From the NCBI GenBank assembly GCA_009377815.1, contig WHTI01000007.1, positions 1 to 53,570 on the forward strand: 53,570 nucleotides of DNA, in the 5' to 3' direction. The position numbers and the translations under genes are program-made. The DNA is from Actinomycetota bacterium. GTDB taxonomy: Bacteria > Actinomycetota > CADDZG01 > WHSQ01. The notes beneath the pieces were generated by a model. The model was given only the letters and a program-made list of their open reading frames with translations. It did no database searches and had not been told where the DNA came from. Shown here piece after piece: positions 1 to 53,570 of this stretch. Positions within the stretch are counted from its first letter, which is position 1; each line of letters opens with the position of its first letter.

Positions 1-478
1 CGAGCCAGAAGCCACCGACGAGAGTGCCTCCGATGGTTGGGACCGACGCACTCACGAAACCGGGCCAGGCCCCCTCACGCTCGACGATCTCTTCGGGGGA
101 CGGTCGTTTGAAGCCGGGAACGAAGTCCGGTGTGTCCACGGACGAACCGGCGATGGCGCCACTAGGATCGACGTAGAAAACGAAGTCAAGCCCTTCCTCG
201 TCCATCAGTTCGTCCTGCAGGTAGTCATCCAGCGCGGAGACCGAGCCAGCCACAGCGGAGAGTTCCTCGTCGGTGAACGTCGCCCTCAGGCGATCATCGA
301 CCGTCCCCCAGCGCTCCTCGAAGGCAACCACCACGCCGCCGATGGCCGCCGGAAGTGCCATCTCGGAACGCTTATCGATCTCTCCGGCCACGATCCGTTG
401 GACGACGAACCCGACGATCGCGAGGGGAAAAATCACGATCGCCACGAAGAAGATGGTTAAGCGGCGCTGCAGAGACAA
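1..478 (-). CDS. Membrane-anchored sensor-like protein, N-terminal part only
   Basis: An open frame enters from the left edge on the minus strand and gives about 159 residues. I chose a TTG start at 478 because a GAGGAG ribosome-binding site lies six bases upstream and no ATG or GTG is available. The protein opens with basic residues, then one hydrophobic helix (roughly residues 6 to 26, containing IFFVAIVIFPLAIVGF). After it comes an acidic, probably extracytoplasmic region with an ALDDYLQDELMDEEGLDFVF stretch. This layout fits the periplasmic sensing part of a histidine kinase or other transmembrane receptor, but the output domain lies outside the window, so the class is inferred. Confidence 0.6.
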   Translation of the reverse strand, partial: MSLQRRLTIFFVAIVIFPLAIVGFVVQRIVAGEIDKRSEMALPAAIGGVVVAFEERWGTVDDRLRATFTDEELSAVAGSVSALDDYLQDELMDEEGLDFVFYVDPSGAIAGSSVDTPDFVPGFKRPSPEEIVEREGAWPGFVSASVPTIGGTLVGGFWL

Positions 479-612
479 CGATGGCTCCTCAAGAACACTG
501 GACGATCCCGACAGCAACCGGGACTCCGTGTGATTGTTCTCCGTGGGCGGTCCGAGCCCTGTAAGCCACCGGATCGGCGATCGTCTTGGCGAGTAGCCTA
601 CGCCCCGTCCAC

Positions 613-618
613 TAGAAT
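613..618 (+). promoter_or_regulatory. Candidate -10 box for a leaderless fmdB transcript
   Basis: TAGAAT lies six bases before the fmdB-like ATG at 625, and no Shine-Dalgarno sequence is visible between them. Such close spacing is typical of leaderless actinobacterial transcripts. A convincing -35 element is not seen at the normal distance, so this is tentative. Confidence 0.35.
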
Positions 619-624
619 CCTGAA

Positions 625-942
625 ATGCCGGTATACGAATACGCCTGCACCGCGTGCGGAGAACGCACGGAGGCAAGGCAAAGCTTCGACGACCCTCCCC
701 TGGAGGAATGTCCGGTATGTGGAGGACAACTCCGGAAACTCTTCTCGCCGGTGGGCATCGTGTTCAAAGGCTCCGGCTTCTATGCCACCGACGGCAAGAA
801 GTCATCGTCCACGTCCTCGACCTCCAAGACCGGGTCGTCGAACTCGGGTGAGAGCTCGAAACCGGCGGAGACGAAGTCCTCAACCGAATCATCGACCCCG
901 AAGGACTCCAAGCCTTCGGGCGGCAAGGAGAGATCTGCATGA
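625..942 (+). CDS. FmdB family zinc-ribbon protein
   Basis: This is a 105-residue protein. The first 50 residues are the FmdB-type zinc ribbon: MPVYEYAC, then CxxC (residues 8 to 11) and CPVCGG, followed by LRKLFSPVGIVFKGSGFY. The rest is a low-complexity Ser/Thr/Lys tail, which is usual for the family. FmdB proteins are called putative regulators, but the biochemical role is not settled. Its stop overlaps the start of the next gene by four bases (ATGA), so the two are very likely co-translated. The start has no ribosome-binding site and is probably leaderless. Confidence 0.85.
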   Translation: MPVYEYACTACGERTEARQSFDDPPLEECPVCGGQLRKLFSPVGIVFKGSGFYATDGKKSSSTSSTSKTGSSNSGESSKPAETKSSTESSTPKDSKPSGGKERSA

Positions 943-1739
943 GCGATCCGGTACGCGTTGGCATCTTCGGCGGCTCGGGCTTCTACTCGCTGCTCGACGA
1001 CGTCGAGGAGGTCAACGTCGAGACCCCCTATGGGGACCCCTCGAGCCCTCTGCACGTCGGCTCGATCGAGGGCGTCAAGGTGGCCTTCCTGCCGCGTCAC
1101 GGCGTCAACCACCAGTTCCCGCCTCACGTCCTGAACTACCGGGCCAACGTCTGGGCGATGAAAGAGGTGGGGGTCGAGCGGATCATCGGTCCGTGCGCGG
1201 CCGGATCTCTGAAGATGGAGGTCAAGCCGGGCGAATTCGTCATCTCCGACCAGCTGGTCGACCGCACGACGGGACGTAAGGACACCTTCTACGACGGTCC
1301 CGTAACCACGCACGTCTCGTACGCGGATCCTTATTGCCCGGAACTGCGAGGTCTGGCGCTTAAGACGGCCCGAGCGCAGGGCATCACCGCTCACGACGGG
1401 GGCACCGTCGTGACGATCCAAGGGCCACGCTTCTCGACCCGGGCAGAGTCCAAATGGTTCCAACAGGCAGGGTGGGAGGTCATCAACATGACCCAGTACC
1501 CCGAGGCTTACCTCGCCCGTGAACTCGAGATCTGCTACGCCAACATCGCCCTCATCACCGATTACGACGTCGGCGTCGAGGGTGAGTCGGCGGCCGTCAG
1601 CCACGAGGCCGTGCTCGAGGTATTCAATGCCAACAACGGGAAGCTCAAGGATCTCCTGTTCGCGCTCGTCCCCAAGATCCCAGGCGATAGAACCTGCATC
1701 TGCAGCACCGCTCTGAAGGGCGCCCGTCTCGAGGCTTAA
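939..1739 (+). CDS. mtnP: S-methyl-5'-thioadenosine phosphorylase (PNP/MTAP family 2)
   Basis: This 266-residue cytosolic enzyme should split 5'-methylthioadenosine with phosphate into adenine and methylthioribose-1-phosphate, for purine and methionine salvage. Visible family marks are the N-terminal GIFGGSGFY phosphate loop, the FLPRHG motif, NYRAN, and NMTQYPEAYLARE followed by TDYD, where the two aspartates favour 6-aminopurines. Some family members prefer inosine or guanosine derivatives, so substrate preference is inferred. The ATG start overlaps the fmdB stop. A stretch of 24 bases separates it from uppP, so these three genes may form one unit. Confidence 0.88.
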   Translation: MSDPVRVGIFGGSGFYSLLDDVEEVNVETPYGDPSSPLHVGSIEGVKVAFLPRHGVNHQFPPHVLNYRANVWAMKEVGVERIIGPCAAGSLKMEVKPGEFVISDQLVDRTTGRKDTFYDGPVTTHVSYADPYCPELRGLALKTARAQGITAHDGGTVVTIQGPRFSTRAESKWFQQAGWEVINMTQYPEAYLARELEICYANIALITDYDVGVEGESAAVSHEAVLEVFNANNGKLKDLLFALVPKIPGDRTCICSTALKGARLEA

Positions 1740-1763
1740 GTTGGTGCCGTATCCTCCGCAACC

Positions 1764-2570
1764 GTGTCCATCCTCGAAGCGATAGTCCTCGGGCTCGTCC
1801 AGGGCCTCTCCGAATTCATCCCGATCTCGTCGTCGGGCCACCTCGTGATCGTCCCCGCCCTGTTCGGGTGGGATCAACCCGGCCTTGCCTTCGACGTACT
1901 CCTCCATGCCGCATCCCTGGTCGCGCTGCTCGTGTACTTCTCGGGCGATCTACTCGAACTCGTCCGCGGGACCATCAGGGGCGCCCGGGACTCCCGACGC
2001 CTACTGATGCTGCTGGTGATCGGCACCATCCCCGCCGGGCTCGCCGGCCTACTGCTCGGCGACTTCTTCGAGGAGCAGTTCGAGGACGCTAAGGGTGCCG
2101 CCCTCCAACTGCTCATCACTGCGGTCATCCTGGTCGGGGCCGAGTTGTTGACCGAGCGCAATCGGCGACGCTCGACGATGACGGGGGAACGGATGAAGAC
2201 CCAGGAGCAGCTGACCCCTGCAGGGGCCGGCGCGATCGGATTGGCCCAGGCCCTCGCGATCATCCCGGGGATATCTCGCTCGGGCTCGACGATCGGCGCA
2301 GGTCTGTGGCTCGGGATGGACCGGGAGTCGGCCGCCCGCTTCGCCTTCCTCCTGGCGATCCCAGCCCTCGCGGGCGCCGCCCTCGTGCAACTACCGGAAC
2401 TCGGTTCGAGCACGATCGGATTGGGGGCCGGCGTCGCCGGGTTCATCGCCTCGCTCGTCTCGTCCTACGTCGCGGTCGCCGGCTTGATCCGCTACCTGAA
2501 GTCCCGAACCCTCTATCCCTTCGCGGTTTATGTCACCATCGCCGCCGTGGTCTTTTGGATCTTGCTCTGA
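1764..2570 (+). CDS. uppP: Undecaprenyl-diphosphatase
   Basis: This 268-residue polytopic membrane enzyme dephosphorylates undecaprenyl diphosphate so the lipid carrier can be reused in cell-wall synthesis; the family also gives bacitracin resistance (BacA). The two signature segments are present: EFIPISSSGHL near the N-terminus, including the conserved glutamate in GLSEF, and GISRSGSTI in the second half. Length and roughly eight hydrophobic helices fit the family. The start is a GTG at 1764. Upstream TATCCT at 1749 could be a -10 box, so the gene may also have its own promoter. Confidence 0.93.
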   Translation: MSILEAIVLGLVQGLSEFIPISSSGHLVIVPALFGWDQPGLAFDVLLHAASLVALLVYFSGDLLELVRGTIRGARDSRRLLMLLVIGTIPAGLAGLLLGDFFEEQFEDAKGAALQLLITAVILVGAELLTERNRRRSTMTGERMKTQEQLTPAGAGAIGLAQALAIIPGISRSGSTIGAGLWLGMDRESAARFAFLLAIPALAGAALVQLPELGSSTIGLGAGVAGFIASLVSSYVAVAGLIRYLKSRTLYPFAVYVTIAAVVFWILL

Positions 2571-2752
2571 AGTATGCGCGCTTGTGAGAAAGGGCTCCCG
2601 GCGGTACGCTTGGGACACCTGGGGATCTCCCGGAGCACACCATCAGGCGGTCCCAGCCGAGCGTCTACGAGCGTAAGGAGTCCGACCTGACCGCACATGG
2701 GTCCGGCTACACCCCTGAGCAAAGCGAACGCCTGCGGAAGATCCACGACCGG

Positions 2753-3028
2753 TTGATCGAAGCTCGTCGGGAACTCGATGCCCTTATCGGAGATGCCTAT
2801 CTGAGGCCGCGCGCCTCGATCGTCCCGGTACATTTCCTCGACCTCGCGGCGGCGGCCGAGAAGCTCCGGTGGGCCGAGAAGGAATGGCGTGAACTCGATC
2901 AGGAGATCGATGCCTCGCAACCCTCCGCCGAAGACCGTGAGACCTCAGATACGGCCGAGGCCGGCGGGGATGACCCGGACGAGGTTCACGCGGACATCCT
3001 CGAAAGCTCCGGAGCGCGCAGCTCCTAG
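2753..3028 (+). CDS. Small charged hypothetical protein
   Basis: A protein of 91 residues from a TTG at 2753. It has helical, heptad-like stretches (IEARRELDALIG, KLRWAEKEWRELDQEID) suggesting a coiled coil, and an acidic Asp/Glu-rich tail. The open frame extends upstream to about 2587 without a normal start. A CTG at 2687 has a good AAGGAG six bases before it and would add 22 residues in the same helical style, so the true protein may begin there. It ends 13 bases from the convergent dehydrogenase gene. I do not recognise the family. Confidence 0.5.
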   Translation: MIEARRELDALIGDAYLRPRASIVPVHFLDLAAAAEKLRWAEKEWRELDQEIDASQPSAEDRETSDTAEAGGDDPDEVHADILESSGARSS

Positions 3029-3041
3029 CTTTCGGCTCCGG

Positions 3042-3809
3042 TCAGCGCGGCGGCATCCTCAACGCTCCGTCGAGGCGGATGGTTTCGCCGTTCAACATCG
3101 GGTTCTCCACGATGTGCTTCACGAGTGCGCCAAACTCGACCGGGTTTCCCAACCGGTGTGGATGCGGGATCCCCTCGGCGAGCTTCGCCTTGGCCTCTTC
3201 CGGGAGTCCGGCAAGCATCGGGGTATCGAACGTCCCCGGGGCGATCGCCACGCATCTGATCTGCTTCGAAGCCAGGTCTCGGGCGATCGGAAGGGTCATT
3301 CCCACGATCCCGCCCTTGGATGCCGAGTACGCCGCTTGACCGATCTGCCCGTCGAACGCCGCGATGCTGGCGGTGTTGATGATCACCCCGCGCTCCTCGC
3401 CGTCCGGTTCCTGAGCCGCCATCTGGGCGGCGGCGATCCGGACGACGTTGAACGTCCCGATCAGATTGACCTTGACCACGAACTCGAACCGTTCGAGGTC
3501 GATCGGCGATCCGTCGCGCGTCAGCACCCTGCCGGGGAACCCGACGCCGGCGCAGTTGACGACGATATGGAGTGCGCCGAAGGCCTCCGTCGCGGACGCA
3601 ACGGCCCCCTCGACGTCTTCGGGGACGGTCACATCGACCGGAGCGAAGCGGCAGTTGTCGCCGAGTTCCTTGGCTACGGTCTCGCCGTCGGAGCTCGGGA
3701 GGTCGACGATCATCACCGAGCCCCCTGCTTCGAGGATGGCGTTGGTGGTTGCGAGACCGAGACCCGAGGCGCCGCCGGTGACCAGCGCGACCTTGCCGGA
3801 GATGTTCAC
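3042..3809 (-). CDS. Short-chain dehydrogenase, 3-hydroxyacyl-CoA dehydrogenase type 2-like
   Basis: A classical 255-residue SDR. The N-terminal TGGASGLG is the NAD-binding loop, with D at the end of beta-2 (IVDLP) favouring NAD over NADP. NCAG, the catalytic serine in INTASIAAF and YSASK complete the active site. The [14 protein letters not shown] surroundings are those of the HSD10 group, which oxidises 3-hydroxyacyl-CoA in beta-oxidation. It is the last gene of a minus-strand run with the ABC exporter 35 bases upstream. Fatty-acid or branched-chain acyl-CoA breakdown is the best guess, but the exact substrate is inferred. Confidence 0.85.
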
Positions 3810-3844
3810 GAAGGCTCCTTACTAAAGGGGGCATGGTCTCCGAC

Positions 3845-5761
3845 TCAGTCGCTCTCGCGAACGACCTCACCAGAGGACAGGACGAGCCCATCTTCGCATC
3901 TCGTCTCTACCCGTCCATCGGAGAACTGCTCGTGGTACAGCGACGCGTACGCCCCGTCCTTGGCGAGCAGTTCGGCGTGGGTTCCTCGCTCAATGACCCG
4001 GCCGCGATCGAGATAGATGATCTTGTCGGCGGCCAGGATGGTGGACAAGCGATGTGCGATCGCGACCGTGGTGCGACCCGACATGAGGGGCGTGAGGGCG
4101 TCCTGGACCAAACGCTCCGAGTGCGTGTCCAGCGCGCTCGTAGCCTCGTCGAGGATCAATACCTTCGGGTCCTTGAGGATCACCCGGGCGATGGCAAGCC
4201 GCTGCTTCTCCCCACCGGACATCTTGTAGCCCCGTTCGCCGACGACCGTATCGAACCCATCGGGGAACTCCATGATCCGGCCGTAGATGTGCGCCGCTCG
4301 CGCCGCGGCTTCGAGCTGTTCGTCGGTCGCCTCGGGGTTGCCGTACTTCAGGTTGTTCCGGATCGATGTGTTGAAGAGATAGGTCTCCTGCGTGACGACC
4401 CCGATCGCGTCGCCGAGCGACTCGAGTCGCAGGTCCCTCACGTCGATGCCGTCGAGTTCCACGGAGCCGCGGTCGATGTCGTAGAGCCGCGGGATCAGAT
4501 AGGTGAGGGTCGTCTTCCCGGCCCCCGACGGTCCGACTAGAGCCACGAGTTCGCCCGGCTTGGCTTCGATGTCCACCCCCTGGAGGGTCCAGAGTCGCTG
4601 ATCGCCGGTGCCGTCGGGCCTCGGTCGTTCGTATCGGAACCACGCGTCCTTGAAGCTGACCTCTCCCAGGACATCCTTGGCATCGAGTTCGATCGCGCCG
4701 TCCTTGTCGACGATCTCGCGCTCGAGATCGAGGTATTCGAAGATCCGGTCGAACAGCGCGAGCGCGCTCTGGATCTCGACCTGGACGTTGAGCAACTGAC
4801 CCATCGGGAAGAACAGGCGGCTCTGAAGGGTCGTGAAAGCCACGATCGTTCCCACGATCTGGTTCGGGTTCTCGCCCAAGCCACCGTTGAGGAACAGCCA
4901 CCCGCCGACGAGGTAGACGAACGCCGGCATGATCGAGAAGAAGACCTGAACCAAGGCGAAGAACCCGCGCCCTACCATCGTGCGTTTGATCTCGAGCTTC
5001 GAGAGCCGCCGGTTCTCCTGACGGAACCGATCGATCTCGTATGCCTGCCGGCCGAACGACTTGGACAACAGGATGCCGGAAACGGAAAGGGTTTCCTGCA
5101 TGATCGCGGTCAGGTCGGCAAGCGATTCCTGCGTCTGTCCCGAGACTTCACGCCGCACCTTCCCGACCTTGCGGGACAGGATCAGGAAGAACGGCAGGAT
5201 CCCGAGCGAGAGCAGCGTCAGCTGCCACGACAGCAAGAGCATCGCGACGACGGTCGACAGCACGACGGTCACGTTCGAGACGATGCTCGACGCGGTGTCG
5301 GTCAACACGCTCTGGACCCCACCGACGTCGTTCGACAAACGCGACTGGATCTCCCCGGTTCGGGTCGAGGTGAAGAACTTCAGCGACATGTGCTGCAGAT
5401 GCGAGTACAGCGAGTTGCGCAGGTCCTGCATCACATTCTGGCCGACGACGTTGTTGGTATAGGTCTGCCACAGCCCGAGCGCTCCGGACACGATCGGCGA
5501 GGCGACCATGATCGCCGAGACCAGGAACAGCAATCGCAGCCGGTCGCCTTCGGGTGCGCTGCTGAGGATCACGTCGTCGAAGACGACCTTGATGAGCAAC
5601 GGGTTGATCAGCCCGATCGCCGACGTGAACAGGATCAGGATCGCAACGAGCCCCACCCTCCGGCGGTAGGGCCCGAAGATATTGACGATGCGGCGGAACG
5701 TGCCGGCCCGAGCGGGCCTCTCGGGCCGCTCGGGCGGAGCAAGGTGATGCGATCGTGGCAC
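3845..5761 (-). CDS. ABC exporter, fused membrane and ATPase half-transporter
   Basis: The 638-residue protein has an ABC type-1 transmembrane domain (about residues 25 to 330, six helices) followed by a nucleotide-binding domain. In the latter I see Walker A GPSGAGKTT, the Q-loop VTQETYLF, signature MSGGEKQRLAIAR, Walker B VLILDEATSALD and the H-loop AIAHRLSTI. This is the MsbA/multidrug/lipid exporter class and should act as a homodimer or as one half of a heterodimer. There is no partner gene next to it. It sits in a minus-strand run between an O-methyltransferase (58 bases upstream) and the SDR. The cargo cannot be told from sequence. Confidence 0.9.
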   Translation of the reverse strand: MPRSHHLAPPERPERPARAGTFRRIVNIFGPYRRRVGLVAILILFTSAIGLINPLLIKVVFDDVILSSAPEGDRLRLLFLVSAIMVASPIVSGALGLWQTYTNNVVGQNVMQDLRNSLYSHLQHMSLKFFTSTRTGEIQSRLSNDVGGVQSVLTDTASSIVSNVTVVLSTVVAMLLLSWQLTLLSLGILPFFLILSRKVGKVRREVSGQTQESLADLTAIMQETLSVSGILLSKSFGRQAYEIDRFRQENRRLSKLEIKRTMVGRGFFALVQVFFSIMPAFVYLVGGWLFLNGGLGENPNQIVGTIVAFTTLQSRLFFPMGQLLNVQVEIQSALALFDRIFEYLDLEREIVDKDGAIELDAKDVLGEVSFKDAWFRYERPRPDGTGDQRLWTLQGVDIEAKPGELVALVGPSGAGKTTLTYLIPRLYDIDRGSVELDGIDVRDLRLESLGDAIGVVTQETYLFNTSIRNNLKYGNPEATDEQLEAAARAAHIYGRIMEFPDGFDTVVGERGYKMSGGEKQRLAIARVILKDPKVLILDEATSALDTHSERLVQDALTPLMSGRTTVAIAHRLSTILAADKIIYLDRGRVIERGTHAELLAKDGAYASLYHEQFSDGRVETRCEDGLVLSSGEVVRESD

Positions 5762-5819
5762 TGACTACCCCTTAGGACGTTCGGTAATGACCTAACTAAC
5801 AACGCGGGAACCGCTCTGG

Positions 5820-6470
5820 TTATTGCACCCTCAGGGCCACGATGACTCCGTCTCGCAAGGGCACGATGAGGGAGCGGAAGTTCGGATCGGCCGTGATCGT
5901 GCGATTGACCCCATCGATTATCTTCCCCCAGGCATCGCGTCGGTCGTTCGGAGGTTCACTCACGCCGGCGACCCGCCCGTCCCACAACATGTTGTCGCAG
6001 ATGAACATCCCACCCACTCGGATCCGCTCCTTGGCCCTGGCCCACGCTTCGGGATAGCCGTCCTTGTCGATGTCGCAGTAGACGACGTCGAACTCCCCGG
6101 TGGTCGCATCGAACGCTTCGACGGCGCTCGCCACGTGATAGTTGATCGGTCCGTCGAGTCCCGCACGTCCGAGGTATCCGAGAGCGAGCCTCTCGTTCTC
6201 CGGGTCCATGTCGGTCAGGTGGATCTCCCCATCCGGGCCGACCGCCCTGGAGAACCAATAGGCCGAGTACCCGTAACCGGAACCCATCTCGAAGATCCGC
6301 GACGCACCAATCGAACGCGCCAGCAGCTCGAGCACCTGACCGCACAGGCGCCCGACGATCGGGAAGCCGTTCTGCGCGGCGCGCTCCTCCATCTCGGCCA
6401 GCACGGGTTCGTCGTCGACCGACGCAAGATCCGCCAGGTAGTCGTTGATACGAGGATCGAGGATGTCCAT
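5820..6470 (-). CDS. Class I SAM-dependent O-methyltransferase
   Basis: A 216-residue enzyme of the caffeoyl-CoA/catechol type (methyltransferase family 3). The SAM-binding glycine motif is EMGSGYGYSAYW, the acidic residue after beta-2 is in LTDMDPEN, and YCDIDKDGY holds the metal-ligand aspartates typical of the family. DNMLW supplies the next conserved Asp-Asn. It should transfer a methyl group to a hydroxyl of a small aromatic or catechol substrate in the cytosol. It starts 12 bases after the inositol monophosphatase stop, so the two are probably co-transcribed. The substrate is unknown. Confidence 0.85.
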   Translation of the reverse strand: MDILDPRINDYLADLASVDDEPVLAEMEERAAQNGFPIVGRLCGQVLELLARSIGASRIFEMGSGYGYSAYWFSRAVGPDGEIHLTDMDPENERLALGYLGRAGLDGPINYHVASAVEAFDATTGEFDVVYCDIDKDGYPEAWARAKERIRVGGMFICDNMLWDGRVAGVSEPPNDRRDAWGKIIDGVNRTITADPNFRSLIVPLRDGVIVALRVQ

Positions 6471-6482
6471 CCGTCTCCCTTC

Positions 6483-7259
6483 TCAGTTTTCGGTCACCAA
6501 TGCCATCAGTTGTCCATGGAGAGATGGGTTCGCCGCCACCACACCGATCGAATCGCCGATCGGAGGCTTCAGATCGGTGACGAGGGCGCCTGCTTCGGTC
6601 GCCAGGAGCTCGCCCGCGGCGCGATCCCACCGTTCCAGATGGGCTTCATAGAAACCATCGACCCGGCCGCACGCGATCGAGGTCAGGTCGAGGGCCGCCG
6701 ACCCACTACGTCTGATGTCCCGCGCCCCGTCTAGAACCCTAGTGACCACGCGCGCCTGGTGGCTGCGGATCGCCGGGTCGTAGGAGAATCCCGTGGCGAT
6801 CAGAGCCTGGGATACGTCACCTTCATCGGAAACGTGGATCGCGTGATCGTTCATGCTCGCTCCCCCTCCCCTGATCGCGGTGAAGGTCTCGTCGCGATTG
6901 GGGTCATACACGACCGCCAGCAGCGGTCCGCCGGCGTCTTCGAGCGCGATGCTGACCGCCCAGACCGGGATCCGGTAGAGGTAATTGACCGTCCCGTCGA
7001 GCGGATCGATGACCCAGCGGAGGCCCGTCTCCGAGGCTCGACCGGCCCCCTCCTCCCCGAGCATCCCGTCGTTCGGCCGGTGGGCTTTCAGGTGCTCGAC
7101 CAGGAGAGCCTCGGCGTCTCGGTCCGCGTCCGAGACCAGATCGGTGGGCGACGATTTCGTCGACACCCCGGTGGCGGGGGCCTGGAAACGCTCGAGGAGG
7201 AGCCGACCCGCATCCTTGGCCCCGGCGACGGCGATGTTCAAGAGTTCTTCGTTCGTCAC
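6483..7259 (-). CDS. Inositol monophosphatase family phosphatase
   Basis: A 258-residue Mg-dependent phosphatase. Metal-ligand motifs are in order: SDADRDAE and the GEEG glutamates, then WVIDPLDGTVNYLY (the DPxDGT signature), and the late WDRAAGELLATEAG (WDxAAG). These suit inositol-1-phosphatase, histidinol-phosphatase or 3'-phosphoadenosine 5'-phosphate phosphatase activity; in actinobacteria inositol phosphate is a common substrate, for mycothiol or phosphatidylinositol. It is the first gene of a minus-strand run, and a divergent exported protein starts 164 bases away. Exact substrate is inferred. Confidence 0.87.
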   Translation of the reverse strand: MTNEELLNIAVAGAKDAGRLLLERFQAPATGVSTKSSPTDLVSDADRDAEALLVEHLKAHRPNDGMLGEEGAGRASETGLRWVIDPLDGTVNYLYRIPVWAVSIALEDAGGPLLAVVYDPNRDETFTAIRGGGASMNDHAIHVSDEGDVSQALIATGFSYDPAIRSHQARVVTRVLDGARDIRRSGSAALDLTSIACGRVDGFYEAHLERWDRAAGELLATEAGALVTDLKPPIGDSIGVVAANPSLHGQLMALVTEN

Positions 7260-7380
7260 GGCGGTCAGTCTAGGGCGGCCCTCGGGGCGTTCGGGCCTCG
7301 GTTCGTCTTTCGGTGAATCAGAAACCGACCTTTGGGACCCCGGCTTGAGACTCTCCGCCGATGTGCCGATGTAGAGGGGT

Positions 7381-7393
7381 AACTACCGTAGTT
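7381..7393. promoter_or_regulatory. 13-bp palindrome in a divergent promoter region
   Basis: AACTAC-C-GTAGTT is a perfect inverted repeat in the 163-bp gap between the divergent phosphatase (start 7259) and the exported protein (start 7423). Its position fits an operator, but no regulator is linked to it. Confidence 0.35.
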
Positions 7394-7422
7394 CGTAAAG
7401 CCACAAGGGGGAACCACAGAGA

Positions 7423-9057
7423 ATGGCACCAGGCAACGAACGCGACGACGCGAGCCCTAAGGGCCTCAGCCGTCGCCACTTCATAACGGTCGGCTCTGCC
7501 GGCGTCGGAGCGACGCTGCTGTCCGCGTGTGTCTCCAATCCGATCGTGATGTCGGACAACGGTCAGGCGCAGGACGAACAGAAGATCATCACCGACCGCG
7601 AAACCCGAAGCTTCAATCCCATCCCCGAGGAGAACGCCAAGCCCGGTACGACGGACTGGGAGCTCGAGGGACGCGTCGACGGACGCATCCAGGGCTTCGC
7701 CGGCAACATCTCGGTCAAACAAGGCGAGAAGGTAACCCTTTACGTCACCGCCCCGGCCGGAACGGCCTGGAAGGGCGAGGTCTACCGGATCGGGTGGTAC
7801 CGCGGAGCCGGGGGTCGACTGGTCACCACCATCGCCGACAAGTCCGGGGTCGGTCAGAAGCACTTCAAGTACATGAAGGGTGGCAACGACAACCTCATCG
7901 AGTGTCCGTGGAAGCCGTCGGTCGACGTCAAGACCGACAAGTCTTGGACCACCGGCGTCTATCTCGTGAAATTGATCACCAACGACGGCTCGATGAGCTA
8001 CATACCGTTCATCGTCCGGGACGATCGCCCCAGCACTTACTTCAACCAGACCAGTGTCACAACATGGCTCGCCTACAACACCTACGGTGGGCGGAGCATC
8101 TACGGCGACATCAAGACCGACCACTACAAGAAGGCTTTCACGGGCCGCTCGCGGCTCACGTCGTTCGACAGGCCGTTCTCGATGGAGGAGCGATTCCTAC
8201 TGAACGGCGCCGAGCGCTTCCTTGAGTTCGAGATCCAGATGGTTCGTTTCATGGAGAGTCGCGGATACGACGTGACCTACGGAACCAACCTCGAGACCCA
8301 CCGGAACCCCGAACTCATCGCTCAGCACGACACGTTCCTGTCGGTGGGCCACGACGAGTACTGGACCAAAGAGATGCGCGACAACCTCGAGCTGATCCGG
8401 GACTCCGGTGTGAACCTCTGCTTCCTCGGGGCGAACGCAGGCTACCGAGCGGTCCGCCTCGAGGATTCACCGATCGGTCCCTTACGCAGGATGCGTCACT
8501 ACAAGGAGTACACCGAGGATCCCTTGCTCGGCAAAGACGACCCTCGAGTGGCGGCGCAGTGGCGCTATGGACCGACCGACCGGCCCGAGAACGCCTTGAT
8601 CGGGATCATGTACGCCGCCGACCCGGTGGACTTCCCCTGGGTCGCCGCCGCCACGGACCACTGGCTCTACCGTAAGACCGGCTTCACCAAGGGAGAGAGC
8701 GTCCCCCACCTCGTGGGCCACGAGTACGACAAGGCCTGGACCGAGGGTGCGTTCGCGAAGACGACCCCTCAGAACCTGCAGATCGTGGCGCGCTCACCGG
8801 TACGCACCGAACAGGGCGGCAAGGACGTTGCGCACAGCGCGTATCACACGGCCCCCTCGGGAGCCGGCGTGTTCGCAACCGGAACCATCCGCTGGACCTG
8901 GGGTCTGGACGGCTACGGGACCGGGTCCAATGTGACCACGCACTATCACAACCCCGGCATCGTCAGCCCGAAGATCCAGAAGATGACCGAGAACCTCCTC
9001 CATGTCTTCTCCCAGGGCCCGGCGGGCAACTACCTCGAGATCAAGGGACTCGCCTAG
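7423..9057 (+). CDS. Tat-exported lipoprotein with N,N-dimethylformamidase beta-subunit-like domain
   Basis: A 544-residue protein. Residues 16 to 20 (SRRHF) form a twin-arginine motif before a hydrophobic stretch that ends in a lipobox-like LLSAC, so it should be folded, exported by Tat and anchored outside the membrane. The mature part matches the C-terminal domain of the N,N-dimethylformamidase large subunit: an N-terminal beta domain (EVYRIGWYRGAGGRLV), then TWLAYNTYGGRSIYG, SVGHDEYWTKEMRDNLE, FLGANAGYRAVRLE and RWTWGLDGYG. The fold includes a glutamine-amidotransferase-like core. No small-subunit gene is adjacent, so dimethylformamide hydrolysis is not assured; many actinobacterial copies have no known substrate. 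A bidirectional-looking terminator follows 80 bases after the stop. Confidence 0.8.
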   Translation: MAPGNERDDASPKGLSRRHFITVGSAGVGATLLSACVSNPIVMSDNGQAQDEQKIITDRETRSFNPIPEENAKPGTTDWELEGRVDGRIQGFAGNISVKQGEKVTLYVTAPAGTAWKGEVYRIGWYRGAGGRLVTTIADKSGVGQKHFKYMKGGNDNLIECPWKPSVDVKTDKSWTTGVYLVKLITNDGSMSYIPFIVRDDRPSTYFNQTSVTTWLAYNTYGGRSIYGDIKTDHYKKAFTGRSRLTSFDRPFSMEERFLLNGAERFLEFEIQMVRFMESRGYDVTYGTNLETHRNPELIAQHDTFLSVGHDEYWTKEMRDNLELIRDSGVNLCFLGANAGYRAVRLEDSPIGPLRRMRHYKEYTEDPLLGKDDPRVAAQWRYGPTDRPENALIGIMYAADPVDFPWVAAATDHWLYRKTGFTKGESVPHLVGHEYDKAWTEGAFAKTTPQNLQIVARSPVRTEQGGKDVAHSAYHTAPSGAGVFATGTIRWTWGLDGYGTGSNVTTHYHNPGIVSPKIQKMTENLLHVFSQGPAGNYLEIKGLA

Positions 9058-9136
9058 CGAGAACCCAAGTCGTGCGCTCGTGGCCCGGACGCTATTCCCC
9101 CACTGTGGCTCCGATGCCCGAGCGCATGTACCCGAG

Positions 9137-9170
9137 AAGAGGCGGTCTTCGGACCGCCTCTTTCTTGTTT
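9137..9170 (+). terminator. Rho-independent terminator
   Basis: An 11-bp perfect stem (9137-9147 with 9152-9162) closes a TTCG tetraloop and is followed by TTTCTTGTTT. It ends transcription of the exported dimethylformamidase-like gene. It lies directly against the convergent tag stop codon and could partly serve both strands. Confidence 0.92.
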
Positions 9171-9171
9171 C

Positions 9172-9798
9172 CTAGCGTGGTCGGCGGAAACGTTCGCGAT
9201 CACGCTCGACCTCGTCATGGAACTCGCACCCGGTCACATGGTCGTTGACCACGCCCATGGACTCCATGAAGGCGTAAGCCGTAGTGGGACCGACGAAGGC
9301 CCAACCCCGCTTCCTCAGATCCTTGCTCAGGGCGATCGATTCGGGGGTCTTGGCCATCTGCATCAGGTCGTCCCAGGTCAATCTCCGTGGGCGGGACTTC
9401 GGATCCGGCTCGAACCGCCAGACGTAGGCCGCCAGACTGCCGAACTCCTCAACTAGCTTGGGATATCTGCGTGCGTTGTTGATCGTCGCTTCGATCTTGG
9501 CGCGGTTCCTCACGATCCCGGCATCCGCCATCAGGCGAGCCACGCTCCTGCTGTTGAAGCGCGCGATCGTCTCGATTTCGAACGATGCGAACGCACGCCG
9601 GAAGTTCTCGCGCTTGCGGAGGATGGTCAGCCAGCTGAGCCCGGATTGGAACCCCTCGAGGCACAGTTTCTCGAACAGACGACGGTCGTCATTCACCGGT
9701 CGGCCCCATTCGGTGTCGTGATAGTTCTCGTACAGGGGGTCACCGATGCACCAACCACACCGAGCGACACCATCGGCACCGATGTCGAGTCCCTTCAC
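9172..9798 (-). CDS. tag: DNA-3-methyladenine glycosylase I
   Basis: The 208-residue enzyme excises 3-methyladenine from alkylated DNA, the first step of base-excision repair. It shows the Tag zinc site (Cys in CGWC, His in YHDTEWG, and His/Cys in NDHVTGC) and the HhH-fold core with FEKLCLEGFQSGLSW and RGWAFVGPTTAYAFMES. I set the start at the GTG at 9798, which overlaps the stop of the upstream glycosylase gene (GTGA). The long open frame upstream of it only runs antisense-like through that gene in another frame. The overlap implies translational coupling in an alkylation-repair operon. Confidence 0.93.
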   Translation of the reverse strand: MKGLDIGADGVARCGWCIGDPLYENYHDTEWGRPVNDDRRLFEKLCLEGFQSGLSWLTILRKRENFRRAFASFEIETIARFNSRSVARLMADAGIVRNRAKIEATINNARRYPKLVEEFGSLAAYVWRFEPDPKSRPRRLTWDDLMQMAKTPESIALSKDLRKRGWAFVGPTTAYAFMESMGVVNDHVTGCEFHDEVERDRERFRRPR

Positions 9799-10868
9799 AC
9801 CAACACCGCCTCCAACCCGAGGAACTTCCCGTAGGCATCGGCCGCGGTAAGGAGCGCCTTGCTCTGCGCGGCGTTGAACGCGGAGTAGAGCGCGGTCTCG
9901 ATCTCGACCGATGCCTTCTTGATCGTGCGCTTCCAGTGACCGGCGATCTGTCCGTCGAGGAACACCAGCATGTTGAACGATGAAGGTTCGGTCTGCGCGC
10001 CGACCGCACCCGAGACGTCGAGGAAGTGTCTGCTCTCGCTGTAGCCCATGACGTACTCGTCGTACGCCTGCATAAGGTGCACCGTCGGCGATGGCGGCAT
10101 GCGACCCGCCACATCCGTCGACGACCAGTACGTCACTCCATCGATCTCGTGGCTTTCGAGTCGGTCGGCAACCATCTCGAGCCCCTTCTTGATGTCGGCC
10201 ATGGTCAGGCTCGACCACGCCTTCAGGTCCTTCGCGGTCGCGGGACCGTGTCCGGTGAAGTAGCGGATGAGCAACTCGGCCAACGCGTCGTCGCGGCTGA
10301 GGCCGCGCGCTCCGGGAGCGCGCTCATCGAGAAGCGCATAGGTGTGCTGTTTGCCGTCCAGCGGCCCGCTGCAGATGACCTGGTTCAGCTCTGCATTCAT
10401 GAGGATGTACGCAGTCCGGAAGCCCTCCGTCGCGATCCCCGCCTTCTCGAGGAGCGCTTTGATCTCCTTGCGGGTGAGGTGATTGCCTCCCGTCAGCGCC
10501 TTGGTGAGCAACTTGGTGCAACGCGTCAACTCCGCGTCGTCGAGACCGACCTGGCGGTACATATGTGAGTTCGCCACCTGCACGCGCGGCCCGGTGACTT
10601 CGAGCAGCCAACGGATGTCGGCGGCATGGACGAAATGCCAGGTGGGACGAAGCACGTGGGTCCGAAGGATGGCTCCACCGTTGAAGGCTTGGTCGAGATC
10701 CGCATCGGTGGCTCCCGCGGTGCGTTGTCCGACGGACCACTTCGCCGGTCCGTAGTCCTGTGACTGCACCGCGCCCAACCACGAGACGGCCTCCTCCGGC
10801 GCCTCGAATCGGGGGCCGGCCAGCCGCTGCGTATGCAGTCGCCTGGTAGCCAGATCCGCGATCTTCAT
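9795..10868 (-). CDS. Winged-helix DNA glycosylase, HTH_42/AlkZ-like
   Basis: The 357-residue protein has the features of the HTH_42 superfamily: repeated winged-helix modules, an early AVQSQDYGPAKWSVGQR segment, the THVLRPTWHFV strand and a C-terminal beta domain. In this superfamily the catalytic motif is QxQ in the AlkZ group (interstrand-crosslink and bulky alkyl unhooking) and QxD in the YcaQ/AlkX group. Here residues 35 to 37 read QSQ, the AlkZ pattern. The gene overlaps tag by four bases, which supports a repair function. Its start is 28 bases from the divergent LOG gene, so both promoters share that gap. The lesion handled is inferred. Confidence 0.85.
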   Translation of the reverse strand: MKIADLATRRLHTQRLAGPRFEAPEEAVSWLGAVQSQDYGPAKWSVGQRTAGATDADLDQAFNGGAILRTHVLRPTWHFVHAADIRWLLEVTGPRVQVANSHMYRQVGLDDAELTRCTKLLTKALTGGNHLTRKEIKALLEKAGIATEGFRTAYILMNAELNQVICSGPLDGKQHTYALLDERAPGARGLSRDDALAELLIRYFTGHGPATAKDLKAWSSLTMADIKKGLEMVADRLESHEIDGVTYWSSTDVAGRMPPSPTVHLMQAYDEYVMGYSESRHFLDVSGAVGAQTEPSSFNMLVFLDGQIAGHWKRTIKKASVEIETALYSAFNAAQSKALLTAADAYGKFLGLEAVLV

Positions 10869-10896
10869 TGTGAGACGTTAGTAGCATCTCTGAGAT

Positions 10897-11502
10897 ATGG
10901 AGCGTCAGATCACAAGTGTCTGTGTCTATTGCGGCTCCTCGTCAGGCTCCAATCCCGCGTTTGCCGAAGCTGCCGAGGCACTGGGCCGCAATCTTGCGGA
11001 AGGCGGAATCAAGATCGTCTTTGGCGGGAGCCGCTCGGGGCTCATGGGTCTTGTCGCGGATGCCGCACTCGCCGCAGGTGGCACGGTCACTGGAGTCATT
11101 CCGAAGGGTCTGTTCCAGGGTCCAGCCATTCGTGAGGCTGCTCACCCAGCGCTCTCCTTCCTGCACGAGGTGGACTCGATGCACGAGCGCAAACAGATGA
11201 TGGCTGAGTTGTCCGATGGCTTCGTCGCTTTACCAGGTGGTCTGGGAACCCTCGAGGAACTAGCTGAGATCGCAACATGGGCACAGCTCGGTATCCACAG
11301 CAAGCCGATCGTGGTCTTAGACACAGCGTCCTACTGGCGTCCCCTCGCCGATTTCCTGGACCAAGCGGTAGAGAACGGCTTGCTGAATGCAGAGAGTCGG
11401 CAACTGTTCGCCTTCATTTCCGAAGTTGCTGAGGTTCTACCGACACTGCAGACGCACGCCGTGGAGTACGAACCCAAATGGCTGTCGATCGAAGAGACCT
11501 AG
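10897..11502 (+). CDS. LOG family nucleotide 5'-monophosphate phosphoribohydrolase
   Basis: A 201-residue Rossmann-fold protein of the TIGR00730/LOG family. It carries the hallmark GGSRSGLMG, the SMHERKQMM segment and PGGLGTLEE, which bind the nucleotide phosphate and hold the catalytic arginine and glutamate. LOG enzymes release a base and ribose-5-phosphate from cytokinin ribotides or from AMP and other purine nucleotides. In a non-plant-associated bacterium a housekeeping nucleotide role is as likely as cytokinin production. The start lies just 28 bases from the divergent glycosylase and lacks a clear ribosome-binding site. Confidence 0.88.
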   Translation: MERQITSVCVYCGSSSGSNPAFAEAAEALGRNLAEGGIKIVFGGSRSGLMGLVADAALAAGGTVTGVIPKGLFQGPAIREAAHPALSFLHEVDSMHERKQMMAELSDGFVALPGGLGTLEELAEIATWAQLGIHSKPIVVLDTASYWRPLADFLDQAVENGLLNAESRQLFAFISEVAEVLPTLQTHAVEYEPKWLSIEET

Positions 11503-11593
11503 TCCGTTCCCATGGACCGATGAGTTCCGCTCCGCTGGACAGTCGATATAGGTGACATCGAGGTTTCTTACCGAGCGAGAGAGGAACGGAAGC

Positions 11594-12139
11594 ATGGCAA
11601 CGATCGTGGAAACGAAGAACCTTGCCGATCTGTACAACCTCCCGCCGGTCGACTGGGCCGCGGTGACGGCCCCTCTCGAACGAGGGGTGACCCAGGCGCC
11701 CGAGACCGGCGGACCGGATCGCCACACGACCTGGCTCACTACGATCAACGCCGACGGATCTCCCCACGTCACGGGGGTCGGCGCGCTGTGGGTCGACGGC
11801 ACATTCTGGTTCGTGACGGGCGAGCACACCCGCAAGGGGCGCAACGTCGCTCGCGATCCGCGCTGCTCGATCGCCGTCTCGATGCACGAGTCCGATCTCG
11901 TCCTCGAGGGAGATGCGCAACAGGTCACCGATCCTCAGACCGTTGCCGCCATGGCCGAACGTTGGGCATCGGGGGGCTGGCCATGCCGGGTGGACGAAAC
12001 CGGTCGAGCTCTCACCGCCGAATACAGCGCTCCCTCAGCCGGTCCACCACCGTGGTTCATCTACCGGATCACCCCGCGGTCGGCAACAGGACTCTCGACC
12101 GTGGAACCCGGCGGCGCAACCCGGTGGCGATTCCTCTGA
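11594..12139 (+). CDS. Pyridoxamine-5'-phosphate oxidase-fold (flavin/F420-type) protein
   Basis: A 181-residue split-barrel protein. The pattern HTTWLTTINADGSPHVTGVGALWVDG followed by FVTGEHTRKGRNVARDPRCSIAV is the usual PPOX/FDOR core, in which the Lys-Asn pair helps bind a flavin or F420 phosphate; this peptide is given here in two parts. I moved the start from an upstream in-frame codon to the ATG at 11594, which has a GAGAGAGGAACGGAAG leader with a fair ribosome-binding site. Role is probably reduction or binding of a small redox substrate; no partner is adjacent. Confidence 0.75.
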   Translation: MATIVETKNLADLYNLPPVDWAAVTAPLERGVTQAPETGGPDRHTTWLTTINADGSPHVTGVGALWVDGTFWFVTGEHTRKGRNVARDPRCSIAVSMHESDLVLEGDAQQVTDPQTVAAMAERWASGGWPCRVDETGRALTAEYSAPSAGPPPWFIYRITPRSATGLSTVEPGGATRWRFL

Positions 12140-12190
12140 GCGGTCTTGCCCGGGCAGACACATAGCCGATTCCCGGCCTCGGACTAGGTT

Positions 12191-12228
12191 CGAGGAGGGG
12201 CTGACTCAACAACACAACCCCTCCCTCG
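12191..12228 (+). terminator. Strong GC-rich hairpin downstream of the PPOX gene
   Basis: CGAGGAGGGG (12191-12200) pairs with CCCCTCCCTCG (12218-12228) with a one-base bulge across a 17-base loop. No T-run follows, so it may be a Rho-assisted or pausing terminator. Confidence 0.45.
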
Positions 12229-12539
12229 CCGATCTCAGACTTGCCCGTTGTTGTATGGGCGGACCCAGCGGTTGGTGCCGGCGAAGAGACCAGCGGGATT
12301 CGGGTCGTCCCTGCTCTTGGTTCCCGAGAAGGACAAGACACCGACCGATATTCGAGGAGGTCCGTCGGATTCTCGGGCGGGGATGACCTTCGCTCCCAAC
12401 CCGGCCCCGACCGAAGGGCGGGGGAACGAGGCTGCCCGGGCCAGGGTGGATCCGGTACGGCGGAATAATCTCATCGCTTTCATAAGTGCTCTCTTCGGTG
12501 AGTTTCCGGTATCGAACGAGCGAGATCCCATAGGCGACG
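12229..12539. other. Intergenic stretch without a supported gene
   Basis: About 310 bases between the PPOX gene's hairpin and the stop of the convergent lipoprotein gene. A minus-strand frame starting ATG at 12483 (82 residues, basic start, ending GTNRWVRPYNNGQV) is the only candidate that could be a small gene. It has no clear ribosome-binding site and I do not recognise it, so I do not call it. Confidence 0.4.
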
Positions 12540-13493
12540 TTACGAAAGGGCGGGAAGGCTCGGAGTGAAATCGAGCCTCACTGATGGTTCGTTCCCTTTG
12601 ATCTCGTCCCTGGGCCACAGAGCATTGGCAACATAGGGCCTGCCATCGAGCATTAGCTCTACGTGGTACGTGAACGGGCCATCACCCAGCTCTGCGGCCG
12701 CGAGGCCTTTGTCATCGGGCCCGTCCCAGTAGACGGTTCCCTCGGGAGAACACCCTGTGTGCGCCTGCTTGGCTCTGAAAGTGAGAGCTTCGCCATCTCG
12801 CGCCTCAACGGTGATCCTCGCAATGGCTTTGCGTGGGGTCTGCTCAAGATTGGTCAACTGCAACTCAACACCGTAGCTGTCGACCGCGCCGTCGTGGCCG
12901 GCGAGTACCGCTAGGCGAGCCTTGGGCTCGGGCAAGGGGCCATCGTTGGGCGTGGTCCACCGGAACGTCGTGAATATGTCTCCGTCGCCTCTGCCGAACA
13001 AGGTGATGTCGTAGGTCCCTGCGAACCCTGCCGGATGGAGAACAAACCCTCCTTCATCTGCCTCTTCGAGCGGGACCGTCTGGATGCGCCCACACTTCTC
13101 GCCGGCCGGGGAAAACGATGCGCGGAAAGACCATCCCGATAGGGAAAATTCCACGCCGACCTCGTCAGGGCTTCCGACGTCATGCGGATGAGCGGGCGGA
13201 GCTCCATCGGCGCAGCCATTGAGGTAGCAATAGGTCCACGCTTGCAACTCGATCGACTCATCGAAATACGTCACAATGACCGGCGGGGGAGCCTTCAAGT
13301 CGCCCGGTTCGAGGGGTTCATCCGAGGGAGTGGCCGGGGCCACGGAAGGTGCGTCGGTCGACTTCTTCGGACCCGCTCTCGGTTCGACCCGATCAGCTTG
13401 GGTGCAGGCCGCGAATATGACCGAAGCGGCGAGTGCCACGATCCAGAGGCTGTGCCCCTTTTTGTTCGTCACAACTGTTTTGACGGTCGGCAT
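12540..13493 (-). CDS. Putative lipoprotein of unknown function
   Basis: From the ATG at 13493 the protein has 317 residues. It begins with a lysine pair and a hydrophobic segment ending in IFAAC, a lipobox, so it should be an exported lipoprotein. A Pro/Ser/Asp-rich linker (about residues 30 to 60) leads to a beta-rich domain containing YCYLNGCADG, two further cysteines (EKCGRI, HTGCS) and VELQLTNLEQ. The two-domain layout resembles immunoglobulin-like surface proteins, but I recognise no family. It is monocistronic: the next minus-strand gene lies 62 bases upstream. Confidence 0.7.
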   Translation of the reverse strand: MPTVKTVVTNKKGHSLWIVALAASVIFAACTQADRVEPRAGPKKSTDAPSVAPATPSDEPLEPGDLKAPPPVIVTYFDESIELQAWTYCYLNGCADGAPPAHPHDVGSPDEVGVEFSLSGWSFRASFSPAGEKCGRIQTVPLEEADEGGFVLHPAGFAGTYDITLFGRGDGDIFTTFRWTTPNDGPLPEPKARLAVLAGHDGAVDSYGVELQLTNLEQTPRKAIARITVEARDGEALTFRAKQAHTGCSPEGTVYWDGPDDKGLAAAELGDGPFTYHVELMLDGRPYVANALWPRDEIKGNEPSVRLDFTPSLPALS

Positions 13494-13555
13494 CCCGAAA
13501 CTGTTCCATGAATGTCGCACCTATCTGTTAGCTGGCAGAGGACCCGGAGAGTGCC

Positions 13556-14314
13556 TCAAGCAGCAGGGTGCGTCTGAAGAATCCGCTTTAGCTTGTCGTC
13601 GCTAATCCCCAACTCTTCTGCGGTTTTCGAACGAGGCCTTCCTTCATTCATCAAACCTCTCGCTTTGTCGGCAACCCCTTGTTCCTGCATCGGCAGAATG
13701 TCTACTTCGTAGATCGCCTGAGCCTCACGAGCGAGTCTGCCAAATGTCCAATCGAATCCATCTTGATCCGCCGATCCGAGTTCAGGGAACAGCTTCCTGG
13801 CGATGTACTCACGTTGATCGGGCGTACGGGCCTTCTGAAACGCCGGGTCAGTCGCAATCTCCTTCGCCTGTTTGTTTACATCTCGATCACGCCGAACATC
13901 GGCCTCTTCCTCGATACTTTCGAGCACGACTTCAAGACTCTCCTGGTAGTCCAAAAACCAATCGGCGTCTGCGGACCACTCATGAACAACTCCACCATGG
14001 ACCCACCAGACCGCTACAAAAATCAGGTCACCGAGATGGTCACGACCCACTTCATAAAGTATGTCAAGCCCATCTCGGCCTTCATGGTCATCCTCAATGA
14101 CCGGGAGATGTCCCTCATCGAAAGTGTCCTCGGTGATGTACAGGAGAGAGACGCCCGATTCCTGAGCAAGAGCGAGGAACTCCTGCGGCTTCGAAGCGTC
14201 GGGCCAATGCGCGACGGGGATTCCCTCGATCTCTAGATGACTTGGGAAGACGCGGAAGGAAAACTGCCCTATGGCGTCTTTCACCTCTTCCCAGTCTTCT
14301 TCAAGCACGGTCAT
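13556..14314 (-). CDS. Hypothetical protein with C-terminal HTH-like segment
   Basis: This 252-residue acidic cytosolic protein starts with a compact alpha/beta part containing VSLLYITEDTF and GDLIFVAVWWVHGG. The middle is charged and helical. The last 35 residues (RPRSKTAEELGISDDKLKRI) look like a helix-turn-helix of the Hin/resolvase or sigma type. The gene is divergent from the beta-propeller lipoprotein. I do not recognise the family; DNA binding is inferred only from the tail. Confidence 0.6.
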   Translation of the reverse strand: MTVLEEDWEEVKDAIGQFSFRVFPSHLEIEGIPVAHWPDASKPQEFLALAQESGVSLLYITEDTFDEGHLPVIEDDHEGRDGLDILYEVGRDHLGDLIFVAVWWVHGGVVHEWSADADWFLDYQESLEVVLESIEEEADVRRDRDVNKQAKEIATDPAFQKARTPDQREYIARKLFPELGSADQDGFDWTFGRLAREAQAIYEVDILPMQEQGVADKARGLMNEGRPRSKTAEELGISDDKLKRILQTHPAA

Positions 14315-14446
14315 GTTCCCAACTGTAGTGGTGCCCCCGGCGGGAACCGAACGAAAGGGGCGACACGACTGAGCAGGGCTTCCGCTAATCGCTGTCTATC
14401 AGATGGCATGAGTTCGGGGCTTGCACGAACACCCGGCCGTCTCTCT

Positions 14447-16051
14447 ATGAGGGTGTCCGAACCTCTCGTCCGTTCGGATCGTCTAACAGGCGTGAGCGGA
14501 GACGCCCGGCCTCCATACCTGTTCCACTTCGCGGCGGCGGCCGCGCTATTGGTGGCCGCCTGCGGATCCCCTGAGGCCCTGCGAGGGAAGGCTCGGGCGC
14601 TTGAAGCCATGGACGAACTGAAGACGAACGGCCGGATCGCGTTCGTGAGGATCATCGACGACAGCGTGAATCCGCCCACCACCGACATCTACGCTATGGA
14701 CGGGGATGGGGGTAACGAGGTCAGGCTCACCGACGATCCAGCCACCGACGTGGAGCCTTCGTGGTCCCCAGACGGCCGGTTCATCGCATTCTCTAGTGAT
14801 CGCCACGGCAAGTCCGGTTACGAACAAGTCTACACGATGAGCGCGGACGGAGACCGCACCACTCCGGTCACTTCAGGTTCTCCTTCGGGTTTCACCCGCG
14901 CCAACAGCCCTTCGTGGTCTCCGGACGGGATGAGGATCGCATTTGGCGCCTGCTGCGAACCTTCAGACGAGGTTTACTCAATTGATCGAGACGGTTCCGC
15001 CCTGATGCAGGTCAGCGACGAAGCCGACGACGGGGCGAGCGGCGCCTACTGGCCGGCGTGGTCGCCCGACGGGTCCAGGATCGTTCACAAGCGCATCCGC
15101 TACGACCCAGAGACGCAGACGGACTCAGAGGCCCTCTATGCGATGAGTCCCGACGGCGCCGATGTCGAGCGGCTCACGCCCGAGTTCTTCTTCAGTGAGG
15201 CGCCGACATGGTCTCCCGACGTGTCCAAGATCGCCTTCGCCGCTCGACGGAACGGAGAGGAGACCCTCTCGATCTACGTGATGAACGCCGACGGCTCCGG
15301 GCTGAGTGTCGTGATGGAGGACGGCGGGGATCCTGCGTGGTCGCCGGACGGAGCAAAGATCGCGTTCGCCAGTGCCAGAGACGGTGATTCTGAGATCTAC
15401 GTGATGAGCCCTGACGGCAGCGGGGTGACGCAGCTGACCGATAACAAATTCCAGGACTCTGACCCAGCCTGGCAGCCAATAACGGCCGGCGCCAAGACGA
15501 ATGACATATCTCCACCCTCGGCTCAGCCAACCAATAAAGACGGCACCGATGCCTCAGACGGCTTCCATCCTTTGACTTACACGGAGGGAGACCGCGTCAT
15601 CATGCCCCTGACATTCGTGGACGGCAGCACCGCCGAAGTCGTGTTTCCCGAGACTCTGGGCGTTCCCATCGCTTGTAGTCGTCGCGGCGCTGTCTCCTCG
15701 TTTGGGCTCGATGAGGCGCTGTCGCACCAGGCAGCGGTAGATCGCCGAGCGAGACGGGACGTCATCACGCTCCCTTCGCAGGATGTTGAGGATCGTGCGG
15801 GGTCCCCAGCCGGGGTGGGCTCTTCTCAGCGAGACGATCAGCGCCTCGGTCTCAGCCGAGATCTGGTGGGGACAGCGATCCGGCTTGGAGCTGCGATCGG
15901 CGAGTGCCGGGAGGCCGTCGTTGGCGTAGCGCAACAGCCACCGGTGAAGGGTTCTGCGGTCGACCCCGTAGCGGGTCGCGCCGTCGGTGACGCTGGCCCC
16001 GGTGTCGAGCACCTCTCTGACCGCCAGATAGCGCTGCTCAACCACGGGTAG
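14447..16051 (+). pseudogene. TolB-like beta-propeller lipoprotein, C-terminus lost to an IS481 relic
   Basis: The frame encodes a secreted propeller. A hydrophobic segment ends in LVAAC (lipobox), then at least six PD40 blades follow, each with a form of PSWSPDGRFIAF or DIYAMDGDG. The start is uncertain: ATG 14447, ATG 14408 or GTG 14492, the last giving the shortest signal peptide. Near 15651, after VFPETL, the frame runs without a stop into antisense transposase DNA for another 130 codons, so the natural C-terminal domain is gone. The blades are intact, so a chimeric protein might still fold. Such propellers usually bind glycans or other proteins at the surface. Confidence 0.75.
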
Positions 16052-16240
16052 CTCCACCAGCATGACGACGTCCTCCTTGGGTCGAGAGGACCCAAGTCAA
16101 GACGAATCGAACGACGACGGCCATGGAGCGAGTGAGACACAGGTGCCGAAGCCACTGTCGCCCAGGAGCCGGAGCCGGGACAGACAGTGAGACAGAGGTG
16201 CCGGAGCCGATGTGGGACAGAGGTACCGGACTTTCACACG
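15651..16240 (-). mobile_element. IS481-family relic: 5' end and transposase N-terminus
   Basis: On the minus strand an ATG at 16063 opens an HTH-containing transposase start (residues 1 to about 125; VTDGATRYGVDRRTLHRW, then RRAHPGWGPRTIL). Just after LIEPKRG a frameshift near 15690 moves the family's RRDDYKRWERP continuation to another frame, and homology stops near 15651 where the propeller gene begins. The whole DDE catalytic domain is missing, so it cannot move by itself. A palindrome CTTGGGTC-GAGAG-GACCCAAG lies just upstream of the ATG at 16077-16097. Confidence 0.8.
16132..16231. repeat. Three degenerate direct repeats at the IS481 relic end
   Basis: A 20 to 22-bp unit, GTGAGACAGAGGTGCCGGA with small changes, occurs at 16132-16153, 16187-16208 and 16212-16231. 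They probably are stacked terminal repeats left by nested insertions of related elements beside the tRNA. Confidence 0.65.
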
Positions 16241-16256
16241 CCCCGCGACATCACAA

Positions 16257-16332
16257 TGGTGCCCCCGGCAGGATTCGAACCTGCGACACCAGGTTTAGGA
16301 AACCTGTGCTCTATCCCCTGAGCTACGAGGGC
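16257..16332 (-). tRNA. tRNA-Arg (anticodon CCT)
   Basis: The minus strand folds into a full cloverleaf: acceptor GCCCTCG with CGGGGGC (one T-G wobble), a D-arm GCTCAGGGGATAGAGC, an anticodon stem CAGGT/ACCTG around TTCCTAA (anticodon CCT, reading AGG), and the T-arm GCAGGTTCGAATCCTGC. The discriminator A and CCA are encoded (16257-16260). The gene borders the accessory region. Confidence 0.97.
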
Positions 16333-16361
16333 GGGGCATGTAGAAAACCCGGTAGAAAACC
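16327..16361. repeat. tRNA 5'-leader segment, one copy of an imperfect att-like repeat
   Basis: 35 bp covering the first bases of tRNA-Arg and its leader match 43162-43196 at 29 of 35 positions. Within it the unit TAGAAAACC occurs twice. Given its location beside an island it could be an old attachment site or a target duplication. Confidence 0.45.
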
Positions 16362-16502
16362 GTTTGTCCAGGTCAGCGACATGCACTACCAGGGACAATC
16401 TTACTGAGGGAACGGTCTGGATCGGCCTACAGAGCCTGGTTTGGTCCCGCTTACTGAATCGAGGCGCGCTTGCGCTACTAGAGGTGAGCGGGGGTGAGGT
16501 TC

Positions 16503-17927
16503 TTAGGCGGCCGGCGTCAGACCGGCGGGTTGTCGTTTTCGATGCTCGTGCAAGGCCACTGAATTGACCATCAGCGCATAGCCGAGCAGATTTACGTGTT
16601 GGCGAGAATGACCCACGCTGTGCGCCCGGCCGAGCCACATCGAGTCATCTAAGGCGCGGTTGATCGACTCGCAATCGTTGCGCCGTGAATAGAGTTCTGA
16701 GAAATCGGGGTCGGTTGATGGGATGGGCCGCACGTTCTCGGTACGGTTGAAGCGTCGAATCGAGTCCTCGTCGTTGCCGTGCAGACGTACCGTGATCGTT
16801 CCACCACCGTAGCTGGCTGGCAGACGGTAGTCGTTGTACCAACGGTAGAGCCCGTTCTTATCCGCGTTGCGATGAGTCCGGACCCGCTCGAGTTCCACGA
16901 ACTCGACCTCGCCCGTGTCGGTCAATTCACCAAGACCGATGGCACCACCGCTCGCATAGAGCCGGTAGGTCCTTGCCGATCCATCTTCAAGCCGAATCTG
17001 TTTGTCCTCGACGTGAACGCTCTTCTCAACCCGCTGACCTTCCTTCCGCCGAGGCTTCCTAGATCCCTTGACTGCGGCGGTGACCTTGTTGATCGGCAAC
17101 CACCCGAACTCGCGCAACAGCTTCTGGTGATGGACGCCACGAAGTGCGGTGTCGTAGATGACGCCCTGCGCACCGGGCACGAGAGGAGCGACGCGTTCGA
17201 AGGAGTTCATCGCGTGGCCTGCTTCGCCGCCAGGCTCAGGAACCCACTCGACGTCGATGATGATGCGCCCTCGCTCATCCCCACTGCGAGCCGCGACCAA
17301 AACGAACTTCGTACCCCACGCTGCCTCACCGGTGCCTTCGAAATGAAGGCGGCCATCAGGCTCGCACCTACGAGACTTGATCTCACCTGTGGCCTTGTCG
17401 ACCCACTCGTCTCCAGGCTTAGCTCTGAAGAGCGGAGCGATGACCTTGCCATCGGCATGGAGCAGACGCGAGGGATGCGGATGGGTCCATGATCCCGGAC
17501 CGGCAGGATTCATCAGTCCCAGTTCCCGGGCCTGCTCTGCTGCTATCTCTCGGTGCAGTTCTGCGAGTGCGCTCAGCACGTCGGGATCGCTGAGATGGCG
17601 ACCGCGTCCGTATAGGTAGTGGTGCCGGCGCATCGGTCGGCGCGGAAGGTGCATGGAGGGATCGTCGGGGAAAATCGTCTTGATGGTGCGGCGCATGAGC
17701 TTCCAGACCAAGGGATGGCTGAGTTCTGCCTCGACCTGACGGGCACTTAGATACACGCTGATCAAGGCTTCGTAGACGATCAGCATGAAGTCCGGATACT
17801 GCCGGCGACGGCCGCCGGAGTCGGGCGGAGGCTTGGGGATCAAGCGCCCGAGGCGATAGACGGCAGGATTACGAAGGATCGCCTCTACGCGCTCGAGACA
17901 GGACAGACCCACGGAGGACTTGGCCAC
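16503..17927 (-). CDS. DDE-transposase-like protein beside tRNA-Arg
   Basis: A 474-residue protein. The N-terminal 120 residues are basic and helical with a transposase-like LIVYEALISVYLSARQVEAE segment. A possible RNase H-like catalytic triad is D159 (LLHADGK), D259 (VIYDTALRG) and E420 (RRNDCESINRALDD), and the C-terminus (HVNLLGYALMVNSVALHEH) resembles the last helix of IS1182/IS4-type transposases. The gene is intact, unlike every other transposase here. It lies three bases after the tyrosine-recombinase-like gene and probably is co-transcribed with it. I see no terminal inverted repeats of an ordinary IS around it. It may be the recombinase of a mobile unit that needs both partners; function is inferred. 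Confidence 0.65.
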   Translation of the reverse strand: MAKSSVGLSCLERVEAILRNPAVYRLGRLIPKPPPDSGGRRRQYPDFMLIVYEALISVYLSARQVEAELSHPLVWKLMRRTIKTIFPDDPSMHLPRRPMRRHHYLYGRGRHLSDPDVLSALAELHREIAAEQARELGLMNPAGPGSWTHPHPSRLLHADGKVIAPLFRAKPGDEWVDKATGEIKSRRCEPDGRLHFEGTGEAAWGTKFVLVAARSGDERGRIIIDVEWVPEPGGEAGHAMNSFERVAPLVPGAQGVIYDTALRGVHHQKLLREFGWLPINKVTAAVKGSRKPRRKEGQRVEKSVHVEDKQIRLEDGSARTYRLYASGGAIGLGELTDTGEVEFVELERVRTHRNADKNGLYRWYNDYRLPASYGGGTITVRLHGNDEDSIRRFNRTENVRPIPSTDPDFSELYSRRNDCESINRALDDSMWLGRAHSVGHSRQHVNLLGYALMVNSVALHEHRKRQPAGLTPAA

Positions 17928-17930
17928 TTG

Positions 17931-18902
17931 TTAGCAGTTGCCGCCCTTCTCCCCGCAACTGCTCCCCGCCCAATCCCATCCGATGACTCCAGCGGCCCGA
18001 TCAAGGCTACGAACTCCAAGTCGACGCGCCACAGCATCGATGGAACCTGTCTCTTCGAAGATCTTGTTCCCAGCCCATGCCACTACCGACCCAGGCCGCA
18101 CGTCCTGCTCCCGATCGAGGCCCGAGTCCATCAACGTCTGGCTGATGGCGATGCACGACGATGCCTGACGGCTCTGCTCCGAGCCGTTACCTTCGTATAC
18201 GAGGAGATCGTCCTTCCTCAATCCCTCCATCCGTCGGAGGACCTGCTGTAGTCCCCACTCACTGAGTTGCCCCCAACGAGGCTCCACCTTGGTCGAACCT
18301 GAAACCCAGACCCGACTGGCCGCCGCATCGACGTCTTGGACCCGCACATGGGGAATCTCAGAGGTCCGCGCCGTTGCCTCAGCCAGCGCCCACGCCGCCG
18401 GACGGCGTGTGGCATTGAGCGTGTTGAGCGAGAAGCTGCGTCCCAGGGTGATCTCGTCGTCCGTGAGGGGCCGGGTGGCGAGGCTTGAGCGAGCCGGGAG
18501 CAACAGGTCCAAGGTGGGGTCGCCGATCGACATTCCGAGTTCGCGGGCGATGCGGAAGTAGAGGCGGAGAGCTGACCGCCGGAGATGCATGGTTGCAGGC
18601 GTTGGACGCCCGCGACCGCTGATCCCCGTGCTGGCGAAGATGAAGCCTTCAGCGTGCTCCTCAGCCACGTCAGCGATCGAGCGGATTCCATGACCCTTCT
18701 CGAGGTAGGTCACGAAGCGGGTCATGATCTCGGCCATCCGCTGCACGGTCTGGTCCGTGAACCGAGCCCCGTTCAGTTGCCGGAGCACCTTGCCGAGCAG
18801 CAGGCTGAGGGCCACGGTTGAGCCGAGGGGGGCCGAATCGATGGTCGACGAGGGCGGGTTCGGAACCGGGGCAAGGTTGCGTCCGCCGCTAATCTTGGGC
18901 AT
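17931..18902 (-). CDS. Tyrosine-recombinase-like protein lacking catalytic residues
   Basis: From the ATG at 18902, with GGGAG eight bases upstream, it is 323 residues (an upstream GTG at 18947 is possible). The N-terminal half is a SAM-like core-binding domain (LRRSALRLYFRIARELG). In the catalytic half the first arginine is kept (TARTSEIPHVRVQD) and the HxxR box reads QDVR, so the arginine is kept but the histidine is not. The GHxx box reads GVRS, and the tyrosine is absent near VIGWDW. It therefore can probably bind DNA but not cut it. Its coupling to the DDE-like gene suggests a targeting or accessory subunit. Confidence 0.7.
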   Translation of the reverse strand: MPKISGGRNLAPVPNPPSSTIDSAPLGSTVALSLLLGKVLRQLNGARFTDQTVQRMAEIMTRFVTYLEKGHGIRSIADVAEEHAEGFIFASTGISGRGRPTPATMHLRRSALRLYFRIARELGMSIGDPTLDLLLPARSSLATRPLTDDEITLGRSFSLNTLNATRRPAAWALAEATARTSEIPHVRVQDVDAAASRVWVSGSTKVEPRWGQLSEWGLQQVLRRMEGLRKDDLLVYEGNGSEQSRQASSCIAISQTLMDSGLDREQDVRPGSVVAWAGNKIFEETGSIDAVARRLGVRSLDRAAGVIGWDWAGSSCGEKGGNC

Positions 18903-19027
18903 GTCAGGATCTCCCAATAGGTCTTGGCCAGGCCTCGGGGTGTTCACGCACCGCCGGGGCCACTCAATGTGCGTGAGTAGACTAACCTTCCCGGAGAACC
19001 CTTGTCAACCTCCGTACACTAAGGAGC

Positions 19028-19258
19028 GTGAGCCCACGAATCCGTACCGAGGATCTGATCGATGTATACGAAGTCGCTGCCATGCTGGGCTTGGCCCACC
19101 GCAACAGCGTGACGACATACCTTGAGCGCTACGAAGACATGCCGCGACCGATAATCGACTTCGGTGGCGGCAAGTGCCGTTTGTGGCTTCGGTCAGAGAT
19201 CCGAGAGTGGCTCAAGTCACACCCCCAGAGGACACCGAGGGCCAAACATGACGACTGA
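19028..19258 (+). CDS. Small HTH protein, AlpA/Xis/MerR-like
   Basis: A 76-residue protein made almost wholly of one winged-helix/excisionase-type domain: VYEVAAMLGLAHRNSVTTYL is the helix-turn-helix, followed by a wing and a WLRSEIREWL helix. It is divergent from the recombinase-like gene, with 125 bases between. AAGGAG sits just one base before the GTG start, which is unusually close, so translation may start slightly downstream. It likely regulates or assists the neighbouring recombinase pair. Confidence 0.7.
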   Translation: MSPRIRTEDLIDVYEVAAMLGLAHRNSVTTYLERYEDMPRPIIDFGGGKCRLWLRSEIREWLKSHPQRTPRAKHDD

Positions 19259-19481
19259 CTGGATCACCAACTGGGGTCGCCTGAGCGATGGGGGGCTGTT
19301 GCCTTCATCCGAAATCTCCTTGACTGGTGTACTTGCACATGGTTTGTCGCACCCGATGGTCAGAATGACGACCGACACCTCCCCTTCACAGAATTGGTGT
19401 TTGAGGAAACCAGATGGACAAGTTGCAACAATCGCAGCGACCACGCCGCACGCGGTTCGTGAAGAATGCCGTGAACGCTAA
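19248..19481 (+). CDS. Possible small protein overlapping the HTH gene
   Basis: An ATG 11 bases before the end of the HTH gene opens a 77-residue frame (MTTDWITNWGRLSDGGLLPS...). The overlap is what one expects of coupled genes, and the start of the peptide looks protein-like. There is no recognisable domain and the second half may be non-coding. It may be a remnant. Confidence 0.3.
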   Translation: MTTDWITNWGRLSDGGLLPSSEISLTGVLAHGLSHPMVRMTTDTSPSQNWCLRKPDGQVATIAATTPHAVREECRER

Positions 19482-19555
19482 CGAAATCATCGAGAGCCTC
19501 GTAGCTCTCCCCGCCGCGAGAGGAGTTCCGGCTAGTTCCCCGCTAACCGCCATCT

Positions 19556-20079
19556 GTGTTGTCGCCGGTGTTGAGGTTGCTGCAACTGGCGCGACGACTG
19601 AGAGCAGGCTCCGGAAGACTTGGCGCGAGCGGCAGTCGGGAGGAGCCCACCCCTCTTCTGTTGCTGGCTGATGACCCTTCGCGCTCAGGCTCGGTCCTTG
19701 CGCTTGGAGTCGTCGACGCCAACGGCCCCGTTCGATCGATCGAAGCGGCCGCTTTGTCCGAAGCGGTCGGTCGCATCTCCTCGAAGCCGCGCCCAGAGGC
19801 AACGAGAGAGCTCGCGGCCGAACTCGAGCGCCTGGATCATGCAGGAGTCCCAGGGCTCAAACTTAGGGACCTTCTCACGGTGCATACCCTGGATGTCAGG
19901 TTGCGCACGACACCTTCCGCTGGCAACAGGCCGCAGACGCGGTGAAAGGCGTCGACCGCGGCACCGACTGGCAGACGGTCCTGACCAAACTTGGTTACGA
20001 ACTCGAGCCTCTCGAGCACAGGGGTCGCCTCGCACGATTCGAGGGCAGACCGATCGCCGTGGTTCATCCCAAAGGCTGA
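19556..20079 (+). pseudogene. Frameshifted C-terminal fragment of an unidentified protein
   Basis: One frame gives protein-like sequence with PLLLLADDPSRSGSVLALGV and ATRELAAELERLDHAGVPGL, then LRDLLTVHTLDVRLR. At about 19900 the sense continues in another frame (FRWQQAADAVKGVDRGTDW, then LGYELEPLEHRGRLARFEGR, then PIAVVHPKG and a stop at 20079). The two pieces read as the C-terminus of one larger protein broken by an indel. I could not place the family; it may be a DNA-processing or defence enzyme. Confidence 0.5.
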
Positions 20080-20121
20080 CCCGGCCGACTTCTCGCGCCT
20101 CGACCCACAGTCAAGGCCCCC

Positions 20122-20575
20122 TTAAACCCTAGCTTCGGTGATTGTCGAAATCGGCCGGGAAGTCCGATCCCCGAGCTTCTTCAGTTCCAGGAGCCGCCAA
20201 ATGGCGTTGTTACTAATGAAGGCGCTCTCCGTGATCTCAAGGATCAGGTCTTCGGGCAGGATACCCGTCTCGGTCAAAGTTCTGGCTACGTCATCGATCA
20301 TCTCATCGCTCTGCAAAGACATGCCGAACAGGTTTACGCTGATGCTAAAGTGCTCGGTTCCAAACCTGCGCCACACCACCGATCGGCGGAACGCCTCTTT
20401 CAGCATCCATCGGTCCAGTTCGCACATGAGACCATGTTCTTCCGCCGCGGGGAGGAACTGTCCCGGCCCGAGGCGGCCCTCGGTTGGGTGATTCCATCTG
20501 ATCAATGCCTCGGCACCAACGACCAACCCCGAAGTGAGGCTGATGATCGCTGCAAGAAGTTCGTCTCTTCAGAGA
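20122..20575 (-). pseudogene. EAL-domain (c-di-GMP phosphodiesterase) fragment
   Basis: The minus strand holds about 150 residues from the first half of an EAL domain: ISLTSGLVVGAEALIRWNHP, then FLPAAEEHGLMCELDRWMLK, ISVNLFGMSL and ILEITESAF. EAL-motif residues in GAEALIRW and the metal-binding N and E in SVNL and EITES are still seen. The protein ends abruptly after ITEARV and lacks the second half with the catalytic lysine and glutamate. The 5' side is cut by the IS30 fragment near 20575, so this is an inactive relic. Confidence 0.8.
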
Positions 20576-21132
20576 TCATGATCAGCGAACGCCCCGCCGA
20601 AGCGGATGACCGCGCGGTCCCGGGTCATTGGGAGGGTGATCTCATACTCGGGCTCAAGAGCTCCGCGATCGGCACGCTCGTCGAACGGACCACACGGTTC
20701 ACGCTGCTGTTGTACTTGCCTAGCATGGAAGGTCATGGCGACAAAGCGCGAACCAAGAATGGGCCTGCCCTGACCGGGCACGGGGCCGAGGCCGTTCGCG
20801 ACGCGATCGCCAAGGCGATCAGTGACCTTCCCGAGCACCTCCGGCGATCGCTGACGCGGGACCAGGGAGCCGAGATGGCTCAGCACACACAGCTGCGCGT
20901 CCAATCAGGACTCGACGTCTACTTCTGCGATCCGCACAGTCCCTGGCAGCGGGGAACCAACGAGAATACAAACGGACTGCTACGCCAGTACTTCCCCAAG
21001 GGCACCGACCTCGCCCGGCACTCCCCTGACGAGCTCGATGCTGTCGCCCTCGCTCTTAACACCCGACCCCGAAAGACCCTTGGCTGGAAGTCTCCTGGCG
21101 AGGCTCTTGCTGAACTCTTACCATCGGACTAA
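20570..21132 (+). mobile_element. IS30-family transposase C-terminal fragment
   Basis: From about 20580 (ISERPAEADDRAVPG) to the stop at 21132 the sequence encodes the IS30 catalytic domain: HWEGDLILG (first D), TRDQGAEMAQH (second D) and NENTNGLLRQYFPKG (E). The N-terminal DNA-binding half is gone and the upstream open frame is just antisense to the EAL fragment. It directly abuts an IS3-type fragment. Confidence 0.85.
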
Positions 21133-21490
21133 CACGACAGTGTTGCAACGACCCCTTGAACCCAATCAGTTCACCTCGATCACCTACACGGAGCGTCTCG
21201 CTGACGCCGGCATCGAACCGTCGGTCGGATCCCGTGGTGATAGCTATGACAATGCTCTGGCCGAGAGCGAGATCGGGCTGTTCAAGACCGAACTGGTCCG
21301 TCGACGTGGGCCGTGGAGAACACCGGAGCAGGTCGAGTTGGCGACGTTGGAATGGGTCGACTGGTTCAACAACCGGAGACTGCACAGCTCGATCGGAGAT
21401 ATCCCGCCTGTCGAGTTGGAAGAGAACTACTACGCTGCACTGGAAGGACAGGGACCATTGACGGAGTCTCTATGAAACCCGGGGCGGTTC
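21133..21490 (+). mobile_element. IS3-family transposase (OrfB) C-terminal fragment
   Basis: The piece begins at about 21150 with QFTSITYTERLADAGIEPS and continues GSRGDSYDNALAESEIGLFK (second D and final E of the DDE triad), then VDWFNNRRLHSSIG, stopping at 21475. The first two thirds of OrfB and OrfA are missing. CCCGGGGCGGTTCA after the stop may be the element's right end. Confidence 0.87.
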
Positions 21491-21517
21491 ACAACTTCAC
21501 ATGCCCTAGATATTGCA

Positions 21518-22573
21518 TCAGACAGTTGGCCCCACAAGGATCCTCCCTTTCTCCACGATTTTCGTGTCACCAACCCACAGGTCGGGTTTCGCCACGATTC
21601 CGTCGAGATGTAGGGTGCTCTGCCGGGGATGCTCGACCGCAGGGTTCGGTACGTCGGTGCCCATCGCGATGTGGATAGAGCCGTATACTTGCTTGTCCTC
21701 CAGCGCACTACCTATGAAGCGGGCCCACGGATTTGTCCCTATCGCAAACTCCCCGAGGTAGCGTGAGTTCTCATCTCCTTCTTTTTCGAGAAGTTCTTGG
21801 AGTGCACTCGCTTCGGATCCTCCCGAAATATCTACCACCTGTCCTTCGTCAACCTCCCAGATGATCGGCTGGCTCAGCGTGCCTACCTCCATCATGAATG
21901 TGTCGACGACGACTCTTCCCTTCATCCCTGCCTTTATCGGGCAGTTGTTAACCTCACCGGCCGGGAAGATCTCGATGTTTCTCGGAGGTCTCAACTCTGA
22001 GTAGTAAGGAAGCCACGGGCGACCTTCGACACTGAATGTTAAGTCAGTCCCTCCCTCGCTCGTCATGCGAACCTCGTGAGACGACGCCTTGTTGGCGGCA
22101 TCGACAATAGCTACTCCGATTTCCTTGACCACTGAGAAATCGGCCATGGCCGCCCCTTTGATCATCATGTCCTCCGTCATCGCCGGCATGACCAGATACC
22201 GCTTCCTGGCCTCTCCATAAGCCTTATGGGCTGCCTTCGTATGAGTGATGCTCCGGCTGCACAGATTGATAATGGTGTCCGACGCCAACATTGCGGCAGC
22301 CACGCTGTCGGGTGGCTCGGCCCCCGGCGTGGACAGAGGGTCCATCACCATAGTTGTAGGGTCGCCGCCACAGGCCTTCACCGCCCCAGCTATCACCTCG
22401 TAAATGACCGGGCTAGTAGGAGTGTCGGACACGAGAAGAACCCGCTCCCCGTCTGCAACTGCCAGACAGTCGTGCGCGATCTTCATTCCAGTCTGAACCA
22501 TTGCTCGCAGCCGAGGCAGCTTACCGAACGAATCGACCCTCTCGTGCCAGTACTGACCATCCTGTCGTGTCAC
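21518..22573 (-). CDS. M29 aminopeptidase / NicX-like metalloenzyme
   Basis: A 351-residue protein. The C-terminal half shows the signature shared by M29 aminopeptidases and 2,5-dihydroxypyridine dioxygenase (NicX): EGGTDLTFSVEGRPW, then FPAGEVNN, and GEFAIGTNPWARFIGSALED leading to GSIHIAMGTD. These supply the glutamate and histidine metal ligands. NicX opens a hydroxylated pyridine ring, and M29 enzymes hydrolyse peptides; sequence alone does not separate them. It is divergent from the GntR regulator of the catabolic cassette with 293 bases between, containing palindromes and a tandem repeat. A catabolic role on an N-containing substrate is inferred. Confidence 0.72.
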   Translation of the reverse strand: MTRQDGQYWHERVDSFGKLPRLRAMVQTGMKIAHDCLAVADGERVLLVSDTPTSPVIYEVIAGAVKACGGDPTTMVMDPLSTPGAEPPDSVAAAMLASDTIINLCSRSITHTKAAHKAYGEARKRYLVMPAMTEDMMIKGAAMADFSVVKEIGVAIVDAANKASSHEVRMTSEGGTDLTFSVEGRPWLPYYSELRPPRNIEIFPAGEVNNCPIKAGMKGRVVVDTFMMEVGTLSQPIIWEVDEGQVVDISGGSEASALQELLEKEGDENSRYLGEFAIGTNPWARFIGSALEDKQVYGSIHIAMGTDVPNPAVEHPRQSTLHLDGIVAKPDLWVGDTKIVEKGRILVGPTV

Positions 22574-22701
22574 GCTTCACCTCCGAGTTGGGGAATCTCG
22601 ACCATGGACACGTAAACGTCCACGATTTGCTCTCTCAACTGCAGTCCGACGCCAGGGCCCACCCTCTCCCCCAAAGAACTCTCAAATTGCTCTCTTCTCC
22701 T

Positions 22702-22717
22702 ATATCCTATACGATAA
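22702..22717. promoter_or_regulatory. Candidate GntR operator 1
   Basis: ATATCCT-AT-ACGATAA, an imperfect inverted repeat (five of seven arm positions), lies in the divergent M29/GntR gap. The left arm is identical to those at 22801 and 36757. Confidence 0.5.
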
Positions 22718-22785
22718 CGACGTGACGATAACGACGTGACGATAACGACGTGACGATAACGACGTGACGATAACGATAAGGTGAC
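22713..22785. repeat. 14-bp tandem repeat, four perfect copies and one partial
   Basis: GATAACGACGTGAC is repeated head to tail at 22713, 22727, 22741 and 22755. A degenerate fifth unit starts at 22769. The unit spacing of 14 bp is not a helical multiple. It overlaps operator 1 and lies between the two operator-like palindromes, so it could be a binding array or just slipped DNA. Confidence 0.85.
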
Positions 22786-22800
22786 AAAATCTTCGCTAAT

Positions 22801-22816
22801 ATATCCTACACGATAG
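22801..22816. promoter_or_regulatory. Candidate GntR operator 2
   Basis: ATATCCT-AC-ACGATAG, with the same left arm as operator 1, lies 50 bases before the GntR start. Autoregulation by the adjacent gene is the natural reading. Confidence 0.5.
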
Positions 22817-22866
22817 GTTATCTGTGGAGAAGGAGCTTAAGAGCCGATCAAGGGAGAACGGGTGTC

Positions 22867-23607
22867 GTGACAGATCGGATAGGACAGACTCAAGAGAAGA
22901 TTACGAGTAGATCAGCTGGAATTAGCCCTGTGCGACCCGTACGCGAACGGACTCAGCTCAGCCAAGAGATCTCAGGGCATGTTCGGGAACTCATCATGTC
23001 CGGGCAACTTCGAAGCGGGGAGCCGTTGAACATAGACGCCCTGGCTCGAGACCTTCAGACGAGCGCTACCCCGGTCCGGGAAGGTCTGCTAGTTCTACAA
23101 GGTCAGGGGTTCGTGCAAATGGAACCGCGGCACGGCTTCCGGATCACCCCTCTTACTCGCCAGGACATCGCCGACATGTTCCTTGTCCAGAGCCTCATCG
23201 CTGGAGAGTTAGCAGCTCGCGCCGCTCGTGAGGCTTCCGAGTCCCTCTTGGGGGAACTTACCAGTTGTCAGGAAAGCATGCGTCAGGCCGATGCTCGTTC
23301 GGATGGTGAAGAAATGGAGGCTCTCAACTTTCAGTTCCATCGGCTCATTAATCGGGCGGTCCCCTCTCCGAAACTTACATGGCTTATAAGTGTGACGGCG
23401 CGGTATGTACCTCGTCTCTTTTACGCGAGCATCTCCGGGTGGCGCGATGCTTCTCTGCACGACCATGAAACGATCATCGAGTCGCTCCGTACACAAGACC
23501 CTGAGGGTGCTCGTCAGGCCATGATTTCCCACATCTTGCATGCCGGGGAACTACTTGTGTCCCACCTCGAGAATGAGGGTTTCTGGTCAACGCCCACCGA
23601 GGTATAG
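22867..23607 (+). CDS. GntR-family regulator, FadR/FCD subgroup
   Basis: A 246-residue regulator. The N-terminal winged helix spans about residues 30 to 100 (ISGHVRELIMSGQLRSGEPL, IDALARDLQTSATPVREGL, GFVQMEPRHGFRITPL). The rest is the all-helical FCD ligand domain with metal-type residues in NFQFHRLINRA and HDHETIIESL. Such proteins usually repress catabolic operons until a carboxylic-acid inducer binds. It is the first gene of a plus-strand operon with MaoC, acyl-CoA dehydrogenase and CoA transferase. The GTG start has AGGGAGAACGG upstream. Confidence 0.9.
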   Translation: MTDRIGQTQEKITSRSAGISPVRPVRERTQLSQEISGHVRELIMSGQLRSGEPLNIDALARDLQTSATPVREGLLVLQGQGFVQMEPRHGFRITPLTRQDIADMFLVQSLIAGELAARAAREASESLLGELTSCQESMRQADARSDGEEMEALNFQFHRLINRAVPSPKLTWLISVTARYVPRLFYASISGWRDASLHDHETIIESLRTQDPEGARQAMISHILHAGELLVSHLENEGFWSTPTEV

Positions 23608-23616
23608 GCCACTGTG

Positions 23617-24141
23617 ATGGGAACTCAAGGCCATGGCTACGTTGGCGGTCCCTTATTCGAGGACTTCTCTGTGGGTCAACGCATACTTCATTCGGGTCGA
23701 ACTATTACTCAAGCCGATAACATCTGGTTCACGCTATTGACCTGCAACAACAACCCTCTTCACATCGACGAGAGATACGCTGCGGGGACAGAATTTGGCC
23801 GACTAGTAATTAACAGCGCGTTGACAATTGCGCTTGCTACAGGACTCACGGTGAATGAGTTTAGTCGCAACGGGATCAACCTGGGGTGGGAGAATGTCCG
23901 GCTCCCCAATCCTCTCTTCCCGGGAGACACACTTTGGTGCGAGACATTCATTCTTGAATGTCGCACATCACGTTCTAAACCGGAGATGGGAATCGTTACC
24001 GGTCGAACAATAGGACGGAACCAAGCTGATCTAGTTGTGATTTCGTTTGAGCGATCCATCCTTGTTTACAGAAAGCCAGGAGTGCCAGACATCGCATCAA
24101 GAGTCAGCGAGGAGGACAGTGATCAGTTCGGATCTGAATGA
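23617..24141 (+). CDS. MaoC-like hot-dog fold enoyl/mesaconyl-CoA hydratase
   Basis: A protein of 174 residues. The core shows FEDFSVGQRILHSGRTIT, then the hydratase segment NNNPLHIDERYAAGTEFG with D and H in place, and the downstream FPGDTLW motif. These belong to the MaoC/mesaconyl-CoA hydratase group, which adds water to a 2-enoyl-CoA. I chose ATG 23617 over the GTG three bases before it. It overlaps the acyl-CoA dehydrogenase by 23 bases. In this operon it should act on the unsaturated CoA ester made by that dehydrogenase. Confidence 0.85.
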   Translation: MGTQGHGYVGGPLFEDFSVGQRILHSGRTITQADNIWFTLLTCNNNPLHIDERYAAGTEFGRLVINSALTIALATGLTVNEFSRNGINLGWENVRLPNPLFPGDTLWCETFILECRTSRSKPEMGIVTGRTIGRNQADLVVISFERSILVYRKPGVPDIASRVSEEDSDQFGSE

Positions 24142-25288
24142 TGACGGTATGTATATGGAGATACAGACAGCGATTAGAGATCTCTGCTCTCGGTTCCCGT
24201 CTTCGTACTGGAGAGAACTTGACGAAAGTCGCATGTATCCCGAGAGGTTCGTCGAAGCGCTAACAGATGCTGGCTGGTTATCTATTCTGATTCCCGAACG
24301 ATACGGTGGTGGTGGTCGCTCCCTCTCCGAGGCAAGTATCGTGTTGGAAGAAATCAACGCTTCCGGAGGCAACGCTGCAGCATGTCATGGCCAAATGTAC
24401 ACAATGGCGCCAATCCTCCGTCACGGTAGCGAAGAGCAAAGGGAACGATACCTTCCGGAAATCGCCAAGGGACAACTGCGGCTTCAGGCATTTGCAATGA
24501 CAGAGCAGGACTCAGGCTCGGATATTACAAGGATAAGGACTAGCGCGGTCCGCGAGGGGGATTCTTACATCATCAACGGGCAGAAGGTGTTCACGTCGCG
24601 TGTCCAACACTCCGATTTGATGCTTCTTTTGGCGCGCACGACCAAGCGCGAGAACCAAAGTCGGAGCACTGATGGACTCAGTTTGTTCATTATCGATCTC
24701 AGACAAGCCGGAGATACTATTGAAGTCAATCCCATCAAGACAATGTTCAATCACGAAACTAACGAAGTGCTCATAAGGAATCTTAAGACCAACTCGAGTC
24801 AACTCATTGGTGAAGAGGGCAAAGGTTTTTCTTATGTACTCGATGGCTTCAACGCGGAGCGCATCCTCTTGGCTGCCGAATGCGTGGGAGACGGACGATG
24901 GTTCTGTGCGAAAGGTGCTGAGTACGCAACACACCGCGAGGTCTTTGACCGACCTATCGGAAGGAATCAGGGCGTTCAGTTTCCCTTGGCCCGCGCATAT
25001 GCGTCCGTAACTGCTGCTGGCTTGATGCGTCGGAGCGCCGCAGGGCTGTTCGACGCAGGTCATCCTTGTGGCCCGGAAGCAAACATGGCCAAGCTCCTTG
25101 CGTCGGAGGCCGCTTGGCAGGCCGCAAATGCCTGCTTAGACACCCACGGCGGGTATGGGTTCGCGGCTGAATACGACGTGGAACGGAAGTTCAGGGAAAC
25201 CCGCCTCTACCAGACGGCTCCGATCGCGAACAACCTAGTACTTGCCTATATAGGGCACCACGTGATGGGCATGCCCAGGTCCTATTGA
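24119..25288 (+). CDS. Acyl-CoA dehydrogenase
   Basis: About 389 residues from GTG 24119, which has GGAGG three bases upstream; ATG 24149 is an alternative, and a longer frame from 24047 is unlikely as it lies inside MaoC. Domain order is helical N-terminus, beta-barrel with FAMTEQDSGSDITRIRT and the NGQKVFTSRV FAD-contact strand, then a helical C-domain with CLDTHGGYGFAAEYDVERKF. It should introduce a 2,3-double bond into a CoA ester, passing electrons via FAD to ETF. The catalytic base cannot be assigned by eye. The stop overlaps the start of the CoA transferase (TGATG). Confidence 0.9.
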   Translation: MISSDLNDDGMYMEIQTAIRDLCSRFPSSYWRELDESRMYPERFVEALTDAGWLSILIPERYGGGGRSLSEASIVLEEINASGGNAAACHGQMYTMAPILRHGSEEQRERYLPEIAKGQLRLQAFAMTEQDSGSDITRIRTSAVREGDSYIINGQKVFTSRVQHSDLMLLLARTTKRENQSRSTDGLSLFIIDLRQAGDTIEVNPIKTMFNHETNEVLIRNLKTNSSQLIGEEGKGFSYVLDGFNAERILLAAECVGDGRWFCAKGAEYATHREVFDRPIGRNQGVQFPLARAYASVTAAGLMRRSAAGLFDAGHPCGPEANMAKLLASEAAWQAANACLDTHGGYGFAAEYDVERKFRETRLYQTAPIANNLVLAYIGHHVMGMPRSY

Positions 25289-26499
25289 TGGTGCGCTTAC
25301 CGCTGTCTGGTCATCGGGTCATCGACGCAACCCAGAATGTCGCGGGTCCCTTCTGCACCCAAATCCTCGCCGATCTAGGGGCTGAGGTCATCAAGGTAGA
25401 GCCAATTCGCGGCGATAGCACGAGACAGTGGGGACCGCCATTCTGGCAGGGGCACAGCACCATGTTCATGTCATTCAACAGAAACAAGCGGAGCATCGCG
25501 CTTGACCTGAAAGCAGAGGAGGGACGTTCCATTCTAAATGGCCTACTCGAAGAGGCCGATGTGTTTGTTGAGTCACTCAGGCCAGTGACCGCAAGAAAAC
25601 TCAAGTTAGATTCGGCGGCGCTAAGGATCAGTCATCCGCACGTCCTCGTTTGCGAGCTCACGGCCTTTGGCGTAACAGGACCGCTTGCCCAGCAGCCCGG
25701 CTACGATCCATTGGTCCAGGGCTTCGGCGGCTTGGTTAGCATCACCGGCCACGAGGGATCACCTCCCATTCGAGTGGGTACTTCCATTATGGATATGGGG
25801 ACCGGGATGTGGGCGGCCATCGGAATCATCAGTGCTTTGCTCGACCGTGCTACACATAAGGAATCGACGCAGGTTGTGCGCACCTCTCTCTTTGAAACAT
25901 CATTGGCCTGGCTCCCCTATCAGATACTCGGTTTCCTCGCGAGCGGTGAGGAGCCTAGACGTTGGGGAAGTGAGCTAGCGATGCTCATGCCGTACGGTGC
26001 ATACCGAACGGCAGACCGACCAATTATGATTGCAGTAGGCAGCGAGAAGCTATGGCTTGCTTTCTGCGAGGGTATGGGCATGCTTGAACTTGCGTGTGAC
26101 GAGCGATTCACATCGAACCCGCTTAGGGTCGAACATCGAGGTGCGCTCCGCGCTGTCATTGAGGACACGCTATTGGGGGACACAGCTGACGGGTGGATTG
26201 AGAAGCTGACGAGTCGAGGTGTGCCGGTGGCGCCCTTGAACACCATTCCAGAGGTCTTAGAACATCCCCAGACAGGGGCGAGCGGAATGCTGCAACCTGG
26301 TCTCCTTGAAGATGAATATCAACAGGTAGGGATTCCAATCTCAATCAATGGGCATAGACCGGAGCCTAGAATGGCGCCGCCGAGATGCGGAGAACACACA
26401 AGAGAAATTCTTTCAGAAGAGCTAGGGCTCTCTCTTGAGGAGATAGCCAACCTAGAGTCGAAGGGAACTGTCGGGACCTGGCTCGCTGAACCAACCTGA
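25288..26499 (+). CDS. CaiB/BaiF (class III) CoA transferase
   Basis: A 403-residue enzyme that should activate the pathway acid by moving CoA from a donor ester. Class III marks are RVIDATQNVAGPF, LADLGAEVIKVEP (the nucleotide-side loop), NRNKRSIALDLK, the AFGVTGPLAQQPGYD segment and VPVAPLNTIPEV. The catalytic aspartate is expected in the SIMDMGTGM stretch. It is the last gene of the GntR-led operon. The partial IS3 relic begins just after the stop. Confidence 0.9.
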   Translation: MVRLPLSGHRVIDATQNVAGPFCTQILADLGAEVIKVEPIRGDSTRQWGPPFWQGHSTMFMSFNRNKRSIALDLKAEEGRSILNGLLEEADVFVESLRPVTARKLKLDSAALRISHPHVLVCELTAFGVTGPLAQQPGYDPLVQGFGGLVSITGHEGSPPIRVGTSIMDMGTGMWAAIGIISALLDRATHKESTQVVRTSLFETSLAWLPYQILGFLASGEEPRRWGSELAMLMPYGAYRTADRPIMIAVGSEKLWLAFCEGMGMLELACDERFTSNPLRVEHRGALRAVIEDTLLGDTADGWIEKLTSRGVPVAPLNTIPEVLEHPQTGASGMLQPGLLEDEYQQVGIPISINGHRPEPRMAPPRCGEHTREILSEELGLSLEEIANLESKGTVGTWLAEPT

Positions 26500-26509
26500 A
26501 CTCAAGCGG

Positions 26510-27055
26510 GAGCAGGGGTAGTGGGCTCCTTGAACCGCGCCTGGTTTGGTAGGGGCTATGGGAATTGGAAAGGAGGCCCGTGGCCAGACCTCGGCAGTAC
26601 TCACAGGAGTTCCGGGAGCGGGCGATCCGCTTGTCGCAGAGAGTGGTCCCAAATCAACCAGGCGCATCGCGGACCAACTAGGCATCAGCTTTGAGACCTT
26701 GCGCAAGTGGGTCAGGCAGGCTGAGATCGACGGTGGCCTGAAGCTCGGGACGACCTCAGAGCAGTTCGAGGAGCTCCGCCGCCTCAGAAGGGAGACCGCG
26801 GAGCTCCGCGGTGCCAACGAGATCCGAAGTCGGCGTCGGCCTTTTTCGCACGAGAGCTCGACCCACGTCCGCCGAGATGACCGCTTACATCGGAAGCGAA
26901 GAGGGCAACCGTTTCGGGGTCGAGCCGATCTGCCGGACGCTGGGCTGAAACCCGTCGACGTTCTACGCGGCGATCAAGAGGCTGCCGTCCAAGCGCGCAG
27001 TTGACGATGAGGCACTGACCAGAGATCGAACGCGTCTCTATGACTCCAACTTTGT
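26510..27055 (+). mobile_element. IS3-family relic (OrfA plus OrfB start), multiply broken
   Basis: OrfA starts at GTG 26580 (ARPRQYSQEFRERAIRLSQR) and continues in another frame as IADQLGISFETLRKWVRQAE, so an indel lies near 26650. OrfB starts at ATG 26877 (TAYIGSEEG, FGVEPICRTLG) and meets a TGA where the family has a Trp, before NPSTFYAAIKRLPSKRAVDD. It ends near 27055 against an ISL3 fragment. Several lesions make it non-functional. Confidence 0.85.
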
Positions 27056-27650
27056 TGTTCGTGCCCTCGAGGCGGCGCCGCGATCGATGCCCACCTTGGA
27101 CGAGCCACCCATGTGATCGACCGCTTCCACGTCGTCAGGTGGTTCGCCGCCGGCCTCAACGAGGGTCAGAAGGCGGATCCAACGGACCGGGGAGCCCGGG
27201 GAGTCACCGGTGTTCCCCCGGTGATCTTCAAGACACCTATCTGCAGCTGGCCAAGGCCGGTCACCTCGATGGATCGCAGTTCGCCCGCCTGTCGCGGGCG
27301 CTCACCGAAGACCCGGAGCTGTGGCACGCATGGAAGCTCCTGCAGCAGCTCTACGGGATCTACGACGCGGACGATGAAGCGGAAGCAGCGAGACGGATCG
27401 AGGACTTCGTGCACGCGTGGCAGGAGACCGCGATCCGGGAGTTCTGCTCGATCCTGAAAACGCTCGCCGAGCGGCTCCCGGAGATCCTCGCGTTCCACCG
27501 CTGCGGGCGTATCACCAACGGTCGCCTCGAGGGCACGAACAAAAAGCTCGGAGTGCTGAAGCGGATCGCTTACGGTTCGACAACGCGGACAACTTCGGAG
27601 CAAGAGCTTTGCCGTGGTGCCCACCGGTGGCATCATGACCATGCGAGCGA
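27056..27650 (+). mobile_element. ISL3-family transposase relic
   Basis: VIDRFHVVRWFAAGLNE (from 27113) contains the ISL3 catalytic aspartate region. After a frameshift near 27200 the sequence follows LSRALTEDPELWHAWKLLQQ and HRCGRITNGRLEGTNKK, with the final glutamate in GRLEGTN. A second shift near 27575 moves RFDNADNFGARAL to another frame. The N-terminal zinc and HTH part is absent. Confidence 0.85.
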
Positions 27651-27684
27651 GGTGAGTTCATCCCACGAAATCGCGGAGAGCCGA

Positions 27685-28884
27685 CTAATTGATTGCGAGA
27701 CCCGTGTCGAGATCGAAGAAGTGAAGGTTGGCCGTCGTAACGCCTATCTCAACAACGGAGCCGGTTTTCGCGGGAGCGACATGATCAGACCGCTCAACAA
27801 CGGCGATGGTTTGTGTTTGTCCGTTCGTCAACGCTTCGAGAGTGAAAGCCTCGTTCTCCCTGGCTGCCTCTATAACCTCGTCAATCAAAACCGGATGTCC
27901 GGGCAAAGTGATGTATACAAGCCGCTCCCTTCCGAGCGCCTCAACATGGATGACTTCCCCACGCAACCGTGCTCGTGGACCCCCAGAATCCTCGGAGATT
28001 GCGAGCAGTTCAGGCCGCATGCCAACGACAATTTCCCGATCTAGATATTTCGCGATGGAAGCCGTTCGCGCGACGGTCTCAGGCTCAAGAATGAGTCGCT
28101 GCTTGTCGAGGATGCAGGCCAAATCACCGCCCTTGTCCACCTCGATCCTGCTTCGTAGGAGGTTCATTGCTGGCGCACCCATGAAGGCGGCCACGAACAG
28201 ATTCGCCGGATGGTCGTACAACACTTGTGGAGGGCCTACCTGTTGTAGGTTACCGTTACGCAAGATTACAATTTGATCACCCATCGTCATTGCCTCTACC
28301 TGATCGTGCGTGACATAGATCGTCGTGGCATTGAGTTCATGTTGAAGCCCCGATATCTCGCGACGCATCTGCACACGCAACCTAGCATCCAGATTTGAGA
28401 GCGGTTCATCCATCAAGAAAACCTGTGGTTCCTGAACGATGGCCCGCCCCATCGCAACTCTTTGACGCTGTCCACCTGAAAGCGTCCGCGGCTTTCGCTC
28501 AAGCAAGTCTTTCAGTCCGAGCATCTCGGCCACGCTCATCACTCGCGCACGCACCTCTGAGTTCGGCAGACGCTGAGCGCGAAGAGGAAACGCGATGTTC
28601 TCGAATATCCGCATATGTGGATAGAGTGCATAATTCTGGAAAATCATCGCAATGCCCCGCTTACTGGGGTCCAGTGTGTTGACAATCTTGTCGCCGATCC
28701 AGATTGAGCCGTGGCTGACCTCTTCCAACCCCGCGACCATCCGTAATGTTGTTGATTTTCCGCATCCCGATGGCCCAACGAGCACAGTCAGGCTCCCGTC
28801 GGGAATCTCGAGATCAAGGTCTTCCACCGCGCAGGCACCGTTCGGATAGACCTTGCTGACCCCTTCGATCCTGACCCGAGCCAA
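27685..28884 (-). CDS. ABC importer ATPase, UgpC/MsmK/MalK type
   Basis: A 399-residue cytosolic subunit that powers a carbohydrate-type importer. It has Walker A GPSGCGKSTT, signature LSGGQRQRVAMGRA, Walker B VFLMDEPLSNLDA and the H-loop YVTHDQVEAM, then a C-terminal TOBE/regulatory region (VGMRPELLAISE). The start is a TTG one base after the permease stop, with GAGG upstream. These ATPases sometimes serve more than one importer. It closes the minus-strand operon of binding protein, two permeases and ATPase. Confidence 0.93.
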   Translation of the reverse strand: MARVRIEGVSKVYPNGACAVEDLDLEIPDGSLTVLVGPSGCGKSTTLRMVAGLEEVSHGSIWIGDKIVNTLDPSKRGIAMIFQNYALYPHMRIFENIAFPLRAQRLPNSEVRARVMSVAEMLGLKDLLERKPRTLSGGQRQRVAMGRAIVQEPQVFLMDEPLSNLDARLRVQMRREISGLQHELNATTIYVTHDQVEAMTMGDQIVILRNGNLQQVGPPQVLYDHPANLFVAAFMGAPAMNLLRSRIEVDKGGDLACILDKQRLILEPETVARTASIAKYLDREIVVGMRPELLAISEDSGGPRARLRGEVIHVEALGRERLVYITLPGHPVLIDEVIEAARENEAFTLEALTNGQTQTIAVVERSDHVAPAKTGSVVEIGVTTANLHFFDLDTGLAIN

Positions 28885-28885
28885 A

Positions 28886-29797
28886 CTATCCTCGAATCCC
28901 GCCAGCGAATCCGTGAATTAATTGACGCTGAGCAAACAAGAAGAACGCCAGCACAGGCACTATGGATATCGTCACCGCTGCAAAGATTAGAGTCCACTGC
29001 GCCGAGAACTCCCCGACGAACGCATAGACCCCGAGAGGCAAAGTCTGGGTGTCGCTACCCGCGAGAAAAATGAGGGGAAGAAAGAACTCGTTCCAAGTAA
29101 TCAGGCCGATCACGACGGCAACGCTACCGTGCACCGGACGAAGCATCGGAAATACCACCCGGACGAACGTGCGGAAAAGACTTGCGCCATCCACCCTTGC
29201 CGCTTCCTCATATTCCTTCGGCAGCGCCCGCACGAAGCTGGCATAGAAGAACACGCTTAACGGCATATAGTGACCCACGTTGAGCAGAATCATGCCATGA
29301 GCGGTTCCAACTAGACCTAGGTGGCGCATCGCAGCGTAGAGCGGAATAATCCCAAGCTCCAGCGGCATGATGATGCCGATAACGAACAACATATACAAGC
29401 CAGTACTCAGGCGAGAGCCACTCCGGGCGAGCGTCCACGCTCCGAGAGAACCCAGAGTGACAACGCCCATAACGCTTCCGATAGTAATCGTCAAGCTATC
29501 TATTGACGAATCTCCAAGAGAGACCCCTGCGGTAGCTCCCTGCCAAGCCGTCGGATAATTCTCGAACTCCGGAGATGTCGGAAACGAAAATGGGGCTTCG
29601 CGTAAGTCCGATGGCGACTTCAACGACATCACCACAAGCAAGTAGATTGGCATCAACATAACCACTGCGCCAATCAAGAGACAGAGTTCCCGAGCGAACG
29701 TACGCCACGTATACCGGAAAATTGGGCATCTCTCCTTAAGCCGCTGCTGCTTCTCGGCGTCCAAGGACGACAAGCTGGGTAACCGCGACGACGACAA
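28886..29797 (-). CDS. ABC importer permease, MalG type
   Basis: About 300 residues with six predicted membrane helices. The EAA loop EYEEAARVDGASLFRTFVRV couples to the ATPase. As called it overlaps the end of the first permease by 62 bases. An AAGGAG near 29735 suggests a shorter form might be made, but no standard start codon is well placed after it, so the 5' end is uncertain. With its MalF-type partner it should form the membrane channel for the substrate captured by the binding protein. Confidence 0.88.
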   Translation of the reverse strand: MSSSRLPSLSSLDAEKQQRLKERCPIFRYTWRTFARELCLLIGAVVMLMPIYLLVVMSLKSPSDLREAPFSFPTSPEFENYPTAWQGATAGVSLGDSSIDSLTITIGSVMGVVTLGSLGAWTLARSGSRLSTGLYMLFVIGIIMPLELGIIPLYAAMRHLGLVGTAHGMILLNVGHYMPLSVFFYASFVRALPKEYEEAARVDGASLFRTFVRVVFPMLRPVHGSVAVVIGLITWNEFFLPLIFLAGSDTQTLPLGVYAFVGEFSAQWTLIFAAVTISIVPVLAFFLFAQRQLIHGFAGGIRG

Positions 29798-30680
29798 TCA
29801 AACCGGTCAACATAAGTGCAAGCGCAGAGCCGAGCCCAAAGTTTCCGTTTACGAACGATTGCTTCCACACCTGCGTGGCCAGCGTCTCGCTCGCATAGAC
29901 GGGTCCGCCGCCAGTCAGCGCAATTATCTGATCAAAGAGACGGAACCCAGTGATCGTCGTGAAGACCAGGCTGACCGTGAATGCTGGCGCGAGGAGCGGC
30001 ACTGTGATGCGCCGGAATCTCATCCATGTGGAGGCGCCATCGATGGCCGCCGCCTCCCACAGTTCGTCTGAAACTCCTTGCAGTCCAGCCAAGTAGAACA
30101 CCATTGCTAAGCCAGAGTATTGCCAGATGAGTACCACCACAATGGTCCAAAGCACGGTCGAAGGGTCTGCAAACCAAGGACGGACCCACTCCTCCAAACC
30201 CACAACTTGGAGGAATCTGTTCAGCACACCCGTATAATCGAAGATGTATCGCCAAATGTAGCCGCTGGCAAGCGGCATCAGGACGAATGGCAAGAAAAAC
30301 AGCGAGCGCAACACATGCCGCGATTTCACCGACCGGTTCAAGGCAACCGCCAGAGCCAGTCCGGCCACATTGACCGCAACGACAAAAACGCCTGTGATGA
30401 GAAGCGTGTTCCACAACGCAGAACGGGTCGCCGGATGTGCAAAAATAGTGCGGAAGTTGGCCAATCCAATCCAGTTGGCGTTCGGACTCAGACCGTCCCA
30501 GTCCGTGAACGCATACCAGAGGCCCACGACAACCGGCAAGAAATGTATAGCGATGGTGAACGCTAGACTTGGGAAAGCCACAATCCATGGAACCCGCAAC
30601 GGGTTGCCCCTGGTACCTCCCCGACGCAGCTTACGTCCACTCAGGAACGGCATCGGAACGGGCAGTCGTTCGTTTCCCAA
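29736..30680 (-). CDS. ABC importer permease, MalF type
   Basis: A 314-residue membrane protein with six helices after a basic N-terminus (KLRRGGTRGNP). The coupling loop reads ELWEAAAIDGASTWMRFRRI. NWIGLANFRTIF and LTGGGPVYASETLATQVW are typical of MalF/UgpA-type subunits. It lies 166 bases after the binding-protein gene, with a strong hairpin in that gap. Confidence 0.92.
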   Translation of the reverse strand: MGNERLPVPMPFLSGRKLRRGGTRGNPLRVPWIVAFPSLAFTIAIHFLPVVVGLWYAFTDWDGLSPNANWIGLANFRTIFAHPATRSALWNTLLITGVFVVAVNVAGLALAVALNRSVKSRHVLRSLFFLPFVLMPLASGYIWRYIFDYTGVLNRFLQVVGLEEWVRPWFADPSTVLWTIVVVLIWQYSGLAMVFYLAGLQGVSDELWEAAAIDGASTWMRFRRITVPLLAPAFTVSLVFTTITGFRLFDQIIALTGGGPVYASETLATQVWKQSFVNGNFGLGSALALMLTGLIVVVAVTQLVVLGRREAAAA

Positions 30681-30770
30681 ACCCTCAAGCGGGGTCTCAC
30701 CCGAGGCAGAACGTTACCGCGTTCCCCGACAGATTCGCGTGCACGAGGAGACTTACACGACCTGCATCGT

Positions 30771-30807
30771 CCCGCTCGGGGGATGAAAACGTCCAGACCC
30801 GAGCGGG
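30771..30807 (-). promoter_or_regulatory. Intercistronic hairpin between binding protein and permease genes
   Basis: CCCGCTCGGG (30771-30780) is the exact complement of CCCGAGCGGG (30798-30807), with a 17-base loop and no U-run. Such structures between an importer's binding-protein gene and its permeases commonly protect or partly terminate the message, giving excess binding protein. Confidence 0.6.
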
Positions 30808-30846
30808 CAGGTTGACGCGCGCCCGAGCAGGACGAGCCAGTCGAGA

Positions 30847-32130
30847 TCATTGGGGAGGCGGCTCAGGCGGGTTCGCATCCCAGGCCTGGTCCATTTCGGT
30901 GAGGACGTCATCCACTGTTTTCTGTCCGGAGATTAGACCTTGGATCAACGTTTCCATAGTCTGCGTCAAATCCGGGTTCCAACCCCACTGGAGGCCAAGG
31001 ATGACCTTGTCAGGATCTTCGAAGACATTGGCGTAACCTGACGCAATAGTCGGGGGCAGGCCCTTCCCACTCAATTGCTCCGCGGACAGGACAAGAATAT
31101 CTTCGGCAAGTTGGTCGGCCACCTCTTCGCTGGCGGTGTAATCAAGGAACTCCAGTGCAGCTTCCTTCACGTTGGAGTCGGCGTTCACGCTTATGGCAGT
31201 GTTAGGGGCGAAATAAGCAACTGTATCTTCCTCGGTTGTTCCCGGCACCGGCATCTGCCCAAGCTTAATGTCGGGGTTGAGTCCCTCGATAACCGACCAG
31301 GCGCTCGTTGGCAGCCAGGTCATAACCGCTTCGCCATCAGCGACGAGACTGAACGCCTCTTCCGAGCTCGCTCCCGCCGCACCCTGCTGGAAGCACCCCG
31401 CGTTCTGCATATCCAAGACACGTTGGACGGCAACGCGCCAACCGGGAGTACTCGCGAAACTTACCTCGCCGGCCAACCGCTGCTCCTGCCAGCGAGGCTC
31501 CCCGTAGAACACCGTGGACAGGGCAGTTCCGTTGATGGGGAGCATGTTGTATGCCAGTGCTCCGGCCTGGTAAGCAATCGGAATCTTCCCCTCAGAGGCG
31601 ATCGTCTCGCACATTGACAGCAGATCGTCGAATGTTCTCGGTATCTGTAGACCGAGTTCACTGGAGAGCAGCTCGGTGTTGTAGCCGAGGCCCGCCACGA
31701 TTGCTCCCGGTACCCATCCATACACCCTGCCATCAAACGTAACTTGCGGCTTCGCGGACTCCATAATCCGCGGCTCCCATTCTCGCCCGGTCAAGTCCTC
31801 AAGGTAGCCCGCGTCCGCGAGGAGCCGCACCCCGTGCGGATCACTGGAGCTGGGGTAGGTGAAGAAAACGTCCGGACCGCTCCCACCTTGCAGCTGGGTT
31901 CGCAGGACCGACGGATAGGTTTCGTTGGGAGAATATGACGATTCGATCTCAATACCCGGATTGGCCTCCTCAAATTGCTCGATTACAGCGTCGTAGCCAG
32001 CCTGGAGCGAACTCTGGGCTTGGAATCTAACGACAGTGGTCTCCCCCGAGCCGTCGCTCTCGTTCCCACTACACGCGGCCACGACCAACACAGCCGCAAG
32101 CAGTCCAAGAAAGAAGTGCTTCTTCAGCAT
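30847..32130 (-). CDS. ABC importer extracellular solute-binding lipoprotein, family 1
   Basis: From ATG 32130, preceded by AGGAGGGGG, it is 427 residues. It has a lipoprotein signal (KKHFFLGLLAAVLVVAACSG) and a family 1 fold: FEEANPGIEIESSYS, then GSGPDVFFTYPSS, and MTWLPTSAWSVI near the hinge. FAPNTAISVNADS and AALEFLDYTASEE are usual C-terminal lobe segments. Family 1 proteins bind sugars, polyols or glycerophosphodiesters, but in this setting another small polar ligand is possible. A perfect palindrome sits 25 bases upstream of the start. Confidence 0.92.
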   Translation of the reverse strand: MLKKHFFLGLLAAVLVVAACSGNESDGSGETTVVRFQAQSSLQAGYDAVIEQFEEANPGIEIESSYSPNETYPSVLRTQLQGGSGPDVFFTYPSSSDPHGVRLLADAGYLEDLTGREWEPRIMESAKPQVTFDGRVYGWVPGAIVAGLGYNTELLSSELGLQIPRTFDDLLSMCETIASEGKIPIAYQAGALAYNMLPINGTALSTVFYGEPRWQEQRLAGEVSFASTPGWRVAVQRVLDMQNAGCFQQGAAGASSEEAFSLVADGEAVMTWLPTSAWSVIEGLNPDIKLGQMPVPGTTEEDTVAYFAPNTAISVNADSNVKEAALEFLDYTASEEVADQLAEDILVLSAEQLSGKGLPPTIASGYANVFEDPDKVILGLQWGWNPDLTQTMETLIQGLISGQKTVDDVLTEMDQAWDANPPEPPPQ

Positions 32131-32154
32131 CAGCCTACCCCCTCCTGTGGTCCA

Positions 32155-32170
32155 ATATGCTATAGCATAT
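32155..32170. promoter_or_regulatory. Candidate GntR operator 3 before the importer operon
   Basis: ATATGCTATAGCATAT is a perfect 16-bp palindrome 25 bp upstream of the binding-protein ATG; a second half site (AGCATAT) follows immediately. It differs from operators 1, 2 and 4 by C to G at arm position 5, but has the same architecture. Confidence 0.55.
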
Positions 32171-32269
32171 AGCATATCCAGGAGATGTGGAGACCTCAGG
32201 GAACCGCGGGATGACGGTCTGATCTAGGCTGATAATCCGGTTCGAAAGACCGGAGCCCGTTAGGGTGGT

Positions 32270-32470
32270 CTCGGTCGCCGCGGTGATCGCCGTCGGGGTC
32301 AACTCAGGTGGCCACCGGAAGGTGCTAGCCACACCCACGTCATCACCGTAGAGGACGGCGTCGGCTGGGTCGCCTTCCTGGAGAAGCCTCACTGCCCGGG
32401 GACTGTCGGGGGTCGAGTTCGAGATCTCTGATGATCACCGCGCCCTCGTCGAGGGAGGTGAGGAAGGAAC
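32270..32470 (+). mobile_element. IS256-family transposase relic
   Basis: VIAVGVNSGGHRKVL, then in other frames GWVAF-like residues, LTARGLSGVEFEISDDHRAL and VE, match the IS256 core around the second catalytic aspartate. At least two frameshifts and loss of both ends leave only about 65 codons. Confidence 0.7.
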
Positions 32471-32553
32471 TCGGGGCCGCGGGTCTAGAGCATTGATTCA
32501 GAGGATGATTCGCTGCTTCTCATACACCACGTGCGTGGACTTGGCCTCACCTC

Positions 32554-32626
32554 GCAACGATCACTAGAGACTTAGGGGCAACCTCACACCTCGCATGGTG
32601 CAACGATCACTAAAGATTTAAGGGGC
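32554..32626. repeat. Direct repeat pair of about 26 bp
   Basis: GCAACGATCACTAGAGACTT with AGGGGC after it (32554-32579) is repeated with three changes and one inserted base at 32600-32626. The copies are 46 bp apart, start to start, downstream of the IS256 relic. They may be terminal sequences of lost insertion elements. Confidence 0.7.
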
Positions 32627-32700
32627 TTCAGAAAACAGCCGGTCTCTACTATTTGAGAGCAACAGTCGGGCCGCTGCGAGCAAGCGTAGCCGTCGTTACC

Positions 32701-34533
32701 TCAGGGACCTTGGGAGGGAGTCGACGGCTTAGCACGATTCCCCACGGACTCATGCGTCGCCGCCGCCCCTGTCTCAGGTGCCATCTCTGCTGAAAAGGCC
32801 TGATCCCGACGCATTCTGGTCCGCATTTGCTCCGTACCCAGCTTGTCCACGCTGAGAGTCTCGGGATCGACGACCACACCGTATAGGCGAGCTGCGGCCT
32901 CGATGGAGACAAACTCGCGATCCACGTCCCTGGCCACAGCGGCGATGTCACGCTCCAGCGGATCGCCGTATCCACCAGCCCCCGCGCAACGATAACTAAT
33001 CACGTCCCCCTCGTGCAGTGTATAGACCCCCTTAGGTTCCAGGAGCTCCTCATTCTCAGTCCCTGGATTCAGATAGGTGGCCCCACGCATACCCGGCAGC
33101 CCTCCCTGCAAACCATACGGGTCGAATTTGGTGCGGTCGGACAAGTTGGTGAATGTGACCTCTGGGGCAATGATGCGACTGTCGCGACGAAAGCCACAGC
33201 CACCGCGGAACTTCCCGGCGCCAGCTGAGTCCTGGACTAGCCCGGCGCGCTCGATAAGAACCGGGTTGGAGGTCTCGTACACCTCGACCGGGACGTTCTT
33301 GGCGTTGATCACCGTAAACATGGCTTCCACCCCGTCCTTGGTAGGTCGTCCGCCCGAGCCACCCGACAGGATCTCGTAGAAGGCGAAGGTACGCCCTGTC
33401 CGTGGATCTTTCCCTCCGATGATGGCATTGCTAAATTCCGAGTGACACGCCACCGCGCGATGAGGCACCGCCTTAGAGATCGCCAGCATGATGGCATTGA
33501 ACATGCGGTGGGCGGTGATGGCCCGGCCGGAGCTGGGAGCGGGGTGCTGGGCATTGAAGAAGCAGCCAGCCGGTCCTGTCGCGTGAACTGGCCGGCAGGT
33601 GCCCTCGTTCTGCGGCAGCTCCGGGTTCACTACACACTTCAAGGTGTAGAAGACGTAAGCGTAGGTGTAACTGAGGTAGGCGTTCATGGCTGCTGGTACC
33701 TGCTCGCTGGAGCCACTGAAGTCCACGGTAATGTCCTCGTCCTCGATGGTTACGGTGACATAGACCCGGATGGGTGGGGTACCGGGCCCGTAATCATCCA
33801 TGTAGTCCTCGCCCTCGTAAACACCATTAGGCAGCTCGCGAACGGAAGCTCGCATAGCCTCCTCTGAGCGCCTGATGATTTCCTCAGTGTATGTGGACAA
33901 TGCGTCCGGCCCATAGCGTTCAGCTAGCTGGACAATCCCGCGAGCTCCGACTTGATTGGCATTAAGTTGGGCGTTAACGTCACCTTCGACAACCTCAGGC
34001 ATGCGCACGTTCGCCAAAATCATGCGGAAGATCTCAGTAGGCTCACCTCGACGAACGAGGAGCGATGGGGGAATAATGATCCCCTCCTGAAAGAGGTCGG
34101 CAACGTTGGGAATGTGCTGGGAACCCGGAGTAATGCCGCCGATATCCGCCTGATGGGCAGAGGAGGCGGTGAAACCTACAATTTGGCCGTCACGCATGAA
34201 GGCTGGCGTAACGACGACGAAGTCGAGTAGGTGGCCAGTGCCCATGCCTGGCAAGTTGAAGATGACGGCGTCACCCGGCTCCAATGTCTCTTCGGGAAAT
34301 GCCGCAAGCGCGTGCCTCACTGCCGCAAGGCTCGCCCCCAGATGGCCTGGAGAGCAGAGACCCTGGGCGACCAGTCGTCCCTTGGCGTCATAAACGTGGG
34401 GACCGAAGTCTTGAGCTTCGCGTACCGCGTCCGAGAACGCCGTGCGGCTCAACGTTAACCCCATCTCGTTGCCAATAGCAATGAGGCGGTTCCAGATGAC
34501 TGTCAGTGTAATGGGATCGTTATCCGCAACCAT
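32701..34533 (-). CDS. hyuB: Hydantoinase B / 5-oxoprolinase beta subunit
   Basis: A 610-residue subunit of the ATP-dependent amidohydrolase family that includes N-methylhydantoinase, 5-oxoprolinase, acetophenone and acetone carboxylases and caprolactamase. Signature regions are AFSDAVREAQDFGPHVYDAK, then PGDAVIFNLPGMGTGHLLDF, HQADIGGITPGSQ and FSGSSEQVPAAMN. C-terminally FRGGCGFRRD and YRCAGAGGYGDPLERD are present. The B subunit carries out the step on the phosphorylated substrate or ring opening. The gene follows hyuA by ten bases. Substrate is not determined by sequence. Confidence 0.92.
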   Translation of the reverse strand: MVADNDPITLTVIWNRLIAIGNEMGLTLSRTAFSDAVREAQDFGPHVYDAKGRLVAQGLCSPGHLGASLAAVRHALAAFPEETLEPGDAVIFNLPGMGTGHLLDFVVVTPAFMRDGQIVGFTASSAHQADIGGITPGSQHIPNVADLFQEGIIIPPSLLVRRGEPTEIFRMILANVRMPEVVEGDVNAQLNANQVGARGIVQLAERYGPDALSTYTEEIIRRSEEAMRASVRELPNGVYEGEDYMDDYGPGTPPIRVYVTVTIEDEDITVDFSGSSEQVPAAMNAYLSYTYAYVFYTLKCVVNPELPQNEGTCRPVHATGPAGCFFNAQHPAPSSGRAITAHRMFNAIMLAISKAVPHRAVACHSEFSNAIIGGKDPRTGRTFAFYEILSGGSGGRPTKDGVEAMFTVINAKNVPVEVYETSNPVLIERAGLVQDSAGAGKFRGGCGFRRDSRIIAPEVTFTNLSDRTKFDPYGLQGGLPGMRGATYLNPGTENEELLEPKGVYTLHEGDVISYRCAGAGGYGDPLERDIAAVARDVDREFVSIEAAARLYGVVVDPETLSVDKLGTEQMRTRMRRDQAFSAEMAPETGAAATHESVGNRAKPSTPSQGP

Positions 34534-34543
34534 GCGCTTCTCC

Positions 34544-36610
34544 CTATCTCAGGTGCACTAAAAGATTGCCGAAGGTGTCGACGACGGCCCGGTCCCCCGG
34601 CAGTACGAGAGCCGATGTCTCCCGAGCCTCGACGATGGCTGGCCCGTCAATCTGGTTCCCTTCCCCCAGCCGGTACCAGTCGTAGATGGGGCAGTCGACG
34701 TAGCCGCCCTGCTCGGGGAAGTAAGCTGGCCGAGAACCTGTGCGAGCAAGCGCTGTTCCCTCTCTCTCGGCCACCTGCCGTTCCAGTCTGATCTGGGGCG
34801 TTTCGCCCAAAGCAAGTAGTCGCCAGTTAACGACCTCAATGGGAGCTTCAGCATTCTGGAATCCGTAGCGCTCTTTGTAGACCGCCTCGAAGTTTGTCCG
34901 CATCTCCTTGACAGTCGTCTCGTCGGCCGCGCCGTCCGGCAGGGGTACAGTAACCTCGTAGCCCTGCCCGGAGTAACGCATGTCGGCCGATCGCTCAAAG
35001 GTCGGTGTGCCCCCATGAGATTCCTCGAGAAGGTCTCCTGCCGTACAAGTCATCTCACCGTAGATACGGTTTAGCTGTTCAGGCGAAAGCTCGTCGAGGA
35101 CGGTCACGAAAGTTTGCACCAAGTCAAAGCGAGCACCTGCGATAAGAAGGCCGAGCGCGGAGTTCACGCCAGCGTTTAGTGGAATTAAGACACGCGGCAC
35201 GCCCAGTTCCTTGGCCAAGTGGCAAGCGTGGATCGGCCCGGCCCCCCCGAAAGCAACTATGGTCAAGTCGCGCGGGTCGTGCCCTCGGCGGATGGTGGCC
35301 TCACGCATGGCCAAGGCCATATTGGCGTCTACGACTTCGTGCACACCCCAGGCAGCCTGCTCGACAGTTAGTCCAAGAGGCTGACCCACTTTCTCTGCCA
35401 GAACGGTCCGGGCTCCTTCAGCGTCGAGCCCCATCTCGCCTCCGAGAAAGTAGTCGGGGTTCAGGTAGCCAAGCACTAAGTCAGCGTCCGTCACGGTACC
35501 GAACTGGGCCTGTCGCCCGTAGCACACCGGCCCCGGATCCGCTCCTGTGCTCTCTGGTCCTACGATGATAGTGCCTAGGCTAACTCTAGCGATGCTGCCG
35601 CCACCTGCCCCGATCTCGATCAGATCTGTTGCGGGGATGGAGAGAGGCAGACCACTCTCGGGAACTAGATCACGTCGATCGATCTCGAACTCGTCGGTGC
35701 TGGCCGGGATGCCCCTCTCGATCAAGCTGACTTTCGCCGTTGTTCCGCCCATGTCGAAGGAGATGACATCGCCAAGTCCGGCGGCTCCAGCCATGTGCGC
35801 AGCTGCAATTACGCCCGCGGCTGGCCCAGATTCGATGATGCGGACGGGAGCATCTTCTGCCACCGCAGCGGTTGTGGTGCCCCCGTTGGATTGCATGACG
35901 AAAAGGGCAGCGCCATAACCACGTGATTCTAGGTCTGCTCGCAAGCTCCGCAAGTACCGCTGCACTCGCGGCAAGATATAGGCGTTGGCCACGGTTGTAT
36001 TTGTGCGCTCGTATTCACGGTACTTGGGCGAGATCTCCGATGACAACGAAATTGGTAGCCCCTCTAGTTGCTCGGACAGAAGGCGACGAACGGACTGTTC
36101 ATGGATCGGATTCGCATAAGCGTGGAGAAAGCTGATGGCTACCGACTCGAAGCCCTGCTCCTTGATGAGAGCAGAGAGCTGCAGAATCTCATCCTCACTG
36201 ATCGGGATAAGAATCTCACCGTTGGAGCTAATGCGCTCCGTGGCTTCCTTGACATTGTTGCGGGGCACGAGCGAACGCGGTTTGTCCTGCATCATGTCGT
36301 AAAGGTTAGGGCGACGTTGGCGTTGGATCTCCAGCACGTCTCGAAAGCCCCGTGTTGTGATGAGCAAGGTTACTGCACCCTTGCGCTCGAGAATTGTGTT
36401 GGCTCCGATGGTCGTACCGTGAATTATCTGCGACACTTGCTGGAGAACGTTCGGTGAATCACCGAGCGCTGCGAGGAAACCTTGGATCACGCCGGTCGAA
36501 GGATCCGGGCTCGTAGTCGGTGTCTTCCACATCTTGACTCGGCCAGATTCCGCTTCGTGGAACACGAAATCCGTGAATGTTCCCCCGATATCTACTCCGA
36601 TCCGCATCAT
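34544..36610 (-). CDS. hyuA: Hydantoinase A / 5-oxoprolinase alpha subunit
   Basis: A 688-residue ASKHA-fold ATPase that phosphorylates a carbonyl or amide to start ring opening. I see the phosphate-1 loop IGVDIGGTFTDF, IIHGTTIGANTIL, the FDMGGTTAKVSLI phosphate-2 loop, and GAGGGSIARV. DPGPVCYGR and VAFGGAGPIHACHLAKE are conserved further on. It pairs with HyuB as a heteromer in the cytosol. A palindromic operator candidate sits about 150 bases upstream of the start, and similar sites lie before the importer and the GntR operon. The start is ATG-ATG, so 36607 is equally possible. Confidence 0.93.
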   Translation of the reverse strand: MMRIGVDIGGTFTDFVFHEAESGRVKMWKTPTTSPDPSTGVIQGFLAALGDSPNVLQQVSQIIHGTTIGANTILERKGAVTLLITTRGFRDVLEIQRQRRPNLYDMMQDKPRSLVPRNNVKEATERISSNGEILIPISEDEILQLSALIKEQGFESVAISFLHAYANPIHEQSVRRLLSEQLEGLPISLSSEISPKYREYERTNTTVANAYILPRVQRYLRSLRADLESRGYGAALFVMQSNGGTTTAAVAEDAPVRIIESGPAAGVIAAAHMAGAAGLGDVISFDMGGTTAKVSLIERGIPASTDEFEIDRRDLVPESGLPLSIPATDLIEIGAGGGSIARVSLGTIIVGPESTGADPGPVCYGRQAQFGTVTDADLVLGYLNPDYFLGGEMGLDAEGARTVLAEKVGQPLGLTVEQAAWGVHEVVDANMALAMREATIRRGHDPRDLTIVAFGGAGPIHACHLAKELGVPRVLIPLNAGVNSALGLLIAGARFDLVQTFVTVLDELSPEQLNRIYGEMTCTAGDLLEESHGGTPTFERSADMRYSGQGYEVTVPLPDGAADETTVKEMRTNFEAVYKERYGFQNAEAPIEVVNWRLLALGETPQIRLERQVAEREGTALARTGSRPAYFPEQGGYVDCPIYDWYRLGEGNQIDGPAIVEARETSALVLPGDRAVVDTFGNLLVHLR

Positions 36611-36756
36611 CAGACGCGCGCCAGAAGCAGAGGCGCAGCCGTGATAGGCCCGTGATCGACGACCATTCGGTCAATCTGAGGAAGCTGCCGATGCGCATCT
36701 GTTGAAAGCATCCTTAGGTCGATCCTTCCTTCCCTTGGGCACCATGAGGAGATGAT

Positions 36757-36772
36757 ATATCCTCCAGGATAT
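36757..36772. promoter_or_regulatory. Candidate GntR operator 4 before hyuA
   Basis: ATATCCT-CC-AGGATAT is an inverted repeat with perfect 7-bp arms around a 2-bp centre. The left arm equals those of operators 1 and 2 in the regulator gap. Confidence 0.6.
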
Positions 36773-36920
36773 TCCCGTCAACTGGATTGAACACACCTGA
36801 AACGGAATGCGTCAATTGTGTCGAGGAGCTAACCCTGCGCCAGAGGCGCAAGAGCGGAAGAGGTCGCACCGAGATCCCACAACAGAGGAGAAGACCTCTC
36901 ACTAGCGGCTAGCTCGATCC

Positions 36921-37545
36921 CGAGGGGGACGAAAACTCTAATCAGGTCCCTGAGCGGCCTTTGCTAGGGTCCGGGCGCCTGGGACAACCCTCTAGACGGG
37001 AGAGAAACCCCCTTGATCCTGTCGTTCTGTTACCTCATGACTCGGGCGTTGCTCCGAGTGCTCCTTCCCCGTACCAAGTTCCGCGCTGCGACCGAGGCCG
37101 AGCTCTTGGTCCTGCGCCACGAGCTGGATATCTTGCGACGCCAGGTTGTACGACCGAAGTTGAACCGCCGCGATCGCATCCTGCTCGCCTCAGCCAGCCG
37201 GGTGCTCCCTAAGACCTCCTGGAGCACGTTTCTCGTAACGCCCCGGACGATCTTGCGATGGCATCGCGAACTCGTCCGGAGGAAGTGGACCGACCGGGAC
37301 CGAGCACCGGGCCGACCGCCCACCTCGCCGGAGGTGCGCAAGCTCGTGATCCGGCTCGCCAGAGACAATCCCAGGTGGGGATGCATGCGGATCAAAGGCG
37401 AGCTCAAGAAACTGGGAGTGGTGGTGGCGGTCTCGACGATCCGCTCGATACTTCGCACGCAGGCGTACCGCCGGCTCCCCGGAGGAGCGGGCCCACCTGG
37501 CGACAGTTCATCAGGGCCTGTGGCGCTGTTCGAGGTCAGCTGATA
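36921..37545 (+). mobile_element. rve-type IS relic, copy 1 (left end and transposase N-terminal half)
   Basis: The left end reads CGAGGGGGACGAAAACTCTA and is shared with copy 2 at 43449. A TTG at 37013 opens the transposase: AELLVLRHELDILRRQV, RRDRILLASASRVLPK and TPRTILRWHRELVRRKW. Next comes LARDNPRWGCMRIKGELKKL, the last part before the catalytic domain. Near 37470 a frameshift moves APRRSGPTWRQFIRA to another frame and the gene breaks off. The integrase catalytic domain is missing. Confidence 0.8.
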
Positions 37546-37850
37546 TGACACGAGAACCGGAAGTAGGGAGTATCGATGTCGGGCGGTAAGTCCTATGGAT
37601 CCGACGCAGGAGTAACTCGTGAGAAAGCCACGCTGGTGGGCGAAGTACGACCAGTGGGTTGAGACCAAGACCCGCGGGACGAGTACCGAAGCCGGTCACT
37701 CAGGACGACATAGGAGTGGTCTGTTGGATGGCCGACCTTCCACCAGACTCGAGCGCATAGATGGACACCTTGCGTCACATGATTCATTCGGCGACGAGTT
37801 GAGCGACTGGTAATTCACGCTCCGCAAAGGGACGTGCCCGCCCACATAGC
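37546..37850. other. Intergenic stretch without a supported gene
   Basis: About 305 bases between the transposase relic and the RNase H-like gene's stop. A GTG at 37619 starts a 64-residue basic frame (RKPRWWAKYDQWVETKTRG...), but composition and ending look random. I see no terminator or RNA. Confidence 0.4.
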
Positions 37851-39059
37851 TTAGAACTCTCGCACTGCGTGCCAGCGTCGCTCCCACTCGGCTACGCGAT
37901 CTAAGTCACGTTGATACGGCTTGCCTGTCTGGATCGCATAGTCGACGCGATTGCAGATTCGGTGAGCCAGCCGGACGTTGTCGACGGTTAGTTTGCCGTC
38001 GTCCTTCTTGAGGACCGGGTAGTGATCTGGGGTCGGCATCCAGTCAATCGGAGGGTGCACCTTCCGCTCGAAGTAATGTCGACCACCAGCTCCCTCGGGG
38101 CAAAGGCACGTTGGCATGCTGCATGCGACTTCTTTGATCCGTCCCTGTTCGGCGGCTTTGAGTAGCACACCTTTGACGCCGACATATCGGAGGGCATCCA
38201 CAATGGCAGCGCGACGGGCGACAGTCGCATCCCAGAACCGTCGCTGTTTGGGCCATTCCTCAGCTTCCAGGATACGCGCGTTTGTGGCCTCGTCGTTGAA
38301 CAGGACTTTGTAAACATGTCCGGCCTTCAAGACGAGTCCGGTGTACCCATAATCGACGAGCTGGTGGTCAGGACTGGCCTCGTTCACTACCTCGTAGATG
38401 TGCTTGGAGACGCGGTTGCGACCCACCTGTTTGTCGGTCACGATCCGGATGAACTCGGTTTGGCCGCGCGGTCTGATGCAGCCTTCTGTGACTTCGAGCG
38501 GACTCCACTTCCGTCGGACCTGTTGGTGGTCAATCTTGGTCTTGAGAATGCTCTTTGCCGCTCTCTTTGCTGCCTTGTCAACGCTCTTCGCGTATTCGCC
38601 CTTCTTTCCGGGAATCCACGTCGGCACTACGCGGAGTCGGTGCCGCTGGTTTGCACGGTTACATAACCTGCGGAGCTCCATCCACTGCCGGACGTTGTCT
38701 ACAGGGGCACCGCCACTTCTGTGCCATTTCGTGTTCGGCCAAACTTTCCGGGCGTTGTATAGGTTGTCGACGAAGTAGCGCGAGTCGCTGTAGATGATGA
38801 TCTTGGTGACGTCGGCTAGATCAATGGGGGGATGCCGCCCAAGCGCCGTCTTCAGCGCTTGGATGGGAGCCTCCAGCTCCATCTGGTTGTTGGAGGCACC
38901 CTCGTGCGAGTAAGGGAACGGCTCGGTCTCGGACTGCTCATGACCGTGGGCGTCGACCCAGACGTGGCGGATGCCAAGCCCTCCACGGCGCGGGCCAGGG
39001 AGCGAGGAACCGTCGACGAAGATATTCAAGGCTGTCTCATCGATGAAATCAGGAATCAC
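37851..39059 (-). CDS. RNase H-like domain fused to an HNH-type C-terminus
   Basis: A 402-residue protein. Residues 8 to about 145 form an RNase HI-like domain: D16 in IFVDGSS, E61 in NNQMELEAPIQAL, D92 in IIYSDSRYFVDN and a fourth acid in KSVDKAAKRA. All four carboxylates of the two-metal site seem present. A central 150-residue part is unrecognised (HIYEVVNEASPDHQLVDYGY). The last 90 residues have a CSMPTCLC cysteine pair, PDHYPVLKKDDGKLTVDNV and RLAHRICNRVDY, an HNH-like pattern with D-H, N and H residues. It could cut RNA in hybrids and DNA, and lies in a group of nuclease-like genes. A defence role is inferred. Confidence 0.7.
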   Translation of the reverse strand: MIPDFIDETALNIFVDGSSLPGPRRGGLGIRHVWVDAHGHEQSETEPFPYSHEGASNNQMELEAPIQALKTALGRHPPIDLADVTKIIIYSDSRYFVDNLYNARKVWPNTKWHRSGGAPVDNVRQWMELRRLCNRANQRHRLRVVPTWIPGKKGEYAKSVDKAAKRAAKSILKTKIDHQQVRRKWSPLEVTEGCIRPRGQTEFIRIVTDKQVGRNRVSKHIYEVVNEASPDHQLVDYGYTGLVLKAGHVYKVLFNDEATNARILEAEEWPKQRRFWDATVARRAAIVDALRYVGVKGVLLKAAEQGRIKEVACSMPTCLCPEGAGGRHYFERKVHPPIDWMPTPDHYPVLKKDDGKLTVDNVRLAHRICNRVDYAIQTGKPYQRDLDRVAEWERRWHAVREF

Positions 39060-39194
39060 AGTTGGCCCCTGGACGTGGGAGTCGCCGTTACCTACGATCG
39101 TAGACCCGAGGAATGAAGCGTCCCAGTGAACATGCTTCGCCTAGAGTCAGCTTGCATCTAAGGATATGTTCAACAGTGTAGGGAAGGTCGAACA

Positions 39195-40133
39195 TTGCCG
39201 AGCAGAGCTCGCCGCTCATTCGATGAACTCAGTCACGACGTTGAGAAACTCATGTCATATGACCCCGTCGGTCCCGGCGGCGGTAAACGTATCGAGAAGA
39301 CGGAGGTGCTCAACAAGTCTGCAATCGTTCTGCTTACGGCCTTCTGGGAGGCTTACTGCGAAGATCTGGCGGTCGAAGCAGTCAGCCATCTGGTCGAGTT
39401 TGCCGAGAGCGCTGAAGAGCTCCCACAAAGGCTAAGAGAGCGCGTGGCTCGCGAACTCCGAAAGGAACGCGACGAACTCAGCGTCTGGCGGCTTGCGGAT
39501 GACGGGTGGAGGCGCATGCTCCGAGTCCGCCTCAGAGAGCTCCAGAAGAAACGCAACTTGCTCATGAATACACCGAAATCATCGAATGTCGATTACATCT
39601 TCGACAACTACCTTGGGGTCCCTCATGTCTCAGAGGCGTGGCACTGGCAGGGCATGACGCAAGAAAGTGCGTGCAAGAAGCTGGATCGAATGGTGACGCT
39701 ACGAGGAGACATAGCGCATAGGGGGTCAGCCGCCAAACCCGTATCGCGAGCGGTTGCAAGGGGTCACCTCAAGCATGTACGGCGCATAGTAGGCAAGACC
39801 GGCGGGGCAGTTAACTCAGTCCTAAGAGATTCAACCGGAGTGGGCTTGTGGGAGCCAATGCTTGTCCGCGTTATGGAGCGTGTTACGGGCGACATCTTTA
39901 CTGCCGCGGAGGTGAACCGGGCCCTAGACACCCTGACGACTAGTCAAAGGGAAGTCATATCGCTGAGATTTGGGCTGCATACCCGGAGCTCCATCACCCA
40001 TCCTTCCGACAAGCCGGAGCAACTCATGAAGCTTGACGAAATCGCCTCCATGCTGGGAGTAACGTCCAAGCGAATCCGGCAGATTGAGTCTGCGGCGTTG
40101 CGCAAACTCCGTGCCTTCCAAACGGACCAGTAG
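39195..40133 (+). CDS. RiboL-PSP-HEPN-like domain fused to sigma-70 region 4
   Basis: From TTG 39195 (GGGAAGG upstream) it has 312 residues. The first 190 are helical with LNKSAIVLLTAFWEAYCEDL and the HEPN-type R-x4-H motif R170/H175 (LRGDIAHRG), as in RNases and in abortive-infection proteins. The C-terminal 70 residues are a clear sigma-70 region 4: ALDTLTTSQREVISLRFGL, then LDEIASMLGVTSKRIRQIES and AALRKLRAF. There is no region 2, so it is not a working sigma factor alone. It may bind -35 elements or RNA polymerase and bring a HEPN RNase to them. I know of no standard family with this order. Confidence 0.72.
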   Translation: MPSRARRSFDELSHDVEKLMSYDPVGPGGGKRIEKTEVLNKSAIVLLTAFWEAYCEDLAVEAVSHLVEFAESAEELPQRLRERVARELRKERDELSVWRLADDGWRRMLRVRLRELQKKRNLLMNTPKSSNVDYIFDNYLGVPHVSEAWHWQGMTQESACKKLDRMVTLRGDIAHRGSAAKPVSRAVARGHLKHVRRIVGKTGGAVNSVLRDSTGVGLWEPMLVRVMERVTGDIFTAAEVNRALDTLTTSQREVISLRFGLHTRSSITHPSDKPEQLMKLDEIASMLGVTSKRIRQIESAALRKLRAFQTDQ

Positions 40134-40180
40134 GGTAATCGTGGGGCCGCTTGCTCAGTCTGTTGAGCCGAGGAGGACTA

Positions 40181-40387
40181 CTAGTCCTCGGCGTGGTCGG
40201 TGAACAGGGGTCCGACCTGACCTCGATCGGTTCGTTTGAAACAAGCCTCTCTGTTGGAGCAGGCGACCACGCCATTGTGTTGGCTGCCATCGTGCAAGGT
40301 GATATCTGCTAGCTGGAACAGCCTAGTACCGACGCGACCGCAGATGAGGCACTGCCGGACTGGCTGCTGGCGTGGCTGGAAATGCAC
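40181..40387 (-). CDS. Small cysteine-rich protein, possible zinc binder
   Basis: A GTG at 40387 starts a 68-residue protein. QCLICGRVGTRLFQLADITL and VVACSNREACFKRT carry a CxxC and a CxxxxxC pair that could hold one zinc. Codon use looks like real coding. It lies convergent to the HEPN fusion gene. Similar short proteins are often found in actinobacteria without assigned function. Confidence 0.5.
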   Translation of the reverse strand: MHFQPRQQPVRQCLICGRVGTRLFQLADITLHDGSQHNGVVACSNREACFKRTDRGQVGPLFTDHAED

Positions 40388-40600
40388 CCCGCGAGCTTGC
40401 TGAAAAACGCTGGCTCCCGAGGACTCCGGACCAGCGAGCCATCCTTCCTCGTGTTACTCGTGGCCCACGTGCCATCAGATGAAGAATAGTCGAACCCCGG
40501 CGGCAGCCGCCGGAGCTAGACGGAAGGTGGCCGTCGAACGTGAAGGCTGGCGGGAAGGGCCTCGAGAAGGCACGCCTCAGTTCAGAACGGAGGAAAGACA
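40388..40600. other. Short leader region of the 40601 gene
   Basis: About 210 bases with no supported gene; it should carry the promoter of the following pair. A GGAGGAAAG ribosome-binding site ends it, just before ATG 40601. Confidence 0.4.
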
Positions 40601-41614
40601 ATGCTGGCTTACCAGGTACGCGATCGGGTGCTTCGCACAGAACCAGAGGGCACCAAGCTCAGGTTTCCCAACGATGTAGAGGTAGCACTACATTTCACCC
40701 CTGCCTCCGCCTTCGGAGGTGTAGCAAAGAAAGGACGAACGGTTGGGCGGCAATCTGAAGCAACTCTTCGGTGGGACGCGAACACGGGGCGGCAATACGT
40801 CTTTAGCGCCACTCCTTTGGATCCTGCAGATGTCGCTGCTCAATCGGGCCGCTACAAGGTGCGGTTCAGAGCGAATGTATTCACCTGTCAAACTCGAGTC
40901 GACGATAGAAACGGGTTGCAGCACCTTATAGAGACGCTGGCCTACGTGCTGCCTCCTCTCTTGAACGTCGACATGTTGGACTCCGTGACCTTGGATCGCG
41001 TCGGTGGCTCCGTGGGCGGAACTTCGTTCCCATGGGAGTTGTCGCGCAGCCTGCCAGGCAATTTCGAAGTCACGACAACCGATGAGCAAGAGCAACGACT
41101 AATGGGCGCGTGGGAACGATTGACCAGTATCGAGGATGAAGATCGCAGGATCGTCGCGGCACTTCAATACTTTTACGTCGCCTGCCGTCTTGAGAGAGTC
41201 GGGTCCTCCCCTTGGGAGTTCCTTCCCGAAATCGTGTTGAATCTCGCTAAGGTCCTCGAGGCGTTGTTCCCACCATCATCCGAGCAGGGAACGATCGACG
41301 CGGCGAGACAGGGCTTGCAGCAGTTGGGATATCCGGCGGATGAGGTCGACCGAGACTTCATCCCTGCCATCGCCTTGCGAAACAGCCTGGACGCGGGTCA
41401 CGCAAGCCTCGCGATCTTCGATGCTGCCGACTTAGCCGAAGTCCATACGGACTGCGAACGCGCGGAACCGACATTCAGGGAAATGCTGCGGCGTCTCTTG
41501 GCGGCAGCCGAAAGCGGAACCGTGTCGTTGGAACCATTTGGGAACACGGAACCTTCAAAGGATGTACTCAAAGTTCTCGAGCGCATCAGAACAGCGAACG
41601 AGCGAAACCCATGA
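40601..41614 (+). CDS. Hypothetical protein with C-terminal HEPN-like motif
   Basis: A 337-residue protein with a strong GGAGGAAAG ribosome-binding site. The first 170 residues are beta-rich (LRFPNDVEVALHFTPASAF, YKVRFRANVFTCQTRV) and the last 150 helical. In the helical part ALRNSLDAGHASLAIF contains R260 and H267 (R-x6-H), like ApeA-type HEPN ribonuclease domains. The next gene, a nuclease-like protein, follows on the same strand. The pattern suggests a two-gene defence module, but homology to ApeA is only by motif. Confidence 0.6.
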   Translation: MLAYQVRDRVLRTEPEGTKLRFPNDVEVALHFTPASAFGGVAKKGRTVGRQSEATLRWDANTGRQYVFSATPLDPADVAAQSGRYKVRFRANVFTCQTRVDDRNGLQHLIETLAYVLPPLLNVDMLDSVTLDRVGGSVGGTSFPWELSRSLPGNFEVTTTDEQEQRLMGAWERLTSIEDEDRRIVAALQYFYVACRLERVGSSPWEFLPEIVLNLAKVLEALFPPSSEQGTIDAARQGLQQLGYPADEVDRDFIPAIALRNSLDAGHASLAIFDAADLAEVHTDCERAEPTFREMLRRLLAAAESGTVSLEPFGNTEPSKDVLKVLERIRTANERNP

Positions 41615-41777
41615 GGCCTGGTTTGCCCCATTCACGCGCCAGAGAACCACGGCTGAAGGCGGGGCCATGTGGTCCCCCCTGCCCTACGCAGCTTACGACC
41701 AAGACTTGCGCTACGGACAGCGCCTATGGCAAGGACGAGTGGCCGGACGCGGCAACAGACGCGGCAACATAGGGAGC

Positions 41778-42977
41778 ATGGCGACGATTCCGGACTACGG
41801 AAGGCTGGGAGAGCAACGGGTCGGCAAGGCGGCCGGCGCGTGGGGCTTGCCAGACTTCGTCTATCAGCCGATCGAGGTCGACAAGGGTGGCGCGCGCCGC
41901 GAGGTCGGAGATCGGCTCATCTGGGTGGGAAACCAGATCGCAATCGTGCAAGTCAAGACTCGCTCATCGCCTGGCGACTCCGAGGATCGTGGGCGCGCCT
42001 GGCTCAACAGGCACCTCGCCAGAGCGAACCGACAGATCAACGGGACCTATAGGACTCTCTCCTCACCACCGAGCGACCTCGTCCTACGATCGGATCGTGG
42101 GGTCGAGGTTCCCTGGGACGCCAGCGTGGTGACTTCGTACTGCGGGGTGGTGGTAGTCGATTACGACCGCCCAATCAGATACGAGCCTCACCTCGATCAG
42201 TTGAAGGTGGCGACCATCGCGATGGTCGCTGACGACTGGGAGCTCATCACGTCGACACTGATCAGCACCGCGTCACTGCTGAATTACATCATGTGGCGAG
42301 CAACGGTTGGCGTGACGATCTCGCTGGGTCATGAGGACTACCTCTTGAAGCAGGTGCTGACCGCTGAGACGCGCGGTGAAAGGGCGAAGATCGATGCCGA
42401 CGGCCTGATCGCGGGACGTTGGGTAACAACCACCGATGAACCTTCCGACGCCGTCTTCGGATCAATGTCGGATCATCAATATGCCTTTGTCGTGAACGAG
42501 ATGATTGCCGGGGCGGCTGAGCAAGAACGCGAGTTCTCAACCTTCCGGGAAGCTCACGAATACCTTCACATCATCGAGTTCCTCGACCGGATCCCACCAA
42601 TGCACCGTGTGGAGTTCGGCAAGCGCGTAATCGCCAAATGCCAGGAAGCAGGCCGGACCAACAAGGCCCAGTCGAGCCTGCTGAGGACGGTTTCGGGACC
42701 TCTCGTCTTCGTTGCCCACCCCGGTCCAAGGGAGAAACGCGTCCATTGGCTGCGGAACCTCGTTCTTGCTCGTCATACCCAACTACAAGACGCGTTGAGC
42801 GGGCAGCAGGTAACCACACTGGGGGTGGCGACAGACCCCGTGCCAACAGCTGGGCGCTCGCATGACTACGTCTTGTTACGCGGACAGCTGCAACTTGAGC
42901 CCAATGAAAGGACACGACGCGACAAGATGTTCGGTGAGTTCCCAGGCGAGATTGAGATGTTCAGAGCAACCGATTGA
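41778..42977 (+). CDS. PD-(D/E)XK-like nuclease domain protein
   Basis: I prefer ATG 41778 (GGGAG just upstream) over longer starts, giving 399 residues. Residues 5 to 75 look like a restriction-endonuclease fold: LGEQRVGKAAGAWGLPDF, then D45 in REVGDRLIWVGN and IAIVQVKTR with Q58-V-K60, as in Mrr-type enzymes where Q replaces the E of ExK. The remaining 300 residues are unrecognised and helical. It lies 163 bases after the HEPN-motif gene. DNA cleavage is inferred. Confidence 0.62.
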   Translation: MATIPDYGRLGEQRVGKAAGAWGLPDFVYQPIEVDKGGARREVGDRLIWVGNQIAIVQVKTRSSPGDSEDRGRAWLNRHLARANRQINGTYRTLSSPPSDLVLRSDRGVEVPWDASVVTSYCGVVVVDYDRPIRYEPHLDQLKVATIAMVADDWELITSTLISTASLLNYIMWRATVGVTISLGHEDYLLKQVLTAETRGERAKIDADGLIAGRWVTTTDEPSDAVFGSMSDHQYAFVVNEMIAGAAEQEREFSTFREAHEYLHIIEFLDRIPPMHRVEFGKRVIAKCQEAGRTNKAQSSLLRTVSGPLVFVAHPGPREKRVHWLRNLVLARHTQLQDALSGQQVTTLGVATDPVPTAGRSHDYVLLRGQLQLEPNERTRRDKMFGEFPGEIEMFRATD

Positions 42978-43448
42978 ACGCTCGATCTTCCCGTAGGACC
43001 CAACCGGCTTGCGTGAGTGATGGGAGCGAGGAGAGTTCGCTGGTGGCGTGAAGTCGAGGCTCGCCACGAGCCGCCAGCGTTCCCAAATCAAGGAATTCCG
43101 TTCCGAGATATCTGAAGGCGGTGCTCTGACCAGGGCGGATGAGGTTTTCGACCGCCCCCACGAGGGCGGGGGCTGCAGAAAACGTGGCAGAAAACCTCTT
43201 GAAAAACAGCCTGCAGCGCCTCAAGTCTAGTCAGGGAGCGTGGGGTACGCGGAATACGCGTGATTGCGGTGTCGGAACCGAGCTGAGGGTAGCCTTCGGC
43301 CTGCCGGTGCGGCTGTTGGTGGTGACTGGAGGGGCCACGCGGCTGTGGGGGCCGCTCGAGCATACAACCGCACGCGTTCAGCCTTCTGGTCGTACAACCA
43401 GCAGTTGTAGCGATGTGCCATTAGGAGGACGACGTTGTCATCAGAAAC
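42978..43448. other. Non-coding stretch with hairpin and att-like repeat
   Basis: About 470 bases with no gene I can support. A stem made from CGCTGG-TGGCG and CGCCA-CGAG-CCGCCAGCG near 43038-43080 may end the nuclease transcript. The att-like repeat at 43162 is listed separately. Open frames here have no protein-like features. Confidence 0.45.
43162..43196. repeat. Second copy of the tRNA-leader att-like repeat
   Basis: 29 of 35 positions match 16327-16361, including GAGGGCGGGG at the tRNA end and two AGAAAAC boxes. The tRNA part stops after eight bases, so no tRNA is encoded here. It is 26.8 kb from the first copy. Confidence 0.45.
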
Positions 43449-43931
43449 CGAGGGGGACGAACACTCTGATCAGGTCCCTGAGCAGGGCCTTTGCTAGTGT
43501 CTGGGCGCCGGGACGACCCTCTAGACGGGAGAAACCCCGCTTCCTCCTCTCCCGGAGGATGCAAGCTACGTTGACGAGATCAACCACTACATCCACGACG
43601 GCGTGTCGCCAGGAACGTGATGAGACGAACCGCCGCCTGCCCATCACCTCCTGATCGTCTCTCGTAGGCACCTCGACGCGGTCCTCGCCGAGTTCGTGCG
43701 CCACTACAACCGGGCACGGCCGCATCGCGGGTTGGAGCTCTTGACGCCGGAGCCCCGTGTCAGCGTCACTCCAACCAAGCTCGTTCCTCGGTTCAGGACG
43801 AGGAAGGTCCTGGGCGGCCTCATCAACGAATACGAGATTGCGGCATGACCGCGCCGGGATCATTGCCGCCGTGGGGAACAATGGGGCGAAAGTGCTGGTC
43901 AGGATCTGTATCAGAGTTTTCGTCCCCTACG
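43449..43931 (+). mobile_element. rve-type IS, internally deleted copy 2 with both ends
   Basis: The left end (from 43449) matches copy 1; the right end reads AGAGTTTTCGTCCCCTACG (43913-43931), whose complement repeats the left end, giving terminal inverted repeats of about 20 bp. Between them only the last 60 codons of the transposase remain (LDAVLAEFVRHYNRARPHRG, then RFRTRKVLGGLINEYEIAA, stop at 43848). It is thus a 483-bp non-autonomous, MITE-like derivative. Confidence 0.8.
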
Positions 43932-44237
43932 AGGACGGTGCACACACCGCGTCGAGTTTCCACTACGGCGTGATCGATGGTTACGTGAGGGCAGCGTGGC
44001 TTCTCAAGATCATTCCCGGCGACGAGATCAAGGCCTACGCGAAGGAGCGACTTTCCAATCCACGCGCCTAGCGATCCCTTGTCGGCCTCTCGGGCTGGGT
44101 AGCGGTGTGGTTCCTGGTGGGTGGCGGGAAGGTCACGCCTGCGGGGGGGCCGTTGGTAACCGCGCGACTCGAGCAGGCAACGTCCCTGTGCGGGGTAGGT
44201 TGCTATCCGGTTCCGGCTTAGCAAAAAGAGGTCTAGC
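43932..44237. other. Intergenic stretch before the CDP-alcohol transferase
   Basis: About 305 bases. A plus-strand frame ends at 44071 with protein-like residues (VIDGYVRAAWLLKIIPGDEI) and may be a truncated gene end, but lacks a start outside the IS. The rest should hold the next gene's promoter. Confidence 0.35.
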
Positions 44238-44834
44238 ATGGACGTTCGTTACCTCGTGACCCGTTACCTATTCCGCCCGCTCTCCTTGCCAGCTGCCTCG
44301 ATGCTCGCACGCACCCGCGTAACGCCGATTCAGGTTACGTGGTTGAGTGCCGCTCTGGCATTCGCCGCCGCAACGGCGTTCAGCTTCGGCTCTTACCCGC
44401 TGGGAGCGGGTTTGGCGTTTCTCAGCATCATCACCGATTGCATCGACGGTGACCTCGCTCGCCTTACAGGCCAGACCTCGCGCTGGGGGGCCTTTCTGGA
44501 CAGCGTTCTGGATCGGTGGATGGACGCGGCATTGATCCTGGGGCTGAGCTATTCGGATCTCGCTTCTTATGGAGCAGTCGCGGGCCTCGCGCTCGTGGGG
44601 TCCATGTTGACAAGCTACACCCGAGCTCGAGCCCACTCCCTTGGGGCCGACTGCCCCGAGGGCATTGGTGGCCGGGATACGCGGATGCTCGTCCTGATCC
44701 TTTGCGCCCTCTTCGAGCTCATATCCGTGGGTCTTGTAGTCGTTGCGGTCCTCGGCTTCGTCACTTCTATCCACCGGATGGCCGTGGCAGGTCCTGCTCT
44801 TTCGGCGCTCGATCGCCGCGACCAGGAGGCTTAG
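44238..44834 (+). CDS. CDP-alcohol phosphatidyltransferase family enzyme
   Basis: A 198-residue integral membrane protein with about six helices. The full signature DGxxARxxxxxxxxGxxxDxxxD is present (IDGDLARLTG through AFLDSVLDR), forming the two-metal site that transfers a phospho-alcohol. The N-terminal segment LARTRVTPIQVTWLS is usual. Candidates are phosphatidylinositol-phosphate or phosphatidylglycerophosphate synthase, or a DIPP synthase-like enzyme. The ATG has AAAAAGAGG upstream. It stands alone amid relics but is intact. Confidence 0.88.
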   Translation: MDVRYLVTRYLFRPLSLPAASMLARTRVTPIQVTWLSAALAFAAATAFSFGSYPLGAGLAFLSIITDCIDGDLARLTGQTSRWGAFLDSVLDRWMDAALILGLSYSDLASYGAVAGLALVGSMLTSYTRARAHSLGADCPEGIGGRDTRMLVLILCALFELISVGLVVVAVLGFVTSIHRMAVAGPALSALDRRDQEA

Positions 44835-44838
44835 CAGC

Positions 44839-45023
44839 ATCGCCTGGTCCAGGATCCAGTCATGGGTTCCGTATGTGTTGGGACCGCCCGAACCGTTGGC
44901 CCACGCGAGCGCGGGCGCGGCCATGGCTGCCATCAGCAAAGTGGAAGCCAACGCAATCGAGCTGATGCGAGCGAGCGGCTTGATCACTCCTCCGGAACGC
45001 GGCGGGTGTCCGCTTCTCAACAT
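44839..45023 (-). pseudogene. Truncated secreted protein, N-terminus only
   Basis: On the minus strand ATG 45023 gives SGGVIKPLARISSIALASTL and then LMAAMAAPALAWA, a good signal peptide. A mature start NTYGTHDWILDQAMLL follows and resembles the beginning of zinc-dependent phospholipase C-like secreted proteins. After that the frame only runs antisense through the CDP-alcohol transferase gene, so the body is lost. Confidence 0.55.
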
Positions 45024-45118
45024 ATGCAGAATCTCTCGCGACGAGGGATAGCAAGATGTCCTCATGACCTGCATCCCATCCAGCTCAGCTCCCGAAGCGC
45101 TGGCCTCACGAGCAATCG

Positions 45119-45427
45119 TCATGGGCTTGGTAGTAGAGCTCTACTAACTTTGGTTCCTTCGATGTACGGTCGTCGGCCCCCGGTGTCCGCGTCGAGAACC
45201 CTCGCAACGCACGCCCCCTCGACCGACGCTGCGCTCTCGGCCTCACGCGCGAAACGACTGCGGAACTGCGGGTCATCAGCAAGTTCGGGCCGGATCATCT
45301 TGAGACCACCAATGACCCCTCTCCTTCTGGGCGAGGTAGACAACGCCCATGCCCCCGCCACCGAGTGGCCGAGGATTCGGTATCCGGCAATCCTTCTTGT
45401 AGTCCGTTCCGCTTTCAAGCTACGCAC
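45119..45427 (-). pseudogene. PknB-type Ser/Thr kinase fragment
   Basis: IAGYRILGHSVAGAWALSTS is a decayed glycine loop; LKMIRPELADDPQFRSRFAR retains the ATP lysine and alphaC start, and ACVARVLDADTGGRRPY is the next strand. This covers just the first 90 residues of an actinobacterial kinase. The GxGxxG is broken and the catalytic loop absent, so it is a dead fragment. Confidence 0.8.
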
Positions 45428-45548
45428 CCGTCAATTCTCACAGGAAGTCTCGGACCCAAGCGAGGCGGCATTGGTCGTCGAAACTGTAGTCAACCTGCGC
45501 GTGGCTCGCCTATCGGGCGAAGTGACTAGCTCAACCGCTTGCTGCCAA

Positions 45549-46190
45549 CTAGTTGAGACGAGATGAAGATTCTCGATCCATGCTCGAGCCCCAGTTGTCG
45601 TAGAAGGACTCCAAGCGGTCGACCGCGAGGCGCTGGGAGCCGGGGAGCACGTGGCTATAGAGGTTCAGGGTCACGACGACGTCGCTGTGGCCGAGGCGCT
45701 CCTGTACCGAGCTGATGCTGGCTCCGGATTCGAGCAGGTGCGACGCATGGGTGTGGCGGAGGTCGTGGAACCGTATCCGTGGCACCGGGCTGGCGCAGAC
45801 GAGGCCCCGGAACTGCCGGGTAATCAGGTTCGGTACAACCGGAGCGCCGTTGCGATCGGTAAACACGAAGTCATCTGGGTTGCTCTCAGGCCTCAGATTC
45901 TTAGACTCCTCTCGATGCGCCTTGAGCACCTCGACCGTCTCTTCTTCGAGATCGATCACCCGAGACTGCGACGACTTCGGTGCGGTTAGATAGGTACTGG
46001 TCCCGGCGGTGATCAGGGCCCGCCGGACCGCAAGCAACCGGTCCTGGAAACGAAGGTCCCGCCACTGAAGCCCAAGCGCCTCGCCACGTCGCAGCCCGGT
46101 GAACCCGAGCGTCCGCCACAACGGGAACAGACGATCGCTACGTGCCCACTCAAGGAAGACATGCAGCTGCCCGGGGTCCAGATCCTGATC
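45549..46190 (-). pseudogene. Tyrosine integrase, catalytic domain only
   Basis: The open frame after a TGA at 46191 encodes DPGQLHVFLEWARSDRLF and the full catalytic half: R in GLRRGEALGLQW, HDLRHTHASHLLES, GHSDVVVTLNLYSHV with the tyrosine. The N-terminal arm and core-binding domains are missing, so it probably cannot recombine. It marks a second old integration event near the right side of the accessory region, about 29 kb from tRNA-Arg. Confidence 0.82.
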
Positions 46191-46477
46191 TCAGAGATCA
46201 TCAAGTAGGGGCGGAGTCTTGGCTCATGCGAGTGTCGACGCTCGCCCCCGACCGATTGAGAAGCGACGCCGCTCTCTGCTGGTTGAGTGTGGAGGCGGCT
46301 CACCGAGATAGCACGAGCCTGATGGGAAGGGGCGGTCCCCGATTCGTCACAGGGCCCGTCCATAATGGGCGTGTCCCAGAAGGGCACCATTCCTGACGGG
46401 CAACGTTCCTTGGAGGTGCCATGGTTTCGCGAAATGACTAACGTAGAGTCAGAATCACGATGAGAGGGGGGGGTTAG

Positions 46478-47437
46478 GTGGCTCGCTCAGATCTCCTGAT
46501 CGATCTTGTCGAGGCCGAACGTCGCGGCGACAAAGCGAAGTTCCGCGCTCTCGTCGAAGCAATAATTGCCGAGGAGCGCTCCAATCAGCATCACCTGGTA
46601 GCGGACCGCTTGTCCGAGCTCATCACTACGATGGGTTCCTCAGAGCTGCTTCGTGACGAAGCTTCTTCCCGCATCAACGATCTGCTTCTGGATCTCGTAC
46701 CTCAACGCAGACTTGGCTCTCTGCAACTGTCGCCACCGGTCTTGGCTTCGGTCGAAGAGCTTATCGAGGAACACCAACGGACTGACTTGTTGCGAAGTTA
46801 TGGGCTGGAACCCCGGAATCGCGTGCTCCTTGATGGGCCTCCAGGTAACGGGAAGACGAGCCTGGCAGAGGCGATTGCTGCTGAGACCATGGTGCCTTTC
46901 TACGTTGTTCGTTACGAAGGCGTCGTTTCTAGCTTTCTCGGGGAGACCGCGGGCCGACTGGATCACGCGTTCGAATTCGCGAGGACTCGTAGATGCGTCC
47001 TGTTCTTTGACGAGTTCGACACGATTGCGAAGGAACGTGCAGATATCCATGAAACCGGTGAGATCAAGCGGGTGGTTTCGACGCTCCTCCTACAAATCGA
47101 CCGACTCCCGGCCCACGTAATCGTCGTGTGTTCCACGAATCACTCTGAGCTTCTGGACAGGGCGGCGTGGCGGCGCTTCCAACTTCGTCTCGAACTCGCA
47201 GCTCCGTCGCGCGCGGATGCAACTGAGTTCCTGGAGACATTGAAGACCCGCCTCGGAGGTGATCTCGGCCTGGCTCCGAGGACATTGGCAGACAAGCTCG
47301 CGGGTGCCAGCTACGCGGAGCTGGAGCAGGTTGCGATCGATATCCGACGTCGTCTTGTTCTCGCACCGCCGGATGGAAACCTGGGTGAGATCGCGAGGAC
47401 AAGGATCGAGCAGTGGCGGACCCAAGCTCATCCGTGA
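46478..47437 (+). CDS. AAA+ ATPase of an ATPase/subtilase defence pair (IteA-like)
   Basis: A 319-residue protein from a GTG. The N-terminal 95 residues are helical. The AAA+ core shows Walker A GPPGNGKTS (K126), Walker B CVLFFDEFDTI (D178, E179), sensor 1 in VVCSTNHSELLD and an arginine finger region in AAWRRFQLRL. It is like the proteasomal/FtsH-type classic AAA proteins. It overlaps the subtilase gene by 25 bases, so the proteins should act together, for example with the ATPase gating the protease. Such pairs are reported as anti-phage systems; I recall the name IteA/IteS but could not check it. Confidence 0.82.
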   Translation: MARSDLLIDLVEAERRGDKAKFRALVEAIIAEERSNQHHLVADRLSELITTMGSSELLRDEASSRINDLLLDLVPQRRLGSLQLSPPVLASVEELIEEHQRTDLLRSYGLEPRNRVLLDGPPGNGKTSLAEAIAAETMVPFYVVRYEGVVSSFLGETAGRLDHAFEFARTRRCVLFFDEFDTIAKERADIHETGEIKRVVSTLLLQIDRLPAHVIVVCSTNHSELLDRAAWRRFQLRLELAAPSRADATEFLETLKTRLGGDLGLAPRTLADKLAGASYAELEQVAIDIRRRLVLAPPDGNLGEIARTRIEQWRTQAHP

Positions 47438-50016
47438 CGGACCCACGACCCCTACTGGCATTTCCGCCACCGCAGACAGGGCCTATTCCTGCTGCAACGA
47501 GTCCGACTCCGTATAGACCGGTCCAGGGTCCGAGCGCGGGCCGTCAAGGGACAAGACTGACTCCTCAGTTTCAAACTCTTCGGGTGGCGCTTGAGGCTGA
47601 GCGCGCGCAACTTACGGAACAGACGGGATCTCCGGAACCGGAGTTGGTTGCCGTCTTTGACCTGGCAGGGACCGTGGAGGCTTTCATGCGGGCGGCCGCG
47701 CTGGTAGATGGGCTCGAGTTCTTGTCTGAGTTGCAGGAGGACAAGGTTGACGCTGACGACGATTTTTTCTACGAGGCTGATGGCGAGACACAAGATGACA
47801 AAGTTCCTCAGTCGCTCTACATGGTGATGACGAATGCCCAAGCGGTGACGGAACTAGTTCGATTGTTCGAGCTCTGGCAAGAGGACCAGTCCATCACTTT
47901 CGAGCGGGGTCTAAATCCTTTGAAAGGGGTTTTCGGTCTGCTGCGGGCGATCCGTCGATGGGGTCCAGAGGATCGGGTTCGCGAGACGGGATTGCTGGAA
48001 CAGTGGCGTGAAGACGTTGCCGTTGGGCAGTCGATAGCCCGAGTCGAGATTGAGCTGTGGTACCGCGACGACCCAACATCGCGAACCGCTGCTCAAGAGC
48101 ACGTGGCAGACATCGTTCATTCGTCTGGTGGGACGGTGCTAAAGAGTTCCGACCAGGAGGCTATTGCCTATCACGCCGTGCTTGCAGACATCCCGATGTC
48201 GCAAGTGGAACAGGTCCTAGCGCGCGGTCCAGAGGCGATTGAGCTCCTGACAACGGAGACTGTGATGATCGTCAGCCCAAGTCGCCCCATGACTTTTCCG
48301 GCCACAGAACCGACGGTGGCAGATCAACTTCGCTTCGATACGACGCTTCCAGAGGGCCGACCCCAAGTTGGATTGCTTGATGGGGTCCCTCTTGCCAATC
48401 ACGTCTGTCTACAGGGCCGACTCATCGTCGACGACCCGGACGATCGAGGTGAAAAGTACGCCGTCGGGCAGCTTAATCATGGAACGTCAATGGCGTCTCT
48501 GATCGCTCACGGCGATCTGCTCGACCCAGGACCCTCATTACGGCAACCGATCTACGTTCGCCCCATCCTTGAACCGCATGAACATTTCCGAGAAGAACGG
48601 GTGCCTCCAGATGATCTGCTTGTGGACCTGGTGCATCGAGCGTTCCATCGCATGTTCGAAGGCGACGGCGCCAACGATCCCGCGGCATCGAGCGTTCGGG
48701 TCGTGAATCTATCTGTGGGCGACCCGACCCGAGTTTTCATTCGGCGACTTAGCCCCCTCGCTCGGTTACTGGATTGGCTTGCCCACGTGTACAACCTCGT
48801 CATTGTCGTGAGCGCCGGTAACCATATGTTGGTAACGCCGACCCTCGTGACTGAAGACCTTTCGGATGTACCGTCGCTCCAATCGACGGCGGCAAGATCG
48901 CTCTACGAGCGAGCCCGGCACCGACGGCTGCTGTCTCCGGCAGAAGCCATAAACGCGTTGACTATCGGCGCGCTCCATGAAGATGCGGCAGTTCAGGAGC
49001 TTCCTGCCACTGTGGTTGACGTCATAAAGGCGGGGACTCCAGCGAGCTATTCCCCCGTGGGATACGGGTTTCGCCGGTCGGTTAAGCCAGATGTCCTTCT
49101 GCCGGGGGGCCGGGTGATCTACCAGGCCCCTGTTGCGGAGGCCGGTAAGCCCGTGGAGTTGGACGCTGTTCTCACTCCAGCGACCGGTCCCGGCCTGCGA
49201 GTTGCGGCGCCTGGACGAGGTGGGGAGCTAACAGGAACCAGCTTCACGAGTGGAACGAGCAACGCAGCTGCACTGGCTACGCGAGCTGTCTCGAACATCC
49301 TGGACATGCTCGCAGGTCTGACGCAGGAGGACGGAGACTTTCCGTTCCCAGATGCGCAATACCATCCCGCCCTCGCCAAAACGCTGCTCGTGCACGCGAG
49401 TGGATGGCACGATCTCCTAGGCACGATGCGCGATGACCTGGGCCTTTCCGGTCAATCGATTCGGAGGGAACTGACACGCCTACTTGGTTATGGACCAGTT
49501 CATCCCGAGCGGATAGCAACAGCTGATCGGGTCCGGGCCGTGTTGCTTGGAGCGGGTTCCATCAACAAAGATCAACGGCACTCATTTCGGTTTCCCTTGC
49601 CGTCTGACTTGTCGGCCTCGACCGAGTGGCGCCGGTTGACCATTACTTTGGGTTGGCTCTCGCCCGTAAGCGTACGCACACAGAAATACCGCATGGCGCG
49701 CCTGAAGTTCACCGCGCCAAGGGATGATCTTGCTATCGCTCCGACCGAGGCGGACGCCAATGCAGTTACGAAGGGGACTATTCAGCATCAGGTGTTGGAA
49801 GGGAGTTCGGTGGCGGCATTTGCAAGCGGCACTAGCCTGTCAATCGACGTCGACTGTCGAGGCGAACTCGAGCGCTTCCCCAGTCCCGTGCGCTACGCCC
49901 TCGCCGCCTCGCTGGAAGTCTCGCCAGAGGTTCAGATTGATGTCCAGGCCCAGGTTCGAACATTGCTTCGAGCGGAAGTACGCGAACGGGCACGGGCACA
50001 GGTTCCGGCCCGATGA
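47413..50016 (+). CDS. Large S8 subtilisin-like protease (IteS-like)
   Basis: An 867-residue protein with no signal peptide, so probably cytosolic. An N-terminal 310-residue regulatory region precedes the S8 domain. The triad is D323 (QVGLLDGVPL), H356 (LNHGTSMASLIAHGD) and S616 (GTSNAAALATR), with the oxyanion-side region near VVSAGNHM. A C-terminal 200-residue beta-rich domain follows. Being intracellular and coupled to an AAA ATPase, it is likely a regulated protease released on infection. The start is a GTG inside the ATPase gene. Target proteins are unknown. Confidence 0.85.
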   Translation: MADPSSSVTDPRPLLAFPPPQTGPIPAATSPTPYRPVQGPSAGRQGTRLTPQFQTLRVALEAERAQLTEQTGSPEPELVAVFDLAGTVEAFMRAAALVDGLEFLSELQEDKVDADDDFFYEADGETQDDKVPQSLYMVMTNAQAVTELVRLFELWQEDQSITFERGLNPLKGVFGLLRAIRRWGPEDRVRETGLLEQWREDVAVGQSIARVEIELWYRDDPTSRTAAQEHVADIVHSSGGTVLKSSDQEAIAYHAVLADIPMSQVEQVLARGPEAIELLTTETVMIVSPSRPMTFPATEPTVADQLRFDTTLPEGRPQVGLLDGVPLANHVCLQGRLIVDDPDDRGEKYAVGQLNHGTSMASLIAHGDLLDPGPSLRQPIYVRPILEPHEHFREERVPPDDLLVDLVHRAFHRMFEGDGANDPAASSVRVVNLSVGDPTRVFIRRLSPLARLLDWLAHVYNLVIVVSAGNHMLVTPTLVTEDLSDVPSLQSTAARSLYERARHRRLLSPAEAINALTIGALHEDAAVQELPATVVDVIKAGTPASYSPVGYGFRRSVKPDVLLPGGRVIYQAPVAEAGKPVELDAVLTPATGPGLRVAAPGRGGELTGTSFTSGTSNAAALATRAVSNILDMLAGLTQEDGDFPFPDAQYHPALAKTLLVHASGWHDLLGTMRDDLGLSGQSIRRELTRLLGYGPVHPERIATADRVRAVLLGAGSINKDQRHSFRFPLPSDLSASTEWRRLTITLGWLSPVSVRTQKYRMARLKFTAPRDDLAIAPTEADANAVTKGTIQHQVLEGSSVAAFASGTSLSIDVDCRGELERFPSPVRYALAASLEVSPEVQIDVQAQVRTLLRAEVRERARAQVPAR

Positions 50017-50168
50017 ATAGATCGATGAACAAGGGCGGGTTCTCTTGGAAGCGCTTCGTGGGCATCAGCGGCGCTAAGGCACGCATGTCGCGCAAGATTG
50101 GAATCCCTCTCACTCGTTCGGGGAGAGAGCGCAAGATCGGTCGGGCGGCCACCGGAGGTGGTTGCTAG
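50013..50168 (+). CDS. 51-residue basic protein, third gene of the protease operon
   Basis: The ATG overlaps the protease stop (ATGA), and a second in-frame ATG lies at 50025. The peptide is strongly basic: NKGGFSWKRFVGISGAKARM, then SRKIGIPLTRSGRERKIGRA and a GGGC end. Arg/Lys spacing and Gly-rich ends make it look like a real small nucleic-acid- or ribosome-binding protein. The overlap suggests coupling with the ATPase and protease, perhaps as inhibitor, sensor or substrate. I recognise no named family. Confidence 0.6.
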   Translation: MNRSMNKGGFSWKRFVGISGAKARMSRKIGIPLTRSGRERKIGRAATGGGC

Positions 50169-50535
50169 CTGCCTAGTTTCATTTCACTCGTGGGAATCGG
50201 CCTAGGGAGTTGTTGGGACGTCATGAAGGATTTGGCGTGAATAGCCTCGAGAAGGGCGGATTCACCGATCTCACCATCGACAAACTCCTGCACGACCCTG
50301 CCCTCGCGTATCACAAGAACTCGATCGCAGACTCGTTCGTAATCGCTGATTTCGCTCGAGTTGAACAGGACAACTCGCTGTTGGGACGCTAGCCGTCGGA
50401 TCAGCCCACGGATCTCAAGTTTGGCTCCCACGTCCACCCCCCTGGTCGGATCATCAAGGAGCAATAAGGAAGGAGATGCCTCCATCCATTTGGCGAACAA
50501 CACTTTCTGTTGGTTGCCACCTGAGAGTGCCGTCG
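50165..50535 (-). pseudogene. RbsA-type sugar ABC ATPase, C-terminal fragment
   Basis: ALSGGNQQKVLFAKWM (signature), LLLLDDPTRGVDVGAKLEIR (Walker B), LFNSSEISDYERVCDRVLVI and a short tail are the last 120 residues of the second nucleotide-binding domain of a ribose/xylose-type importer ATPase. Upstream sequence degenerates and no start or Walker A remains. No permease or binding protein is nearby. Confidence 0.82.
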
Positions 50536-50683
50536 GCCTGCATGAACCTGTCAGAGCTGGGATGAGTCCAGGACATCTCGCCGCTTGCTCCGAAGAGACC
50601 GAGTTCGAGGGCGAGCTTTCCGGCCTCTACACGGTTGATGTCCTCCATGGCCGATAGGACCGCCTGGTCGCGCAGGTACTTGC
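50536..50683. other. Degenerate upstream part of the ABC relic
   Basis: This region reads weakly like the linker of the RbsA-type ATPase on the minus strand, with shifting frame. No intact gene is present. Confidence 0.35.
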
Positions 50684-51016
50684 ATGCATGCGTGCAGCCC
50701 GTCGTGTCAGAGGGCTTTCAACAGACACAAGATGACGACCATGAAGCAGATTAGGAGCGATTTCTCGCACAGAGTTCGACGGATAAACCCAGATCCGGGC
50801 AGACCCTGCGCGGGATGCAATCGAGGTTGCGCCAGGAACGGTGCAATTCGCCTCGATGGCGAGATCTTTTGTTCAAGCGAGTGTGCGGCACGGAAGGAAT
50901 TTTCCACTCTCGATGTCCCCACGGGTTGGATCCCTCTTTACCCAGAACCAAGAACCAAGAACCGGAAAGTACTTTCCCGAACAACTGCCGGGAATCATGA
51001 CGGCCTGGAATCGTAA
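50684..51016 (+). CDS. Possible small Cys-rich protein
   Basis: A 110-residue frame; translation could begin at an ATG at 50732 or 50741. The centre, PCAGCNRGCARNGAIRLDGE followed by IFCSSECAARKEF, has five cysteines in a MYM- or treble-clef-like pattern. The C-terminus is charged and may be non-coding, as it coincides with an AGAACCA short repeat. The zinc-binding part looks real, the ends uncertain. Confidence 0.4.
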   Translation: MHACSPSCQRAFNRHKMTTMKQIRSDFSHRVRRINPDPGRPCAGCNRGCARNGAIRLDGEIFCSSECAARKEFSTLDVPTGWIPLYPEPRTKNRKVLSRTTAGNHDGLES

Positions 51017-51297
51017 GAAGAGATAGGGCCAAGACCTGGCCGCATCAATCCCATTGTGACTGCAGAACACTTGGGAGATCTTCGGTTCTCCGCCGTCCGA
51101 GCATGCATGCCCCAAGGAACCGACGAACCATCTACAAGGATCTGGTCGCCCCGGTCAGGCTCCGTGTGGCTCCGATGACGACACATGGTAGATGGTGGCC
51201 TCGGGCTCGGCAGCGAGCGACTCCCCAAGCACGGCGAGAGTCCTCCCGACCTCCACGAGGGCCGAGGGCGGAGCCAGAAGTCTACCGACCGGCGCGA
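51017..51297. other. Intergenic stretch
   Basis: About 280 bases before the stop of the first RTX-type gene. I see no gene, hairpin terminator or repeat here. Confidence 0.35.
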
Positions 51298-51921
51298 TCA
51301 GGGGACGTTGGTGGTTATCTCGCATTGCGAAGCGGAATCGCCGGAGCCCGGTCCGCCACCGTCGCAAAAGTCGTTGTTTACCCCTCCGTTGCCGCCCTTG
51401 AGGTTGTCGTGGCCCGACCCGCCGAAGAGGTTGTCTTGTCCGCCGTTCCCGAAAAGGTGGTCGTCGCTCTTCAGACCGTAGAGGTAGTCGTCGCCCGCAC
51501 CGCCGTAGAGACTGTCGAAACCGGTCCCTCCATAGATGGAGTCGTTACCGGTCCCTCCCTCGGCGAAGGTATTCCCGCTTCCCCCACCTCCACCGCAGCA
51601 GAGGTAGTCATCACCGGAACCGCCGTAGAGGTAGCTGTGGCCCCGACCACCATAGATGGAGTCGTCGTCGCCGAGGCCGCAGATGATGTCGATGCCGCCC
51701 TTGCCGTAGATGATGTCGACCCCGGAAGTACCCCTGATGACGTCGGCGCCTGACGTTCCAATCGTCGTCTGCCCCGGACTCGTTACCTGGATGGTCACCG
51801 GCATATCACCGCAGGTGCTGGCCGCTCTGGCGCCTCTCCGCGCGTCGATCACCAGGATGCTCGTCGCAAGAGCGATGACCACAAGGACTCCGATCGACCA
51901 AGTTTGATTGTGCGTCTCCAT
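51298..51921 (-). CDS. Secreted RTX-type calcium-binding repeat protein 1
   Basis: From ATG 51921 (GAAGGGTGA nine bases upstream) it has 207 residues. A signal peptide (WSIGVLVVIALATSILVID) precedes a mature protein made of hemolysin-type nonapeptides of the GGxGxDxUx kind, such as YGGSGDDYL, EGGTGNDSI, YGGAGDDYL and FGGSGHDNL. These coil into a parallel beta-roll that folds on binding calcium outside the cell. It ends with a cysteine-containing cap (ASQCEITTN). No enzymatic domain is attached and no type I exporter is near, so Sec export is expected. A paralogue is next to it. Confidence 0.85.
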   Translation of the reverse strand: METHNQTWSIGVLVVIALATSILVIDARRGARAASTCGDMPVTIQVTSPGQTTIGTSGADVIRGTSGVDIIYGKGGIDIICGLGDDDSIYGGRGHSYLYGGSGDDYLCCGGGGGSGNTFAEGGTGNDSIYGGTGFDSLYGGAGDDYLYGLKSDDHLFGNGGQDNLFGGSGHDNLKGGNGGVNNDFCDGGGPGSGDSASQCEITTNVP

Positions 51922-51971
51922 CGAAATCGTCACCCTTCACATTCGAGTCGCGCTGGTTTGTAGTGGAGCGG

Positions 51972-52685
51972 TTACTGGCTGAAGGGCTCGCACGCCTTGC
52001 CCGTATCGATCCCCGCTCCGCCCTTGCAGATATCTGTGTTGGTTCCGCCGTTCAGGATGTCCTTGCCGCCGTCGCCCTTGAGCGTGTCCTTGCCGGCATT
52101 CCCCCTCAGCTTGTCCTTGCCGGCGCCCCCGTAGATGGAGTCGCGACCGTTCATGCCGTAGAGGATGTCGTCGCCGGTATCACCGAAAAGGGTGTCGCTG
52201 CCATCGAAGCCGTAAAGGGCATCGTCTCCGGGGCCACCGGCGAGGAAGTCACTGAGAGCTCCCCCGTCGAGGACGTCGTTTCCGTCGAGTCCATCGAGGT
52301 GGTCGGCGCCCTTGCCCCCGTCGAGGTAGTCGAGGCCGCGGCCTCCGTAGAGGTAGTCAGTACCGGATCCACCGGTGAGGTAGTCAGCGCCGCCACCGCC
52401 ACAGATAACGTCGTCGCCTCCGAGGCCGTCGATGCTGTCGGCGCCTCCGAGTCCGTTGATCACATCGTTGCCGGACGTACCGGTGATCGAGTCGGGCCCC
52501 GAGGTGCTGGGGGTGCTTTGAGTGCCGGTAAGGGCCTGGCCTCCGCAGGTAGGCGCGGCCTCCCCGGGTGGGATGGCGGCCATAAGGCTGATCCCCAAGG
52601 CGACCAACACGAAGGAAACCTTCTGACTACAAGGAGTAACCGGATCCGGAAGGGCGCGGATCGACTCTCCTCTGAGCATCTTCAT
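51972..52685 (-). CDS. Secreted RTX-type calcium-binding repeat protein 2
   Basis: A 237-residue relative of the previous protein, 50 bases upstream of it. The signal peptide contains VSFVLVALGISLMAA. A short CGGQ linker leads to about 18 half-turn repeats (NGLGGADSI, CGGGGADYL, DGGKGADHL, FGDTGDDIL, YGGAGKDKL, NGGTNTDIC) and a C-terminal disulfide cap (CKGGAGIDTGKACE). The whole mature protein is a beta-roll. Together the pair may act as surface or matrix calcium-binding proteins; there is no toxin or protease domain. Confidence 0.86.
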   Translation of the reverse strand: MKMLRGESIRALPDPVTPCSQKVSFVLVALGISLMAAIPPGEAAPTCGGQALTGTQSTPSTSGPDSITGTSGNDVINGLGGADSIDGLGGDDVICGGGGADYLTGGSGTDYLYGGRGLDYLDGGKGADHLDGLDGNDVLDGGALSDFLAGGPGDDALYGFDGSDTLFGDTGDDILYGMNGRDSIYGGAGKDKLRGNAGKDTLKGDGGKDILNGGTNTDICKGGAGIDTGKACEPFSQ

Positions 52686-52765
52686 ATATCCGCCCCTTGC
52701 TCTTGATTAACTAACGCGAACGCTACAGCGATGCCGGAGCCGTGCATAGGGCGTTGGGGGGCGAC

Positions 52766-53200
52766 TCTGGTTTCCCCTCGCGGAGCTCATTCTGTCGGGA
52801 ACAAAGACGGTGGAGGTCCGTAGGGTCGTCCCGCGCGGCGCTAGACCTGGAAGTCTGGTCCTTATTTACGCGTCATCACCGGAGAAGGCTCTGTGGGGTA
52901 TCTGTTTCATCGAGCATGTTTCGACGGGCCGTCCTGAGACGGTCTGGCGCAAACTCGGGAAGAAGACCGGACTGAAAAAAAGGGACTTCCTTGCCTATCT
53001 GATGGGCGCGGACAAGGCGGTGGCTTCATGTGACCAAACCAATCGAGTTCGCTCGCCCAATTCCGCTATCCGACATCAGAAGGACATGGAACGAATTCCA
53101 GCCCCCACAGAGCTTCTCCTATGTGGCTCTATCCAAAGTAGAGGAACTGGCGAGTGGCGCAACGCTGACACAAGCGGCATTCCCTGGCGCTGCTGGCTAA
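52766..53200 (+). pseudogene. ASCH/PUA-like domain protein, frameshifted
   Basis: One frame reads LAELILSGTKTVEVRRVVPR, then PGSLVLIYASSPEKALWG and GKKTGLKKRDFLAYLMGADK, as in ASCH-fold predicted RNA-binding regulators. Near 53025 the continuation moves to another frame: HVTKPIEFARPIPLSDIRRT, then PPQSFSYVALSKVEELASG and a stop at 53200. The N-terminal methionine is missing and the first residues look decayed. A single indel could also be an assembly error. Confidence 0.7.
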
Positions 53201-53307
53201 CGAATCTAGACACAACAAGATCGAGTGGGAAATCGGAGGCTCGGGCGCGTTCCCACGAGGGCCAGCGTGAGAAGTCTACCGACGACACCCTGGAAGCAGG
53301 AGAAGCA

Positions 53308-53337
53308 CGGCGTGAGGCGAATGCTCCCCTCACGCCG
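53308..53337. terminator. 10-bp stem hairpin upstream of the last gene
   Basis: CGGCGTGAGG (53308-53317) pairs perfectly with CCTCACGCCG (53328-53337) across a 10-base loop and is followed by AAGCTCTTTCTCC. It may terminate transcription from the left or shape the leader of the following gene. Confidence 0.5.
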
Positions 53338-53363
53338 AAGCTCTTTCTCCAGGAGGTTGCAGG

Positions 53364-53570
53364 ATGATCAGGCTCAGGAACACACTTGCCATCGCGGTCG
53401 TCGCGATGATGGCTCTGGCCGGGACCGCTCTGGCGGACTTCAGCCCACAGTTCAGCCTCGATGTCTCGAACAAGAAGGTGAAGGGGCATCCCGCGTTCGA
53501 TATCCACCTCGAGTTCGATGCCGAGGATGAGGAGATCGGCAACTTCATCATGCTGCTACCGAAGGGCTAC
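53364..53570 (+). CDS. Secreted protein, N-terminal part only
   Basis: ATG 53364 has CCAGGAGG nine bases upstream. The first 69 residues include a Sec signal peptide (RLRNTLAIAVVAMMALAGTA, then LA before DFSPQ) and a beta-strand-rich start (FSPQFSLDVSNKKVKGHPAF). The pattern fits a secreted protein with immunoglobulin-like domains, but the gene runs off the right edge. No function assigned. Confidence 0.75.
   Translation, partial: MIRLRNTLAIAVVAMMALAGTALADFSPQFSLDVSNKKVKGHPAFDIHLEFDAEDEEIGNFIMLLPKGY

Follow-up and report, generated by a model that had tools for sequence, protein, structure and literature searches.

A predicted HEPN–sigma-70 region 4 fusion protein in an insertion-sequence-bracketed block of probably independently acquired genes beside an IetAS operon

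The stretch of DNA considered here (the window, 53,570 nucleotides) contains a block of genes, A to D, bracketed by remnants of an insertion sequence (IS) beside an IetAS operon. The block is probably best explained as defence-island cargo made up of independently acquired genes, with gene B encoding a HEPN RNase effector that carries a sigma-70 region 4 (sigma-4) domain as an adaptor. The features of the block and its surroundings are given in Table 1. A sequence-only reading of the window had seen in the same genes a possible new multi-nuclease defence system, with four nuclease-like genes and a small Cys-rich gene that matched no named system. The genes are present where that reading placed them, and A, B, C, D and the small Cys-rich ORF all have coding-type GC by codon position. 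Its view of the setting as a defence island was also borne out, with IS relics on both sides, relatives of B found elsewhere among defence genes and integrases, and an ATPase/protease operon 3.5 kb away that PADLOC identified as IetAS. The same PADLOC check returned no system-level match for A–D, in keeping with the earlier statement that they belong to no named system. The island and IetAS are themselves of already known kinds.

Table 1. Coordinates of the block, its flanking relics and neighbouring genes (positions in the window)
Feature	Position	Strand	Description
Left IS relic	36920..37543	+	Left end and N-terminal half of an IS481/IS630-like transposase
Gene A	37851..39059	-	402 aa; predicted RNase HI, middle domain and HNH-like C-terminus
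A/B intergenic region	39060..39194		135 nt between divergent genes; possible shared promoter
Gene B	39195..40133	+	312 aa, TTG start; predicted RiboL-PSP HEPN and sigma-70 region 4
Small Cys-rich gene	40181..40387	-	68 aa, CxxC...CxxxxxC
Gene C	40601..41614	+	Orphan protein, 337 aa
Gene D	41778..42977	+	399 aa, PD-(D/E)XK-type motif
Right IS relic	43448..43927	+	Left end, transposase C-terminus HYNRARPHRGLELLTPE, inverted right end
Truncated tyrosine recombinase	45549-46121		Between right IS relic and IetAS
IetA, AAA ATPase	46478..47437	+	PADLOC 9.7e-143; neighbour, outside A-D
IetS, S8 protease	47413..50016	+	PADLOC 9.4e-290; neighbour, outside A-D

The transposon relics noted earlier on both flanks were confirmed by a 104-nt direct repeat (87% identical), with one copy on each side of the block (36920-37023 and 43448-43551), and by N- and C-terminal fragments of a transposase. 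The left fragment matches HTH_32 in Pfam (6.8e-10) and, partially, the IS481 model of NCBIfam (2e-10), and the right relic retains an inverted end at 43886-43927. The two relics are damaged copies of one insertion sequence, of which no further copy was found in the window's own genome. Their arrangement looks like a decayed composite transposon, by which the block may have transposed as a whole.

Relatives of the genes in the block were found apart from one another. None of the 121 loci fetched from outside the window contained two of the A–D families, nor was there any co-occurrence among the loci of about 38 HEPN, 20 RNase H, 11 HNH and 9 gene D relatives; these counts concern the families of A, B and D, C being without relatives, and as many of the fetched loci span only 3–4 kb and the genomes are a sample, a rare conserved A–B or C–D pair could escape. 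Of the HEPN relatives, 29 loci (with up to 8 kb of flank) came out of a search through about 85,000 species genomes; the others are from plasmids, viral contigs and genomes of the window's own phylum. Those with listed ORFs are single HEPN genes, mostly of 197–266 aa, and neither a sigma-4 fusion nor A, C or D was found nearby at the loci of the HEPN relatives. Single-protein searches of viral contigs with A–D returned nothing, and when alignments were used on the same contigs, the only matches were RNase H proteins of the ordinary kind and three HEPN relatives, while D had none. The sequence-only reading had itself named, as evidence against its proposal, homologues found independently of one another and in no case together, and this is the pattern observed within the sample: relatives of A, B and D lie apart in every fetched locus, and clustering as a conserved set was not borne out. 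It is very improbable that A–D constitute one new multi-nuclease system, in which B would be the RNase effector, A and D would process nucleic acids and C would act as a sensor or second effector. Such a system would suit the density of genes within a single IS bracket, the divergent orientation of A and B across a 135-nt gap with C and D on the same strand, and the adjoining IetAS operon. It is opposed by the lack of any fetched locus with two of the families, by the B relatives standing alone in some 38 loci and by the varied neighbours of the D relatives. Nuclease-like genes packed into an island need not form one system, and a simple co-occurrence survey separates the genes of this block.

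By its sequence, gene B encodes a RiboL-PSP HEPN protein fused to a sigma-70 region 4 domain, and the HEPN-sigma signature noticed earlier is upheld by two Pfam domains that both score above their cut-offs: HEPN_RiboL-PSP at about residues 1–220 (2.6e-13, 50.7 bits against a cut-off of 28.4) and Sigma70_r4 at about residues 239–307 (1.1e-13). In an alignment of 29 sequences the start of B is conserved, and R170, G171, I173 and H175 of its HEPN motif, R170GDIAH175 (Rx4-6H), are invariant. The structure model of B has a pLDDT above 90 across most of the HEPN part. Its top nine structural matches are all HEPN proteins (Z 8.7–7.2, values that chance helical bundles also reach), the best being MntA-HepT and HEPN/MNT toxins (Z 8.7–8.1), known RNase toxins (PMC7641770). 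No sigma-4 structure is among the matches, but confidence in the sigma-4 region of the model is low; with Foldseek alone, nothing in PDB or among viral models matched B significantly. The sigma-4 domain of B retains the recognition-helix core RIRQIE; compared with RpoD it has an insertion of ~11 residues, the length by which the matches in E. coli and S. aureus fall short of it. Sigma70_r4 is the only sigma domain above the Pfam cut-off, and B, which lacks regions 2 and 3, is therefore not a sigma factor. A match on a Cupriavidus plasmid was rejected as a relative of B, being an ordinary sigma factor. The fusion of HEPN and sigma-4 appears to be new for the RiboL-PSP HEPN family and is seen in one genome only.

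A role for B in defence is likely, because its HEPN relatives have restriction, BREX, DISARM, Zorya and MZA-type genes and integrases as neighbours. PADLOC at 1e-10 matched 129 models among 117 ORFs neighbouring the HEPN relatives (including PglX, DrmMII, MzaE, ZorD, DruM, Mads and type I, II and IIG restriction-modification), compared with 37 models among 113 control ORFs from arbitrary stretches of genomes of the window's own phylum, most of them for UvrD-type helicases and homing endonucleases; since the taxonomic make-up of the two sets is not the same and the figures count models, not genes, the contrast is a qualitative one. Six phage integrases (Pfam) were also found among the neighbours, and at one HEPN relative (L069) an IetA relative lies no more than 8 kb away.

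The RiboL-PSP HEPN family has been placed near AbiF/AbiD, and suicide by RNA cleavage has been proposed for such HEPN proteins (Anantharaman et al. 2013, PMC3710099). Modelled on the proposal for AbiD/AbiF relatives, B would be a toxin-type HEPN endoribonuclease that, on activation by infection, cleaves RNA and puts the infected cell into arrest. Its sigma-4 domain likely serves as a docking or regulatory module, which would bind DNA or the RNA-polymerase flap; this binding would either place the nuclease near transcription or have B repress its own promoter, as autoregulation of the divergent A–B promoter region. R584 and E585, two of the main -35-contact positions of E. coli sigma-70, are replaced by S and K in B, and ordinary -35 recognition by B is therefore doubtful. 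SIGMA-HTH domains recur in defence proteins, in DUF4145-HEPN fusions (PMC3710099) and in BrxL (PMC12839542). If B works as proposed, it would tie the transcription machinery to a widespread family of HEPN RNases and offer a testable route from infection to the triggering of an RNase.

A narrower version of the cargo reading, which is possible but on balance unlikely, would have B alone as a single-gene abortive-infection or toxin gene, its sigma-4 tail doing nothing but autorepress and the other genes being passengers. The B relatives are all single HEPN genes, and the preserved RIRQIE core and the divergent A–B promoter region also speak for this version, but the relatives manage without a sigma-4 domain and the promoter scan gave no operator: consensus promoters and terminators were not above chance, and no sigma-70-type site was found in 39060-39194. 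The spacing of only 135 nt between the divergent genes A and B could mean co-regulation. A further proposal, decidedly a long shot, is that B senses phage through a built-in decoy, in which the sigma-4 domain would mimic the part of the sigma factor targeted by phage anti-sigma or polymerase-takeover proteins, and their binding, or the loss of polymerase docking, would activate the HEPN RNase and halt the infected cell.

Gene A is likewise assigned as a fusion, in which an RNase HI+middle protein (RNase HI at residues 9–168, middle domain at about 180–280) is joined to an HNH-like protein (about 281–391). The combination is new, is known from a single genome, and brings together two proteins that elsewhere are separate. 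The RNase H half of the earlier RNase H-HNH assignment stands: the match to Pfam RNase_H is well above the cut-off (2.6e-19, 70.3 bits against 25.8), PHROG RNase H matches at 1.9e-20, and the DEDD residues D16, E61, D92 and D161 are invariant against the two closest relatives. The HNH half is less secure, with the C-terminus reaching 14.5 bits against a Pfam HNH cut-off of 21.4 and a PHROG HNH match of 3.6e-5; C35, C40, C42, H68, N83, H88 and C91 (alignment numbering) are kept in 3 sequences. The single-sequence structure model of A has a pLDDT of 35. Two loci (L021 and L119) align to the RNase H+middle part, which elsewhere is a separate gene of about 270–277 aa, and two others (L016 and L078) align to the HNH part only. 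From these domains, A probably cuts RNA:DNA hybrids.

The HNH relatives of A are stand-alone genes beside SSB, and in L078 also beside a TrwC-type relaxase (both neighbours were assigned by eye from sequence); they point towards conjugative elements. A and D may function in defence or in mobile elements, and a defence role for these two is a guess. The nuclease genes, A above all, might serve the replication or maintenance of a mobile element, by removal of RNA primers or hybrids or by homing, and have no part in defence. This is unlikely for the block, although the SSB and relaxase neighbours, phage RNase H proteins weakly related to A, and the IS relics and recombinase fragment are compatible with it; the enrichment of B relatives beside defence genes relative to the control and the nearby IetAS weigh against it.

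Both fusions, in A and in B, are known from one assembled genome. It is most improbable that they are assembly or sequencing artefacts joining neighbouring genes. Each was seen once, in a single assembly of 485 contigs, but both frames are open end to end, the codon-position GC is even across the junction in B, and the joints coincide with the ends of relatives, the sigma-4 domain of B starting just past the end point of all of them.

Gene D carries a PD-(D/E)XK-type motif and probably cuts DNA. It belongs to an unnamed family whose members come mainly from Streptomyces plasmids and from genomes of the window's own phylum. The motif E...REx(G/S)D...Q(V/I)K is kept in relatives with the spacing of a PD-(D/E)XK site, and D45, Q58 and K60 are invariant in an alignment of 7 relatives. 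The PD-(D/E)XK assignment made earlier keeps its motif and gains no profile, D having no match in Pfam or NCBIfam. In the plasmids and the other genomes alike, the relatives are single genes with varied neighbours. The start of D is most likely at 41778, not 41538.

Gene C has a strong ribosome-binding site. No relatives were found in plasmids, viral contigs, 246 genomes or PDB sequences, and there was no profile match in any library searched, Pfam, PADLOC, NCBIfam and PHROG included. Its C-terminal RNSLDAGH (R-x6-H) had been taken for a HEPN motif, but R-x4-6-H is present in 69% of shuffles of C, so that the motif is no better than chance and is no evidence for a HEPN domain. The count of four nuclease-like genes is thereby reduced to three (A, B and, by its motif, D). 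The small Cys-rich gene, also reported earlier, is probably real given its codon-position GC. It has a weak match (E 3.1e-4) to phrog_4550, a small phage family, and no relatives in 198 genomes or plasmids.

Among named systems, IetAS is represented by the genes at 46478-50016, an ATPase followed by a protease in overlapping genes with near full-length matches, and A–D lie outside it. PDC-S70, a candidate defence gene with a PIN nuclease (PMC12988326), was set aside as an identity for A, an RNase H and HNH protein without a PIN match in Pfam, as the weak PADLOC match covers residues 263–312 of A at 50 of 161 positions (24.5 bits). MzaA of the MZA system is another defence protein with a SIGMA-HTH domain, and its sigma-70 region 4 gives the C-terminus of B its highest NCBIfam match; this spans only about 70 residues, at 44.7 bits against a cut-off of 800, and PADLOC matched none of A, C and D to a Mza gene. 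The DUF4145 HEPN proteins with SIGMA-HTH (Table 1 of PMC3710099) resemble B in joining a HEPN RNase domain to a sigma-type helix-turn-helix, although they form another HEPN family than that of B and are set beside it by description. A further comparison is with the RiboL-PSP HEPN family itself (PF18735), which is distantly related to AbiF/AbiD and occurs in operon with ParB (PMC3710099). B matches this family above cut-off with an Rx4H motif, and differs in its partner, a predicted sigma-70 region 4 domain where the recorded fusion of the family is to endoRNase L-PSP (PMC3710099).

The A–D genes are bracketed by a 104-nt direct repeat, which is the left end of one insertion sequence and lies on either side of them, and the right-hand copy also retains the C-terminus of the transposase and the inverted end. 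Adjoining the block is a hydantoinase/oxoprolinase-type gene with 4 more relatives within the same genome. Between D (the gene with a PD-(D/E)XK-type motif) and IetA (the AAA ATPase of the neighbouring IetAS system) lies a tyrosine recombinase, of which there is a C-terminal fragment only. A short ORF likened by eye to a serine/threonine kinase N-terminus had no matches in Pfam. The small Cys-rich ORF has a base composition of coding type and a weak match to phrog_4550, with no relatives found in searches of 198 genomes and of plasmids.

Coordinates of the features discussed
Feature	Sequence	Position	Strand
Hydantoinase/oxoprolinase-type gene	window	34544-36610	-
Direct repeat, left copy	window	36920-37023	
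Small Cys-rich ORF	window	40181-40387	-
Direct repeat, right copy	window	43448-43551	
Right insertion-sequence copy	window	43448-43927	
Short kinase-like ORF	window	45119-45427	-
Tyrosine recombinase fragment	window	45549-46121	-
B relative	L019	1301-1962	
IetA relative and B relative	L069	1480-2394, 8001-8654	
SEC-C-like ORF	L082	9133-9468	
D relative (match H36)	MT835530.1	11221-12363	

In a Planctomycetota locus (L069) a relative of B (the gene with a HEPN domain fused to sigma-70 region 4) lies about 6 kb or less from an IetA relative, a second instance of such proximity after the window. Another B relative, in L019 from a genome of the same class as the window's, is spread across two frames and may therefore be a decayed gene. 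In L082 a D relative is overlapped at its start, in a different frame, by a short ORF that carries a SEC-C-like motif (CPCGSGQRFKRCC), and a distant D relative (24% identity, 92% coverage) is carried by an unannotated human-gut phage record. Stand-alone relatives of the HNH part of A adjoin an SSB gene in L077 and L078, with a relaxase of TrwC type and an ORF resembling a primase/polymerase also nearby in L078, and these surroundings suggest an integrative conjugative element.

Follow-up and report, generated by a model that had tools for sequence, protein, structure and literature searches.

The question raised by this locus is what a protein that joins a helical, HEPN-like ribonuclease domain to a lone sigma-70 region 4 could be, and what the second domain could do for the first. 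The gene lies on contig WHTI01000007.1 of an Actinomycetota bacterium; the whole stretch of DNA analysed, 53,570 nucleotides in length, is referred to below as the window. The coding frame runs on the forward strand from a TTG to a TAG codon and encodes 312 residues with zero internal stops, and each of the other five frames contains 7–17 stops across the same interval. The TTG start is considered sound because the Shine-Dalgarno-like element AGGGAAGG lies 7 nt before it and because homologues, whose N-termini read MPS or MAS, begin at the same alignment column. GC content by codon position is even through the joint between the two domains. The match of the gene to two domain families is far beyond chance, and the joining of HEPN and region 4 is real, in a single uninterrupted frame.

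The N-terminal half matches the Pfam family PF18735 (HEPN_RiboL-PSP) over residues 32–186 with a score of 50.7 bits (E=2.6e-13), well above the curated cut-off of 28.4 bits, and the same family is matched by 31 of the 31 aligned members. The R-x4-H motif reported in the initial annotation is present as stated and conforms to the R-x4-6-H pattern of RiboL-PSP-HEPN proteins. Its two defining residues, R170 and H175, are invariant in the 31 aligned sequences, as are W51, E52, E56, D57, W105, P127, W149, L163, G171 and I173. In the AlphaFold2 (AF2) model, residues 1–220 are nearly all helical, with pLDDT mostly >90, and as predicted adopt the all-helical HEPN fold. A Foldseek search of a viral library with this half returned a MAE_28990-like HEPN protein as the top match (probability 1.00, TM 0.56), and the matches among solved structures included the HEPN toxins 7bxo_F and 7ae6_B (TM 0.54–0.55); none of the Foldseek E-values was below 0.001.

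The C-terminal tail matches PF04545 (Sigma70_r4) over residues 243–307 with 50.8 bits (E=1.1e-13; curated cut-off 24.1 bits) and is closest to region 4 of primary (RpoD/SigA-type) sigma factors, with about 40–55% identity. No Pfam model of sigma region 2 or 3 matches the fusion protein, residues 1–220 of which are HEPN; as judged from its sequence the protein is not a sigma factor, region 2 being absent as the initial annotation had it. The same annotation was correct in naming HEPN and region 4 as the two domains. Alignment with primary sigma factors places about 11 additional residues between regions 4.1 and 4.2, and the segment VTRERIRQIE of primary sigmas reads VTSKRIRQIE in the tail. Residues S291 and K292 are taken here to be the equivalents of R584 and E585 of sigma70, the numbering having been obtained by a count along sigma70 itself. 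The bases touched by R584 and E585 are those at -31 and -33 (PMC2613000). The equivalents of R588 and Q589 are retained, and very little has changed in region 4.1 or in the LRFGL segment. Because of the replacement of R584/E585, normal recognition of the -35 box (TTGACA) is unlikely; the proposal that the domain binds -35 DNA is weakened by this replacement and by the insert, and the tail probably does not read a -35 box. The AF2 confidence for the tail is low (block means 42–72), as expected because the alignment has no depth there. The features of the locus are collected in Table 1.

Table 1. Features of the HEPN–region 4 fusion gene and its upstream flank (window coordinates).
Feature	Position	Strand	Basis or remark
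Divergent gene, 402 aa: RNase H, C-terminus weakly HNH-like	37851..39059	-	PF00075 E=2.6e-19; HNH E=0.04
Perfect palindrome CTACGATCGTAG	39092..39103		Between the divergent genes; only copy in window; candidate operator
Shine-Dalgarno-like AGGGAAGG	39180..39187	+	7 nt 5' of TTG start; sequence
HEPN–sigma region 4 fusion gene, 312 aa, TTG start	39195..40133	+	Open frame; Pfam; start aligned with homologues
HEPN part, residues 1–220, RiboL-PSP-HEPN family	39195..39854	+	PF18735 match; homologues; AF2
HEPN motif R170-G-D-I-A-H175	39702..39719	+	R170, G171, I173 and H175 invariant in 31 sequences
Linker, residues 221–242	39855..39920	+	Starts after W219, where homologues end
Sigma-70 region 4, residues 243–307, primary-sigma type	39921..40115	+	PF04545; ~11-aa insert between 4.1 and 4.2 by alignment
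S291-K292, replacing the -35-reading R-E (sigma70 R584, E585)	40065..40070	+	Alignment; PMC2613000

Residues 1–220 are the full-length counterpart of a widespread stand-alone family. With one genome taken per species, an alignment-based scan located 29 loci, with three more on viral contigs, at about 28–51% identity to the HEPN half; further matches are four plasmid records from Pseudomonas and Streptomyces. Single-protein scans of the genome contigs and viral contigs returned no relative where the alignment scan gave 29 and three, wider viral scans added none beyond the three, and a search of phages gave no HEPN relative. In the tree, the HEPN of the window groups weakly (91/87) with members from Mycobacterium, Mycolicibacter and Streptomyces. 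Where the 3' end of a homologue is intact, its product ends close to residue 220 of the fusion protein, typically at TGxxLW or after a short extension beyond it, and such C-terminal extensions are short and varied within the family. One locus (L039) is cut by a contig end, and the plasmid copies H3 and H4 and locus L053 look broken. A homologue from genome G020, a member of the window's class (L003 1274–1962, reverse strand), is split over two frames and adjoins an apparent transposase gene. What seems to be this very gene and genome also came up when the phylum of the Mycobacterium locus was searched, which places the window most likely in Actinomycetota.

No conserved partner gene was found around the HEPN homologues. 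Their surroundings are mobile or defence-related: integrases account for 8 of 145 neighbours, and restriction methylases, SNF2-type helicases and conjugation genes are also present. In Mycolicibacter kumamotonensis (L033 2932–15107), pglW, the HEPN homologue, pglX and brxC follow one another on one strand in a Pgl/BREX operon. Stand-alone HEPN proteins have been described, in a survey from 2026, as effectors that back up BREX (PMC12839542), and the Mycolicibacter arrangement fits that description. Both the family assignment and the defence setting of the HEPN half are well supported.

Within the window itself, the initial annotation's placement of the gene among nuclease-like genes is fair. 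An RNase H–HNH gene (37851–39059, reverse strand) diverges from the fusion gene across 135 bp; the C-terminal part of its product also matches PDC-S70 weakly and has a counterpart of 50% identity in a single genome (G008) from the same family. An IetAS defence pair (46478–50016, forward strand) is encoded about 6 kb downstream of the fusion gene, with an integrase gene in between; it consists of the AAA ATPase IetA (E=9.7e-143) and the subtilase IetS (E=9.4e-290). Three further forward-strand genes of the window were noted. The first (40601–41614) encodes 337 residues that match no known family and, across 246 genomes, no relative; its product contains RNSLDAGH, a candidate second HEPN motif of the form R-x6-H, and gives a poor AF2 model. 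The product of the second (41703–42977), also of no known family, contains GDRLIWVGNQIAIVQVKTR, which resembles a restriction-nuclease-type motif, and has weak relatives on Streptomyces plasmids. The third (52810–53367) matches the phage-defence candidate PDC-M11B (E=1.4e-10).

The same fusion was sought in other genomes, and no second example was found either in a peptide-pattern scan of about 85,000 species or in profile searches of about 1,060 genomes. The profile searches covered 20 homologue genomes, about 1,040 genomes of three phyla and 24 genomes of the window's class, and detected more HEPN relatives, all without region 4. These searches are samples or are based on peptide patterns, so that rare relatives may be missed. 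The long frames at two loci (L067 and L071) reflect upstream read-through. The combination of RiboL-PSP-HEPN with region 4 is a singleton in the data searched; it seems to be an uncommon variant within a known kind of enzyme rather than a new system.

The reading that we favour, with about as much doubt as confidence, is that the gene encodes a single-gene HEPN endoribonuclease effector, toxin-like or of the abortive-infection type, with a gained C-terminal region 4 that places or regulates the enzyme. The RiboL-PSP-HEPN RNase would act alone as the effector; a stand-alone HEPN gene would have gained the sigma-70 region 4 domain at its 3' end; the tail would bind nucleic acid or RNA polymerase, and in doing so would position the RNase or couple its expression or activity to DNA or transcription. 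HEPN domains usually act as dimers that cut RNA with the R-x4-H pair, which lies in the cleft between the subunits, and a dimer of the fusion protein would thus carry two region 4 tails. That the fusion is known from one example counts against this interpretation, as do the low AF2 confidence for the tail, the Foldseek E-values above 0.001 and the lack of any consensus match to a sigma-70 promoter in the region. As a natural fusion of a toxin-like RNase to a sigma-factor domain, the protein could reveal whether RNases of defence systems can be directed to transcription. It also draws attention to the stand-alone HEPN family, which is widespread, has received little study and has one member inside a BREX/Pgl operon.

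The singleton status of the fusion, together with the end of intact homologues near residue 220, also suits a different account, in which the tail is an accidental product of read-through or gene fusion with little or no function and the protein acts as a stand-alone HEPN; the varied short extensions in the family indicate that additions at that end are tolerated. We regard this as unlikely. The region 4 is intact, scoring 50.8 bits, and the coding composition is uniform. Moreover, the tail has clearly diverged from every sigma factor found, unlike a fresh, unused copy, the closest having about 55% identity, and its core sequence is still kept despite that divergence, which argues that the tail is not decayed. 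Recent copying of the tail from a sigma factor of the host itself was rejected, the best other match in that genome being 46%.

A similarly low likelihood is assigned to autoregulation, in which the tail would bind the divergent promoter region of 135 bp and repress or tune its own gene in place of an antitoxin or repressor. The gene stands solo without a partner, the intergenic palindrome CTACGATCGTAG is the sole copy in the window, and a 9-nt inverted repeat overlaps the start region of the fusion gene; both are possible operator sites. Small palindromes arise by chance, however, and the homologues that stand alone need no DNA-binding domain.

Docking of the tail on the RNA polymerase beta-flap, which would bring the RNase near nascent RNA, appears quite unlikely. 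Such docking is possible because region 4 contacts the beta-flap in the holoenzyme (PMC2613000) and region 4.1 is well conserved here; region 4.1 and LRFGL have stayed nearly unchanged while the -35-reading residues were lost. The insert could nevertheless block the fit. An isolated region 4 would also have to compete with sigma for the beta-flap, which counts against docking. A more specific version, which we hold to be a long shot, would have the RNase docked at the beta-flap, next to the channel through which RNA leaves, cutting nascent transcripts, for example those of phages, or sensing a take-over of the host sigma site. A chimaeric contig joining two genes is hardly credible: the genome is a draft of 485 contigs and the joint is confirmed by no second genome, but it is in frame exactly past the usual end of the family, with uniform GC by codon position and no stop.

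The favoured interpretation, a stand-alone HEPN effector that gained region 4, can be set against several known systems. The stand-alone PF18735 members correspond to residues 1–220, with full-length homology and the R-x4-H motif, and those found differ from the fusion protein by lacking sigma region 4. A 2013 survey by Anantharaman et al. recorded RiboL-PSP-HEPN only in fusion with endoRNase L-PSP and in an operon with ParB, and its Table 1 lists a HEPN-SIGMA-HTH fusion in the DUF4145 HEPN family (PMC3710099). That fusion likewise combines HEPN and a sigma-type HTH in one protein, in a different HEPN family, and is known here from the table entry rather than from sequence comparison. No paper joining RiboL-PSP-HEPN with sigma region 4 was found in the literature searched by the terms tried. 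The initial annotation's view that no named family has this order of domains stands for RiboL-PSP-HEPN in these sources, but a HEPN of another family had already been listed with SIGMA-HTH; what is new is RiboL-PSP-HEPN with region 4, and what was already known is the RiboL-PSP-HEPN family itself and the pairing of HEPN with a sigma-type HTH elsewhere.

MzaA of the MZA system also has a C-terminal sigma region 4. Its similarity to the fusion protein (NCBIfam, 44.7 bits) is confined to that region and falls short of full-length MzaA, for which the cut-off is 800 bits over 726 aa. The HEPN half resembles HepT, the toxin of the HEPN-MNT toxin-antitoxin pair, in predicted fold and in its R-x4-H RNase motif; the genes flanking the fusion gene give no match to a nucleotidyltransferase (MNT), unlike those of a HEPN-MNT pair. 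Tha, from a Staphylococcus aureus prophage, is a single-protein HEPN RNase defence activated by phage tail proteins (PMC11087260). Like the fusion protein, it is about 300 aa long and carries a HEPN RNase domain with the R-x4-H motif. Its N-terminal part has no recognised domain and its HEPN is C-terminal, with no sigma region 4 described, whereas in the fusion protein HEPN precedes region 4. Tha is a working precedent for RNase defence by one HEPN protein.
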